DNA from: a virus
Direction: 5' to 3' (one strand)
Virus record (IMG/VR): IMGVR_UViG_3300009285_001551
Location: 1 to 46,227 of that record
DNA: 46,227 nucleotides
The position numbers and the translations under genes were made by a program. The notes under the pieces were generated by a model. It had not been told where the DNA came from and did no database searches. It saw only the letters and a list, made by a program, of their open reading frames with translations. Every line of letters starts with the position of its first letter. Position 1 is the first letter of the stretch. This document shows positions 1-46,227 of the stretch, one piece after another.

Positions 1-337
1 GTTCGATATATCCGCCGGAAGGATCGCCGCTTCCCCGCCGCAGAGGTTCGCTAGGCTCCTCTTCAAAAATATCCACCATTGGGAGTAATATCTTGTAATG
101 ATCCGCCTGACCAATCACCTCTGGCGACGCGACTGGGGGATAAAGTTCTCGCAGTTTTTCACCCGTCTCCTCGTCTTTCTCCGCGCAAGCCGCGCAAAGC
201 GGCCCGCCCTCCTCGGTCGAGTTTGCGGGCTTGGGGATCGCCACACCACAGCCGACGCACTCGGTTCCGATTGATTCAGGGAATCCGAAAAACGAATTGA
301 GGCACTTTTGGAAAACTGGATTCATTTGGTCGTTCAT
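1..337 (-). CDS. Zinc-ribbon protein, 3' end outside window
   Basis: An open frame starts at ATG 337 (second ATG at 325) and runs off the left edge without a stop, giving at least 112 residues. Two CxxC pairs (ECVGC near residue 27 and LCAAC near residue 48) form a probable zinc ribbon. An acidic segment (DIFEEEP) and a Gly/Pro-rich stretch follow. The start overlaps the upstream stop as ATGA, and AAAGG lies about 8 bases before it. Function unknown; small zinc-binding accessory proteins of this kind are common in phages. Confidence 0.7.
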   Translation of the reverse strand, partial: MNDQMNPVFQKCLNSFFGFPESIGTECVGCGVAIPKPANSTEEGGPLCAACAEKDEETGEKLRELYPPVASPEVIGQADHYKILLPMVDIFEEEPSEPLRRGSGDPSGGYIE

Positions 338-513
338 TTCGGGGCCTTTCTCCGAAGATTGAGAAGAAAAGTATTCAATCTGTCGAGTGCGCGAATCAAT
401 AAAAGACCTTCGCGGGTAGCCAAACAAGCGCGTCCAACATCCCGAATCGCCTCGTTCACCCGGATTAAAGCCGCGCCCAATTTACATTTATCCTCATCTT
501 GCCGGCGGTTCAC
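334..513 (-). CDS. Small basic helical protein, 59 aa
   Basis: The frame starts with GTG at 513, overlapping the previous stop as GTGA, and its own stop overlaps the next ATG as ATGA, so it is coupled on both sides. The protein looks helical and rich in Arg/Leu, with two cysteines (KCKLG, RACLA). It belongs to no family I recognise. The support is its exact fit between two other genes. Confidence 0.5.
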   Translation of the reverse strand: MNRRQDEDKCKLGAALIRVNEAIRDVGRACLATREGLLLIRALDRLNTFLLNLRRKAPK

Positions 514-602
514 CAGACTCTCTCCTCTCGCTTGGCTTTTCGCGCCGCGATTTTTTTCTTCAGACCGGACAAGTTTCGGGGTTTAGACTCGCTCAAACTC
601 AT
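510..602 (-). CDS. Very small Lys/Arg-rich protein, 30 aa
   Basis: ATG at 602 opens a 30-residue frame whose TGA overlaps the next GTG. The middle is strongly basic (LKKKIAARKAKREER). A GC-rich hairpin lies immediately upstream where a ribosome-binding site would be expected, so translation may depend on that structure. It could be a leader peptide or a nucleic-acid-binding micro-protein. Moderate to low confidence because of its length. Confidence 0.4.
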   Translation of the reverse strand: MSLSESKPRNLSGLKKKIAARKAKREERVW

Positions 603-606
603 TGCG

Positions 607-637
607 CCCCCGCCCGGACTCGCCGCCGGGCTGGGGG
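607..637 (-). repeat. Intergenic GC hairpin, copy 1
   Basis: The transcribed strand can form an 11-bp stem: GCCCGG pairs with CCGGGC (612-617 with 626-631), extended by CCCCC/GGGGG after a single bulged base. The 8-base loop reads CGGCGAGT. A close relative lies at 877-896. It directly precedes the 30-residue gene. It is too far from a U-run to be a normal terminator. Confidence 0.6.
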
Positions 638-655
638 TTCGTTCCGCTCCCGACC

Positions 656-859
656 TTATGTCAAGTCAACCCGGAAATTCTTTGTGCTGAATGGGATTCC
701 CGTTCCAAGGATCATGCGAAGCATCCTGATTTGAATTTCGGGGTACTTTTTTAGCACCGCCAATCCATCTTTTGTTTCGATAAATTCCCCCGTGCGGCGA
801 CTTACCGAAAACAAGGTCGCTTTCAAATTCGCTCGTAAACACGAGTCAAGTTTTTCCAT
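656..859 (-). CDS. Hypothetical phage protein, 67 aa
   Basis: Starts at ATG 859 with a good ribosome-binding site (AAAGGAA, 8 bases upstream) that follows the second copy of the GC hairpin. It encodes a small basic protein with no cysteine motif beyond one Cys near the N-terminus. The central part (RRTGEFIETKDG) looks like a beta hairpin. No family recognised. Confidence 0.55.
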   Translation of the reverse strand: MEKLDSCLRANLKATLFSVSRRTGEFIETKDGLAVLKKYPEIQIRMLRMILGTGIPFSTKNFRVDLT

Positions 860-876
860 TGTTTTGGTTCCTTTCT

Positions 877-896
877 GCCCGGACTTGCCACCGGGC
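877..896 (-). repeat. Intergenic GC hairpin, copy 2
   Basis: GCCCGG and CCGGGC (877-882 with 891-896) enclose an 8-base loop that reads TGGCAAGT on the transcribed strand. It differs from copy 1 only by two transitions in the loop (consensus YGGCRAGT). It lies in the gap just before the ribosome-binding site of the 67-residue gene. Confidence 0.6.
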
Positions 897-1064
897 TTAG
901 TGTTGCTCTACCCACTTGACAGCAGCCTCAATGCCCTCAGCCTCCGCCCGCGCCTCTTCGGGGTCATCGGGGGCTTCGGACTGTTCAAAATAATCGAGCG
1001 CTTGCAAAAGCATCTCTCGTATGTTGCTGGGGATGACCTTTCTGTGCAATCGCTGCGCTTTCAT
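897..1064 (-). CDS. Small acidic helical protein, 55 aa
   Basis: The frame is longer, but the ATG at 1064 has a purine-rich site (GGAAGGGGAA) upstream and avoids overlap with the preceding gene. The N-terminus is basic (MKAQRLHRK) and the rest is an acidic helix (DDPEEARAEAEG) ending in AVKWVEQH. Function unknown. Confidence 0.55.
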   Translation of the reverse strand: MKAQRLHRKVIPSNIREMLLQALDYFEQSEAPDDPEEARAEAEGIEAAVKWVEQH

Positions 1065-1117
1065 TTTGCGCCATTCCCCTTCCTTTTCGATTCCCCGCCC
1101 GCCGAGCCGGGGGTTAC

Positions 1118-1309
1118 TTAATAATTCTCTCTGTCGTGGCACTCACATAGGGAAACAAGAAGCTCGCAAGACGGGCAGCAACCGCGCAGCACACGAAAAT
1201 TGTCGGCCTCTGCCATAGCGTTGCTGGCTTCGATTTGCGCAACAGTCGCTAGCGGCGTGTTAACATCTCGCCACAGATTGCGCATCGCCTCAATCTGATT
1301 CCGATCCAT
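1118..1309 (-). CDS. Small Cys-rich protein, 63 aa
   Basis: The ATG at 1309 lies 8 bases after GGAGG; a GTG at 1318 is less well placed. The N-terminal half is helical. The C-terminal part has cysteines in the order CCPSC..LCEC, suggesting a zinc-binding knuckle. A GCCGC-GCAA-GCGGC hairpin with a GNRA loop (1324-1337) sits directly before the ribosome-binding site. Function unknown. Confidence 0.55.
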   Translation of the reverse strand: MDRNQIEAMRNLWRDVNTPLATVAQIEASNAMAEADNFRVLRGCCPSCELLVSLCECHDRENY

Positions 1310-1347
1310 CTGTCCCACCTCCCGCCGCTTGCGCGGCCCTTAGATTT

Positions 1348-1521
1348 TTACGAACTGTAAGCCGCCGACCACAGCTGCTCAACCCGCGCATCGAGCCGCG
1401 CAATCAGATTGGCGTTGTCATGGCACTCGTGCATCAGGTGCAGCAGTTCAGAGATTTCGGCCCGCGCCTTTTCCCTGTTTGTTTCTGCTTCTGCGATTCT
1501 GTTTTTGGTTTCGGTCTGCAT
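1348..1521 (-). CDS. Small coiled-coil protein, 57 aa
   Basis: ATG at 1521 with AGAGAGG about 10 bases upstream opens a 57-residue frame. The sequence is almost entirely charged helix (TKNRIAEAE, EKARAEISELL), then a CHD motif and a helix ending SAAYSS. It is the first gene after the regulatory gap downstream of the HTH gene. No family recognised. Confidence 0.55.
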   Translation of the reverse strand: MQTETKNRIAEAETNREKARAEISELLHLMHECHDNANLIARLDARVEQLWSAAYSS

Positions 1522-1576
1522 CGGCTGGGCCTCTCTCTAATTTATTGAGAGAAGTCTGAGTTAAGCGGGAGTAACG

Positions 1577-1612
1577 TGTCAAGAAGTATGTTACGATTGT
1601 TTAAATAAATCG
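1577..1612 (-). promoter_or_regulatory. Possible operator and -35 box in regulatory gap
   Basis: Between the HTH gene and the next small gene lies an AT-rich gap (1522-1628). It holds an imperfect palindrome at 1594-1612 with CGATT/AATCG arms and a TTGACA on the transcribed strand at 1582-1577. No good -10 box sits at the right distance, so the promoter is doubtful. The palindrome next to an HTH gene is a plausible operator. Confidence 0.3.
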
Positions 1613-1628
1613 TATAAGCCGAATGGAT

Positions 1629-1841
1629 TCAAGGCTCTATAATTGAATGGATTTTTAGCGCAGAAAGCAGGCGCGTGAGCGGCGCGAATTGAACCGAGTC
1701 CAAACTCAGCCGACGCTCCCAATGCCAGATTGCAACGTGAGAGACGCCTGCGATTTTCCCCGCGCTACGAAGACTCAATTTCGCTTTTTTGCGCGCTTCA
1801 AAAAGAGTTCTACCGGTGAGAGATTGATTTTTGAGTGTCAT
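1629..1841 (-). CDS. XRE/Cro-like HTH regulator, 70 aa
   Basis: A 70-residue protein with a typical lambda-repressor-like helix-turn-helix. Helix 2 spans RSAGKIAGV, followed by the turn and recognition helix SHVAIWHWER. It has no second domain, so it resembles Cro-type regulators rather than a full CI repressor. It is the first gene after the intrinsic terminator of the late operon. It probably controls the small-gene unit to its left, possibly through the palindrome at 1594-1612. Confidence 0.8.
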   Translation of the reverse strand: MTLKNQSLTGRTLFEARKKAKLSLRSAGKIAGVSHVAIWHWERRLSLDSVQFAPLTRLLSALKIHSIIEP

Positions 1842-1849
1842 AGGAAATT

Positions 1850-1878
1850 CGTTACCACAGAATAACGCTTGGGGTCAA
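1850..1878 (-). promoter_or_regulatory. Weak candidate promoter for HTH gene
   Basis: Immediately after the terminator the transcribed strand has TTGACC (1878-1873). About 16 bases on is a poor -10 (GGTAAC) preceded by an extended-10-like TG. The gap has to restart transcription if the terminator is efficient, which is the main reason to propose it. Confidence 0.3.
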
Positions 1879-1879
1879 G

Positions 1880-1933
1880 AAAAAAAAGAGCCGCCGTTAC
1901 CTCTGTTCTTTTGTCTGGGGGACACGGCGGCTC
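1880..1933 (-). terminator. Strong intrinsic terminator of the late operon
   Basis: On the transcribed strand GAGCCGCCGT (1933-1924) pairs perfectly with ACGGCGGCTC (1897-1888) and is followed by eight T residues (1887-1880). The 26-base loop is long but the 10-bp GC-rich stem plus T-run is textbook. It lies just downstream of the hydrolase gene and so ends the long right-to-left structural operon. Confidence 0.88.
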
Positions 1934-1958
1934 TGTGACTGGGGACTCGATTCCCCGG

Positions 1959-2585
1959 TCAATTTGCCCCACCGCAAAATTTCTCCGCAACCTCAAAACA
2001 TTTCGCGTGGAATTCTGGCGCGTCGTCCATGTATGCGTGGACGGCTTGCAGTTGAACACCTCTCAAAATTCTCGCCCCTGCGCAAATCGGTTCGCGCCCG
2101 CAAGGGCGATTCTGCCTTTGGAAAAACCAATCAATGCTTCCGATACTTTGCGCTTTGAATTTCACTTTACCAATGATCGTGAGCGCGATGGGTGAGGCGA
2201 GGGCTTCGATCCAGCGCCCAAACCGGCCAAGCAGGGGAAGGCGGAGTCGCCAGACCGGGTCGCTTAGCACAACAGCGTTGACGAGCAGCCCGCGTTTACA
2301 GAGTTCGCTGACAAGTTTGACCGCGCCATAACCCCCGCCGTAGGAATATGCAAAAATCAGGATCGTCGGCCTGAAGGATTCGTCGCCTGATTCGCGCCGA
2401 AGATTGCGGGTGACTGCAAAGATATGTTCGGCAACGGCTGCGAAGTCATCACACCATCGCTGGTAGCGCACCGATGTTTCAGGCGAGCGAAACCGGCAGA
2501 GCTTTTCCGCCAAGTCGAGGACGCCGTTCTCTGTCGCCTCACTCTGCGTAAATCCACTGATGCAAATTCCCCATGTGCGCGTCAA
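1959..2585 (-). CDS. Alpha/beta-hydrolase fold esterase-like protein
   Basis: The likely start is TTG 2585, which overlaps the HNH gene stop as TTGA, giving 208 residues. A buried strand (TILIFAY) leads into the nucleophile elbow Y-S81-Y-G-G, as in lipases and esterases. Asp109 (VVLSDP) and His183 (QAVHAY) are in the right order for the triad. It is the last gene before the late terminator, where lysis or envelope genes often sit. A LysB-like lipid esterase or a prophage conversion gene are both possible. The fold call is fairly secure; the substrate is unknown. Confidence 0.62.
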   Translation of the reverse strand: MTRTWGICISGFTQSEATENGVLDLAEKLCRFRSPETSVRYQRWCDDFAAVAEHIFAVTRNLRRESGDESFRPTILIFAYSYGGGYGAVKLVSELCKRGLLVNAVVLSDPVWRLRLPLLGRFGRWIEALASPIALTIIGKVKFKAQSIGSIDWFFQRQNRPCGREPICAGARILRGVQLQAVHAYMDDAPEFHAKCFEVAEKFCGGAN

Positions 2586-3169
2586 GGTGTTGCCTTTGCT
2601 TTCATTGCGGCCTCGACAGCGGCCCAAGCTTTTCCGCAAATTATTGATGAAATTTGTGATAGAGAAACCCCAAATCTTTCGGCGAAGTATTTCAGACCCG
2701 ACTTATGGGAGCGTTTTCTGTACTCGGCTCTGATTTGTCGCACCTGTTGCAAACAAAGCTTGGCCTGTCCGTTTTTCTCACCACGATTGGGACGCCAGAT
2801 GCCATGAACATCACGATCACGCATGTTCTCGGCGTGCGTTCCCCAACAAAGATTATTAGGCTTGTTGTTTTTTCTGTTACCGTCTAAATGCCGCGCCTCG
2901 ACGCGGCTGCAATTTTGCAACATAATTTTGTTTGGCTTCGGCCCAACCCAAGCATCAAGAACGAGACTATGGACTCTAATCCCTTTTCGAGTGCCCCCTA
3001 CGCAGGGATAGCACATCAGATACCCGCCTCTGTCTAAAACAGGTTTAAGCCGCCGAAGTTTTTTGTCGGCCCATTTCCGGTTGGATGAAAAAACATTCCC
3101 GTCCACGTCGGCGAAGTATCCCGGATAGGACGGGCACGGGCGCATTGTCATGCATAACTCATTTTCCAT
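2582..3169 (-). CDS. NUMOD4/HNH homing endonuclease
   Basis: A 195-residue protein. The N-terminal NUMOD4-like motif (PGYFADVDGNVFS, residues 16-28) is followed by an HNH_3-type core (RHLDGNRKNNKPNNL and WGTHAENMRDR, about residues 92-118). A C-terminal HTH segment (YFAERFGVSLSQISSII) would help DNA recognition. These are free-standing homing endonucleases that insert between phage genes. The start overlaps the upstream stop as TAATG and the stop overlaps the next start as TTGA, so insertion has kept the operon coupled. Confidence 0.9.
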   Translation of the reverse strand: MENELCMTMRPCPSYPGYFADVDGNVFSSNRKWADKKLRRLKPVLDRGGYLMCYPCVGGTRKGIRVHSLVLDAWVGPKPNKIMLQNCSRVEARHLDGNRKNNKPNNLCWGTHAENMRDRDVHGIWRPNRGEKNGQAKLCLQQVRQIRAEYRKRSHKSGLKYFAERFGVSLSQISSIICGKAWAAVEAAMKAKATP

Positions 3170-3528
3170 TAGGGCAAACCTTTCATGCTGGACATGGTTT
3201 TTGCGAACTCGCTCAGAGCCGTAACGAGAGACGCCGCGCCCTGATACTGGTCAACAGGATTAGAGTTCAGCCCGGACGCATTGAGTTTGATGCCGCCCTT
3301 TTCCGGGTCATATGAAAAACTGATGTTCTCGGCCTTGATACTCATTCCTGAACGATACCGGCCATCTATATCCGTCACCGCCTTGACTTGACCTAGCGAA
3401 TCGTATTCGGTAATCGTGCGATGGAACTGTGCACTCCGGCATCCGAATAAAAGCACAATGACAACAAGCCCGCCGAGCGCAGCAAGCGACAAGACGATCC
3501 ATCCTAATTCGCTCCTCAGATTTTTCAT
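3169..3528 (-). CDS. Small lipoprotein-like membrane protein, 119 aa
   Basis: The frame extends upstream, but ATG 3528 (MKNLRSELGW) follows a purine-rich site and starts a clean signal or anchor segment. The hydrophobic run ends in LLFGCRS, a plausible lipobox with Cys30. The mature part is polar and beta-rich (TEYDSLGQV, SFSYDPEKGG) and ends in a helix. With the adjacent membrane protein it could be part of lysis (outer spanin-like), but it lacks the usual proline-rich stretch. Confidence 0.55.
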   Translation of the reverse strand: MKNLRSELGWIVLSLAALGGLVVIVLLFGCRSAQFHRTITEYDSLGQVKAVTDIDGRYRSGMSIKAENISFSYDPEKGGIKLNASGLNSNPVDQYQGAASLVTALSEFAKTMSSMKGLP

Positions 3529-3542
3529 TTTCTTTCTGCCTT

Positions 3543-3992
3543 TCAAAGTGTTTTGACAACCGAAATAAGAAGCTTCCAACCGATGAATCCCGCGCCGAGC
3601 AAGAAAAATAAAATCCCGCCCGCCACCAGAAACGATTCGATCTTCTGGCGATTCGAGGCCCAAAGTTTGATGTCGTTAAAATCCCTCACCACGCTCAAGA
3701 GTTCTTCGTTGACTTTCATCTGAGCGACCCAAAGTTGCTCGTGGCGATCAAGAAGTTTGAATACGCCGGGGCTTCCGTTGGTTCCCTTCAGCCGGAGCAC
3801 AATCTCGTCGAGCGTCGCTTGGATAGCCGCAAGTTGCTGATGGCGGAGATCGTCTTCTGCGCGGCGCACGTCGCCTCTGAGGTCTTCTTGTTTCTCGCCC
3901 ATTTTGAGTTTCACCTTTTCTATCGCGGCGCGTTCATGCGCCTTGGGGTCATATTCGCTCCCAAAGCCTGAGACGAGCGGGGCCTGTGGCAT
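3543..3992 (-). CDS. Coiled-coil protein with C-terminal membrane anchor, 149 aa
   Basis: Residues 20-100 form a charged coiled coil (REDLRHQQ-type heptads; LDEIVLRLKG). A polar stretch follows, then one strong transmembrane segment near the C-terminus (FLVAGGILFFLLGAGFIGW). This topology occurs in small phage proteins placed after the tail fibre. Start ATG 3992 overlaps the stop of a 19-residue ORF as TAATG. It may act in lysis (holin-like) or host interaction; not decidable. Confidence 0.6.
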   Translation of the reverse strand: MPQAPLVSGFGSEYDPKAHERAAIEKVKLKMGEKQEDLRGDVRRAEDDLRHQQLAAIQATLDEIVLRLKGTNGSPGVFKLLDRHEQLWVAQMKVNEELLSVVRDFNDIKLWASNRQKIESFLVAGGILFFLLGAGFIGWKLLISVVKTL

Positions 3993-4051
3993 TACTTGGC
4001 GGCCTTTTCATAACGACGGGCAAAAAGATTGGAGTTTACCCCGACAGTCAT
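3992..4051 (-). CDS. Coupled micro-ORF, 19 aa
   Basis: ATG 4051 overlaps the upstream stop as ATGA, and its TAA overlaps the next ATG as TAATG. The frame encodes a short basic peptide (FARRYEKAAK at its end). Being locked on both sides by stop/start overlaps argues for translation, if only to carry ribosomes on to the membrane protein gene. Confidence 0.4.
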   Translation of the reverse strand: MTVGVNSNLFARRYEKAAK

Positions 4052-4482
4052 TTCTCTGCCGCCACCTTTGGGATTTCCCCGTCGTCTTGAATCAAAATAT
4101 CAAGCAACTCGGCAATCATTTCGCCGGAAAGTTTTGCTCTGCCTTTTTGAAACTCCGAAAGGGGCAGTGGGCGGATTTCAATTTCGGCTTCCTCCGCAAG
4201 AAGCGGCTTGAACTCCGCATTGAATTTCTCAAGCGATTCGCCCGCGATTTCTACTCGCTCGCCCTTTTCATTGACGCCGTATTTTTTCACGAGCGCTATT
4301 CGGGAATCTTCTACTTCCTTCGCCTCCGCCCGCAGCCGCTTGAGCGCCCGCCCAATCTTATATGCAAGGACGGCGTCAATTTCTTTTTGCGCGGCGAGCT
4401 CCGCAAGCGGCCCCCCAAAGACAATGCCTTGCGGGCTTCCTACGTAAACGAGCGAATAAATCCTTTCGAGATTCAACTTCAT
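4048..4482 (-). CDS. DUF1617-like phage protein, 144 aa
   Basis: The best start is ATG 4482 (MKLNLERIYSLV), with GGAG about 8 bases upstream and an ATGA overlap with the previous stop. The layout resembles the DUF1617 family found near tail-fibre genes in siphoviruses: a short N-terminal strand, a long charged helix (YKIGRALKRLRAEAKEVED), then an acidic C-terminal part ending in LSGEMIAELLDILI. The family role is unknown. Confidence 0.55.
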   Translation of the reverse strand: MKLNLERIYSLVYVGSPQGIVFGGPLAELAAQKEIDAVLAYKIGRALKRLRAEAKEVEDSRIALVKKYGVNEKGERVEIAGESLEKFNAEFKPLLAEEAEIEIRPLPLSEFQKGRAKLSGEMIAELLDILIQDDGEIPKVAAEK

Positions 4483-4673
4483 CGGGTGTTCTCCTTTTCG
4501 TATTGTGAGCAATCTTCATCCCAACGCGTCTTAACTGGATAGCCCAGCTCCATGCTCTTGAGTTCGCAGCGGGCCGAGAGAACAGCCAGCGAGTTTGCAT
4601 CATGCGCATCTCGCCCGCGCCAGAAGTGGCATGAAGCGCAATGGCCCGCGAAAAGATTTGTGTTTGTCGCCAT
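4479..4673 (-). CDS. Small Cys-rich zinc-finger-like protein, 64 aa
   Basis: Cysteines appear as CASCHFWRG near the N-terminus and TRWDEDCSQYEK near the C-terminus, with one more Cys between (SARCELKS). The same signature (CKSCQHWRG ... TRWDESCEQWEK) occurs in the 92-residue protein at 33639-33917, so the two are paralogous or share a domain. It probably binds one zinc. The stop overlaps the next ATG. Confidence 0.65.
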   Translation of the reverse strand: MATNTNLFAGHCASCHFWRGRDAHDANSLAVLSARCELKSMELGYPVKTRWDEDCSQYEKENTR

Positions 4674-4676
4674 GTC

Positions 4677-4778
4677 TTACTCTATTTCCGGCCCGCAAGC
4701 GAAGCGGAGCACAAGGATTCCTTCCAGACAAAGTAGGGCAAGAATCGCGGCGGGGATTTCGCTTTCCCAGTTCATCAT
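4677..4778 (-). CDS. Single-pass membrane micro-protein, 33 aa
   Basis: ATG 4778 overlaps the tail-fibre gene stop as ATGA. The protein has a short polar start (MMNWESEIP) followed by one hydrophobic helix (AAILALLCLEGILVLRFA) and a short acidic tail. Its position just after the tail fibre suggests a role in lysis or at the membrane, but it is very short. Confidence 0.5.
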   Translation of the reverse strand: MMNWESEIPAAILALLCLEGILVLRFACGPEIE

Positions 4779-6577
4779 GCCACCGCCGTGATAAGACCGT
4801 CTTTCACTGTCAAAAGCGCCGTTACCGAGGTATCCACTGCGGCGGTCATACCCTCAGTCCCGTCGCTTGATTTGTAGCCCGTGGCGGGCAGCACGTATCC
4901 CCCGCCCTGAATCGTGCAGGCGAGAATCGGGCTGCGATCGGTCGTACCCGCGCCTTGCGAAGCCGCGACCGTCCAGAACTCAATGGCGCTCCCACCGTCA
5001 CCTGTAGCAATTCCTGATTTGAGATAAAGCACTCCGCCCGCTTTGTCGGTTGCGGCGGAAGTCGCTCCGCCTGCTTGAACGGTGAGCGCAACACCCGCCG
5101 TATTCGCCGTCGTGTGGCGTTCAACACTGAATGTGCGTGCTGCCGTACCTTCAAGACCCACTAATCCACTTCCCCGAATTGCCAGAATCCAGTTGTCCAG
5201 TGTTTTGTAGCCGCCAGAATAAAGAGCGCCAAAGAACATATTCGTATAGGTTCCGTCCCATGAACATCCAATGCCGCCCACAATGGAAGCAGTCGTGTGA
5301 TCCTTCCACACAATAGCAAGCTGCTTGCCCGTACCCGGCGTCGTTGCCCAGCCCGTTGCCCCGTTGTTGTCGAGGACAATCAGATTATTGTGTGCAGCGC
5401 TGGCATAAGCACGAATTGTCGTTGTCCCCATAAAGTCCGCTGCGCTATTCACTGTGCCTGTTGTTGGTAGGGCAAAATAGGCGGATGCGGCTCTTGTGAT
5501 CGTCGTGCTCCCGCCCTTCGCAGGGCCATTGAAAATCGCGGTGTTGACCTGAGCAACCGTGCCCACATAGTTGTCCGTGACGTTGAACACCGTTCCAGAA
5601 TAGGGCGAGGTCGCGGCGGTCGTGGTAGGCGAAAAAGTGTTCACCGCCGTCCATGAGTTCGCAGAGGCGAGAAGCCCCACGCCCGTCAGAGAAGTACCGG
5701 AGCCGACGAAGCCGCCCGATGCGTAGAGAGCCGCGTCAAACTCAAAACGATTATTTAACCCCAGAGGACTCCATATCAGTGTTTTTTGATTTGTTCCACC
5801 AAACTGAAGTGTCAGAATGTTTGCATTAGCATCCGTTGTGCTCCCGATCACCCACGTCGCCGCCGTCGTGTCCGTGTCGGTGTTCTGGGTGTGCATGAGA
5901 TTGGGCGTGAAAGTTGGCGCACCTGTGCCGCCAGAAAGCACAACGTAACCCGAAGTCCCCGCCGCCGAAATCGCCATTGCCGACGCGCCAGAATAGACCA
6001 GCCCGCCCGCCGCCGCCGTCAAACTCGCCGCCGTGCCACCATCTGCCAGAGCAACGTCCGTTCCCCCGACTCTGTAAATGTAAGCCGTCCCGATTGTCAC
6101 CGCCGTGGGAATGTCTGTGGCGATTGAAGGAACCCCCGCGCCGCTCGTAACAAGAATGCCGGAATTTCCAGTCGCTAATCCGGCAACGGTATTCGCAGCA
6201 GAGGAATAAAGAAGTTGGTTGACCGTCGTTGTGGCCGGATAGGTGGCCGTGCTCCATGCAGGAGTCGCAAGATTCCCACTCAGAAGAACTCTATTTGCCG
6301 CCGCAACCCCGGCAAGAATCTCCATAGAATCGGCGTCTGACCACACTATCCCGCCCGCGCTTGCGGTCAGGGCTTTGCTCGTGCCACCCTGAGCCAGCGT
6401 CACAACCGCCGCCGTGGTGAGAATCGTGCTGAATGCCTTGAGCGTCGAGCCGCCGTCTAGCGAATAAGACAGTGCCCCGCCGTCGTTACGGATTTCCTGC
6501 GTCATTGTCGCGGGATTGTCGGCGGCGAATACCGCCCGCTCGACAATGATATGGGGTTGAAGATTTCCAAGTGGCAT
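4775..6577 (-). CDS. Tail fibre / receptor-binding protein
   Basis: A 600-residue protein with a low-complexity, Ala/Gly/Thr/Ser-rich beta-repeat sequence typical of fibres. Recurrent units near the N-terminus read GGTSKALTASAGG and GGTAASLTAAAGG, each followed by short variable strands. The C-terminal segment ends in LLTVKDGLITAVA, a strand ending seen in many fibre tips. The N-terminus (MPLGNLQPHIIVERA) probably attaches to the tail. It is downstream of the large tail protein and the last big structural gene. Fold confident; receptor unknown. Confidence 0.75.
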   Translation of the reverse strand: MPLGNLQPHIIVERAVFAADNPATMTQEIRNDGGALSYSLDGGSTLKAFSTILTTAAVVTLAQGGTSKALTASAGGIVWSDADSMEILAGVAAANRVLLSGNLATPAWSTATYPATTTVNQLLYSSAANTVAGLATGNSGILVTSGAGVPSIATDIPTAVTIGTAYIYRVGGTDVALADGGTAASLTAAAGGLVYSGASAMAISAAGTSGYVVLSGGTGAPTFTPNLMHTQNTDTDTTAATWVIGSTTDANANILTLQFGGTNQKTLIWSPLGLNNRFEFDAALYASGGFVGSGTSLTGVGLLASANSWTAVNTFSPTTTAATSPYSGTVFNVTDNYVGTVAQVNTAIFNGPAKGGSTTITRAASAYFALPTTGTVNSAADFMGTTTIRAYASAAHNNLIVLDNNGATGWATTPGTGKQLAIVWKDHTTASIVGGIGCSWDGTYTNMFFGALYSGGYKTLDNWILAIRGSGLVGLEGTAARTFSVERHTTANTAGVALTVQAGGATSAATDKAGGVLYLKSGIATGDGGSAIEFWTVAASQGAGTTDRSPILACTIQGGGYVLPATGYKSSDGTEGMTAAVDTSVTALLTVKDGLITAVA

Positions 6578-6630
6578 TGTGCGTTACTCCTATTCTTTCT
6601 ATTCGCCGCTCAGAGGCGCGGCGTCAAGCC

Positions 6631-9600
6631 TTAATCCATTCTCGGAGGGTTGCCTTGGGCGTAAACTTCCCGCGCCATTGTCGAGTACCCGCTCACGGGC
6701 AATTGCATCCCTTCTATCGTAAAATCGGTTAGGGTTGTCCCGTTCCATCGCACAAAAGACCCCGTCGCCTCCGCATGAACTTCATACCATGATTTCAAGG
6801 TGCTCAAATAACCGTATAGCCCGTATTCATCAAGCGTCCCGCTATCAAGCAATGTCTGCCAATTTGCTGTCCCGTTTTGCAAACCGATCACATCCGCGAC
6901 GGGCGGGAAAAGAGCGAGAAAAATTTCCACATACTCCGAATCCTTTGTTGCCAAAAGCCTCGTAACCAACCAAGTGAAATCTACCATTTGCGGAGTATCG
7001 CTTACTATGTGAATTGTATCGCCCCCGCCTAAAATTTCAAATGTTCCATCATTCTTTTCCCCGACAAGAATAGTTATCATGTCGGCTTCATTTGCTTCGC
7101 TTTCGTGGACATATCCAGCGCTCGCGCTACTACCGGGGGGACAATACTGGTCGTTGTGATACCATCGCCAGTTTACAATCTGGAAATCCTCCAATGTCAA
7201 TTTTGCCCGCGCCGTCACCGATGTGTTTTCTGGAAGATGGCGAAGGGCCGTCTCTTTAAAAGTAAAAGACGAAGAGAGCTTGATATAGGCAAATAGATTT
7301 ACTTGAGCAGGCGATTGATCTTCTCCTGTATGGAGGCCCATGATATTTTGATAACCCACATCCTCAACACCCGGCATTTCATACGAATCCCAATGATAAA
7401 AATTCGCGCCAGTCACCGGGGTTATAATTGCTCCGCGCGCGCGTTGCCCCGGAGCTATGGTGCCTTTTATGTTAGGGTCTCCGCAGCTTCCCCCCGGTTC
7501 TGGAAACCCCGGATAGTCTGCTAATTCGATTGCTTCAAGCCCTTGCCATGCCCCGATTTCTTTTAGTCCGAGATTGCCCGGAGTAACTTGAAAACTATCC
7601 AGCACCTCCAATGCCTGCCCCACCTGATTGACGTGGTGCTCGCCGATCTGATTCAGGCGGTTGGCCCGACAGACTGCCAACTCGAAACAATGGTTGGGAG
7701 ACGCCGCAAGCCCCGCCACGTAAGAAGTCTTGAGATAGACGATCCCGGCGGCGCGGTTGGGGCAAATCCAATTCGCCGCCGTGATGTCCACGAAGTCGGT
7801 TGCGCCGGTGTTGAAAGTATCGTGACTGAGTACGATCGCCCCCTTTGTGGGGTCAGCAGCAACGGGATAAAGAACGCCGTCGGTCTTGACATCAAACGTC
7901 ACCGCCGCAAGTCCGGCAAGGTTCGCAGCCAACAGTCCGTTGTCATCCCATAGGGCAACCACATCCCTCTTATTCCAGAAATCATCATATCCGGGCGGCA
8001 TTCCCGGACAACCACTCATTGGGGGGGTTGCGCCCGCGTCTGCGGCCCCACTCTGAGGCGCAACTGACCGGACGTAAAAGCCCAGACCGACCAGCGCAGC
8101 AGGAACGCCCGCGCCGGTGAAATAAACCACATCGCCCGTAACGGCTTTCCCGCCCTGAGGCCCCCACTTGCGGTAGGAATCGGCTTCATAGTAATTTTGG
8201 CTCCGCGCCCACGCGGGGGCCTCTACGATATTCCCCCCCGCGTCGTAAAGGGTCGGGGTTTCATCAGCTCCGCCGCCGCTTACAAGTTTGCTTGCACAAT
8301 GGTCGCCCGCAAGTTCACAAGCGACAAGAATCACATTCGATCCGGGACTTGGGTCTGTGGCTTCGTAAACCGTGCCTTGAACCTTGACCCGGCTCGAATT
8401 TGTCCAGTTGTCCAGTGCCCTCACCGTCAATCGCCTGCTACACGCTATGCCCTCGACCGTCCACGCCCCCGCTTCCCAAAGCAGGTCTTGTTTGTCAACC
8501 GCCACCAGAGAAGCAATATCCAGATTCCCGATTATGAGATTTTCGCGGGTCGGAAAACTCTGCGCGTGGCCCTCGCCTTCCGGCAAGGCCGCAATCTCGC
8601 CCGTGTAATTCTGGGTGCATTGCGGCTTTCGTTTCTGGAAGTAGCGGTCAAAGTAGGGGTCGGTCGTTGCGTCCACAGCATCGCCCAGACCATCACTCAG
8701 GGATTCCCATTCACGTGTCCCAAAGATTGCAATACGTTCCCAAAGCCCCTCATTCGGCGGGTTGGTAGTGAGGAAAATCGCGCCCGCAATTCCCCCCGCC
8801 CAATCTACCCCATTACCAACCCCACCGATCTGAAACGGCCCGCCCGTAACCCATTCATCAAACGCCCCGCCCAAAGTCTTGAGTTGTCCATACCCACCAT
8901 TCTCCTCGAACAAGACCTGCTGAAACCATGTGACCGGCGGCGCGATTCCATACATCTCGGCCAGCGAGTCGAGCGAAGGATGCTTGATCCGGTAGAGTGT
9001 CCAATACACTGCATCCCCTGGCGTGTCCTGCAATCGCTTGGATGACTGCGAGTGCCAAATGTCCCGCAAGAAAGTCGAAAGGTATTCAGTCGAAGGAATG
9101 TTTAACTCGAATCCATCGCAGTCGTCGGTTGTCCGGTAACAATTACCGGGAACGTATTGAGCCAAGCCCGAAGGTGGGTCAACGTAGGGCGGGCCGTCTC
9201 CATGCCCAGACCATCCCCCACGCCGATGACAATAGAAAGCTCCACGCGGCCCGGCCCCGCGTGTTAGCGGACTTCCCTCTTGCTTGATTCCCAACACCCC
9301 GGCCCAATCGGGTTTATCCCAATGGCATTTTCCTTCGCAGACTTTCAGCCCGCCCCCGCTTATAACCTCAGCGTAGTAAGTGATTCTCACAGCCGATGCC
9401 CCGGTTATCAATCCATCAAGGTCGAGAGTTGAAACCCAACTCCCCGCGCCCGTGGCACTTCCGGTTTGCGCGATGATAAGGTTCGCCGCCGAGATTGTAA
9501 TATCCGACCAGACGCCCGCCACCTGCTTTTCGGCGCGGATCGTCGCCTCGAAATTCACCATGCCCTGCTTGAGTTGCGCTACGCGACAATTTGCACTCAC

Positions 9601-10407
9601 TGAATTGGTAAGCGTGAAAATGTTTCCAACGGGGAATTGCGCCGCCGTCCATTGCCTTTGCAGCCGCGCCCAACCTGGATCATAATGGTCAATGATTTCT
9701 TGCCATAATTCCGGGGCGTATCGGTGCGCCTTTACCCTTGCGGTAAAGGTCGTTCCCCCCGGTGTCGTGGGAGTCATCGCAAAGGAGCACTCTTGATCGA
9801 GTTCAATATCAAACTCTGCTTGAGAAGCGTCGAGTGCGGAAAAATCTATCCCGACTATTTTTGCTTCGACCCGTCCGGCAAGAACAGAGTCATCTCGAAA
9901 CTCTACAGTGTCATTCGGCGCGATACAACCGGTCACGGGGAAGCTCAAATTCGTTGGTGGCGGCGACGGGTTCGGGTAGGAATACGTGTAAAGGGTCAAG
10001 GCGCGGGGGTCTAACGTCGTGGCGTCCAAGGTCAAAGTGTGGCCCGACGCCGCCAAGATCGGAAAGTTAAAAGTCGAAACCCAACTGTTGCCGTCCTGTG
10101 CGCGGATTTTCGAGGCGTCAACCGTATCGGCATAGACGCCGTGAGCAATCCAATTCAAGTAGTGGGCGTCGTGCTGCATCCGGCGCGGCTCGGCATTGTC
10201 AATCCTTTCCGCCGCCGCAAGGTCGCCCGTGTACCAACTCCGCCCCTTTACGGCGTGGGTGATTTTGGCTTTTGAGCACGTCGCGCAGCGGGAATGGGGT
10301 TGGTAGTCAAACGTCAACCCCGTTCCAAGTCTGACTAGGTTGGGGAAATCAGAATGAACGGGCGAGTTTGAACGCGGCGTGTAGAGGCTTGGGAAATAAT
10401 CGGCCAT
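6631..10407 (-). CDS. Very large tail/baseplate protein, 1258 aa
   Basis: The largest gene in the window. The N-terminus has a CATCSKAK motif that may bind metal. The rest is long, beta-rich and aromatic, with many Trp/Tyr and scattered cysteines (CHRRGG, NCYRTTDDCDG). No enzymatic motif is evident. It lies between the small tip-like protein and the tail fibre, so a central fibre, tip or host-contact protein is most likely. It adjoins the next upstream gene without a gap. Confidence 0.6.
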   Translation of the reverse strand: MADYFPSLYTPRSNSPVHSDFPNLVRLGTGLTFDYQPHSRCATCSKAKITHAVKGRSWYTGDLAAAERIDNAEPRRMQHDAHYLNWIAHGVYADTVDASKIRAQDGNSWVSTFNFPILAASGHTLTLDATTLDPRALTLYTYSYPNPSPPPTNLSFPVTGCIAPNDTVEFRDDSVLAGRVEAKIVGIDFSALDASQAEFDIELDQECSFAMTPTTPGGTTFTARVKAHRYAPELWQEIIDHYDPGWARLQRQWTAAQFPVGNIFTLTNSVSANCRVAQLKQGMVNFEATIRAEKQVAGVWSDITISAANLIIAQTGSATGAGSWVSTLDLDGLITGASAVRITYYAEVISGGGLKVCEGKCHWDKPDWAGVLGIKQEGSPLTRGAGPRGAFYCHRRGGWSGHGDGPPYVDPPSGLAQYVPGNCYRTTDDCDGFELNIPSTEYLSTFLRDIWHSQSSKRLQDTPGDAVYWTLYRIKHPSLDSLAEMYGIAPPVTWFQQVLFEENGGYGQLKTLGGAFDEWVTGGPFQIGGVGNGVDWAGGIAGAIFLTTNPPNEGLWERIAIFGTREWESLSDGLGDAVDATTDPYFDRYFQKRKPQCTQNYTGEIAALPEGEGHAQSFPTRENLIIGNLDIASLVAVDKQDLLWEAGAWTVEGIACSRRLTVRALDNWTNSSRVKVQGTVYEATDPSPGSNVILVACELAGDHCASKLVSGGGADETPTLYDAGGNIVEAPAWARSQNYYEADSYRKWGPQGGKAVTGDVVYFTGAGVPAALVGLGFYVRSVAPQSGAADAGATPPMSGCPGMPPGYDDFWNKRDVVALWDDNGLLAANLAGLAAVTFDVKTDGVLYPVAADPTKGAIVLSHDTFNTGATDFVDITAANWICPNRAAGIVYLKTSYVAGLAASPNHCFELAVCRANRLNQIGEHHVNQVGQALEVLDSFQVTPGNLGLKEIGAWQGLEAIELADYPGFPEPGGSCGDPNIKGTIAPGQRARGAIITPVTGANFYHWDSYEMPGVEDVGYQNIMGLHTGEDQSPAQVNLFAYIKLSSSFTFKETALRHLPENTSVTARAKLTLEDFQIVNWRWYHNDQYCPPGSSASAGYVHESEANEADMITILVGEKNDGTFEILGGGDTIHIVSDTPQMVDFTWLVTRLLATKDSEYVEIFLALFPPVADVIGLQNGTANWQTLLDSGTLDEYGLYGYLSTLKSWYEVHAEATGSFVRWNGTTLTDFTIEGMQLPVSGYSTMAREVYAQGNPPRMD

Positions 10408-10803
10408 TTAGACATCGCTTCCCATGATTGGAATTTGTCCGCCGTTATCGTCGTCACTATGATCATGTAGTGGAACAGCCCCGCCCGCGCCCGCGCCGCC
10501 GCTAATAATCAAGGGTACTTCCGGATCGCGCAAAATCGCGCCGACCTCCTCGCCAAGCGTGAATGTCGTCAATGTGCTTATCGGCTCAGCCCTTAAAATA
10601 GTTCGCGCCACAGCAACCCGCGCCCCCGAAAGCGGCGTCAAGTTGTAAGTCCCATCACCATTGACCGCCGCGATGGTAGCGTGAATAAATGAGGGCAACC
10701 CAAATGCACTCGCCGGTTGCGCCCCCGCCTTTGCCTGCGCTGAGCGGCTTTGCTGGCGAAGCCCCTGAACTTTGACCGCAAGGATGTCTTTATCCTTCGG
10801 CAT
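10408..10803 (-). CDS. Small baseplate/tail-tip protein with His-Asp-rich end
   Basis: 131 residues. After a basic helix (LRQQSRSAQAKAG) there is an OB-like beta segment (HATIAAVNGDGTYNLTPL), followed by strands and a Gly-rich C-terminus with HDHSDDDNGG. OB-fold spike proteins of contractile and some siphophage tails carry an apex HxH metal site, and this HDH could be similar; that is inference. Position between the hub-like protein and the 1258-residue protein fits a baseplate component. Confidence 0.5.
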   Translation of the reverse strand: MPKDKDILAVKVQGLRQQSRSAQAKAGAQPASAFGLPSFIHATIAAVNGDGTYNLTPLSGARVAVARTILRAEPISTLTTFTLGEEVGAILRDPEVPLIISGGAGAGGAVPLHDHSDDDNGGQIPIMGSDV

Positions 10804-10805
10804 TT

Positions 10806-12683
10806 TTAAACATCCCCAATGGTCAAGGATGTGTCGTAGTTCACAAGGTCATAATCAATTCCGTAAATGTTTGCGTCCGTGAGCCGATAGTTATCCTGAT
10901 ACCTGTCTCCAATCTCATAATACAGATCGAAGCGGGGCAACACAATTTCCCAAACCTCACGCGGGTTTTTGCTTTCGTTCAAGCGTTGAGTGGCCCAAGC
11001 ATCCATCACGCCGGAAGCCAGCGAGTCGTCTTGAATAACTGAAACGCTTGAACCACTATGGAGCGTCGGGGTTCCTGTTGCAGAAAACGTGAAGTAGGGT
11101 TCTTTCTTTGCCTTGTAAATGTATTCCGGCTTTTCAATTGTCCGCCAACGAATCGGGCTAAGGCCGGTGTCCTTCGTAAACGTGATGTGAGATTCAGATT
11201 CATAGGCGAATTGCAGCCAGACGGTCGTGGGGAAAGTCGCAGAGTCTCCGCTTGCCAGCGAATAGCTTGCGCCTTTGCCGGTCAAGTCAGCGGCCACGGT
11301 TAAAGTATCTACGGTGTTGGAAGTTATCGTCCAACTCTCCGCTCCGATTGTCAGTGTTGCCCCAGCCCATTGATTCACCGTCCAATTCTTGCTCGTATCG
11401 GTATAACTGAAAAGCCCGCCGACGCCGCCCGTTCCCGAATCGCTTGCCGTGGCCGCCCGCGCTACTTCGATTGCGGGCTTCTCGAAACTTACCGTCTTGT
11501 CGTCTTCGAGGGAAAAGCCCGAATGGAAAACCTTGTAAACCGCCCCGAATTTTGCCACCACAATCGGCGGGGCTTTAGCCGTATTCCCATCGGCGTCTGG
11601 GAGCCAGAAATCTTGCAGACATTCAGGGAGCGGCTTGACCTGGCGGCTTCGCGTTGCATCATCGCAGGTGTCGCTGATTTTCGGGATGCGAAACCGCCGT
11701 CCCACAAATTCCGCGCCCTTGACAAAATCCGTGTTCGGCTCTTTTTCGGTTCCTTCCCTTGTATATTTTTCCCAACCGGCAATCACGGTGGCCTGATTGA
11801 CTCCCGTTTTTGATCCGTCCACGTCCCACCACGGCGTCAAGACAACCGCCGTCTCATATCGCAGACGGCTTCCATTGACCGTGAGCTTGGTTGTACTTTC
11901 TGTTGTGAGCCTAGTCCGCGTTGCCCGCCCGACGTTGGCAGCGCCTTCAGGCTGCGCGTTTGCATCTGCGCTGTAAAGTGTTCCTCTGACTGTGCGCTTT
12001 TGAAATCCAGACCCGACAGAAAAGATTTCCAATTGCCCGCTGCTTGAGGTATATCGCAATTTGACTCGCAGCCGTCCGTTGCCCGCTGATTCGAGGAGCG
12101 TCTGCAAGGCTTCGCCAAACGGCATACCCTTCAATTCTTGAGTGCCCGCCGCCATTGAAAGGTCGGCTCCTGACGTGGAAAAGAAAAGAGAACCGCCATT
12201 GTCATGGTATTGAGCCAAAATGTCAGCAACTATTTCTGCTGTAGTCCAAGGCTCTAAAGGCACTTTATTTGTCGTCGGATTGACAACCATCTCCTGCGTC
12301 TGTTCATCCAGCTCATTGTAGTTTCGATCACACGCGCCGTCGTAAAGTGTGGCGCGGTCATCAATGGCAATATAGGACGTGGACTGAGAACCGACTTCAA
12401 TGTTTGAGCTGGGGTTTTCAATCCGGCCCCGAAAAAATGGGAGAGGAAACCAAGCGCGATTGATGTAAATGATAACCGTGTCCCCAACTGCAACGGGATA
12501 TTGCTCAAACCACGCGCCTTCAAAAAGGACGGTCGCTTCTGTGGCCCGCAACCCTTCCTTTTGCGAAATATGGTCAACCCTCGCGTCGGGCCGATAGACA
12601 GAATTGATCCATACCTCGACAGTGGCTTGCAGAGTCAGGCGGTTTGAAGCACCGGAAAGAGTTGTGGGGAAAAGCAGGGCCAT
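10806..12683 (-). CDS. Baseplate hub-like tail protein with inserted beta module
   Basis: 625 residues. The N-terminal half resembles hub proteins: strand-rich regions (ATVEVWINSVY, GDTVIIYINRAWF) with a segment IVADILAQYHDNGG and LQTLLESAGNGRLRV. Residues 414-478 hold the SGTGGVGG...NQWAG...SNT module also present in three other virion proteins of this window. The C-terminus ends in YEIGDRY...LTIGDV, typical of such proteins. It is probably part of the tail tip. The module looks inserted, since hub-like sequence resumes after it. Confidence 0.6.
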   Translation of the reverse strand: MALLFPTTLSGASNRLTLQATVEVWINSVYRPDARVDHISQKEGLRATEATVLFEGAWFEQYPVAVGDTVIIYINRAWFPLPFFRGRIENPSSNIEVGSQSTSYIAIDDRATLYDGACDRNYNELDEQTQEMVVNPTTNKVPLEPWTTAEIVADILAQYHDNGGSLFFSTSGADLSMAAGTQELKGMPFGEALQTLLESAGNGRLRVKLRYTSSSGQLEIFSVGSGFQKRTVRGTLYSADANAQPEGAANVGRATRTRLTTESTTKLTVNGSRLRYETAVVLTPWWDVDGSKTGVNQATVIAGWEKYTREGTEKEPNTDFVKGAEFVGRRFRIPKISDTCDDATRSRQVKPLPECLQDFWLPDADGNTAKAPPIVVAKFGAVYKVFHSGFSLEDDKTVSFEKPAIEVARAATASDSGTGGVGGLFSYTDTSKNWTVNQWAGATLTIGAESWTITSNTVDTLTVAADLTGKGASYSLASGDSATFPTTVWLQFAYESESHITFTKDTGLSPIRWRTIEKPEYIYKAKKEPYFTFSATGTPTLHSGSSVSVIQDDSLASGVMDAWATQRLNESKNPREVWEIVLPRFDLYYEIGDRYQDNYRLTDANIYGIDYDLVNYDTSLTIGDV

Positions 12684-12687
12684 TGAT

Positions 12688-12855
12688 TTATGCTTTCAGA
12701 GAATCCGTCTCTTTTTCTCCTGTGATATCCCAAATGCTTCCGCAGCGGTCGCATAAATAGCGAATCGTTATCCTTGATCGTTCAAGCATTGATGATAACA
12801 CCCGCGTCTGTGTCGACTGGCAAAGAGGGCACGGCGGGATTAGGTCATCGCTCAT
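12688..12855 (-). CDS. Zinc-ribbon micro-protein, 55 aa
   Basis: ATG 12855 overlaps the upstream stop as ATGA and the stop lies 4 bases before the hub gene start. Two CxxC pairs, CPLC at residue 9 and CDRC at residue 35, form a clear zinc ribbon, followed by an acidic tail (EKETDS). Its place inside the tail operon is unusual for a zinc ribbon. Function unknown. Confidence 0.6.
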   Translation of the reverse strand: MSDDLIPPCPLCQSTQTRVLSSMLERSRITIRYLCDRCGSIWDITGEKETDSLKA

Positions 12856-14306
12856 TCCACAACCTCCGCCGTCAAGACTTGGTCGCCACTCGGCGCTGTC
12901 GAATCCGCCGTCGCGCTCAGTGTGTTGCTTTGTGTTCCCTCTCCGCCACTATTCCACGGCGTCACATAATAATCGTATTCTACGCCGTCGGTTAGGGCGG
13001 CGGTTGTCCATGTGTAAGTTTGCAGCCCGCTCGCCAGCGAATAGGTTGCCGCCGCGCCGGTAAGATTTTCCGCCACTGTAAGGATCGTTGCCGTGTTGGA
13101 AATGACCGTATAGCCAACGCCGCTTATTGTCAGCGTTGACCCCGCCCACTCATTTGTCACCCAAGCCTTCGTCGCATCGGTGTAAGTGGTATTCCCTCCG
13201 ACGCCCGCCGTTCCTGAATCAGCCACACCCAAAGTTTTCGCCAGCGCCGCGTCCTGATAGATTCTCAGCGATACCGCGCCGCTCCCCAACCATCGCGCTG
13301 TCAACTTGATCGTTCCGCCCGCTTGAGGCTCGGCAAGAAGCAGGTCTGGTGTTCCTACGGGCGGATTCATGACTTGCTCAAGATCGGTTACATCAAGAAC
13401 AAGAGTCAATGTTAGCTCTGTCCAATCACTAAGATTCCCGTGCGCGTCCACAGCGCAAATCGCCCAGCGATGGATTCCTTCCCATAATTCGCCGCTATCC
13501 CATGTCAGTATCCCCGCCGCCACAAATGCTCGCGCAAATCTCAAGTTCACGCATGGCGCGTCGGCAAGGTCAGTGAAGCCCGCAACCCAGTTATCGAAGA
13601 TCATCACGCCCACCACATCGGCATCCTGCCCACCCGGTTGTGCCCAAGTCAGGGTTGCTATCCGCGTCGGCATGTCATATCCGACCGCCGGGGTGTCAAC
13701 CGCAAGCGGGGGAGAGTCCACTGTTGCGCTCGTGTAAACGGCTAAATCAGCGCGAATGTTTCCCGTGATGTCTTTATAGGTGAGTCGAAATTCGTAGCTT
13801 CCGTCGGCCAGCTCAGCCGTCACGTATTCGAGTTGGTCAATGCCGTAAATGGTTGCCAGTAGAGTATCCGGCCCTAAACCGTCGCCAGCGTCCCAGTAAA
13901 TTAGATAGGCTTGGAAATCATCGGCAGTCGGTTGGTCTGTCCATGACAGATGAATCCGCTTGCCCCGTGACGTGGCGTAAAACATCGCGCTCGTAAGCCC
14001 CGCATTTTCTTCGCCATTTGAAACAAGAAGCACATCAAGATTTGAGTATTGGTCTGTTCGCAGATCGGTTGCAGTCATCGGCGGGCCTGCTGGCTGCGAT
14101 TGTTTCCATTCGCCGTTGACATAGAGCTGTCGCGTTATATCGGCGTCTGATAGATTCGCGGGCAAAGATTCCTTCCATCGTAGCACCGCCTTCGTTGGAT
14201 CGCCCGGAACGGCTTCCGCCGCTTCGCCAAAGAGCATCCCGCGACAGGGAATAGCCGTGCCATTTATAAGATTGCCTTCGATATGGTAGGGGAAGTTGGG
14301 GATCAT
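12852..14306 (-). CDS. Tail protein with FnIII-like domains and beta module
   Basis: 484 residues. The central part looks like fibronectin-III or Ig-like repeats (IHLSWTDQPTADDFQAYLIYWD; ATLTWAQPGGQDADVVGVMI; WAICAVDAHGNLSDW). Residues 363-427 carry the SGTAGVGG...NEWAG...SNT module, and a last FnIII-like strand pair (YDYYVTPWNSGGEG) follows. These domains are frequent surface decorations of tails. It sits in the tail-tip cluster and its stop overlaps the zinc-ribbon gene. Confidence 0.65.
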   Translation of the reverse strand: MIPNFPYHIEGNLINGTAIPCRGMLFGEAAEAVPGDPTKAVLRWKESLPANLSDADITRQLYVNGEWKQSQPAGPPMTATDLRTDQYSNLDVLLVSNGEENAGLTSAMFYATSRGKRIHLSWTDQPTADDFQAYLIYWDAGDGLGPDTLLATIYGIDQLEYVTAELADGSYEFRLTYKDITGNIRADLAVYTSATVDSPPLAVDTPAVGYDMPTRIATLTWAQPGGQDADVVGVMIFDNWVAGFTDLADAPCVNLRFARAFVAAGILTWDSGELWEGIHRWAICAVDAHGNLSDWTELTLTLVLDVTDLEQVMNPPVGTPDLLLAEPQAGGTIKLTARWLGSGAVSLRIYQDAALAKTLGVADSGTAGVGGNTTYTDATKAWVTNEWAGSTLTISGVGYTVISNTATILTVAENLTGAAATYSLASGLQTYTWTTAALTDGVEYDYYVTPWNSGGEGTQSNTLSATADSTAPSGDQVLTAEVVE

Positions 14307-14698
14307 TTCGGTTTATATTTCTTCCAGACGTTCGCCAATTCGGGTAAAAGCGGCGTAACAAAATAAGCAACTCGCGCTACGGCTTCAGAAAATTGGTTAT
14401 GATTAAAATTAAAAATATAGCCATCCGACCCGTGAGCATGATCTCCGCAATTTGAAAACCGACATTGCTGATTGTCTATGGACATTTCTGTTGCCTCGTG
14501 GAGAAGAACTGCTACGACTTCCCACCAGTATTTATAGCCCAATCCAATCTTGATTCTCGGTGGGGATTTCTCATCCGGCTTCATGTAAAACCAACCACCA
14601 GTCTGACCGCGCCAGCCGTAGACCTCGACGTTCATCCAGCAAAATTCAAAAGTCCCAATAAAAATTTGATCGAGATCAGACTTCGATTTTTTCTTCAA
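14303..14698 (-). CDS. HExxE-motif protein, possible metallopeptidase-like
   Basis: 131 residues, read from TTG 14698 with GGAG about 10 bases upstream. A helix carries LLHEATEM (H67-E68-A69-T70-E71), like a zinc-binding helix but with Glu in place of the second His. Nearby Cys/His residues (CRFSNCGDHAHG) could complete a metal site. The rest is aromatic. In a tail operon this could be a maturation or penetration protease, or merely a metal-stabilised structural protein. Undecided. Confidence 0.5.
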   Translation of the reverse strand: MKKKSKSDLDQIFIGTFEFCWMNVEVYGWRGQTGGWFYMKPDEKSPPRIKIGLGYKYWWEVVAVLLHEATEMSIDNQQCRFSNCGDHAHGSDGYIFNFNHNQFSEAVARVAYFVTPLLPELANVWKKYKPK

Positions 14699-14744
14699 CT
14701 TTTTCGCTCTCCAACTTATTTGCCGATTCCATTCATACGGTCGC

Positions 14745-15590
14745 TCATGCCGTCAAACTTTCCAGCAGAGTAATGGTCACCCCGCTTATTCCTTCCCCGT
14801 CACCTTTGACTTGAATCACATCGCCCGCGCTGCAAACCAAAGCCGCCGAAAGCGCGGTCGGCCCGCCCGTCCGCGCCGTCGCGTCAAAGGTGGCCGTCAC
14901 GCTTGCGCTAGTTGTAGTGTTAAGAATTGTCAGCGTGGCATTGCCGGTGGAGCCGAGGTTGCTGTCAATGGCGTGGGTAAAATGCGAGAAAGTGATTTTC
15001 TGAGGAGCGCGTCGCGTTGCCCAAACAATTGTAGTCTGGCCCGCTACCAGCAGCCAAGGCATTGAAAAAATCAGAGGGCGGCGGACACGGAAAATCTGCC
15101 CAAATCCTTTGTAGCGGACATAGATCGAACCGCTTGTGTCCCTACGGATTTCGCCAGTATTGATATTCCAATAGATTTGATTCGTGCTTGGTGTTCCGGC
15201 TAGAAGAACTTCGAGGCGCGTCCCTGTTTTGCCCGCCCCAGTCCACGCGCCATAAGTGGGAGATGTGTTGCCCGCCACAGCAGAGTTTGAATCTTCTAGC
15301 GCCCAGCCCTGATACAATCCGCTAGGCAGCAGCGTAGTCACGACAACAACTTCGTCGCCGAATAATGTATAGGTTGCTCCCTTGCCCGTTAAGTCTTCGG
15401 CAACTGTCAAGACTGTGGCGGTATTCGAGATCACCGCCCAACTTTCGGCCCCAACTGTTAGGACTCCACCGGCCCACTGATTCGTTCCCCATGCTTTTGT
15501 TGAATCGGTATAGGTAGTATTGCCCCCGACACTGGCGGTTCCAGAATCACCACTTTGATTTGTCCCTGTAATATCGTAAGGCCGCGCCAT
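14745..15590 (-). CDS. Tail protein with N-terminal beta module
   Basis: 281 residues. The SGTASVGG...NQWAG...SNT module occupies residues 14-78, almost at the N-terminus. After it come beta-rich segments (EVLLAGTPSTNQIYWNINTGEI; SIYVRYKGFGQIF) and a C-terminal domain with GNATLTIL and GDVIQVKGDGEG, reminiscent of jelly-roll capping domains. It is probably a tail-tip or adaptor protein. Confidence 0.55.
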   Translation of the reverse strand: MARPYDITGTNQSGDSGTASVGGNTTYTDSTKAWGTNQWAGGVLTVGAESWAVISNTATVLTVAEDLTGKGATYTLFGDEVVVVTTLLPSGLYQGWALEDSNSAVAGNTSPTYGAWTGAGKTGTRLEVLLAGTPSTNQIYWNINTGEIRRDTSGSIYVRYKGFGQIFRVRRPLIFSMPWLLVAGQTTIVWATRRAPQKITFSHFTHAIDSNLGSTGNATLTILNTTTSASVTATFDATARTGGPTALSAALVCSAGDVIQVKGDGEGISGVTITLLESLTA

Positions 15591-15608
15591 TTCTCAGTCT
15601 CCATTTCT

Positions 15609-16061
15609 TTAGCCAGTCAGCCGCTTAAACGTCGCCCTGAATCGAAAGCCGATATTCCCGTCTCCCAACGTTTGTCCGATCCCCCGCGAAAGCGGTTCAT
15701 AAGCAAAGTCAACCCAACGGTAGGGCCCGGTATAAGTAGTTCGCAAATCCACCAAAGTTCCCGCCAAGTTTCCAGCATTGAGCATGAAATTCTCAATCGC
15801 GTTTATCCGCGTTATCATGGCTGCGTTGGTGACGCAGTAAAGAATCCCTGAGTATCCAACCCATCGCGCTGAGGCGTCGGTATTCTGGGAGCCAACTGCT
15901 TTTGAGAATTGCCCCGCCGTGTTTGCTAGGGCGTAGTCTTGAACGTCAACTTTCGGCGTGGTCATCAAATTGCGGTTGTAAAGATCGGAGCAACTCGCCC
16001 CGTTGCCTGTCCCCGCGTAAGCGATTGTGAAGCCGTTAAAAATAAGGTCACCAGCAGCCAT
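15609..16061 (-). CDS. Small tail protein downstream of tape measure
   Basis: 150 residues immediately after the tape measure gene, the usual place of a distal-tail (Dit-like) or minor tail protein. It is beta-rich, starting LIFNGFTIAYAG and ending GNIGFRFRATFKRLTG, with a central helix (MITRINAIENFML). No specific motif recognised; assignment rests on order and size. Confidence 0.5.
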   Translation of the reverse strand: MAAGDLIFNGFTIAYAGTGNGASCSDLYNRNLMTTPKVDVQDYALANTAGQFSKAVGSQNTDASARWVGYSGILYCVTNAAMITRINAIENFMLNAGNLAGTLVDLRTTYTGPYRWVDFAYEPLSRGIGQTLGDGNIGFRFRATFKRLTG

Positions 16062-16070
16062 TAAGGTCTC

Positions 16071-17831
16071 CTAGTTTATCGCCACTCCGGGGCCTTGGGT
16101 AATCAAAGAAGCCGTGTTTGCGGCCCGATTAAAAGCATCGGCAGATTGATTCGCAAGCCGTCTTGACTTTCGCGCCGCCTCGTTTCGCATCCATCTATCG
16201 CTCTGGTCCGGTGTCTCTTGGTCAATCATGGGAATGTAAGTTCGATTTCGCATCCCGGCAGACCATGCCGCCTGCCGAGCGTCTTCCGCGCCCTCTGCGG
16301 CCTTTGCCCTCCATTCACGCTCCCACGGCGGGTATTGAGAAACATAGGGCATAAAATTGCGCCAAGTGTCCGACGACGCTGCTTCTCGACGATATTCTGG
16401 ATACCTCTTTTGCAGCTCGGGGTCTATTATATCAGCCATTCCGATTTCGCCCCGGACTCTCTTCATAAGAGCATCCGTTTTGGCGCTCGCTTTGCTAAAA
16501 TCGGAATCGAGCGATTCCTCCGTTACGCTTTTGGGGCTTTCGAGGCCGAGGTTTCGCATAAGTTGACGCTTAAAAGCGTATTTCAATCCGCCCTGTTTTG
16601 CCCAACCAAAAAAATCTGTTAACTCACCCTGTTCTTGTGGGAATGTTTTCTCCGCCGCCTTCATTCTTTTTTTCCATTGCAAGTACTTAATTGGATGCGC
16701 TGCGCTCGGCTTAGAGAAATCTTCTCTGCCGCCCCCAGCAATAGAAACTCCTTCACCCCATCCAACCCCCGCCCCCCCTTTACCATCGGATTCAGAGCCG
16801 GGATATTTCTCCCCGAGCTCTGTAGCGTATTTCTGTGTGGCAATTCCAGTCGCTACTCCGGCTACAGCTCCTGGGACACCTCCAACCCTTCCTCCCAAGA
16901 CGCCCAAGGCTGCAATTTTTGTCAGATCATCCCAACCGACGCCAAGTGTTTTTGTAATTCCGACCTTGATTGCCTTGGCGATTACCGGCGTCCAAATTTC
17001 TATTAGCTCGACTGAAGCAGAAAGGACTGTCTTTAAATTCCCAAGAATCTTTTCCTTGTCAAAAAACCCCGTATCGTTAACTTCATTGATCGCTGCCGCG
17101 ATTTTCTTTAACCATGCCTCGACTGGTTCTTGAACTAACGCGCCAAAAGATTCCTTGACATTTTCAACCGCGTTGCCCATCTGAATCCAAGGATCAGCCG
17201 CCGCCTCTGCCGTGCCAACTGAACGCGCGGAAATCGCCGCCAGAATCTTGTTGAAATCGCCGTCCTTGAAAATATCTTCAGCGATTCCAAGCCCCATTAA
17301 ACCGCGCCCCTGACCCCTGAAAGCCCGAATCAGGGCTTGGCCCCCTATCCCCCTAGCCGCCAGATCAATCGCAACCGGAAGGGCGAGATAGGCTTTCTCT
17401 ACATCACCAAGGCCGACAACCAATTCAGCGAAAGTCTGGCGCACCGCCGCGTCGTCAAAATTCGTCTTAGCCTGGATCGTTCGCGCAATAGACTCAATTC
17501 GTTTTTCTTGCGCCGCGTAAGTGCTATTCACGGTTCGCAATGAACGATCAAGCTCTCGAATCCCTTGGACTTCTTTTTGACGGAGTCCGATGGATTGCTT
17601 GGTAAAAGAAATCAGGCTGCGCGTTCCTGAGACGACCCCGCGAATGCCAAGTTTGATTCCCTCGACAACAAGAGCGCCCTTGACAAAGGAAGTGGTCATG
17701 GACTGGCCGGATTGCTTGGCTGCCGCGCCGAGAGAAGTCAACCCGGATTTCGCGTCGGCAATGGCTTGTTTCGCCCCGCTCGAATCCCCGCCGATGGTAA
17801 GGACGGCTTGAGTTTGTGGTGTTGACGCCAT
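16071..17831 (-). CDS. Tape measure protein
   Basis: 586 residues, starting with a Ser/Ala/Lys-rich helix (SGAKQAIADAKSGLTSLGAAAKQSG) typical of tape measures. A hydrophobic segment (FVKGALVVEGIKLGIRGVV) and long helices (QEKRIESIARTIQAKTNFDDAAVRQ-type) follow. A small Gly/Ala/Val-rich region (VLGGRVGGVPGAVAGVATG) may be membrane-active. It lies directly after the frameshifted chaperone genes, as expected. The modest length predicts a fairly short tail. Confidence 0.88.
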   Translation of the reverse strand: MASTPQTQAVLTIGGDSSGAKQAIADAKSGLTSLGAAAKQSGQSMTTSFVKGALVVEGIKLGIRGVVSGTRSLISFTKQSIGLRQKEVQGIRELDRSLRTVNSTYAAQEKRIESIARTIQAKTNFDDAAVRQTFAELVVGLGDVEKAYLALPVAIDLAARGIGGQALIRAFRGQGRGLMGLGIAEDIFKDGDFNKILAAISARSVGTAEAAADPWIQMGNAVENVKESFGALVQEPVEAWLKKIAAAINEVNDTGFFDKEKILGNLKTVLSASVELIEIWTPVIAKAIKVGITKTLGVGWDDLTKIAALGVLGGRVGGVPGAVAGVATGIATQKYATELGEKYPGSESDGKGGAGVGWGEGVSIAGGGREDFSKPSAAHPIKYLQWKKRMKAAEKTFPQEQGELTDFFGWAKQGGLKYAFKRQLMRNLGLESPKSVTEESLDSDFSKASAKTDALMKRVRGEIGMADIIDPELQKRYPEYRREAASSDTWRNFMPYVSQYPPWEREWRAKAAEGAEDARQAAWSAGMRNRTYIPMIDQETPDQSDRWMRNEAARKSRRLANQSADAFNRAANTASLITQGPGVAIN

Positions 17832-17834
17832 GAG

Positions 17835-18104
17835 CTATCTCTTTTTCTCCCCAAGTTTTTCCAGAATTGCTGGTGTCATTAGCGCAGGCGAAATTGACAG
17901 GGGAATTTTTTCACGCGCCTCAGATTTCTGAAAGTGCTTCTCAAGCAGCCAGACAGATTCTCCGATTGCGTCCATCATGTCAGCAACCCGCCATTCACCA
18001 GTCTTTAATTCTCTCAGCACCTGCCTCGGAGTAGCACCGCAGCGATACCGCGCCGCCATGAAAAGTCTCGAAAGTTCATGCAGCGCGAGCGCGGTGCTTA
18101 GGCG
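17835..18104 (-). CDS. Tail assembly chaperone, frameshift extension (gpT-like)
   Basis: This frame is open from the slippery site at 18104 to the stop at 17835 and adds 89 residues (beginning RLSTALALHELSRLF) to the upstream chaperone, for a 217-residue fusion. An internal ATG at 18059 could give a 74-residue product but has no convincing ribosome-binding site. In lambda-like phages the T domain recruits the tape measure protein during tail assembly. Gene order (tube, G/GT, tape measure) supports this. Confidence 0.75.
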   Translation of the reverse strand, partial: RLSTALALHELSRLFMAARYRCGATPRQVLRELKTGEWRVADMMDAIGESVWLLEKHFQKSEAREKIPLSISPALMTPAILEKLGEKKR

Positions 18105-18487
18105 TTTTTTGCTTCAGGCGTTTCCGCGCCAACGACCTTGATTTCATAATCAGGGCCATTGCCCGCCGCGCAGCGAATAAAGGTTTCTGCGTTTGAAACA
18201 TCAAAGACGTGCTCTTTCAAGAGCGCGGCAATTGTTTCGGCGCGATAGTTGAAGGCGAGAAGTCCGTTTGCCAACTTTCTCAGCGCCGCGTGTTGTGTCC
18301 CCAACGGCTTGGTCTTGTCGAGTTCATCAATAGCGGTCATGCAAATATCGCCAGCCTCATCAAGGCTCGCCGCCGTCACGAAATATGCCTTGCCATCGTT
18401 TCCCTTGACCTTAAAGCCGATAGGGGTCGGGATGCCAGAGTCGGGCATGACAATTTCTGAAACCTCGACGACTTTTTCATCTGCCAT
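18098..18487 (-). CDS. Tail assembly chaperone (gpG-like)
   Basis: 129 residues between the tail-tube genes and the tape measure. It starts acidic (MADEKVVEVSEIV), has an alpha/beta core (GDICMTAIDELDKTKPLG, YRAETIAALLKEHVF) and ends ETPEAKNA. The last codons contain an in-frame A-AAA-AAC heptamer, so a fraction of ribosomes should shift to -1 and make the longer fusion. Function by position and frameshift architecture. Confidence 0.78.
   Translation of the reverse strand: MADEKVVEVSEIVMPDSGIPTPIGFKVKGNDGKAYFVTAASLDEAGDICMTAIDELDKTKPLGTQHAALRKLANGLLAFNYRAETIAALLKEHVFDVSNAETFIRCAAGNGPDYEIKVVGAETPEAKNA
18104..18110 (-). promoter_or_regulatory. -1 ribosomal frameshift slippery site A-AAA-AAC
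   Basis: On the transcribed strand codons GCA-AAA-AAC-GCC-TAA end the gpG-like gene; the heptamer A|AAA|AAC is in the correct phase two codons before the stop. After a -1 slip the frame continues CGC-CTA-AGC without a stop into the downstream chaperone frame. This matches the X-XXY-YYZ rule for tail chaperone frameshifts. Confidence 0.8.
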
Positions 18488-18499
18488 AAAGCCTCCCCT

Positions 18500-18991
18500 T
18501 TATGCTGCTGTTAATGTCAACGGTGAAGTCGAACCGTCGGCAGAGTAGAGTTTGATATTGATTACATATTCCCCGCGATCCCCGCCTCCAGAAGTTACCG
18601 ACGTAACTTTTCCCACTGCGCTTGCGGCATTTTGTAGCGTGATCGTTGTAAGCGGAGACGCCGCCGCCGTCCCTTCGGCTTCAAATTGGATTGAAATGCA
18701 ATCCGCCAACACGCCCGCGCCGGAAATTGCCGTTCCAGCCGGAAAAGTCTGTGTCGCTCCATAAGCGTCAAGTGTGCGGATCGTAAGCGTGAAACTCTTG
18801 CTCACTACACCGCCGTTTCGGGCCATTACATCACCATCACTGAGGTTGCGGAAAATCGAAGTCTCCTCAGTATAGGTTGCTTCGAGCACGTCATTCAAAA
18901 CCGTGAGTGCTCCAGCAGATGGTTTTAGCTGGGTCTGCTCCAGTTTCGGTCGGCCCTTCAAGAGTTGGTTCTTTGCTGCTCCGATAGGCAT
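18500..18991 (-). CDS. Tail tube protein, paralog A
   Basis: 163 residues, clearly homologous to its upstream neighbour: both start ..GKNQLL.G or AKNQLLKG, share VLEA.Y..E...F.NLSDGDV, GGVV.K.(F/Y)(T/S)LT(I/L)RTLD, and end with GDR.EY...I.L(Y/F)S.DGST.PLT. The beta-rich sequence just upstream of the chaperones fits a major tail protein. Its central loop (AISGAGVLADCISIQF) is longer than in the paralog. Confidence 0.65.
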   Translation of the reverse strand: MPIGAAKNQLLKGRPKLEQTQLKPSAGALTVLNDVLEATYTEETSIFRNLSDGDVMARNGGVVSKSFTLTIRTLDAYGATQTFPAGTAISGAGVLADCISIQFEAEGTAAASPLTTITLQNAASAVGKVTSVTSGGGDRGEYVINIKLYSADGSTSPLTLTAA

Positions 18992-19015
18992 TGTAGCAAT
19001 TCCTTCCCGTGGCTC

Positions 19016-19465
19016 TTACGCCACAAATGTGAGCGGCGCTGTCGAGCCGTCGTCTGAGAATAAATCAATCTCTACCGTATATTCGCTTCGATCCCCCGCA
19101 CCCGACGAAACGCTGCGCACAACGCCCGTCGCTCCGGTATCGCCAACAAGCGAAAGCGTTCCCGACCCGTCACCTTTAGCGTCAAAAGTAATATCAAAGG
19201 CCGTGATCGAAGTCCCCTGTCTAAGATATTGCGTCACGCTAAACCCATCCAAGGTTCGTAGGGTCAGTGAGTAGGTTTTTTCAACCACACCCCCGTCGCG
19301 CTCGCAAACATCGCCGTCGCTGAGATTTGAAAAGTTGTTGACTTCAGAGGAGTATATCGCTTCCAGCACATCGTAAATCGAACGCGGCGTTGCGCTGATT
19401 GTCAGGGAAACGCTAGAGGGCTTCCCGTGTAACAGTTGGTTTTTCCCCGCTGCAATGAGAGCCAT
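19016..19465 (-). CDS. Tail tube protein, paralog B
   Basis: 149 residues, paralogous over its full length with the gene at 18500-18991. It retains NLSDGDV, GGVVEKTYSLTLRTLDG and the C-terminal DGSTAPLTF. Two divergent copies next to each other suggest duplication of the tube gene; one may form the tube and the other a variant ring, or both may co-assemble. Which is the major protein cannot be told from sequence. Confidence 0.65.
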   Translation of the reverse strand: MALIAAGKNQLLHGKPSSVSLTISATPRSIYDVLEAIYSSEVNNFSNLSDGDVCERDGGVVEKTYSLTLRTLDGFSVTQYLRQGTSITAFDITFDAKGDGSGTLSLVGDTGATGVVRSVSSGAGDRSEYTVEIDLFSDDGSTAPLTFVA

Positions 19466-19489
19466 TGTGAATCACTCCTTCCTGTTATT

Positions 19490-19954
19490 TTATCTTACAT
19501 CTCTTGCCCAGCTCATCAAAACCCGGCAAATTGCCCGTTGCCCAACCTGTCCCTTCCAAATCAATTCCTGCGGGTCAAAGGTTAAATCAATGTCTTCGGC
19601 CTTGAAGCCGCTCACTAGACTCGCCTCCTGACTCTTGAGCGCCAGAATCGCATCGCTCAGGAGTTGCAGTGCGTTTTCTCTGTCGCTTATTCGCGCAACC
19701 CCGCCCGTGACATTCCCGCCGACGTAGGCAGAAATTTCTATCCGCACCGTGGCAGCGTTTGAATCGCTTGTAAAATCTCCGTCCTCATCGCTCCCGCTAT
19801 AGTCAATAAACACGGTCGGCCCGCTTGCCCGCGAAAAACCAACCGGCGGTTGTCCAATATGCACCGCCACCTTTTCGTTCTGAGTTTTCAGACCCGCCTT
19901 TCGTATCGCTTCCGCGATATTTTGAATTGCCGTGATGACCCGCGCCGTCGCCAT
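19490..19954 (-). CDS. Tail terminator-like protein
   Basis: 154 residues located between the connector and the tube genes, the position of gpU-type tail terminators. N-terminal helix (VITAIQNIAEAIRKAGL), strands (KVAVHIGQPP, TVRIEISAYVGG), then a helix (ENALQLLSDAILALKSQ) and closing strands (ICRVLMSWA) match the alpha/beta plan of that family. Stop and next start are well spaced. Confidence 0.6.
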   Translation of the reverse strand: MATARVITAIQNIAEAIRKAGLKTQNEKVAVHIGQPPVGFSRASGPTVFIDYSGSDEDGDFTSDSNAATVRIEISAYVGGNVTGGVARISDRENALQLLSDAILALKSQEASLVSGFKAEDIDLTFDPQELIWKGQVGQRAICRVLMSWARDVR

Positions 19955-20512
19955 TTAGAAAAGCCTCGTCGCTGTTTTCTTGCTCGCGTTCAAAACAATC
20001 CAACCGCCCCTTGCAAGCGTCTCGTCCATTGCCGCTTTTACCAGATCGGGAATGCGCTTCAAGTCATCCTCTGTCCAGAAAAACAGAGGCCGCTTCTCCT
20101 CGGCCCAAATATAATAGGCAAGCCTTGGGTCTAATATGGCCTCATACTTTGGCGGATCGGCCTGCAGCGTGATCGTCTTGTCTCCCTTGTTCCCGACGGT
20201 CGTTGCTGCTTTCAGAACCTTGCCGGTGCGAATCCAAATCTTTGTCGAAATGACCACGTTCGGGCGCGGCTCGCCCTCGATGGCCTTTCCAATGTGTGAA
20301 GCCTTCCAGTTAAAATAAGACGGGGAAAGCGGCTCCCAGTCCTGCGCGTCAATGACCGCCTTCAACCCGGACGGCCCAAACTTGTATTTATCTATCGTCT
20401 TGAACGCCAACAAGATAGAGTCGTCCACGATCTTATCGCTCATGGTCGTGAATAAAACCGCTTTGGGAATCTTCAGAGAAACATTAAGATTCAAAAATCC
20501 GCGAATTGCCAC
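19955..20512 (-). CDS. Neck / virion morphogenesis protein (Mu gpG / HK97 gp10-like)
   Basis: 185 residues, directly abutting the tail terminator gene. It contains the segment PLSPSYFNWK followed by WIRTGKVLKA, a pattern typical of phage virion morphogenesis (tail completion) proteins. The C-terminal part has a helix ending ILDPRLAYYIWAEEKRPLFFW, also usual for the family. It likely joins head and tail. Confidence 0.6.
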   Translation of the reverse strand: MAIRGFLNLNVSLKIPKAVLFTTMSDKIVDDSILLAFKTIDKYKFGPSGLKAVIDAQDWEPLSPSYFNWKASHIGKAIEGEPRPNVVISTKIWIRTGKVLKAATTVGNKGDKTITLQADPPKYEAILDPRLAYYIWAEEKRPLFFWTEDDLKRIPDLVKAAMDETLARGGWIVLNASKKTATRLF

Positions 20513-20532
20513 CTGAAGGTCGCTCCGCTATC

Positions 20533-21432
20533 TTACCCGCGCACAACTATCCCGCTCGTATATCCCCCCTGCGGTTGCGGCCAGCGCGTTTCCCTCACAA
20601 GATCAATCTCATCAAAGTAGTCAATGCCCGACGCTCGCCCACCTTCGCTTTCTTTCAACTCGGCAAGCATGGTTTCAAAATACTCTTTAAGAGATTTTGT
20701 CTGCTCGGAAAACTCTGACATTTCCCCGTGTTGGGAGAGAATGTCATACGCAAGCCAGCGTAGTGCCAGCGCCTTCAGGGTGGGAGGTGGGGTGGGAAGT
20801 GTGTGGGAATAATCCGAAAATACTGAGTCGCCCCGCTCAAGCCCTGGGCTGAAGGCTACTATTGCGGTGGACAGCGACCAGAGCGTTGAATCCATTTTGT
20901 CTTCATCCGTCCGGTAATCATAAGACGCGGGCGGAAAGTTCTTATAGAGCTTGAGCGTCCCCGTCGTCGGCGTGATTTTGAGGGTCGCGCTTGTCTGCGC
21001 GCTCGTTGCCGATTTTACAAGAATCTCGCCTTCGATTTTTGTGTGCATCGCCCGATATTTTTCAGGCAGCCGCGACTTGAATACCGCGATTGATTGAGGC
21101 AGATAGGTCGTAAATTCTGTCGAAGTCATCAGCAGGCGCGGACGGGCGCGAATAACCCAAGTGGCCGATGCTCCGGTGAGATTGCTGTCGAGCGTCAAGA
21201 CCGTTGGAGTATTAGAAACGATCTGGTAATAGGAATTCCCAACGAGCAAATAAAAGCCTTCATGTTCATTGACCTCCCACGTAGCCGCCCCAACCGTGTA
21301 AGTGAGATTCCCGCCAACCCCGCCCGTGCCGGAAGCCTTATTTATGAGCCAAGGCCCGCGCACGGTCGCGCCCGGATTAATATAGGGTTGAACCTCTGAG
21401 GAGATGATACCATAGTCGTCGGGGTTTGCCAT
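20533..21432 (-). CDS. Head-tail connector protein with inserted beta module
   Basis: 299 residues. Residues 33-95 carry the most diverged copy of the recurrent module (SGTGGVGGNLTYT...SNTPTVLTL...LTGASATW). The rest is helical (LKALALRWLAYDILSQHGEMSEFSEQ; LKEYFETMLAEL), resembling head-completion or adaptor proteins. Position between minor head and neck genes fits. A decoration module inside a connector is unusual. Confidence 0.55.
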   Translation of the reverse strand: MANPDDYGIISSEVQPYINPGATVRGPWLINKASGTGGVGGNLTYTVGAATWEVNEHEGFYLLVGNSYYQIVSNTPTVLTLDSNLTGASATWVIRARPRLLMTSTEFTTYLPQSIAVFKSRLPEKYRAMHTKIEGEILVKSATSAQTSATLKITPTTGTLKLYKNFPPASYDYRTDEDKMDSTLWSLSTAIVAFSPGLERGDSVFSDYSHTLPTPPPTLKALALRWLAYDILSQHGEMSEFSEQTKSLKEYFETMLAELKESEGGRASGIDYFDEIDLVRETRWPQPQGGYTSGIVVRG

Positions 21433-21447
21433 TGTAATGAATCCTGC

Positions 21448-22044
21448 TTAGGCCGGCGGGGATAGCCTCGCCGCGTTTATGATTGCCCGTTTCTTCTGGA
21501 TCGGCCCCAACTTTGAAAACTGGCTGCGCGAAATACCGAGCCGCTGTGCTGCCGCCCCCGTCGCCTTGATCGGTGTTCGGGCGAGAGGGCGCAAACTCGA
21601 ATCCCCGCTCATGTCTTCAAATAATTGTGGCCCAATTTTCATCGCGCCTTCGCCGATAAGCGCTGCCCGCGCCTTGCCAACCGTTGCAGTCAATTCAGAG
21701 GGCGAAAGGTCTTTGAGATATTCAAACTGCTCTTGTGGCGGGAACTCATCGGCTAGACCGAGAAGTTCTATGTCCCCAAGCGGCGCATTCCAACAAACGC
21801 AAAGATCGTGGAGTGGCTCCATCGGAACTTCTTTCCCGCTTCCATCGTGATAAACCCCAAACCACTGCATACATTCAGCGCACGGCCCGCTTGCGCTTAC
21901 GCCTTCCATCCTCACAAAAGTATTCGCAGAATACGCCTTCTCTGCTTTTCTTGCCCGCCCCGCCATTTCTAAAAGCGACGGCACAAGACCTTCCGGCCCC
22001 ACATCCACAAACTCGACGGATAGGCTTATATTAAGCGGACTCAT
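21448..22044 (-). CDS. Minor head protein with Cys/His motif (Mu gpF-like)
   Basis: 198 residues. The middle has SGPCAECMQWFGVY and, further on, PLHDLCVCWNAPL: the CxxC...H..CxCxW arrangement of the C-terminal domain of Mu F/SPP1 gp7-type minor head proteins. The C-terminal part (KATGAAAQRLGISRSQFSKLG) looks like an HTH-like helical tail. It overlaps the gene for its upstream neighbour as ATGA. Such proteins enter the capsid and may be ejected with DNA. Confidence 0.7.
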   Translation of the reverse strand: MSPLNISLSVEFVDVGPEGLVPSLLEMAGRARKAEKAYSANTFVRMEGVSASGPCAECMQWFGVYHDGSGKEVPMEPLHDLCVCWNAPLGDIELLGLADEFPPQEQFEYLKDLSPSELTATVGKARAALIGEGAMKIGPQLFEDMSGDSSLRPLARTPIKATGAAAQRLGISRSQFSKLGPIQKKRAIINAARLSPPA

Positions 22045-22757
22045 CCCGTCGCGGCCTCAAGGTCTGGGGCTTCATGCCGACTTATTTGTTCCCCCGCCAA
22101 AATGTAGGCGGCATAATAAAGCCGTTCGGCAAATCGCGCCACGTTCCTGACTGCCGCATCCACAGCCCCTTCAATTATTTTGCCCGCATTCTCATGCAAG
22201 TCTCTTGCGTTGGGCTGTCGCCGCAGCTCTGCAATCACCGCGCCATAGATTCGGGCGGGGAGACCGTCAACAAAAAGCGAAATACCTTGTTCGACGGTCA
22301 GTCCTTCCGCGCCGCGAATTTCGGTCGCCTGTTTTTTTTCTCCCTCGCTCAATTCCAGCGTGGCTGTTATTCCGGGAAGTTGATTCATGGCCCGCGCGAG
22401 ATTCCCGCCGCGTGTCAAAAATGTTTTTCTGTGAGTTTCCGCAACTCCTCGCTCAATTTCTCTCCGAAGATCAAAAAACAAACGTGCCCCGCTTGTCGCA
22501 ATCGCGGTTTTGAAATTGTTGTCCCCTCTTAGCACACGCTCCGCTTTGGTCTGCTCGATAGGTGTGAGAGGTTCCGGCTTTAGGAAAACTTTGAAGGCTG
22601 GGCGCAAAATAACGAGCGCAAGTGAGTTTTTGATCGCTGTTGAAAATTTTGTGCCCAGCCCCAAAAGCCGTGCTTCATTGTCGGGCAGCGAGTGACCTTT
22701 GAAATCGTCACCGGCCTGTCGCACGGCGGCGATGAACTGTTGGGCCTTCTCATTCAT
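22041..22757 (-). CDS. Helical minor head-associated protein, 238 aa
   Basis: Largely helical, with Arg/Ala-rich segments (FFDLRREIERGVAETHRKTFLTRGG). The stop overlaps the start of the Cys/His minor head gene as ATGA. In related phages one long gene covers both parts, so this may be the N-terminal portion of a split minor head protein. That is inference from the overlap and the domain content. Confidence 0.5.
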   Translation of the reverse strand: MNEKAQQFIAAVRQAGDDFKGHSLPDNEARLLGLGTKFSTAIKNSLALVILRPAFKVFLKPEPLTPIEQTKAERVLRGDNNFKTAIATSGARLFFDLRREIERGVAETHRKTFLTRGGNLARAMNQLPGITATLELSEGEKKQATEIRGAEGLTVEQGISLFVDGLPARIYGAVIAELRRQPNARDLHENAGKIIEGAVDAAVRNVARFAERLYYAAYILAGEQISRHEAPDLEAATG

Positions 22758-22786
22758 ATTCTGAGGCTCCTCAGTCCACGCAAAGT

Positions 22787-23998
22787 TTACTCGAATATCA
22801 CATACATGAATGCAATTGCCTCGGTCTCAGTCACCGGCGTGGTTCCATCAGCTTCATCAAAGGAATAGACAGCGAAAGAGCCCGCGCCGGGACTGACAAC
22901 CCAACGACCCAAAGGAGCGCGTGTCGTGCTCAGGGGCATAACCATAACTTCAGAATTGCCCGTGCAAGCCGCCGCCGTTGTGGTGTCTGAGCTTGTGCCA
23001 CTATCAAAGGAGCCGCGAGTAGTGATAATGGCCCCCCATTCTTGAGCGTCAATCTTGAGCGCCGCCCCGCGCAGAGTTCCAGAAGCCACCACGTCGTCTT
23101 GGCTCCCCACGCTTGTTGACAGGGATAGTAAATCGGTTGTCCCCGTTCCTCCATTTGCAATTGGTAAAGCCCCGGTAATCGCTGCGCTTTGATTCAGAGC
23201 GACCGCACCAAATCCGATTGATGTACCGCTCCGCCGCAGCACTTGATTGTCCGAGCTAGCCGCGATAGATGCGTTATCAGCCGTCGAAGCCCCCGTCACG
23301 CCAAGCACCGACCGCGCAGAGCCTTGGGTGAGATTCGCAAACGGAAGGTCGCCGGTGACATCGGTTGTCAAATCTACCATCCCCGATCCTACGCCTCCTA
23401 GCGTCGGGGCTACTGCAACTCCCCCCGCCTGACTCCCCGCATCGCTCAGTGTCAACACGAGGTCGGTCGGAGCCGCCATTTGCTGCCCGTAAAGATAGAT
23501 CGCAGGAATGGCGATTGTGATTGTATCTCCTTCGTGCCAGCTATTGCCCGCCGAAGCGGACGTTGCAAAATCAGCCGTCGCCACGCCGTCGGTAAACGTC
23601 GGCTTAGGCGCGACTGAATAAGCGGGATTAAAAACCCCCGACCCGCTATCCGAGATCGTCCAGCTCGTCGGCGTCTGCCAGTCAAGAGCGGTCATCGCAT
23701 TTCCGTCGGCGTCTGTGACGGTCAGAGTAATGGTTCGCGTGGCTCCGGCATTGGCTTCAACGGACGTTACCACATCGTCAATCGTAGTGTTTTGCCGGAA
23801 GTCTCCCCGCGCCCCGGAAGCAACAGCTTGGAGGAAATTCGCCCCATCCCCATCATGCCAGAAACCATACTGATTAAGGACAACGGCGGCGGCTTCATCC
23901 GCTCCCGGCTCGGCTGCTTGCGTTTGAATTGTGAAGAAAGAAAAGACGGCGGCGAATAAAAACGCCATGAGCCGTCCGTGAGTTGTAAACCCCTTCAT
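22787..23998 (-). CDS. Fibre-like protein with Sec signal peptide
   Basis: 403 residues. The first 29 form a classic signal peptide: basic start (MKGFTTHGR), hydrophobic core (LMAFLFAAVFSFFTI) and an A-x-A site (QTQAA). The mature part has Ig-like strands (ITLTVTDADGNAMTA) and then a fibre-type linker (QSAAITGALPIANGGTGTTDL) and a beta C-terminus. A secreted protein encoded between capsid and connector genes is odd. It could be a decoration protein acquired from a host secreted gene, or act at the cell surface. Confidence 0.6.
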   Translation of the reverse strand: MKGFTTHGRLMAFLFAAVFSFFTIQTQAAEPGADEAAAVVLNQYGFWHDGDGANFLQAVASGARGDFRQNTTIDDVVTSVEANAGATRTITLTVTDADGNAMTALDWQTPTSWTISDSGSGVFNPAYSVAPKPTFTDGVATADFATSASAGNSWHEGDTITIAIPAIYLYGQQMAAPTDLVLTLSDAGSQAGGVAVAPTLGGVGSGMVDLTTDVTGDLPFANLTQGSARSVLGVTGASTADNASIAASSDNQVLRRSGTSIGFGAVALNQSAAITGALPIANGGTGTTDLLSLSTSVGSQDDVVASGTLRGAALKIDAQEWGAIITTRGSFDSGTSSDTTTAAACTGNSEVMVMPLSTTRAPLGRWVVSPGAGSFAVYSFDEADGTTPVTETEAIAFMYVIFE

Positions 23999-24013
23999 TT
24001 TTTTCTCCCTCTG

Positions 24014-24322
24014 CTACGGTTTTCCAAACATTTTGCGAATTGCCGCCATGCTATCTGTGCAAGCCTCTTGATGCGATTTAATGAACTCCGCCGTCTCTGG
24101 ATCGGCTGCGGTAAGCGTCGGCGGTATTCGTAGCGTCTCCGCCACGATGTTTTGAACCAACCGGCGATCCTGCATGATCGTCTGTCCGGCTTGATTTTTG
24201 AACCGGAGGATTCCATCCCAAGCCTTAACCGCTTCAGGCGGTTTCGCTTCCGGGGGCTTGACTTCCGGCGGTTTTTCCTCTGGCGGCTTTACGCCGGTCG
24301 CTTCTTTGTCTGCTTTTCCCAT
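24014..24322 (-). CDS. Proline-rich KPPE-repeat protein, 102 aa
   Basis: The N-terminal part holds five proline-glutamate units (VKPPEEKPPEVKPPEAKPPE and similar), a stiff extended linker. The C-terminal part is a compact helical region (RLVQNIVAETL; AADPETAEFIKSHQEAC). It follows the major capsid gene, so it may be a head-decorating or capsid-associated factor. No family recognised. Confidence 0.55.
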   Translation of the reverse strand: MGKADKEATGVKPPEEKPPEVKPPEAKPPEAVKAWDGILRFKNQAGQTIMQDRRLVQNIVAETLRIPPTLTAADPETAEFIKSHQEACTDSMAAIRKMFGKP

Positions 24323-24390
24323 GTTTCACCTCGGAGATTTTGAGGCGGGAAAGATGCGCTCCCCCGCCCCATCTTTTTTACATCACTCGA

Positions 24391-25290
24391 TTAAATCGCA
24401 ATGTGAGCCGCAACAATGCGGGTCGTATGCGTCGCCTTGCGCCCGAAAACATTCAGGATTCGAGCCACGTCACCGAACTTCGTGGTATGGCGGAAAGTTT
24501 CAGGCGGCTTGATCTGCCCGGCGACGTCCACGGCGCTCTCGTGCATGAACAGCGCGTATGGCAGCGAATTCGATGTTGGGAGATTATTGCTTGGATAAAC
24601 ATCAAACCCCGACACGACATCCATTGCCCCCCGCGTAAGTGCGATTGAACGAATTGGGTCTGCCGCTTCAGTAATCGTAGCCGTCTTGACAACAGCCGCG
24701 CTTACTTCAGGCGGGACAATTGCGATACGTCCAGTATCAGGCACATCCAACTTGTCCAGCACTAGTTTCGCCTTAGCAAAAAGCGAAAGCGTGTAAAGTG
24801 ACCCCGTCACTCCGGCCCCGGTGTAATCGCTGGTGCTGAGAATCTGATAAGGCACGAGAGTAATGCCCGTGGTCGCCCCGCCCCCGTATGTCGAGCCAAG
24901 CAGGGTTGTTCCGGCCTGCGACTGTGCAAGCGCCAGAACATTAGTCAGCGTGTTGGAAATCAGGGCGCTGACATAGTTGCGGATTGCCTGCGCCTCATCC
25001 GCCGTATTCGAGAACATCTGATTGATGTCGTAGAAAAGTTCCCCGATATAGCGAAATTGATCCACGGTCAAATCAGAAGTTGAGAATGCGGCGTTAGAAT
25101 AGGTAAGGTCGCCAGTGCGATCCGAAAGAGTCTGCACGGTGGGAGCCGTGTAGGTCTTGATTTTGACGACGTTTCCGGGGAAAACATCGCCTTCATATTT
25201 TCGGCGAAAACGGGCGAGAACGCTCTGAGTATTTCCCCACAACAGTTCCTCGAAGATGGTTGCCCACCGCGAGATGTCAAAGTCAGCCAT
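24391..25290 (-). CDS. Major capsid protein
   Basis: 299 residues downstream of the scaffold gene. It starts MADFDISRWATIFEELLWG and has the mixed pattern of HK97-fold coat proteins: N-terminal strands with GNVVKIKTYTAPTVQTLSDR, a long spine-like helix (DEAQAIRNYVSALISNTLTNVLAL), then A-domain strands (GRIAIVPPEVSAAVV; FDVYPSNNLP) and the ending TTRIVAAHIAI. Its ribosome-binding site is in a hairpin (25298-25321). Confidence 0.82.
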   Translation of the reverse strand: MADFDISRWATIFEELLWGNTQSVLARFRRKYEGDVFPGNVVKIKTYTAPTVQTLSDRTGDLTYSNAAFSTSDLTVDQFRYIGELFYDINQMFSNTADEAQAIRNYVSALISNTLTNVLALAQSQAGTTLLGSTYGGGATTGITLVPYQILSTSDYTGAGVTGSLYTLSLFAKAKLVLDKLDVPDTGRIAIVPPEVSAAVVKTATITEAADPIRSIALTRGAMDVVSGFDVYPSNNLPTSNSLPYALFMHESAVDVAGQIKPPETFRHTTKFGDVARILNVFGRKATHTTRIVAAHIAI

Positions 25291-25297
25291 GAGAATA

Positions 25298-25321
25298 TCC
25301 TTTCAGGTTTTTCTGAAAGGA
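25298..25321 (-). promoter_or_regulatory. Hairpin enclosing capsid gene ribosome-binding site
   Basis: On the transcribed strand TCCTTTCAG and CTGAAAGGA (25321-25313 with 25306-25298) pair perfectly over 9 bp around a 6-base A-rich loop. The 3' arm contains the AAAGGA ribosome-binding site of the capsid gene, 8 bases before its ATG. It could regulate capsid translation relative to scaffold, or be a processing site. Confidence 0.65.
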
Positions 25322-25330
25322 CTTTTCGGA

Positions 25331-26098
25331 CTACTTTTTTGCCGCTTTCTGCGCGTCGAGAGCCTTTTCAATCCCACCGGGCTTGAGGAGGTCTTGGGCT
25401 GAGAATGTCGTTTTGATAGCTCCGCCCTGTTGACTTCCGCCCCCGCCGCTTCCTGTGCTGGCGTTATCGGCGGGCTTTGCAAGATTGGGTTGTTCTTTGA
25501 GCCATCTCGCAAAATCGGCTTCGACAGAAAGAGGTTTCCCGTCGTCATCATAAGGTGTCGCCCAGTTACCGGTATCATCCAAAACTTTGACAGAAATCCC
25601 GCCATTCGCATTGGTTAAAAACTGACGTGTTGGTCGGACAAATTGAGGAGCATAAGACCCTATAGCGTTCTCATAGGCATCGTTCTTAGAAACAACCCGC
25701 AGCAGGATATTTGTAATTTCCTTATCCTGCGCTATCTTTGTTATTTCCGCCTCACGCTGCTCGCGTTTCTCTATTTGTTTTTCAAGAGCCGCGATTCGTG
25801 CTGCTTGATCCTCTTTTTTAGGGTCTTTTTCAACGTCTTTTCCCTTTTGCATCTCCTGATAGTCAATCCACACATCATCAAAGTTTGCATGGCGATTCGG
25901 ATCAAATTTCACGCCAAGTTTTCGAGCGGCCTTTTCAGCGTCTTGCTTGTGTCCGAGTCCTTTCAGTTTGTGCTCTAATGCCTTCAATTGCTCGGCTGTC
26001 AGGCCGCCGTCTGCCACGGTAGTTTCAGGAGCGCCCAGCTCCAGTGTTGCGGTAGTTGTTGAGGAAGTTTCCGCTGCTCCCTTGTCTTCATCCGGCAT
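25331..26098 (-). CDS. Capsid scaffolding protein
   Basis: 255 residues, highly charged and helical, between portal and capsid. A Thr/Glu-rich N-terminus leads to a long coiled coil (RIAALEKQIEKREQREAEITK). A Gly/Ser-rich linker (STGSGGGGSQQGG) precedes a basic C-terminal helix (LDAQKAAKK), the usual coat-binding end of scaffolds. Position and composition make this a solid call. Confidence 0.82.
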   Translation of the reverse strand: MPDEDKGAAETSSTTTATLELGAPETTVADGGLTAEQLKALEHKLKGLGHKQDAEKAARKLGVKFDPNRHANFDDVWIDYQEMQKGKDVEKDPKKEDQAARIAALEKQIEKREQREAEITKIAQDKEITNILLRVVSKNDAYENAIGSYAPQFVRPTRQFLTNANGGISVKVLDDTGNWATPYDDDGKPLSVEADFARWLKEQPNLAKPADNASTGSGGGGSQQGGAIKTTFSAQDLLKPGGIEKALDAQKAAKK

Positions 26099-26128
26099 GA
26101 TTCAAAACTCCCTTTCGCAAATTTGTTA

Positions 26129-27757
26129 TCAGGCCAGAGCCGTCGCTGCCTCTTGACTCTCGGCCATTATTTCCTCTGTATCAGGCCCCGGCATTTCTGC
26201 AGAGCCACTTTCATCTTCTTGAACGACCGGCGCAATCTTCGCCCGCTCGCTCATGGCTTTTATGCGTAAATCAAAGTCGGCTTCGATTGCAAGTTTTTTC
26301 TCTTCGGATAACATCGGATACTCAGGATCGGCGTACACAAACAGCCGTTCCTTTTCAATCTGATACGTCGGCGAATTGGGGACAGCCTGACTAACTAACG
26401 TAAGATCGTTTGCGCGCTCGCTCATCGTCTGGACATTAAAATCATTCGGGTAGGATACTTGAGTCATTCGTTCTCTTGCAACCCTAGTATCGCCGTCGGC
26501 CTCCCACAAGGCCCTGAAGTAGTGGACTCGCTGCTCGGCCCATTCGAGGCGGTCTGCCAGCGTTGAAAGGTCTTGATTCGTGGGCAGGTAGTCCCACGCC
26601 TTTGACACCCCGCTAGTCTCATCCGCGCCCGCGCCAACCTGTCGAACCAGCATCAAGTCAAAGAGCTGTTTGAGCAGAGAGTTTCGCTCCTGAATCAAAA
26701 TCCTATAGGGCTGGCCGTTGGTTTCAAGCAGTGTCGGCGCGAATTTCGCATCAAGCGGGACGCCGATAAATCGCGTCGAGCCGAAAGCCAGTGTAGTCCC
26801 CGGCGCGGGCTGACCCGAAATACACGCCGTGCTAACAGCCGAGAGCCGCACATCTTCCTCAATCTCTGATTCGAGATTGTAGAGTCGCCATATCAAATCC
26901 CAGACATCTGCTATCCGCGACACGCCCTGCATGTGATCAATCCGGCGGGAAGGCACATAGACAAACGGAATTTCATGCAGCCCGTGAATCTGTGAAGCGA
27001 CAACCACTTCTAGACCCTGTGCGTCCACGCCGTAGCGCGTCCATCCTTGGCGTGTCCATATCACTATGCGTTTAGTACTTTCGGCAGTTCGCTCTTGATT
27101 CAGCGCGATGTCCGAGGGAATCCACTCACGGAGTTTAAGTTCCAGAAGATTCCCGCTCGCGTCAACGCGCCAGTCCATGATGTCCGATTTACGGAAAAAT
27201 GAGACGAATGGCGCAAGGCCCCACTCCTGCTGCTGGGCGAGAGACTTAGGCCGCAGCACTTCGCCAGTCTTTGGGTCAATCGGCGCGGGTGGACGATCTA
27301 CAAGAATCCCGCAACCTCCTTCGACTTCCGGCCACGGGAAAACCAGCTCGGCCATGAAGTTATCAAGTGACATCCCGCCGCGATTGCAGTTTTCCAGAAA
27401 GTTTTCTTCGGCCTTTTCATCGCTATCCACAAAGAAAGCCCGATTGATCGCCCCGGCCTTGAATATGGCCGCAACCTTCAACATTAGTAGCCGCGCCGCA
27501 AAATTCAGATAGGTCGCCCGCTGAACCCGCTCATAAAAATGCAGAGGAACTTCTTCGGGGTGGCGAAAGAGATAGCCATGACAGGCCGCGTAAGAAAAAG
27601 TATTTTGGGGATCGTCTGGATTTTGTCGCGGGGGTGGATTCAAGGTTTCGCCAGCCTTGATAACCGCATCACCGCCCAAATAAAAATCAGCTGCCCGCGC
27701 ATCACGAGCCGCACAAGCACTTACGAAGGGATGAACTTGGTCAGTGATGACTCCCAC
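26129..27757 (-). CDS. Portal protein
   Basis: The frame is open from 27817 (TTG), but GTG 27757 has an excellent site (AAGAGGAG, 6 bases upstream), giving about 542 residues. The sequence shows portal features: N-terminal QNPDDPQNTFSYA, wing strands (PFVSFFRKSDIMDWRV), stem and crown region (GVSRIADVWDLIWRLYNLESEIEEDVRLS) and a helical C-terminus (ALWEADGDTRVARERMTQV). It lies between terminase and scaffold. It resembles DUF4055-type portals, but the subfamily is uncertain. Confidence 0.83.
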   Translation of the reverse strand: MGVITDQVHPFVSACAARDARAADFYLGGDAVIKAGETLNPPPRQNPDDPQNTFSYAACHGYLFRHPEEVPLHFYERVQRATYLNFAARLLMLKVAAIFKAGAINRAFFVDSDEKAEENFLENCNRGGMSLDNFMAELVFPWPEVEGGCGILVDRPPAPIDPKTGEVLRPKSLAQQQEWGLAPFVSFFRKSDIMDWRVDASGNLLELKLREWIPSDIALNQERTAESTKRIVIWTRQGWTRYGVDAQGLEVVVASQIHGLHEIPFVYVPSRRIDHMQGVSRIADVWDLIWRLYNLESEIEEDVRLSAVSTACISGQPAPGTTLAFGSTRFIGVPLDAKFAPTLLETNGQPYRILIQERNSLLKQLFDLMLVRQVGAGADETSGVSKAWDYLPTNQDLSTLADRLEWAEQRVHYFRALWEADGDTRVARERMTQVSYPNDFNVQTMSERANDLTLVSQAVPNSPTYQIEKERLFVYADPEYPMLSEEKKLAIEADFDLRIKAMSERAKIAPVVQEDESGSAEMPGPDTEEIMAESQEAATALA

Positions 27758-27841
27758 GAAAACTCCTCTTCTTACTTCTTGAGCACCGCAGCTACTCCCC
27801 GGTTCAAACCACGTCAAGGCTTTTCTTTTCTGGCGTTCAAT

Positions 27842-29293
27842 CTACCGAACCTGAATCGCCGTATAACCAAAAGGTGTTTTCAGCGCGTGGCGAATGAAGG
27901 TCGCGGCTTTCAGAATATCAATGTGCGCGTCGCGCTCGCCCCATTTCTTTAATTGCCAGTTGCGATGCGAGGCTATTTCGTAGCGCGTCTTTTCAAGTTG
28001 CCGGTTCACTTCGTCGTCAAGCGGGTTGCCATATCGCCGCTTCCAGAATTTGAGCGCCCCGGTCTTGACCATGCTCATAAATTCCCAGAGGTCTTGTGTC
28101 ACGCTATCAGCCGTTGCCCGATATTCGACGAAGCGCGGGATGTATTGTTTCATGGCGCGGCCCAATTGAGCGCCAATGCCCAGCACATCGCCAACGCCGT
28201 CACGAGGTCGCCAAGCCCAAGCCAGCCCCTCAGCGTCCTTGATCTGCCTGTCCATGCCTTGCCCCGTCCACCACTCTACATGGACAAGCCGGATCATGGG
28301 AAACCGCGCAACCTTTTTGTCCCAGAAGACGCGCCAGAAAAGAATTGCAGTAGAATCCTGCCACGGCTTTTCAACTCGCACATCTTCGCTCACGCGCTCA
28401 AGATCATCGTCACCCCCAACGTCATAGGTGATGACATAGTATGCCCCCGCAACAGGCCGTTCCTCATACTCAATATCAGAGTCCCACAGCGAATTGATTT
28501 CCGACTGCGAGAGAAATCCGCCGAGCGAGGCCACGGATTTGAGAAGATACTGAGTCTGGATAACCGGGTGATCTTCGCCGCCCTTGTCGCGCACAACTGC
28601 CTCGTAGTGGCTTCGATATTGCGGGCGGTATTCAATCCACAGCGGGGCGGGCAGGACGATGTTTTTCTCAGGGAAACCCAGCTCCTCGTTGCGCTTCATC
28701 GCCTGCTCAATCATAGAATCGCCATCGGAAGCGACGCCGGAAAAGATAGTCGCGCCGTCGGTATCGGCTGTCATCGGGCGGAAAATTTTCTCATAGACAG
28801 CCTGATCGAAATCCTGCGCCTCGTCAACATCGAGAACGTGCGCGGTCTTGCCTTTTGAAAAGGTGTCTTCGGAAAGAAATCTCACACGAGCCGCGCCGAG
28901 CCGGGTGTCCAGTGTACCGCCGCGCCTGCATTGCCAAAGGGGGCGGTCGTTTGCGGCATGTGCCAAGGGGTCGAGGGAAAGCAGAAGTTCAAGGCGCTCC
29001 ATTGAGGTCAGACACGAATCAATCGTCGGGGCCGCGCCGATCCACTGGGGCTGATCTTTACGCCGCGCGTTTTTTATCAGCCAGCGTTCCTGTCCAGTTC
29101 CCTTGCATTCGTTTTTCGCCGTCTGTCGGGCGGTCATAATGCAGAGCGGACGGCCTTGGTGGTTGTGAATATGATTTTCGATTGCGCGGACGATACTGAT
29201 TTGCAATGGCCTGAGCGGACGCTGCATCAAGGCTTCGCGGTGATACTCCGGTGAGCGCAGCGCAAAATCAATCAGGGATTCAAGGGTGAGCAT
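27842..29293 (-). CDS. terL: Terminase large subunit
   Basis: 483 residues. ATPase: a Walker-A-like CIMTARQTAKNE (residues 51-62, of the ARQ.GK terminase type but with Ala in place of the Gly) and Walker B HVLDVDEAQDF (152-162), then a coupling motif region (FSGVAS). Nuclease: YVITYDVGGDD (Asp291) and later acidic residues (HVEWWTGQ; ERDAHIDILKAA). Together they translocate and cut DNA into the head. It follows the small subunit by 3 bases. Confidence 0.92.
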   Translation of the reverse strand: MLTLESLIDFALRSPEYHREALMQRPLRPLQISIVRAIENHIHNHQGRPLCIMTARQTAKNECKGTGQERWLIKNARRKDQPQWIGAAPTIDSCLTSMERLELLLSLDPLAHAANDRPLWQCRRGGTLDTRLGAARVRFLSEDTFSKGKTAHVLDVDEAQDFDQAVYEKIFRPMTADTDGATIFSGVASDGDSMIEQAMKRNEELGFPEKNIVLPAPLWIEYRPQYRSHYEAVVRDKGGEDHPVIQTQYLLKSVASLGGFLSQSEINSLWDSDIEYEERPVAGAYYVITYDVGGDDDLERVSEDVRVEKPWQDSTAILFWRVFWDKKVARFPMIRLVHVEWWTGQGMDRQIKDAEGLAWAWRPRDGVGDVLGIGAQLGRAMKQYIPRFVEYRATADSVTQDLWEFMSMVKTGALKFWKRRYGNPLDDEVNRQLEKTRYEIASHRNWQLKKWGERDAHIDILKAATFIRHALKTPFGYTAIQVR

Positions 29294-29296
29294 CGG

Positions 29297-29749
29297 TTAA
29301 GCATCTGGCAGATCGGAAATTTTTTCTGTCTCTTGTCCACCAAGCCCGCGTTTCTCACGCTCTTGTTCTTCCCGATTCAGTCGGTCAAGGGCGCGTTGCA
29401 GCGGATTGGTATCTTCGCTTCCAAAACTTGCGCGGGGGCCATAGTGCTCAGGGAACTCAAGCTCAAGGAGTCGCGCCGCCGCCGTCCAGTATTTCGGATC
29501 GTTCGCTGCGATCCGAATTCTGTTCAGCAAGGCGAGTCGTCTTTGTTGGCGGGATTTTTTTAATTCTGAAAGAAATGTTTTATCGCTGGCCTTCCATGCC
29601 ATGAAGGCGCGAACGGAAATTCCTGCGGCTTCGCAAGCTTCGTTCGTGGTGAATCCAGACCCGAATGCGGAAACGAGGATGGTCTTGATTTCTGGAGTGC
29701 GAATCGTAGGTTGTCCGCGTGGAGGGGCAGGGGGCTTTTTCGTTTTCAT
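29297..29749 (-). CDS. terS: Terminase small subunit
   Basis: 150 residues. A proline-rich start (KPPAPPRGQP) precedes an HTH (GFTTNEACEAAGISVRAFMAW), the DNA-recognition domain of small terminases. The helical segment KYWTAAARLLELEFPEHYG, which is characteristic of the family, is followed by a charged C-terminus. It is directly upstream of the large subunit. Confidence 0.88.
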   Translation of the reverse strand: MKTKKPPAPPRGQPTIRTPEIKTILVSAFGSGFTTNEACEAAGISVRAFMAWKASDKTFLSELKKSRQQRRLALLNRIRIAANDPKYWTAAARLLELEFPEHYGPRASFGSEDTNPLQRALDRLNREEQEREKRGLGGQETEKISDLPDA

Positions 29750-29781
29750 GCCACGAAGGTGCTACATGAGCGGGGGCGGTG

Positions 29782-31155
29782 TCAAGGGGAACTGTCCGAT
29801 TCTGTAGCTGTCTCTGTTGCCCCGAATTCAACAGGCCCAACTGCTGCTGTTGCTTTTCGCGGATCGCCCTTCACAAAAACAAGGACGTGCTCATGCACAG
29901 GAACGAGTTTTCTCATGGTTTGAAACATTTTACGAGCCCTTAACGCCGCGCTTGCGAGGGGCTTTAGGTGAATGGCGTGATTGTAAAACGAACATCCCGC
30001 AACCTCGAATCCCCGGATTGTGTCAGAAACAAGACTCAGTTGCTTCCCAGACTTGTCTCGCGTTTCCGCCACCTCAAAACATGCAAAACGGTGTTCGTGC
30101 AACACAGATACCGTCTCTTTAATTGCCCTGAAAAACCCGTCAAGGAAAGCTTCATAATCAACGGCATTATTCAAATCGTTTTTCAGGTCAGAGTAGTGTT
30201 CGCGATTAAAATATGGAGGGGAGGAAAAAATAAAATCTCCCCGGACTTCTCCTACCAGACGAGCGAAATCTCGACTATCCCCAACCATCCAATTGGGAGC
30301 CAACTCAAGCCGTTCTGCTTCTTTTCTATTTGCATCTATTTGTTCTTGGCGTAAATCAATTCCGAGATATTCATAGCCGAGTTTCGCCGCAACAATTCCT
30401 CGCACACACCCACCAGCAAATGGATCAAGAATAAGACCCCCCGGAGGACAAAACCACCGATAAGCAATTTCGCATAGCGTGGGGTCAAAAACTCCCGTCC
30501 TCTCTCCTTGCATTGGACATGCTTGCAACATTTTCTTGCTTATTTTTAAAAGGTTTTTCGCACGCCCAGCCAAACTATCAAAACCCAAAGAATCCCAGTC
30601 GGCACGTCTTGCCTTCCAATAACTTCGCTTTGCATCAAAGATAGAAAATGGCGGGATTAAAAAGTCCTTGACAAGATTTCCGGCGCTCGTGCCATCCCCC
30701 GGTATAAAATAAGTTACAAGTTCCTCAAACCTCAGCGCCTCGAATAACTCCGCGTCGCCTATCTTGAGTTCGTCCAGCAGCGACCCCAGCCCCTCGTCAA
30801 ACTCTCCCGCGACGTGCGGATTGTTCGCGGCGATATTTCCGGCCTGCTCTGTCTGCAAATCCCAGTCAACCACGCGCACCGGAAATCGCTCGCCCGCCGG
30901 TGTGATGACCGCCCCGCCCTCCAGTTTCAGCCTGTCGCCATAGAGCGTCTTGAGTGCGTCGAGCCTCTGATGTCCACAGACCAAGTTCCTACTGCGTGAA
31001 TTGAATACCAAACCTGAAATATCTCCGAACTTTTTGAGCGAGACTCGCAGCCCTGCCGCCGCCTCGCTCGTGATGGTTCGCGGATTGTAGGAAGCGGGCT
31101 TAAGGTCTGCGATTGTCTTGGGCGTCTTTGGCTTGGTCGTCGCTGCTAGTTTCAT
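29782..31155 (-). CDS. ParB-domain DNA methyltransferase fusion
   Basis: 457 residues from ATG 31155; a TTG at 31191 would overlap the operator. The N-terminal ParB/Srx-like domain has LKPASYNPR, GLVFNSRSRNLVCGHQRLDAL and NIAANNPHVAGEFD. The methyltransferase half has motif I LDPFAGGCVRG (243-253) and GIDL, followed by motif IV SSPPY (311-315), so the order is I then IV. SPPY fits N6-adenine or N4-cytosine methylation. It starts the packaging operon. Probably protects phage DNA from restriction. Confidence 0.85.
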   Translation of the reverse strand: MKLAATTKPKTPKTIADLKPASYNPRTITSEAAAGLRVSLKKFGDISGLVFNSRSRNLVCGHQRLDALKTLYGDRLKLEGGAVITPAGERFPVRVVDWDLQTEQAGNIAANNPHVAGEFDEGLGSLLDELKIGDAELFEALRFEELVTYFIPGDGTSAGNLVKDFLIPPFSIFDAKRSYWKARRADWDSLGFDSLAGRAKNLLKISKKMLQACPMQGERTGVFDPTLCEIAYRWFCPPGGLILDPFAGGCVRGIVAAKLGYEYLGIDLRQEQIDANRKEAERLELAPNWMVGDSRDFARLVGEVRGDFIFSSPPYFNREHYSDLKNDLNNAVDYEAFLDGFFRAIKETVSVLHEHRFACFEVAETRDKSGKQLSLVSDTIRGFEVAGCSFYNHAIHLKPLASAALRARKMFQTMRKLVPVHEHVLVFVKGDPRKATAAVGPVEFGATETATESDSSP

Positions 31156-31189
31156 GGTTTTTCTTTTGCGCCTTTCAGAAATCAAAGTC

Positions 31190-31216
31190 AACCTATAGGT
31201 TCATGGGGTCATTATA
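31190..31216 (-). promoter_or_regulatory. Promoter with perfect palindromic operator
   Basis: On the transcribed strand a perfect TATAAT lies at 31216-31211. A perfect 12-bp palindrome, AACCTATAGGTT, at 31201-31190 covers the expected start of transcription. No good -35 is present (an A-rich region lies there), so an activator may be needed. It precedes the ParB-methyltransferase and packaging genes in the only larger gap of this region. Confidence 0.55.
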
Positions 31217-31303
31217 TCGGCTTGTAAAATATATTTTTGTTTTCTCCTCTTTTTTTTACGGGTCTCCTACAAACATATCCTCCTGCGCGAGGGCGGCGCG
31301 GAT

Positions 31304-32233
31304 TCAGAGACTCCCGAACATGTCCTCATCCTCACCATGATGTTTTATCTCGGCAAGGTTGCGAACCGCTTGATGGTAGTAAGAGGGTTTTAATTCGATT
31401 CCAATCCCGCGCCGTCCGTTCATCACCGCTCCATAAACTTCAGAGCCGACGCCCATGAATGGCGTGAGCACAACCTCGCCGGGGTTAGACCACAAGACGC
31501 AGGCGCGCTCAATCACGTCGAGCTGAAGGGGACAAATGTGCTTTTCGTCCATTGGATCGCGCCCTGCTCTTGCGTTTAGTGTTCTTGTTTGGCGAATGTC
31601 CATCCAAACAGGAGATGCATAAGCGCGCCAGATGTTATGTGCCGCGCCAATTCCCACTCCTCCCGGCGCGTGTTTCCCACAATACGTTTTTAATCCGTCG
31701 AGGTGAGAAATCGGCGTTGCATTTTCTCCGGGCTTCCGAAAAGTCAAAAGATAATCTGGAAGTCCGGCGCGACAAATCGCACTATCCTTAACGAGTTGCT
31801 TGTGCATAAGGCCAAGTGCTTTTGTCCTCGTCGCCTCAATCAACGGGTCTTTCCAAATGATGTGACGTGAATGATAGATGAACCCGTTGCTCTGAAACAG
31901 CCGGATAATATCTCCCGGAAAATCCTTCAATCCAATATATCCGTCGCGTTCCTTCATCGCCGGAATATCTATACAATGAACCGCACAGTTGCGCCCAAGT
32001 TTCATGACTCGGAAAATCTCGCCGACAATATATCCGAAGTGCTCGAAGAATTCTGAGTAATTCCTACAATTCCCAAGGTCTGCGGGATTATCGCTATAGC
32101 AGTAGAGATCGGCAAATGGCGGAGAAAAAAGAGTCATGTCTACGCTTGACTCTGGCAGCGTTTTTAACACTTCGCACGAATCTCCGCAATAAAGTGCATA
32201 TCTCTCTGTGATCGTTTGTTCCATCACAGCCAT
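31304..32233 (-). CDS. Beta-class DNA methyltransferase
   Basis: 309 residues. Motif IV FSPPFADLYCYS (36-47) precedes motif I LTPFMGVGSEVYG (256-268), the order of beta-class enzymes. The sequence has the hallmarks of a widespread phage family (DLGNCRNYSEFF, GDIIRLFQSNGFIYHS, TKALGLMHKQLVKDS, ICPLQLDVIERA). The usual Asp of DPF in motif I is Thr here, which might affect S-adenosylmethionine binding. It overlaps the helicase gene by 10 bases; the two are often found together or fused. Confidence 0.87.
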   Translation of the reverse strand: MAVMEQTITERYALYCGDSCEVLKTLPESSVDMTLFSPPFADLYCYSDNPADLGNCRNYSEFFEHFGYIVGEIFRVMKLGRNCAVHCIDIPAMKERDGYIGLKDFPGDIIRLFQSNGFIYHSRHIIWKDPLIEATRTKALGLMHKQLVKDSAICRAGLPDYLLTFRKPGENATPISHLDGLKTYCGKHAPGGVGIGAAHNIWRAYASPVWMDIRQTRTLNARAGRDPMDEKHICPLQLDVIERACVLWSNPGEVVLTPFMGVGSEVYGAVMNGRRGIGIELKPSYYHQAVRNLAEIKHHGEDEDMFGSL

Positions 32234-33660
32234 GATGGGGCCTCCTCTTTCTTCGTGTAGATATTGGTTCGCTCAATCTTGAGTTCATCCATCATCAGAG
32301 CAACAAGGCGCTCGAACATTTTATCTGCCGCTTCCGTTTTCCGCTTCATGTTCGCCAACACCCCCGCCTGTCCCTCAGTTGAAATGATGTCAACGACAAC
32401 TGCGCGGGTCTGTCCGAATCGCCAACACCTGCGCGTCGCTTGGTAAAACTGCTCGTAACTGTGCGACGGGAAAAATGTTTCGTGGGCGCAATGCTGCCAA
32501 TTGAGGCCGAATCCCGCAATCGTTGGCTTGGAAACAATAACGCGCACCTGTCCGGTTGCAAATGCCCGGAATGTTTCTTCTTTGAATTCCTCAGCATCGC
32601 CGCCCTCTACATTCACGCTCCCACGGATTAGTTTCTCAAGCATGTCGCCTTCATCGTTGAGATGACACCATGTAACGGCGGGACGGTTGTGCGCGTTCGC
32701 AAGTTGCGCCGCCATTTCGCACCGCTCTGGAAGTGTTCGGCGCAGTTCTTCGCGTTGCTCTTGAAGATTTATTGCGGCCAAATCGAAGAGCATCCCTTCG
32801 GGCTTTCTGCGAGCCATTACAATATGCTCTCGCATCGTGAGCGACGGTAGAATAAATCCATCATCCTCAAATCCAAAGTCAGAGGGTTTTCTCATCGCTC
32901 GTGCCCACGAGCAAATCCAGCGCCAGAAAATATGTAAGGCGGCGTGTCTTTTTAACCTCCACCTTGATGTTTCCCCGCCGTCGTGATTAAAAAATCTTGC
33001 GAGCATTTCTCTGTATTTCATTTCCCCCAACGCCTCGCTGCTTGTTCCCAACTCCATGTAATCATTCGGTGCGGCGGTTGCCGTGCATAGAAGGCGATAG
33101 GGGGTCTTTCGCATAAAATCGGTCACAGCTTGGCGCGTTGCCCCGTCAAAATTCTTGAGGATGCTCGACTCATCGCAGACAACGCCAGAATAGTCCGCGC
33201 TATCAAAATAGTGAAGCCGCTCATAGTTTGTGATTATCAAAGAATCCCCCACCTTCCGGCCTTCGCGCCGGTGCAACACATCGAGACCAATCTTCTGTCC
33301 CTCAAGGACTGTTTGAAAAGCGACGGCGAGCGGCGCAAGAATCAAAACAGGCTTTCCCGTTTTCCTAGCCACATTTTCAGCCCAAGTGAGTTGAATTAAA
33401 GTTTTCCCAAGCCCACAGTCAGCAAATATCGCAGAGCGGCCTTTGCGCGTCGCCCATTCGACAAGGGCTTTCTGAAACGGGAAAAGCAGATCGGGCATGA
33501 ATGTCGGCTCGAATCCATGTTCGGCCCCGACTTGGGTTTTGCGCTCAAGAAACGATTTATAGTCGCCGTTTGAATTATTCACTTGGCTATCACATCGCTT
33601 TCTTTTTTTTCTTTCACCCGCCGCACCGGTTTTATGTTTCAATCCCGCCGCTTTTCCCAC
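32224..33660 (-). CDS. SF2/SNF2-type helicase
   Basis: 478 residues, read from GTG 33660 (a TTG overlapping the upstream stop or a later GTG are alternatives). Motif I FADCGLGKT (79-87), motif II CDESS (162-166), motif III TATAAPND (193-200) and a C-terminal motif VI QATRRCWRFGQT are present. The basic N-terminus (RKKRKR) may bind DNA. In related phages it is linked to the SPPF methyltransferase, so the pair may act together in DNA modification or replication. Confidence 0.85.
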   Translation of the reverse strand: MGKAAGLKHKTGAAGERKKRKRCDSQVNNSNGDYKSFLERKTQVGAEHGFEPTFMPDLLFPFQKALVEWATRKGRSAIFADCGLGKTLIQLTWAENVARKTGKPVLILAPLAVAFQTVLEGQKIGLDVLHRREGRKVGDSLIITNYERLHYFDSADYSGVVCDESSILKNFDGATRQAVTDFMRKTPYRLLCTATAAPNDYMELGTSSEALGEMKYREMLARFFNHDGGETSRWRLKRHAALHIFWRWICSWARAMRKPSDFGFEDDGFILPSLTMREHIVMARRKPEGMLFDLAAINLQEQREELRRTLPERCEMAAQLANAHNRPAVTWCHLNDEGDMLEKLIRGSVNVEGGDAEEFKEETFRAFATGQVRVIVSKPTIAGFGLNWQHCAHETFFPSHSYEQFYQATRRCWRFGQTRAVVVDIISTEGQAGVLANMKRKTEAADKMFERLVALMMDELKIERTNIYTKKEEAPSWL

Positions 33661-33917
33661 TGCTCACAACTTTCATCCCAGCGCGTATCAACCCAAAGCG
33701 GCCTGCCCAAACCCGCCGCCTCTTCTGATTTAAGCAGGCACGAGGACTTGAACTTCGAGGAGTTCGCCCCGGCCCCTTCGCGGCCCCTCCAGTGCTGGCA
33801 GGATTTGCAAATTCCGTCAAGGTAGGTGACGCGGGGTTTGTGTGCGAGCGGCTCATTGAGCGCCGCGCAAAATGTGAGGACGATGTCAGGCATGTAATTG
33901 AACTGGGAGCAGCTCAT
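33639..33917 (-). CDS. Cys-rich zinc-finger-like protein, 92 aa
   Basis: It carries CKSCQHWRGREG in the middle and TRWDESCEQWEKRRD at the end, plus a Cys between (KSSCLLKS). This is the same signature as the 64-residue protein at 4479-4673. The N-terminal part (MSCSQFNYMPDIVLTFCAAL) is extra. The start overlaps the DnaC gene stop as ATGA. Probably zinc-binding; function unknown. Confidence 0.65.
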   Translation of the reverse strand: MSCSQFNYMPDIVLTFCAALNEPLAHKPRVTYLDGICKSCQHWRGREGAGANSSKFKSSCLLKSEEAAGLGRPLWVDTRWDESCEQWEKRRD

Positions 33918-34891
33918 TTTGTTTTTGCCTCTCCTGTTTTTTGGGAATCAAGCGCAGCCTTGTTTTCTTTTTTATCCCACGTCCTAAGCGAGTTATGCCC
34001 GAAATAAATCTGCGGCCCGCTTTTGAATCTATCCGCCACCGCGTCCCAGGGATCGCCCCATGCCGCGATTTGGTCTAGCGAGGCATTACAGGCCAGCAGG
34101 ACGGGCTTGAGATTTTCATATCGCAAGTTTATGAGGTTGTAAAAAGTAGTGGACTTGTAGGGTGTCCGATTGATTTTATCCGCGTCGTCAAGAATCAAGA
34201 GATCGGCAAGGTAGAGCCGATCAAGGATTTCGTTTTCTGATTCATCGCTTGCAGGGTCATTCGAGGCCGCAAGTTTTTTCAGAAGCATCTCACCCTCGTA
34301 ATAGGCGACAGTGACGTGATGTTTTTCACAGTGCTGTCGGACGCCAAGGCAAAGAAATGATTTTCCCGTTCCTTTCCCGCCGTAAATAAAACACGGGGAG
34401 CCTTCATGTTTCGGGTTTTTCAGGATCGGCCCAAGCCACTCAGACATGACTCTGGTTTTGATCGTTGAAAGAGCCGTACGGGTTGCCGGTGGAAATTGAT
34501 TCTGCGCTTCGCGGGCGGCTTGCAGATAGCGATGACCCGTGGGGGTCGAGTCTTGCCGGATAGATTCTCCCACGGCGGCGACGTGGTCTTGCTGGAGTCG
34601 CGCCACCATGTTTGGACAGGCACGGGTAGTCGGGCAATAGATGGATTCACGGGCGATATTGAGACAGGTAGGGCGAAAGGAAATAGAAACGCCACTGGAG
34701 TCCGTGCTTCGCTTCTGGATTATTTTTGCCCGCTCGACAAGAGCATCTTCGGCTGACAGGTGCGCGAGTTCCAGGAAGGCGGTTCGCCAGTTCCAACGCT
34801 CCCTCCATTCGAGGGCTTCGATAGGGGCATCGAGCAGACAGGCTTCGCGCTTTGGCATTCCGCAATGTTTGCAAGATTGAACAGCAGTCAT
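33914..34891 (-). CDS. DnaC-like helicase loader (AAA+ ATPase)
   Basis: 325 residues. The N-terminus has CKHCGMPKREAC, a likely zinc site. The AAA+ core has Walker A GGKGTGKS (171-178), Walker B LLILDDAD (231-238) and sensor-1-like LLACNASLD. It resembles DnaC/IstB loaders, which place the replicative helicase on DNA. It directly follows the initiator gene (ATGA overlap), the lambda O/P-like arrangement. Confidence 0.85.
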   Translation of the reverse strand: MTAVQSCKHCGMPKREACLLDAPIEALEWRERWNWRTAFLELAHLSAEDALVERAKIIQKRSTDSSGVSISFRPTCLNIARESIYCPTTRACPNMVARLQQDHVAAVGESIRQDSTPTGHRYLQAAREAQNQFPPATRTALSTIKTRVMSEWLGPILKNPKHEGSPCFIYGGKGTGKSFLCLGVRQHCEKHHVTVAYYEGEMLLKKLAASNDPASDESENEILDRLYLADLLILDDADKINRTPYKSTTFYNLINLRYENLKPVLLACNASLDQIAAWGDPWDAVADRFKSGPQIYFGHNSLRTWDKKENKAALDSQKTGEAKTK

Positions 34892-36045
34892 ATCGGGCCT
34901 ACACTTCTATGGCCTTTAAGGAATTGCTCCGTCTCGGCCCTTGTGACTTCGGGTTGTTTGATTTCTGCGGCGGCGAGTTCTGCGTCGCGTTTATCGGCAG
35001 CGTCTGCCAGTTCGGTCGCTGTCGGGCACGGCCTTCGTCGTTGCGCTTCCTCAGCCTCGCGCTCGGCAAGCCAAGCCTGTGTTTCTTCACGCTCCTTCGC
35101 GTCTTCGGCATCCCACAGGGCAATTTCTTCCGGCGTTGGCGTCTTCATAGGCGGGGCCGTCTTTTTCTGGGCATCCTTCTGCCCGTTGCCCGCCCGCCAC
35201 TTTTGCGCTTTCTGGATAAGCGTTGACTTCTGGCGGATAAGGGCGTGGGTGTATCCGCGCTTCATATTCCCAAGCCCGAAAGCCCAGTCCGGGTCAGCGG
35301 CGGGGTCTGCCAAGTACTCGAGCAGCAGGTTGACCTGTCCAAGCCCGGTGTCGTCGAGGATGGTGTCCATGACCCCGGCAAAGAAAAGGGCGACAGCTTG
35401 GGAGCCGTGAGTTCCCCCGTCGCGGGTTGCTCTGAGGTCAGCATAGAGTGTTCCAAGGTTGACGGCTTCTGGGTGTCGGTATTTGTGGGGTAGTTTGTTG
35501 GTTTTTTCTTTGTTTTTTTGTTGTGTTTTTTTTGTGGGGGTAGGGGGTTCTTTTTCTTTCTTTGAAGATGAAGAAGAAGATGAAGAAGAAGATGAAGAAG
35601 AAGAGCACGACCAATCGTTAGACGATTGGTTAGACGATTGGTTAGACGATTGGTTAGACGGATCGTTATCGTTTTCTCTCTCAGCAATCCTCTGTTGGCG
35701 AGCCAGAACTCCAGCCCTCGACGCTGATTCTCTTCGACTTCTGCGCTCCGCCTGTGCTTCTTTTTGCTTTTGTAGGCGGTCGTTGAAGTAATACTCCGCC
35801 CCGTCAATAGTCCTTCGATCAAAATGCTGTTCAATGGTCGGCCATGCTTCAGCAAGCTCGGATTCGGTACAACCAATCATTGAACGAATCGTTGAACGAT
35901 TGGTTGGCAATCCCCTTGACATCGGGTAAGTCCAGAACTGATCGAGTAGATCACGGTAAATCGCACGCGCAACAAGAGACATTTCGTGGCGCGTGCCGCT
36001 CGCAAGCCAATCCTTCGGATACCACTGATACGCTGGGGCGTCCAT
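34888..36045 (-). CDS. Replication initiator (DUF1376 / YdaU-like)
   Basis: 385 residues. The N-terminal domain (YQWYPKDWLASGTRHEMSL..ARAIYRDLLDQFW, residues 6-39) is the DUF1376 winged-helix domain of phage replication proteins. Residues 130-165 are low complexity: NQSS repeats then about 15 consecutive Ser. The C-terminal half is helical and charged, as expected for a loader-binding region. The NQSS repeats are encoded by 12-bp tandem iterons, so the origin is probably inside the gene. It is followed by the DnaC-like gene. Confidence 0.82.
   Translation of the reverse strand: MDAPAYQWYPKDWLASGTRHEMSLVARAIYRDLLDQFWTYPMSRGLPTNRSTIRSMIGCTESELAEAWPTIEQHFDRRTIDGAEYYFNDRLQKQKEAQAERRSRRESASRAGVLARQQRIAERENDNDPSNQSSNQSSNQSSNDWSCSSSSSSSSSSSSSSKKEKEPPTPTKKTQQKNKEKTNKLPHKYRHPEAVNLGTLYADLRATRDGGTHGSQAVALFFAGVMDTILDDTGLGQVNLLLEYLADPAADPDWAFGLGNMKRGYTHALIRQKSTLIQKAQKWRAGNGQKDAQKKTAPPMKTPTPEEIALWDAEDAKEREETQAWLAEREAEEAQRRRPCPTATELADAADKRDAELAAAEIKQPEVTRAETEQFLKGHRSVGPI
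35611..35660. repeat. Tandem 12-bp iterons, candidate replication origin
   Basis: Three complete tandem copies of TTAGACGATTGG (35618-35629, 35630-35641, 35642-35653) and a partial fourth. The first copy is part of a perfect 8-bp inverted repeat, CCAATCGT-TAG-ACGATTGG (35611-35629). A purine-rich GAAGATGAAGAA tract lies immediately to the left and could ease unwinding. Lambda's origin sits inside its initiator gene in the same way. Confidence 0.65.
35870..35906. repeat. Second iteron-related inverted repeat
   Basis: CAACCAATC (35870-35878) and GATTGGTTG (35898-35906) form a perfect 9-bp inverted repeat in the initiator gene. Between them, TTGAACGA is repeated. The GATTGG core is shared with the tandem iterons 220 bases away. 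It may be a second binding site for the initiator or an autoregulatory site near the gene start. Confidence 0.45.
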
Positions 36046-36094
36046 TGTCGTTATACCCTTTCAAGAGAGAGTAGAAAATCCAGTTGTATCACTC

Positions 36095-36289
36095 TCATTT
36101 CACCGCCCCCATAAGAAAGAAATCAGTAAACCTCTTTAACGTCTGTTCATTGAGGGACGGATCATCATTGAGTATTTGGTGGCACGTAGCAACATTGACA
36201 CCCGTTTCTTTGCTGAGCTTGCGGCCAGAGTCCAAACCCCGCGCAATGGCCGTGCGCTTGATCTCGGCGGACGAAAGAAGAGTTTCCAT
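36095..36289 (-). CDS. Small HTH regulator, 64 aa
   Basis: The better start is ATG 36289 (METLLSSAEIKRT), with GGAGG upstream. The HTH reads RKLSKETGVNVATCHQILNDD. A helical tail (LKRFTDFFLMGAVK) may dimerise. It precedes the replication genes by about 50 bases, so it may control them. Confidence 0.65.
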   Translation of the reverse strand: METLLSSAEIKRTAIARGLDSGRKLSKETGVNVATCHQILNDDPSLNEQTLKRFTDFFLMGAVK

Positions 36290-36348
36290 CTGCGGCGAGC
36301 CTCCCTCTAAAAGCCTGTTAGAAAGTCTTAATAGATTTCGCGGCGAAG

Positions 36349-36696
36349 TCAAGAATTTTCTTTAACACCCTCCACCGCCCCGATCACGTCCTCCAGACTC
36401 CGAACCTCCACGTAAAGCCCCCCGGCAGCGCGAATAGCATCCCTCATCCGCCTCTGCTCGGTGCCCAACGCTCCTTTCCCGGTCTTGATCTCAAGGCCCA
36501 GAAAAAGACCACACGGCGGTAGCACGGCGGTAATATCAGGCCAGCCCGCCGTCGCCTGAGACCTGCGCCGCGAACCATCGGGGGCAAGGTGCGCCCCCGA
36601 ATCCGTGACACTGAAAGGGATTCTCTTGATTGAGAGATACGCGCAGACCGAACGGACAAGCTGACTATGAAGGCTCCGTTGGTTAGTGGCTCCCAC
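36349..36696 (-). CDS. VRR-NUC domain nuclease
   Basis: 115 residues from GTG 36696 (GGAGG upstream; overlaps the preceding gene by 14 bases). The core motifs GWPDITAV (Asp54), FLGLEIKTGKG (Glu69-x-Lys71), EQRRMRDAIRAAGG and YVEVRSLEDV are typical of stand-alone phage VRR-NUC enzymes of the PD-(D/E)XK superfamily. They are thought to cut branched DNA during replication or recombination. Confidence 0.9.
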   Translation of the reverse strand: MGATNQRSLHSQLVRSVCAYLSIKRIPFSVTDSGAHLAPDGSRRRSQATAGWPDITAVLPPCGLFLGLEIKTGKGALGTEQRRMRDAIRAAGGLYVEVRSLEDVIGAVEGVKENS

Positions 36697-37039
36697 AGCG
36701 AACCTCCAACGCCGGGGTCTTCGGCCCTTCGCCCCGAAAGGATTCTGGTTTCTCCCCCCGCCTCTTCCACGCCACGCGCCGCTTCACCAATTGCCTGTAT
36801 TTTGCCACAACCTCGCCCGTGACGTGTCTTGCCCCGAACCTACGGGCGATCATGTCTAGGATCGAAGCGGTGGCCTTGTCTGCCGCCGTCCAGGGGGCCG
36901 GATCGTCGCGCTTTTCGGCGGCGGTTCGCTCGGCGGTATGAATCCGCATGACAATCCCTTGGTTGCTCAGATAGCCGAGCCGGTGGAGGGCCGGTTCAAA
37001 ACCAGCATCGCAGAGGGTAAGAAATTCAAGAGCGGTCAT
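36683..37039 (-). CDS. Basic hypothetical protein, 118 aa
   Basis: ATG 37039 with GGGAGG upstream. It is helical with a very basic C-terminal half (YRQLVKRRVAWKRRGEKPESFRG), suggesting nucleic-acid binding. The N-terminus (ALEFLTLCDAGFEPALHRLG) looks like a compact helical domain. It lies between pentamer array 1 and the VRR-NUC gene. Confidence 0.55.
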   Translation of the reverse strand: MTALEFLTLCDAGFEPALHRLGYLSNQGIVMRIHTAERTAAEKRDDPAPWTAADKATASILDMIARRFGARHVTGEVVAKYRQLVKRRVAWKRRGEKPESFRGEGPKTPALEVRCGSH

Positions 37040-37065
37040 TTAAGCCTCCCATATTTGAAAGAATC

Positions 37066-37145
37066 TGTGCTATGCTATACAGTGCAACGCAGCGCCCCGC
37101 CGGACAAAGCGAAGCTACGCGATGCCAAACTACGCGGAGCAATGC
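37066..37145 (-). repeat. Pentamer-phased array 1 (GYNNN x16)
   Basis: On the transcribed strand sixteen consecutive 5-base units each start with G followed by a pyrimidine (C in 13, T in 3): GCATT, GCTCC, GCGTA, GTTTG, GCATC and so on, ending GCATA-GCACA. The three other bases vary freely. It fills the gap between the RAMP-like gene stop and the next gene, and has no ribosome-binding function I can see. The last units match array 2. Confidence 0.75.
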
Positions 37146-37149
37146 TACG

Positions 37150-37689
37150 TTAAACCTTCCAAAGTGTTACAACCGCTCTCCCAAACGATCCCTTACACTC
37201 CGGGCGGAAGGCCATAATCCCACAGCGGTTAAAAGTCTCGTCCACGACATGCCGAATCTGCTCCTCGCTCAAAAGCACATCGTCCCATTCCACGAAGAAA
37301 CTCAATGCCCACGAATCGAACCGATAGCGATGGGCCATAACCCGGACGCCCTTGCCGACATTGTGATTGACAACCGTGCGGGAATCAATTTCCGGCGTCT
37401 GATTGTCTAAGATCAAGTCGGCGGGCGTGACAAAGACGCAAGCCGCCACCACCTTTTGCAAACTCCCTCGGCCCTTGCCTTTGCAATAGGTCGCGCCACT
37501 AATAAGAGCGCGTTGAACATTGGCCGAGGGAACATAAAACTGTTTTTCTTTCGGCGTCCGATAGGCCACATATTCAGCCTGCTCTTTTACCTGGCGCTTG
37601 TTCATTCCCTCAATTTGTACTGCTGGATACGCGCACATGAGAAGCGGGGTGATTCCCTTGATTGAAACTTCTGCTTTCTGAGTCGGCAT
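37150..37689 (-). CDS. RAMP/Cas7-like protein of unknown function
   Basis: 179 residues; AAAGGAG lies 6 bases before ATG 37689. It begins with a strand SIKGITPLLM, then FYVPSANVQRALISGA (like the IPgssLkGalR segment of RAMP proteins), VVAACVFVTPADLIL, WALSFFVEWDD, a helix (SEEQIRHVVDETFNRCG) and a Gly-rich end KGSFGRAVVTLW reminiscent of the RAMP GxGRxx loop. This suggests a ferredoxin-like RAMP fold, by motif reading only. It is flanked on both sides by pentamer arrays. A phage single-strand binding protein is another possibility. Confidence 0.45.
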   Translation of the reverse strand: MPTQKAEVSIKGITPLLMCAYPAVQIEGMNKRQVKEQAEYVAYRTPKEKQFYVPSANVQRALISGATYCKGKGRGSLQKVVAACVFVTPADLILDNQTPEIDSRTVVNHNVGKGVRVMAHRYRFDSWALSFFVEWDDVLLSEEQIRHVVDETFNRCGIMAFRPECKGSFGRAVVTLWKV

Positions 37690-37714
37690 CTGTCTCTCCT
37701 TTTTGAAATTTGGC

Positions 37715-37774
37715 TGTGCTATGCTTTGCAGTACCCGGCGATGCCACGCGAAGCGCCGCGCCGCGTCACCTAGC
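37715..37774 (-). repeat. Pentamer-phased array 2 (GYNNN x12)
   Basis: Twelve consecutive 5-base units start with G-pyrimidine on the transcribed strand (GCTAG, GTGAC, GCGGC, GCGGC, GCTTC, GCGTG, GCATC and onward, ending GCATA-GCACA). It lies in the leader of the RAMP-like gene, about 20 bases before its ribosome-binding site. Array 1, on the other side of that gene, ends with the same two units. Confidence 0.75.
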
Positions 37775-37821
37775 TATGATTATTTATATTCCCGCAGGCT
37801 CTCTCCTTTCCTTCGCGGTCA

Positions 37822-37920
37822 TTAGGGCCTTCTGAGGAGCCTTGCCGCTAAATCCATCACCTCCATATTCCCGCCCGGCGGTCGCTGCGCGAATTCGAGG
37901 AGCACACGCTCGAAACTCAT
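37822..37920 (-). CDS. Coupled small protein, 32 aa
   Basis: ATG 37920 overlaps the upstream gene's stop as ATGA and has GGGGCGAGGGA before it. The peptide is MSFERVLLEFAQRP, then GGNMEVMDLAARLL and a basic end. A longer frame upstream is a shadow of the neighbour. Probably real but very small. Confidence 0.45.
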   Translation of the reverse strand: MSFERVLLEFAQRPPGGNMEVMDLAARLLRRP

Positions 37921-38819
37921 CTCATATCCCTCGCCCCGTAGAATTTCCAGACTCTCTCGGCTGCGTCGGCTATGTCCCTTGCCGAGTCGGGCGAAATGTC
38001 CTTCAAGAAAGCATAGGAATAGACCAGCGCACGCCAAGGATTGATCGGGTTGAATACCTTGATCTCATCGAAGATCGTTTCGCTCCCCGCCGTCCTTGTG
38101 TCATCGCTCCTGTCGAACTCGCCCGTTGGCTTGACCTTGGCGTAGAGCCACGCGGCGGCGGCGATAAGGGCTTCCTTGGTGTCCCCAGAAGGAGCACCGA
38201 GTTGAACCGCGTCAAACAAAAGGTTCATGCAGGTGGCATGATAGTCAGTGTCGGGTTCGAGAGCTCCGCTTGCCATTTGCATCTCCAAAGCCATGTCAAG
38301 AATCGCGGAGTCCCAGAGGGCGACGGCGGCAAAGAGCAGCCGATTGGTAAAGCGGGCGTCGGCCTTGAGGAGCTCGCTTTTATGCAAGGCCAGATACGAA
38401 ACAGCCGCCTTGGCCGCAACCTCTTGTTTGGGGTCAAGCTTGCCGATGACCGTCTGAGCGGTTCGCAGAGCCGCAAGGTAGAAGGACTGAGCATCAAGAC
38501 AGTCGGAGTCGGTCAGCGTAAAGAAATTCAGCGCCGGGGGCACCATTGATTCCATGACCCCTGAGATTTTGGTGTGAGCCAAGGGCAAGAGCAGGGCGTT
38601 TCGGGCGAGGCCGAAGAGGTAGGGGCGGTCGGCTAAATGGAAAATCCGACAGGCGAAGGCGGCGGCGCACTGCCCGCGTGGGGTGAAGTAGCCGCGATAC
38701 TTCACATTGAAGCCGATGAGCGAAGTCTGAGGGCCGGTGATGGCCTTGGGAACCCCCGCCTCTGCGATTCTCTGAAATCCGATGGGTGCGAATGAAAAGG
38801 CTGCTGAGTCGAGGTTCAT
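37917..38819 (-). CDS. 300-residue conserved-looking early protein, unknown
   Basis: The frame extends to 38954, but ATG 38819 (MNLDSAAFSF) has a strong AAAGGAG site 7 bases upstream. The first 100 residues are mixed alpha/beta (SLIGFNVKYRGYFTPRGQ), the rest mostly helical and Ala/Leu-rich (AALRTAQTVIGKLDPKQEVAAKAAVSYLAL-like). It has no catalytic motif I recognise. It is two genes upstream of the RAMP-like gene in the same operon, with array 2 between. Confidence 0.6.
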   Translation of the reverse strand: MNLDSAAFSFAPIGFQRIAEAGVPKAITGPQTSLIGFNVKYRGYFTPRGQCAAAFACRIFHLADRPYLFGLARNALLLPLAHTKISGVMESMVPPALNFFTLTDSDCLDAQSFYLAALRTAQTVIGKLDPKQEVAAKAAVSYLALHKSELLKADARFTNRLLFAAVALWDSAILDMALEMQMASGALEPDTDYHATCMNLLFDAVQLGAPSGDTKEALIAAAAWLYAKVKPTGEFDRSDDTRTAGSETIFDEIKVFNPINPWRALVYSYAFLKDISPDSARDIADAAERVWKFYGARDMR

Positions 38820-38821
38820 CT

Positions 38822-38935
38822 TCAATCTCCTTTCAAAAGGTCTTGAATCTCCTGGACGATCCAAACAACCAACCCGACAAGGCCCGTCACGATCAGGGCG
38901 AAAAGGCAGAGGAAGAATTTCAGGGCGTCTTTCAT
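38822..38935 (-). CDS. Single-pass membrane micro-protein, 37 aa
   Basis: ATG 38935 with GAGGCGAGGA upstream. Almost the whole peptide is one hydrophobic helix (FFLCLFALIVTGLVGLVVWI) with a charged C-terminal end (QEIQDLLKGD). Its last codons form the ribosome-binding site of the 300-residue gene (AAAGGAG). Confidence 0.55.
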   Translation of the reverse strand: MKDALKFFLCLFALIVTGLVGLVVWIVQEIQDLLKGD

Positions 38936-38954
38936 CTTGACTTCCTCGCCTCAA

Positions 38955-39173
38955 TCACGGCCTCGCGCTCCTTGGGTCTTCTGGGGAATTGCAGCCCCAT
39001 TTTTTGGCAAACCGCTTCGCGCCAGCTTTATTTGTGTCCCGGTAAAAAACGCGAGGGAATCTCATGCGGCTCCCCGAATAGTAGAAGTCAACTGTCCAGT
39101 AAATGCGGAAATCACCCCAAGACATCCGTTTAATTGAGTGGTCATAACTACCGCCGCCTGAGAATCGTCCCAT
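38955..39173 (-). CDS. Small basic protein, 72 aa
   Basis: ATG 39173 with GGAGGT about 8 bases upstream. The protein is aromatic and basic (SWGDFRIYWTVDFYYSGSRMRFPRVFY; AKRFAKKWGC). No family recognised. It is one of a run of small early proteins that follow each other closely. Confidence 0.55.
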   Translation of the reverse strand: MGRFSGGGSYDHSIKRMSWGDFRIYWTVDFYYSGSRMRFPRVFYRDTNKAGAKRFAKKWGCNSPEDPRSARP

Positions 39174-39179
39174 ATTTTT

Positions 39180-39392
39180 CTACCTCCATCTCTGCGTTTG
39201 CCGTTGGCACTTTGCACAAAGCCGAGCGCCCTGCAAACTTAAAACCCCACGAACCTTCTTTCCGCATTTTGGACACCACCAATAGCCATGAATGCGGAGT
39301 CGGATTTCATATTTTTCTATTGTGCCCGCTCTTTCTTTCCCCCGCCGCGTCAACAGCCAGCGCAACAGCAGCTTGGATTCCCGGACTGCCAC
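39180..39392 (-). CDS. Zinc-ribbon protein, start uncertain
   Basis: Two CxxC pairs, CPKCGKKV and CAKCQRQ, form a zinc ribbon at the C-terminus, with YEIRLRIHGYWW before it. The annotated ATG overlaps the DUF2591-like gene by about 85 bases, so the true start is probably further downstream, perhaps at a non-ATG codon. The cysteine pairs argue that the frame is real. Confidence 0.5.
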   Translation of the reverse strand: MAVRESKLLLRWLLTRRGKERAGTIEKYEIRLRIHGYWWCPKCGKKVRGVLSLQGARLCAKCQRQTQRWR

Positions 39393-39759
39393 TTGAAAGC
39401 ATCTCTAGCGCGGGAATCTTAGTGTCGCAGACAAACGCAATCCCCCACTCCTTTTCCGAGCCAACGATAATCAACGCGGTCTTTTGCTCGGTTGCTTGTG
39501 CTCGTAACCAATCAAGCATCTCCTTCAGGAGCGCGAGGGCGGTAGAATACTTTTTGCAAGGGAGCTTTGCGTGAATCATTGGTTCGTCGCTAGAATCAGC
39601 CGCATAAAACTTTTCGCACTTGTCGCATTGGTACCCGAAACGGCTTTCGCGTTCATCCCCATACCATTCAAATTCGCCATCGCATTCCTCTGGTGGCAAG
39701 GTTCCCATTGCCCGCGCCACAGCAAGGTCAAGTTTTGGGCCAGTTAGTTCTTCGGACAT
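39307..39759 (-). CDS. DUF2591-like phage protein with inserted CxxC
   Basis: 150 residues. The start MSEELTGPKLDLAVARAMG is typical of the DUF2591 family of small phage proteins. A CDKCEKFYAADSS segment near residue 45 adds a metal-binding-like pair. The C-terminus (GSPGIQAAVALAVDAAG) matches the family's usual short helix. Role unknown. Confidence 0.65.
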   Translation of the reverse strand: MSEELTGPKLDLAVARAMGTLPPEECDGEFEWYGDERESRFGYQCDKCEKFYAADSSDEPMIHAKLPCKKYSTALALLKEMLDWLRAQATEQKTALIIVGSEKEWGIAFVCDTKIPALEMLSSGSPGIQAAVALAVDAAGERKSGHNRKI

Positions 39760-39932
39760 TTCTCTTTCTTCAACGAGGTTGTAAATCGCTTTAGGGTCTC
39801 AGTGTACCGCGAATCGTTATATGCCATTGCCGATCCGAGATGCTTGCGCTGTTCGTTCTCGGCATTCATGGCGGATACTTCTGCGAACAAGACCATCGCC
39901 GCAGCAAACAGTTTTACGGAATCATCGTTCAT
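39744..39932 (-). CDS. Small helical early protein, 62 aa
   Basis: The best start is ATG 39932 (MNDDSVKLFAAAMVLF), with GAAAGGAA upstream and an ATGA overlap with the preceding gene. A longer upstream frame is not needed. The helix then runs into a basic tail (LKKEKCPKN). No family recognised. Confidence 0.5.
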   Translation of the reverse strand: MNDDSVKLFAAAMVLFAEVSAMNAENEQRKHLGSAMAYNDSRYTETLKRFTTSLKKEKCPKN

Positions 39933-40150
39933 TTCTTCTTTCCTTTCTTCGGCGGGTCGGGGGTCAGCGTGAAGCGGCGGCAGCGATAACCGCTTTCCAC
40001 GGCATATTTCCAAGCCCAAAGTTCGCCAGTCGGCGTCCATTCTCGTAGGAATCTTTTTATGCAATCTTTACGAGAATCAGCGTTTGTCCTACATACTAGC
40101 GCGTCCGGCATTTCTTCAAGATAGATGAACCACTGTTTTTTCGGCTTCAT
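39929..40150 (-). CDS. Small basic early protein, 73 aa
   Basis: ATG 40150, overlapping the previous stop. It starts with a strand (KQWFIYLEEMPDALVCR), continues with a helix (DSRKDCIKRFLREW) and ends in a Lys/Pro-rich tail. Small, mixed alpha/beta, unknown function. Confidence 0.55.
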   Translation of the reverse strand: MKPKKQWFIYLEEMPDALVCRTNADSRKDCIKRFLREWTPTGELWAWKYAVESGYRCRRFTLTPDPPKKGKKK

Positions 40151-40413
40151 TTCTCTCCTCCAAGTTTTTCGATTGCGGCGTAGAATGCGACTTCAAATTC
40201 GGCTCGGCAGTTCTCCCACTCGTCTGCTTCAATATCAGCAGACATAAATGCTGCGCTGCTTTTAGCAAAGGTTTCCGCCGCCTCGACCGCGTCCAGCAGT
40301 CCTTGTAACAATGCTGCCAGATGCTTCTCTCGCGGGGACGCCCCGTCATTGCCCGAAATATGAGAAACAATTTCTTTCAGCCGGTTAATCTTCGCCCACA
40401 GTTCCGGGGTCAT
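40147..40413 (-). CDS. Small acidic helical protein, 88 aa
   Basis: ATG 40413 overlaps the upstream stop as ATGA. The protein is helical and acidic (LLDAVEAAETFAKSSAAF; CRAEFEVAFYAAIEKL). It starts MTPELWAKINRLKEIVSH. No family recognised. Confidence 0.55.
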   Translation of the reverse strand: MTPELWAKINRLKEIVSHISGNDGASPREKHLAALLQGLLDAVEAAETFAKSSAAFMSADIEADEWENCRAEFEVAFYAAIEKLGGEK

Positions 40414-40697
40414 TTCTCTTTCTCCTCAGCCTTGACTGCGGCGAGGGCGGTTTCAAATGTTGCAAGATACAAATCAACAACTTCCGGCGAATTTCCGTTC
40501 TCAATAACAGAAAGCAACTCACTTCCCTTCTCATACAGTCCATCGAGCCGTGCCTGACAGTCGGCCAGTTGCTTTTCCGACGCGGTAAGACGACGCAAAA
40601 ACTCCGAAACGCACTCGCGGGTGACTGGTTGAAAGCCAACATGCTTTAAGGCATACACCGTGAGTTGATCGTTGCTCGTCTTCTCAAGTTCAGTCAT
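40410..40697 (-). CDS. Coiled-coil early protein, 95 aa
   Basis: Starts at ATG 40697 and overlaps the gene before it. Residues 30-60 form a coiled coil (LRRLTASEKQLADCQARL). It ends in a charged helix (ALAAVKAEEKEK). Possibly a small adaptor; function unknown. Confidence 0.55.
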   Translation of the reverse strand: MTELEKTSNDQLTVYALKHVGFQPVTRECVSEFLRRLTASEKQLADCQARLDGLYEKGSELLSVIENGNSPEVVDLYLATFETALAAVKAEEKEK

Positions 40698-40875
40698 CGC
40701 TCTTTCCTTTCTCCATTTCGTCGAGACGCTCTTTTAATAGTTGATGCGCCGCAACGCTAAGGTCTTGGGGCCACCTCCCAGTTCTGGAAAAGGATAGTTG
40801 CGCAGAATCTGCGTCCTCAATCGCCCGAAGAATATCCTTGCCGTCCATTATTGTCTCAAGCAAGTAATCGCTCAT
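40690..40875 (-). CDS. Small early protein, 61 aa
   Basis: The frame is open upstream to 40989, but ATG 40875 has a strong AAGGAGGT site and the upstream part is occupied by a 27-residue ORF. MSDYLLETIMDGKDI starts the protein and LKERLDEMEKGKSDD ends it. Helical; unknown. Confidence 0.6.
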   Translation of the reverse strand: MSDYLLETIMDGKDILRAIEDADSAQLSFSRTGRWPQDLSVAAHQLLKERLDEMEKGKSDD

Positions 40876-40877
40876 CC

Positions 40878-40961
40878 TCACACCTCCTTGAGTCCTCTGG
40901 CGATCACAACTCCCTTGTCGGTTGCAACGCGCAGACAGTTTTTCTTTGGTTTCGGTTTCAT
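40878..40961 (-). CDS. Micro-ORF, 27 aa
   Basis: ATG 40961 with GGGAGG about 8 bases upstream, overlapping the preceding gene stop as ATGA. The peptide is basic (MKPKPKKNCLRVATD) with a short hydrophobic end. Its 3' end supplies the AAGGAGGT of the next gene. Confidence 0.4.
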   Translation of the reverse strand: MKPKPKKNCLRVATDKGVVIARGLKEV

Positions 40962-41296
40962 TCCGCGACCTCCCAGTCGTCCAATTCAAAAAGCGGCGAT
41001 TCGTTTTGCCGCGACTTGTTGTAGGCGTGGATTAAAGCCTTGAATCCCAAACAGAATCGTTCCGCTTCTTCTCTAGACTTGCAATCGCAAGCCCCCGTCC
41101 GAAAACCAAGGAGGCTGGTTTTGTTAGTGCCCCTAGCCCAAAGATAGGTCATCCGGTGATTGGGGTCATTACCACGCTCCAATAAAAAATCACCCGATCC
41201 AAAAACACCCCGCAGTGGAAAGCTATCCGGTTGTTCCACTACTTTCATCAGCAAGAGGTTATCAACAACCTTGAACGCGCAACGAAGCTTTTGCAT
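40958..41296 (-). CDS. Hypothetical early protein, 112 aa
   Basis: ATG 41296. The protein is mixed alpha/beta, starting MQKLRCAFKVVDNLL, with a CDCKSREEAERF segment in the middle. It is somewhat more AT-rich than its neighbours. Function unknown. Confidence 0.6.
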   Translation of the reverse strand: MQKLRCAFKVVDNLLLMKVVEQPDSFPLRGVFGSGDFLLERGNDPNHRMTYLWARGTNKTSLLGFRTGACDCKSREEAERFCLGFKALIHAYNKSRQNESPLFELDDWEVAE

Positions 41297-41297
41297 A

Positions 41298-41603
41298 TTA
41301 CTCTCCTTGATTCGTCGGAATCTCGACGATCATAGGAACGCAGCGATAACCCCGCTGGTAGAAATAATCCCATGTCGTCGGTGGCGCACAGTGATAAATT
41401 ATGGCATAGAACGTATTGGCGTGCTTGATAAAGTCTTCGACGGCCATGTCTTTACTCGGCTGATTTGTTCTTGTCTCAACCGTTTTTCCGTCCCCGCGCA
41501 CGATTACCCAGTGCCTCACTTTTTTAATCTTGCGAGTTTTCAATTTCGTCTTTTCTCCTTTCAGTTTTGGGCGGTTGTAATCACCTTCTCGAATAAGTGC
41601 CAT
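41298..41603 (-). CDS. Hypothetical early protein with alternative TTG start
   Basis: The ATG at 41603 overlaps the upstream gene by 43 bases and lacks a clear ribosome site. A TTG at 41543 (81 residues), downstream of AAAGGAG and just after the previous stop, is a likely alternative. The core (HWVIVRGDGKTVETR; AVEDFIKHANTFYAII) is alpha/beta. Ends TNQGE. Confidence 0.5.
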   Translation of the reverse strand: MALIREGDYNRPKLKGEKTKLKTRKIKKVRHWVIVRGDGKTVETRTNQPSKDMAVEDFIKHANTFYAIIYHCAPPTTWDYFYQRGYRCVPMIVEIPTNQGE

Positions 41604-41836
41604 ACGAAAGGCGGGGCCTGAAACGAGGCGACGTGATTGACTGCGCCCGGAATCGGATGACCTGTCCCGCGCAAGACAAATTTACGAAGTTTAGGTTGCT
41701 CATTCACGTCAACAAGCGCCCAGATGCAGGGGCCGGAACCGATCTGAGACTCAACTAAAACAATCTTCGCCCCACCGGGCATACCTATTTCAAACTCATC
41801 TCGAATAGGAAACGCATACTTGAATACTTGTCTCAT
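41561..41836 (-). CDS. Conserved small phage protein (DUF7352-like)
   Basis: 91 residues, ATG 41836 after AAAAGGAGAAGG. It shows the familiar pattern of a very widespread small phage protein: FEIGMPGGAKIV, IWALVDVNEQP, LRKFVLRGTGHPI, and a C-terminal FVWHLFE. It is likely a compact beta-barrel. Role unknown. It directly follows the large structured RNA region. Confidence 0.75.
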   Translation of the reverse strand: MRQVFKYAFPIRDEFEIGMPGGAKIVLVESQIGSGPCIWALVDVNEQPKLRKFVLRGTGHPIPGAVNHVASFQAPPFVWHLFEKVITTAQN

Positions 41837-41865
41837 TTTCCCTTCTCCTTTTCTTTATTCTGTGC

Positions 41866-42480
41866 AACGGCCCGAAGGCCCACTCAAGCGGTTTCCCGCA
41901 ACCACAGCCGCCCAACTTTGGAGGCGCGGGGTCGAGCGGCGTTTCCGTGAGACGCTAGCTTCTCACTCGTTTCATCCCTCGACCCTGTCAACGGCTTCAC
42001 GTGCCGTAAGCGCCTCAACTTTTTGCCAGCGAAACCCGCCTTGTCAGCTCTGGTAAGCTGCGGCCCGTCGGCTGATTTCGCGTTTCGACCACTTTCCGTC
42101 TTGTGGCCTTGCGGACACCCGGTAGCAGCCCTTCCTGTCCACAACGAGCGGGTCTTGAGAACTATCGCCGGCAAACTCAAAGATCGTATTTTTGCCAGCG
42201 ACGCCGGATTCTCACCGACACGATGCGACCATTAACGGAACTCCTATCTATCACGACAATTTCGCTTTCGCTGGAATGTCGCTTACCATTCTACTAGGCG
42301 TTTCCCGTTGCGAGACCGCCGTTCAGTCCCGCAGGTTCGTTCCCGCCGAACCGGTCGCTGGCAAACTCAAAGATCGTGGCGCATGAAGCGCCGAAGTTAA
42401 GTGGGGCTGGCCGGTGACGAACCATTTCACTACGAGCCATTCTCTCGCGCTTGTCTGGTGCGACCAGACCGCAGCCCCAT
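41866..42480 (-). ncRNA. Candidate giant structured RNA
   Basis: This is the only long stretch without a convincing gene. On the transcribed strand it is dense in pairing. Two tandem domains each begin with ACGATCTTTGAG and are closed by a long helix: 42365-42354 with 42202-42191 (12 bp, perfect) and 42175-42165 with 42032-42022 (11 bp with one G-U). Hairpins include GGGGCTG/CAGCCCC (42478-42403 arms), TCTGG/CCAGA, GGCGC/GCGCC, GGTTCG/CGAACC, GGGTCGAG/CTCGACCC, GTGAGA/TCTCAC, and GAAA and UUCG tetraloops at 41888-41899 and 41869-41880. Size and setting recall GOLLD/ROOL-type phage RNAs; identity not assigned. Confidence 0.68.
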
Positions 42481-42494
42481 ACTTTGAAGCCCGT

Positions 42495-42842
42495 TCAAGT
42501 CTTCAGTTCATCAAAAGTCTCGGATTTCAAAATCTCCAAATCTTTTACTCGGACATCTCCAGCCTTAATTGTTTCTCGCAGCGACGCCCTGTAGTCTGTT
42601 CGCATGAGAATACAACCACAAAACGCGCAGATTGAAAGACGCTCTAGGATATAGTTTCCTGCTTTTGAATAGATAGGCTTATCTTCTCGCGCAAGACTAT
42701 TACAATCTGGACACCGTGCAGAGTCGATTAGGGAACGAATCCTTTGCTTAAGCCAGTCGTCAAGCCACCACGCATCTTCCTTCTTAGAATCATACAAAAG
42801 AAGCTCCTGAAAAATTTCCATCTCTGTTCGCTCATGTTTCAT
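42495..42842 (-). CDS. Zinc-ribbon protein, 115 aa
   Basis: ATG 42842 with GAAAGGGC upstream. The protein has a helical, aromatic N-terminus (DAWWLDDWLKQRIRSLID) followed by two CxxC pairs (CPDC and CAFC) that form a zinc ribbon, then a short helix. It is immediately 5' of the large RNA, which could be co-transcribed with it. Confidence 0.65.
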   Translation of the reverse strand: MKHERTEMEIFQELLLYDSKKEDAWWLDDWLKQRIRSLIDSARCPDCNSLAREDKPIYSKAGNYILERLSICAFCGCILMRTDYRASLRETIKAGDVRVKDLEILKSETFDELKT

Positions 42843-42904
42843 TTTGAAGCCCTTTCAAACCTTGATTTTCTCCCACTCCTCCAAAACCCAAAGCGCCTTG
42901 CCGA

Positions 42905-43873
42905 TTAAACCGCGACTTCTTTTTTCTCCGCCTCCACAGCAAGCCGCTCAAACTTCACGCTCCACGTTTCAATAGTGTGCGCCTCTTGTGCCTTGAAAGT
43001 TTTTGTCCCCTGTTCACCCCGGACTATCCAGTCGCCACATAACGCAGACTCAATGCCCCGGAAGCGTTTCTTGAGTTTTCCATCAAGGGAATTATATTCC
43101 TTGCCCGTCTCCCTAAGTTCACCGAAACGGTCAAGGTCTGCTTGCAGATCGGCATCTTCGATCACGCTTGCCCCCGCGCCGGTATTGATCGGGGGATTAC
43201 AGGCTCGCCCGAAGGCCCAACACCGGAAACAAACCGACGGGTCTTTGTGGAAGTCGGGCAATGTTCCTTCGGCAATATGGGCAACGGAGTTTTCACATCG
43301 TTTCAAAATCTTTTCCATCGCCTCAAAATCGAGACTAACCGGAATGAGCTTCCAATGCCCCAAACAGTCATCAAGCAGAAACAGCCCTTCCTCTAAGTTG
43401 TTGCCATAAAGATAGGTCTGGAGTTGACGCGGATATTTCGCCGCCCAATGGAATTTGTTGAAGTCATCGGCGGTTTCAATCCGCGCAAAGATGTTCGGAT
43501 TCAGACTCTTAACCTCGAAAGGGAAGTCCTTGCGGTCAACAGAAATAAACCCGTCCACGCGCCCGCGCACAACGATACGCCCCACCTTATCCTTCAATTC
43601 AAACGGTGTCCGCTCCACGCGCACCGTAAAGCCCAAGTCTGCCAGTTCACGGACTACGGCATTTTCGATTAAGTTTCCCCGCTCGAAACGGGCCTTTAGT
43701 TCGCTATCGGGTAATGGACGGTCTTTCCAATTCTGGATTGCAAGAACCATTTCGCGCTCGCACTCGCCGAGGTCGGAGGCTATCGGGTGTGAGCGTGGAT
43801 AAGCGGAGACGCGGGCGGTCAGAGCCTCGCGTCTCCTCATTTCGATTTGTTGAATCAGATCAGCAGCGTTCAT
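42905..43873 (-). CDS. Cas4-like PD-(D/E)XK exonuclease with Fe-S cysteines
   Basis: The frame starts further up, but ATG 43873 overlaps the preceding stop as TAATG and has AAGGAA upstream (322 residues). Active-site residues: GRVDG (Asp107), FEVKS (Glu120-x-Lys122) and QLQTYLY (Gln151, RecB type). Four cysteines, C38 and CFRCWAFGRAC (215, 218, 225), match the Cas4/AddB iron-sulphur cluster. With the next gene it forms a recombination pair like Red/RecET. Confidence 0.82.
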   Translation of the reverse strand: MNAADLIQQIEMRRREALTARVSAYPRSHPIASDLGECEREMVLAIQNWKDRPLPDSELKARFERGNLIENAVVRELADLGFTVRVERTPFELKDKVGRIVVRGRVDGFISVDRKDFPFEVKSLNPNIFARIETADDFNKFHWAAKYPRQLQTYLYGNNLEEGLFLLDDCLGHWKLIPVSLDFEAMEKILKRCENSVAHIAEGTLPDFHKDPSVCFRCWAFGRACNPPINTGAGASVIEDADLQADLDRFGELRETGKEYNSLDGKLKKRFRGIESALCGDWIVRGEQGTKTFKAQEAHTIETWSVKFERLAVEAEKKEVAV

Positions 43874-44661
43874 TATTCCTTGCCCTCCGCCCAAGTGCAA
43901 AGAGCCTCGTAATGTTTCCTCTGAATCTCGCGGGTGTGGTCAACCCCCGCAACCTCTTTGACCTTGGTACGAAGATCATCGTCGCTGATTCCCGATCCCT
44001 TCGCAATCGCGTAAAGCCGTTTCGCTTGAGCTTCGGAAATCACGTCGCCTTGGCTCTCAAGCGTTTTGCTTTTCGCCGAGTAGTCAATCTTGCCGATCTT
44101 GTCGGGGTTCAATCCGGCGGCGGCAAGAATCTCAGGACATGGATTGCGCACGCCCGCGATGCGGGTTACGGCATTGACGATCCAGTTGGAATACGCAGCT
44201 TTCTTCACGTCGCCTTCTCCGGTGAAAGGATTCCACTTGGGGCGGGCATTGAAAAATTGGTCTTTGGAATCGCAGCATCCCACGTACCACCCCCGCCGTC
44301 CCAGAGCCTTTGATTCCACAAAGCCCTCACACCAGTAAATGTAATAAGGACTTCCGGCGTCATCTACCTTGTCATCGCGGTAAAGGTGGGGCTTCTCGCA
44401 ATTGATTCCGAGCGGGTTCATAAGTTTCTCCGCGCCCGACGATTGGAGGCAAAACGACTTGCCCTGATTGATCCAGTCGCTTTCGTGTGTCAGCCGAAAA
44501 CACGCGGCCTGAAATCGCTTGTAAACCTGAATTCCTTTCTCGAATTTCCCGACGTAATCTTCGGTTAGTAGTGAAGGAAGGGCCGGGCCTTCCTCAATTG
44601 GTTCGATTCTCGCCAAGTCAGCGACTTGGTTTTCCGCGTCCGATGTTCCTACTATTGTCAT
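43873..44661 (-). CDS. Probable single-strand annealing / recombination protein
   Basis: 262 residues. It contains QSSGAEKLMNPLGI, CDSKDQFF and DVKKAAYSNWIVNAVTRIAGVRNPCPEIL, a pattern found in phage recombinases near exonucleases. The C-terminal ~50 residues (ISEAQAKRLYAIAKGSGISDDDL ... YEALCTWAE) form the small helical module common at the ends of phage annealing proteins. Partner of the adjacent Cas4-like nuclease. Exact family (RecT, Sak, other) not determined. Confidence 0.62.
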   Translation of the reverse strand: MTIVGTSDAENQVADLARIEPIEEGPALPSLLTEDYVGKFEKGIQVYKRFQAACFRLTHESDWINQGKSFCLQSSGAEKLMNPLGINCEKPHLYRDDKVDDAGSPYYIYWCEGFVESKALGRRGWYVGCCDSKDQFFNARPKWNPFTGEGDVKKAAYSNWIVNAVTRIAGVRNPCPEILAAAGLNPDKIGKIDYSAKSKTLESQGDVISEAQAKRLYAIAKGSGISDDDLRTKVKEVAGVDHTREIQRKHYEALCTWAEGKE

Positions 44662-44673
44662 GCTTGCCTCTCC

Positions 44674-45075
44674 TTAGACGACTCCGATTTTACAGCGCGT
44701 CGCGTTTTTGAGTTTTGCAACTTCATCGGCCAACTTCTTGAGCCGCGCCTCTTTCTTTTCGAGCGCGGCAGCGGATCGGGCGTTTCGACGCAAGGCTGCG
44801 CCCCACGCCTTTGTAATGATACTCAGCACTTTCTTTTGCAGACTTAAAATCGCATCGAATTGGCGTTGAGTAAATTCCTGCTTTCTGAGCGCGAGCGCGA
44901 TGGACTCGAAATCAACCGCGAGCGTTTTGAGAAATTCAGGCGGGGCCAACATGACCGGCCCCTTCTTTTTCTTCACGCCGTCGGGCTTTGTGGTCGGAGT
45001 ATTTTCAATCGCCCTCTTTGCCGTCTCTTTCTTCTCGGCCTTTTTCGCCAGTTTTTCTGCTTCTGTAAGTTTCAT
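44674..45075 (-). CDS. Basic coiled-coil early protein, 133 aa
   Basis: The frame is open to 45141, but ATG 45075 (MKLTEAEKLAKKAEKKE) follows AAAGGAAAGAGAGG. It has a Lys/Glu-rich N-terminus, a basic linker (GVKKKKGP), then helices (FTQRQFDAILSLQKKVLSIITKAWG) and a coiled coil (LEKKEARLKKLADEVAKLKN). Precedes the recombination genes; unknown role. Confidence 0.6.
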   Translation of the reverse strand: MKLTEAEKLAKKAEKKETAKRAIENTPTTKPDGVKKKKGPVMLAPPEFLKTLAVDFESIALALRKQEFTQRQFDAILSLQKKVLSIITKAWGAALRRNARSAAALEKKEARLKKLADEVAKLKNATRCKIGVV

Positions 45076-45100
45076 TTTGGTTCCTCTCTTTCCTTTTGAG

Positions 45101-45286
45101 TTAGACGGGTGGCCCCGTGTTTTGGCCCACATCAGAACCACCCGCCGCCGTTGGACATCCTCGACTTTCAGGAGATTTCCTTTCTCGGTGCTTCTCCGTG
45201 CGAGCCAAAAGGCCCGGACGTTCCTGCAAAATAACTTTGAGATTTCGCGGCGGCTCGGAGCACGAGGCCGCGCCGCCGCGTAGCAT
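45101..45286 (-). CDS. Possible small protein, 61 aa
   Basis: A frame in the 268-base gap between the LRR-like gene and the coiled-coil gene. A purine-rich AAGAAAGGAAAG lies 12-15 bases before ATG 45286, slightly far. The sequence (NLKVILQERPGLLARTEKHRERKS) is basic without a motif. The rest of the gap holds a GCCCGC-GTTT-GCGGGC hairpin (about 45325-45340). Confidence 0.3.
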   Translation of the reverse strand: MLRGGAASCSEPPRNLKVILQERPGLLARTEKHRERKSPESRGCPTAAGGSDVGQNTGPPV

Positions 45287-45343
45287 TGACTTCAGACTTT
45301 CCTTTCTTGTTTGAAGTGCGCGGCCCGCAAACGCGGGCGGCGT

Positions 45344-45961
45344 TCAGTCAAAAATACCCTTCGAGATCAACCATGTCGGGATCGTTTCTCGTCGGAGTTT
45401 ATCGCACCCACTCAGATAAAGCCCGCCCCCGATAGACATGCCTTCGGGAATTGTCAGCGAGGTTAGAGCCGAACACCCGCGTAGATCAAGCCAGCCCCCG
45501 ATAGACATGCCTTCGGGAATTGTCAGCGAGGTTAGAGCCGAACACCTGCGTAGATCAAGCCCGCCCCCGATAGACATGCCTTCGGGAATTGTCAGCGAGG
45601 TTAGAGCCGAACACCCGCGTAGATCAAGCCAGCCCTCAATTTTCATCCCGCGTGAATGCCGCAACGCTTCGGCCCATGTTAGCTTCTTGGTTTTCTTGAG
45701 CGCCGAACATCTAACTTTTCCTCCACGCTCCAGCGCGGCCCCGACGGGCTTGACCTCATAACAAATCCCATTTTCGCGCGACACAAACTGAAAAGTGGCA
45801 AGCGGCCATTGCTTGACGACATGGAGACCTTGCCCGCACTCGATTGATGCGTCGGGATTCCAGTCAGGTGCACGAGCAATCCGCCCGCGCCCCTTGGGGC
45901 CGAACGGCAGAAAGCCATTATGGGTTGTGTGGTCGCCGTTTGTCCAATAGTAGTATTTCAT
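45344..45961 (-). CDS. Phage protein with LRR-like 23-residue repeats
   Basis: ATG 45961 with GGAGG upstream overlaps the previous stop as ATGA (205 residues). The N-terminal ~90 residues (TNGDHTTHNGFLPF; CGQGLHVVK) resemble small phage domains that accompany such repeats. Residues 105-188 contain near-identical units LDLRGCSALTSLTIPEGMSI, a right-handed LRR-like solenoid. The nucleotide repeats are almost identical, so copy number can change easily. Confidence 0.7.
   Translation of the reverse strand: MKYYYWTNGDHTTHNGFLPFGPKGRGRIARAPDWNPDASIECGQGLHVVKQWPLATFQFVSRENGICYEVKPVGAALERGGKVRCSALKKTKKLTWAEALRHSRGMKIEGWLDLRGCSALTSLTIPEGMSIGGGLDLRRCSALTSLTIPEGMSIGGWLDLRGCSALTSLTIPEGMSIGGGLYLSGCDKLRRETIPTWLISKGIFD
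45429..45635 (-). repeat. Three tandem 69-bp repeats
   Basis: Three consecutive 69-bp units (the motif CCTTCGGGAATTGTCAG starts at 45441, 45510 and 45579) differ by only a few bases. Each encodes 23 residues of the LRR-like solenoid. Such near-identity implies recent duplication or gene conversion. Confidence 0.9.
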
Positions 45962-46227
45962 TTCTCTGCCTCCTCCCGCTTCTTTCTTCGCTTCGCGTTT
46001 GCAACGGCCCGCTTGTGCATCGCCTCGGCCTGCTGCCATGTCGAGCATCGCGTTTGATAGCCGATGTCCTTTAGGCTAGGTCTCAGAGTCCGCCTTTTCT
46101 TCGTTAGGCTAGGTGTCAGGAAAATCATGGTTTCAAATAACAGAGGATCGCCGCCCGCCCCAAAGTTCTGATCGAGGCCAAGGAAAACCGTGCTGACTGT
46201 GAGCGCGCCCACTTGTATTCTTGCGAC
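45958..46227 (-). CDS. Conserved early phage protein, 5' end outside window
   Basis: The frame is open to the right edge; GTG 46212 is only a possible start. The sequence VSTVFLGLDQNFG ... PLLFETMIF ... CSTWQQAEAMHK matches a widespread small phage protein (usually VSTVFLGLDHNFG, LFETMVFG, YSTWEEAE). A basic tail (KRRKKREEAEK) ends it. The stop overlaps the LRR-like gene. A start beyond 46227 is likely. Confidence 0.65.
   Translation of the reverse strand, partial: VARIQVGALTVSTVFLGLDQNFGAGGDPLLFETMIFLTPSLTKKRRTLRPSLKDIGYQTRCSTWQQAEAMHKRAVANAKRRKKREEAEK

Follow-up and report, generated by a model that had tools for sequence, protein, structure and literature searches.

A small beta domain probably copied among four otherwise unrelated particle proteins of one phage genome

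Ig-like domains are the main known case of domain sharing between the particle proteins of phages: they occur in several functional classes of such proteins in tailed phages, and weak surface binding has been proposed for them (Fraser, Maxwell and Davidson 2007, as cited in PMC7602432). PMC10684548 describes phage protein domain mosaicism, in which parts are exchanged between proteins linked to host contact. Structural work on lambda places the C-terminal domain of gpL on the outer surface of the tail tip (PMC10721106). Here we analysed a 46,227-nucleotide stretch of viral DNA (IMG/VR record IMGVR_UViG_3300009285_001551, positions 1 to 46,227; hereafter the window), in which the initial annotation had noticed a ~65-residue beta-rich unit in four virion proteins and read it as an exchangeable, perhaps sugar-binding, surface decoration spreading within one genome.

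The window carries four copies of this module, each about 64 residues long, all on the minus strand and one per carrier protein, as supported by BLASTP, a profile scan and edge identity. They lie at 11247..11441 (residues 415-479) in a 625-aa protein that is likely the tail hub (10806..12683, minus strand); at 13026..13220 (residues 363-427) in a 484-aa tail protein with FnIII/Ig-like stretches (12852..14306, minus strand); at 15357..15548 (residues 15-78), near the N-terminus of a 281-aa tail protein (14745..15590, minus strand); and at 21148..21336 (residues 33-95), near the N-terminus of a 299-aa protein in the head-tail interval that is likely the head-tail adaptor (20533..21432, minus strand). 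The annotated N-terminal placements in the 281-aa and 299-aa proteins stand, whereas the hub copy, described as mid-protein, sits at 66-77% of the protein's length. BLASTP between carriers gave E values of 2.8e-22 to 4e-10, the significant alignments being the module, and a six-frame scan of the window with an HMM built from the same four copies recovered all of them (E<=6e-33) and nothing else real. Amino acid identity among the copies is 41-69% and drops to 0-20% in the 20 flanking residues (0-7% before the module, 5-20% after), giving edges that are sharp in both protein and DNA; the copy in the 299-aa protein is the most diverged, as first annotated. Once the module was masked, the best cross-match between carriers had E=0.023 and the remaining pairs had E>=0.37 or no match, in agreement with the claim that the carriers are unrelated outside the module. 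The E=0.023 match pairs residues 231-278 of the 281-aa protein with 208-255 of the 299-aa protein, numbered from the preceding stop of each frame, and is probably due to chance.

Of the carrier names first proposed, FnIII is borne out by a Big_13 match (E=2.5e-5) in the 484-aa protein, where both the fn3 and Big_13 matches fall outside the module. The names hub and connector follow from gene order: the Pfam, PHROGs and NCBIfam libraries assign neither name to any window carrier, the 625-aa protein has no library match, and PF24175 does not detect the 299-aa protein. The phage is distant from cultured ones, its portal being ~25% identical to its best match. Two contigs, L096 (99.90% identical to the window) and L097 (99.79%), are fragments of the same phage, and L096 stops at window position 21740, short of the module genes. 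No carrier orthologue was found in viral contigs searched with the 299-aa protein, the hub, the tail protein, the portal and the capsid protein, or in phages searched with the 299-aa protein and the hub; all hits were to the module alone or came from fragments of this same phage. Because no module-free carrier orthologue was found, insertion is a step that we infer.

Elsewhere in the window, all on the minus strand, a 131-aa protein with a His/Asp-rich end (HDHSDDDNGGQ; 10408-10803) adjoins the hub-like gene and is possibly a tail spike. Adjacent paralogues at 18500-18991 and 19016-19465 (46% identical, E 1e-41) occupy the tail tube gene position, and a 403-aa protein with a signal-peptide-like N-terminus (22787-23998) lies within the head gene region. 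Neighbouring DNA methyltransferase genes occur at 29782-31191 and 31304-32233, with a ParB-like region attached to the first.

AlphaFold2 predicts the module to be a confident, compact domain of six strands (pLDDT 90.1, pTM 0.75). The top Foldseek matches were the phage Chi tail-tip protein (8vjh_D, TMq 0.69) and a JBD30 chain (8rk3_O, TMq 0.70), both with probability 1.00 but with E values of 0.05-0.09, above 0.001. By its length of 272 residues and the baseplate list of the corresponding paper, 8rk3_O should be JBD30 gp50, an upper baseplate protein; it and the Chi protein belong to the gpL/Phage_BR0599 hub lineage. A profile comparison by hhalign of the module with a BR0599 stretch gave a probability of 58.7 and P of 9.5e-5, compared with a best probability of 0.5 in 30 column shuffles. 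The predicted fold and this distant profile match support the view that the module would be a distant relative of the gpL-C/Phage_BR0599 structural kind. None of the window carriers matches PF09356 at its cut-off of 22.9 bits. In an alignment of gpL-type hubs (A4), C146 and C155 are invariant, with C237 and C244 almost as well conserved, and in both JBD30 and lambda cysteines of this lineage form a metal site. The four window modules have no cysteine and thus lack these metal-site residues.

Searching other genomes showed the module to be widespread. Pattern-and-tblastn scans of viral contigs found 146 and later 160 relatives in overlapping sets, from each of which the best 80 were kept, and a scan of bacterial genomes found 13. 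Across an aligned set of 111 family members, W24, N27 and N46 are conserved in at least 90%. No Pfam, NCBIfam or PHROGs model passes for the family. Of the weak Pfam matches, Phage_BR0599 comes up most often (in 6 of the 111 members, best E 0.0013), and among the 25 of 34 families listed, Ig and FnIII models matched only at chance level (for example, Cadherin_5 in 2 of 111, best E 0.089). A PDB sequence search gave no match, no paper came up in a literature text search for a stretch of the module's sequence, and searching on the domain-sharing idea returned background papers only. Much of the family in viral contigs consists of a ~880-aa protein family (L002, L015, L016 and many other viral loci) with five detected modules each plus module-like stretches. 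Five copies in one protein also occur in a Dehalococcoidia bin (L090:3260-5272), and on a bacterial contig of a Nitrospirae bin (L084:3407-4570) the module lies beside a CXXCH cytochrome-like region.

Five other records (L045, L076, G009, G016 and G025) carry the module in different genes whose products are unrelated outside it; copies in L081, L092 and L048 are whole-gene duplicates and were left out of this count. In G025, a 602-aa protein (L191, 124-1929, minus strand) has the module at residues 77-139, between the GQSN motif (residue 11) and the GESEG (269) and DGGHYD (356) motifs of a putative SGNH-type esterase region, a reading drawn from a weak SASA match and the motif positions. Fused to this region, at residues 395-560, is an SU10-type head-tail adaptor domain (PF24175, E 5.5e-9).

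Within the 484-aa protein, the module may lie between strands C' and E of the third FnIII-like domain, a placement that is suggestive only. AlphaFold2 modelled the FnIII-like domain with the module poorly in its flanks (block means 40-61), and Foldseek on this model again returned JBD30 8rk3_O. Joining the flanks in silico gave one weak Big_7 match (E 0.02) that spans the junction and does not appear when the stretch is left intact. The FnIII repeats aligned weakly or without significance (z 2.3 for F1, 0.35 for F2). Among the matches listed in a search of the loci with the joined flanks, the flanks in the ~880-aa protein were themselves module-like.

In a tree of the 111 modules, the tail-protein, FnIII-protein and hub copies form a clade (100/95), and the copy in the 299-aa protein groups with L045 copies when the tree is unconstrained (98/96). 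The tree is weak because the alignment is short; an AU test did not reject a single clade of all four window copies (p=0.61), and the constrained tree had the higher likelihood. At conserved residues, five of the six pairs match in third codon positions no more than the codon-usage background; the exception is hub versus FnIII protein, with an identity of 0.65. Over a slightly longer stretch, this pair shares 26 of 39 third positions (expected 0.33, p=2e-5), so it would record one younger copying or conversion. Third positions are mostly saturated, and the spread is thus mostly old. Together, the sharp edges, the unrelated carriers, the three-copy clade and the AU test support the proposal of spread within one genome.

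We think it probable that an ancestor of this phage acquired a small self-folding beta domain and that in-frame copies of it reached four particle proteins unrelated to one another. The domain gained would have been of the gpL-C/Phage_BR0599 structural kind without cysteines, and its copies would have arisen when short pieces of DNA recombined within the genome. Another reading is unlikely, in which every carrier inherited its segment vertically as an old, intrinsic domain and the four are alike only through descent from one ancient tail domain, with no spread in this lineage. It draws on the saturation of synonymous positions in most window pairs and on a different phage protein family, in which L034 and its homologue MW202608 have the module in the same place at 29% identity over their length, so that the module there is old and inherited and not always a recent insert. 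However, the window copies cluster together and not with copies of other genomes (100/95 for three), and the hub/FnIII-protein pair holds an excess of third-position identity. More doubtful still is separate horizontal transfer of a module into every carrier from outside: the breadth of the family in viral contigs and the far-diverged copy in the 299-aa protein, placed with L045 in the free tree, would fit it, but three copies form one clade, the four-copy clade has the higher likelihood, and the modules, at 0.53-0.59, differ little in GC from their carriers. Gene conversion homogenizing older, separately placed modules within the genome would account for hub and FnIII-protein third positions lying well above background when other pairs do not, yet it is seen in one of the six pairs and the remainder are saturated, leaving it the least probable account.

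If in-frame copying of a self-folding domain is correct, the module would be placed on the particle surface as a generic add-on that supplies extra contact area, the role suggested for phage Ig-like domains. Weak adhesion to cell-surface material stands at roughly even chances as its role, and a role in stability or assembly, through stabilizing contacts with neighbouring proteins, is possible but less likely. Of the description as an exchangeable surface decoration, exchange is well supported, and surface location is plausible from the fold matches. Sugar binding found no support: no carbohydrate-binding family was matched, and the Foldseek rows naming carbohydrate-binding domains had E values of 2.4-3.8 and probabilities of 0.05-0.07. 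We tentatively raise a broader reading, somewhat short of an even prospect, that this widespread, uncurated family of virion domains, distant kin of gpL/BR0599, serves tailed phages as a mobile surface unit of general use that has repeatedly spread within single genomes, entering tail, hub, fibre, esterase and adaptor proteins as a counterpart of Ig-like domains.

If true, a second family would share the habit of the Ig-like domains, and the habit would be general. This would also give a name to a domain that occurs in 146 or more stretches of viral contigs and has no Pfam, NCBIfam or PHROGs model, and the four copies in one small genome would offer a test case, with the same module at different places of one particle. 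Like the Ig-like domains of phages, it is one small beta domain found in several classes of particle proteins; unlike them, it passes no Ig or FnIII model, and its predicted six-strand domain best matches gpL-type proteins. Whereas domain mosaicism, as presented in PMC10684548, concerns exchange between proteins linked to host contact, here a single genome has one module in four proteins that are otherwise unrelated. The best solved fold matches of the module point to the Phage_BR0599/gpL-DUF2163 C-terminal domain of Chi, JBD30 gp50 and lambda gpL, but, in contrast to that lineage, the module lacks the conserved cysteines and sits in many unrelated carriers.
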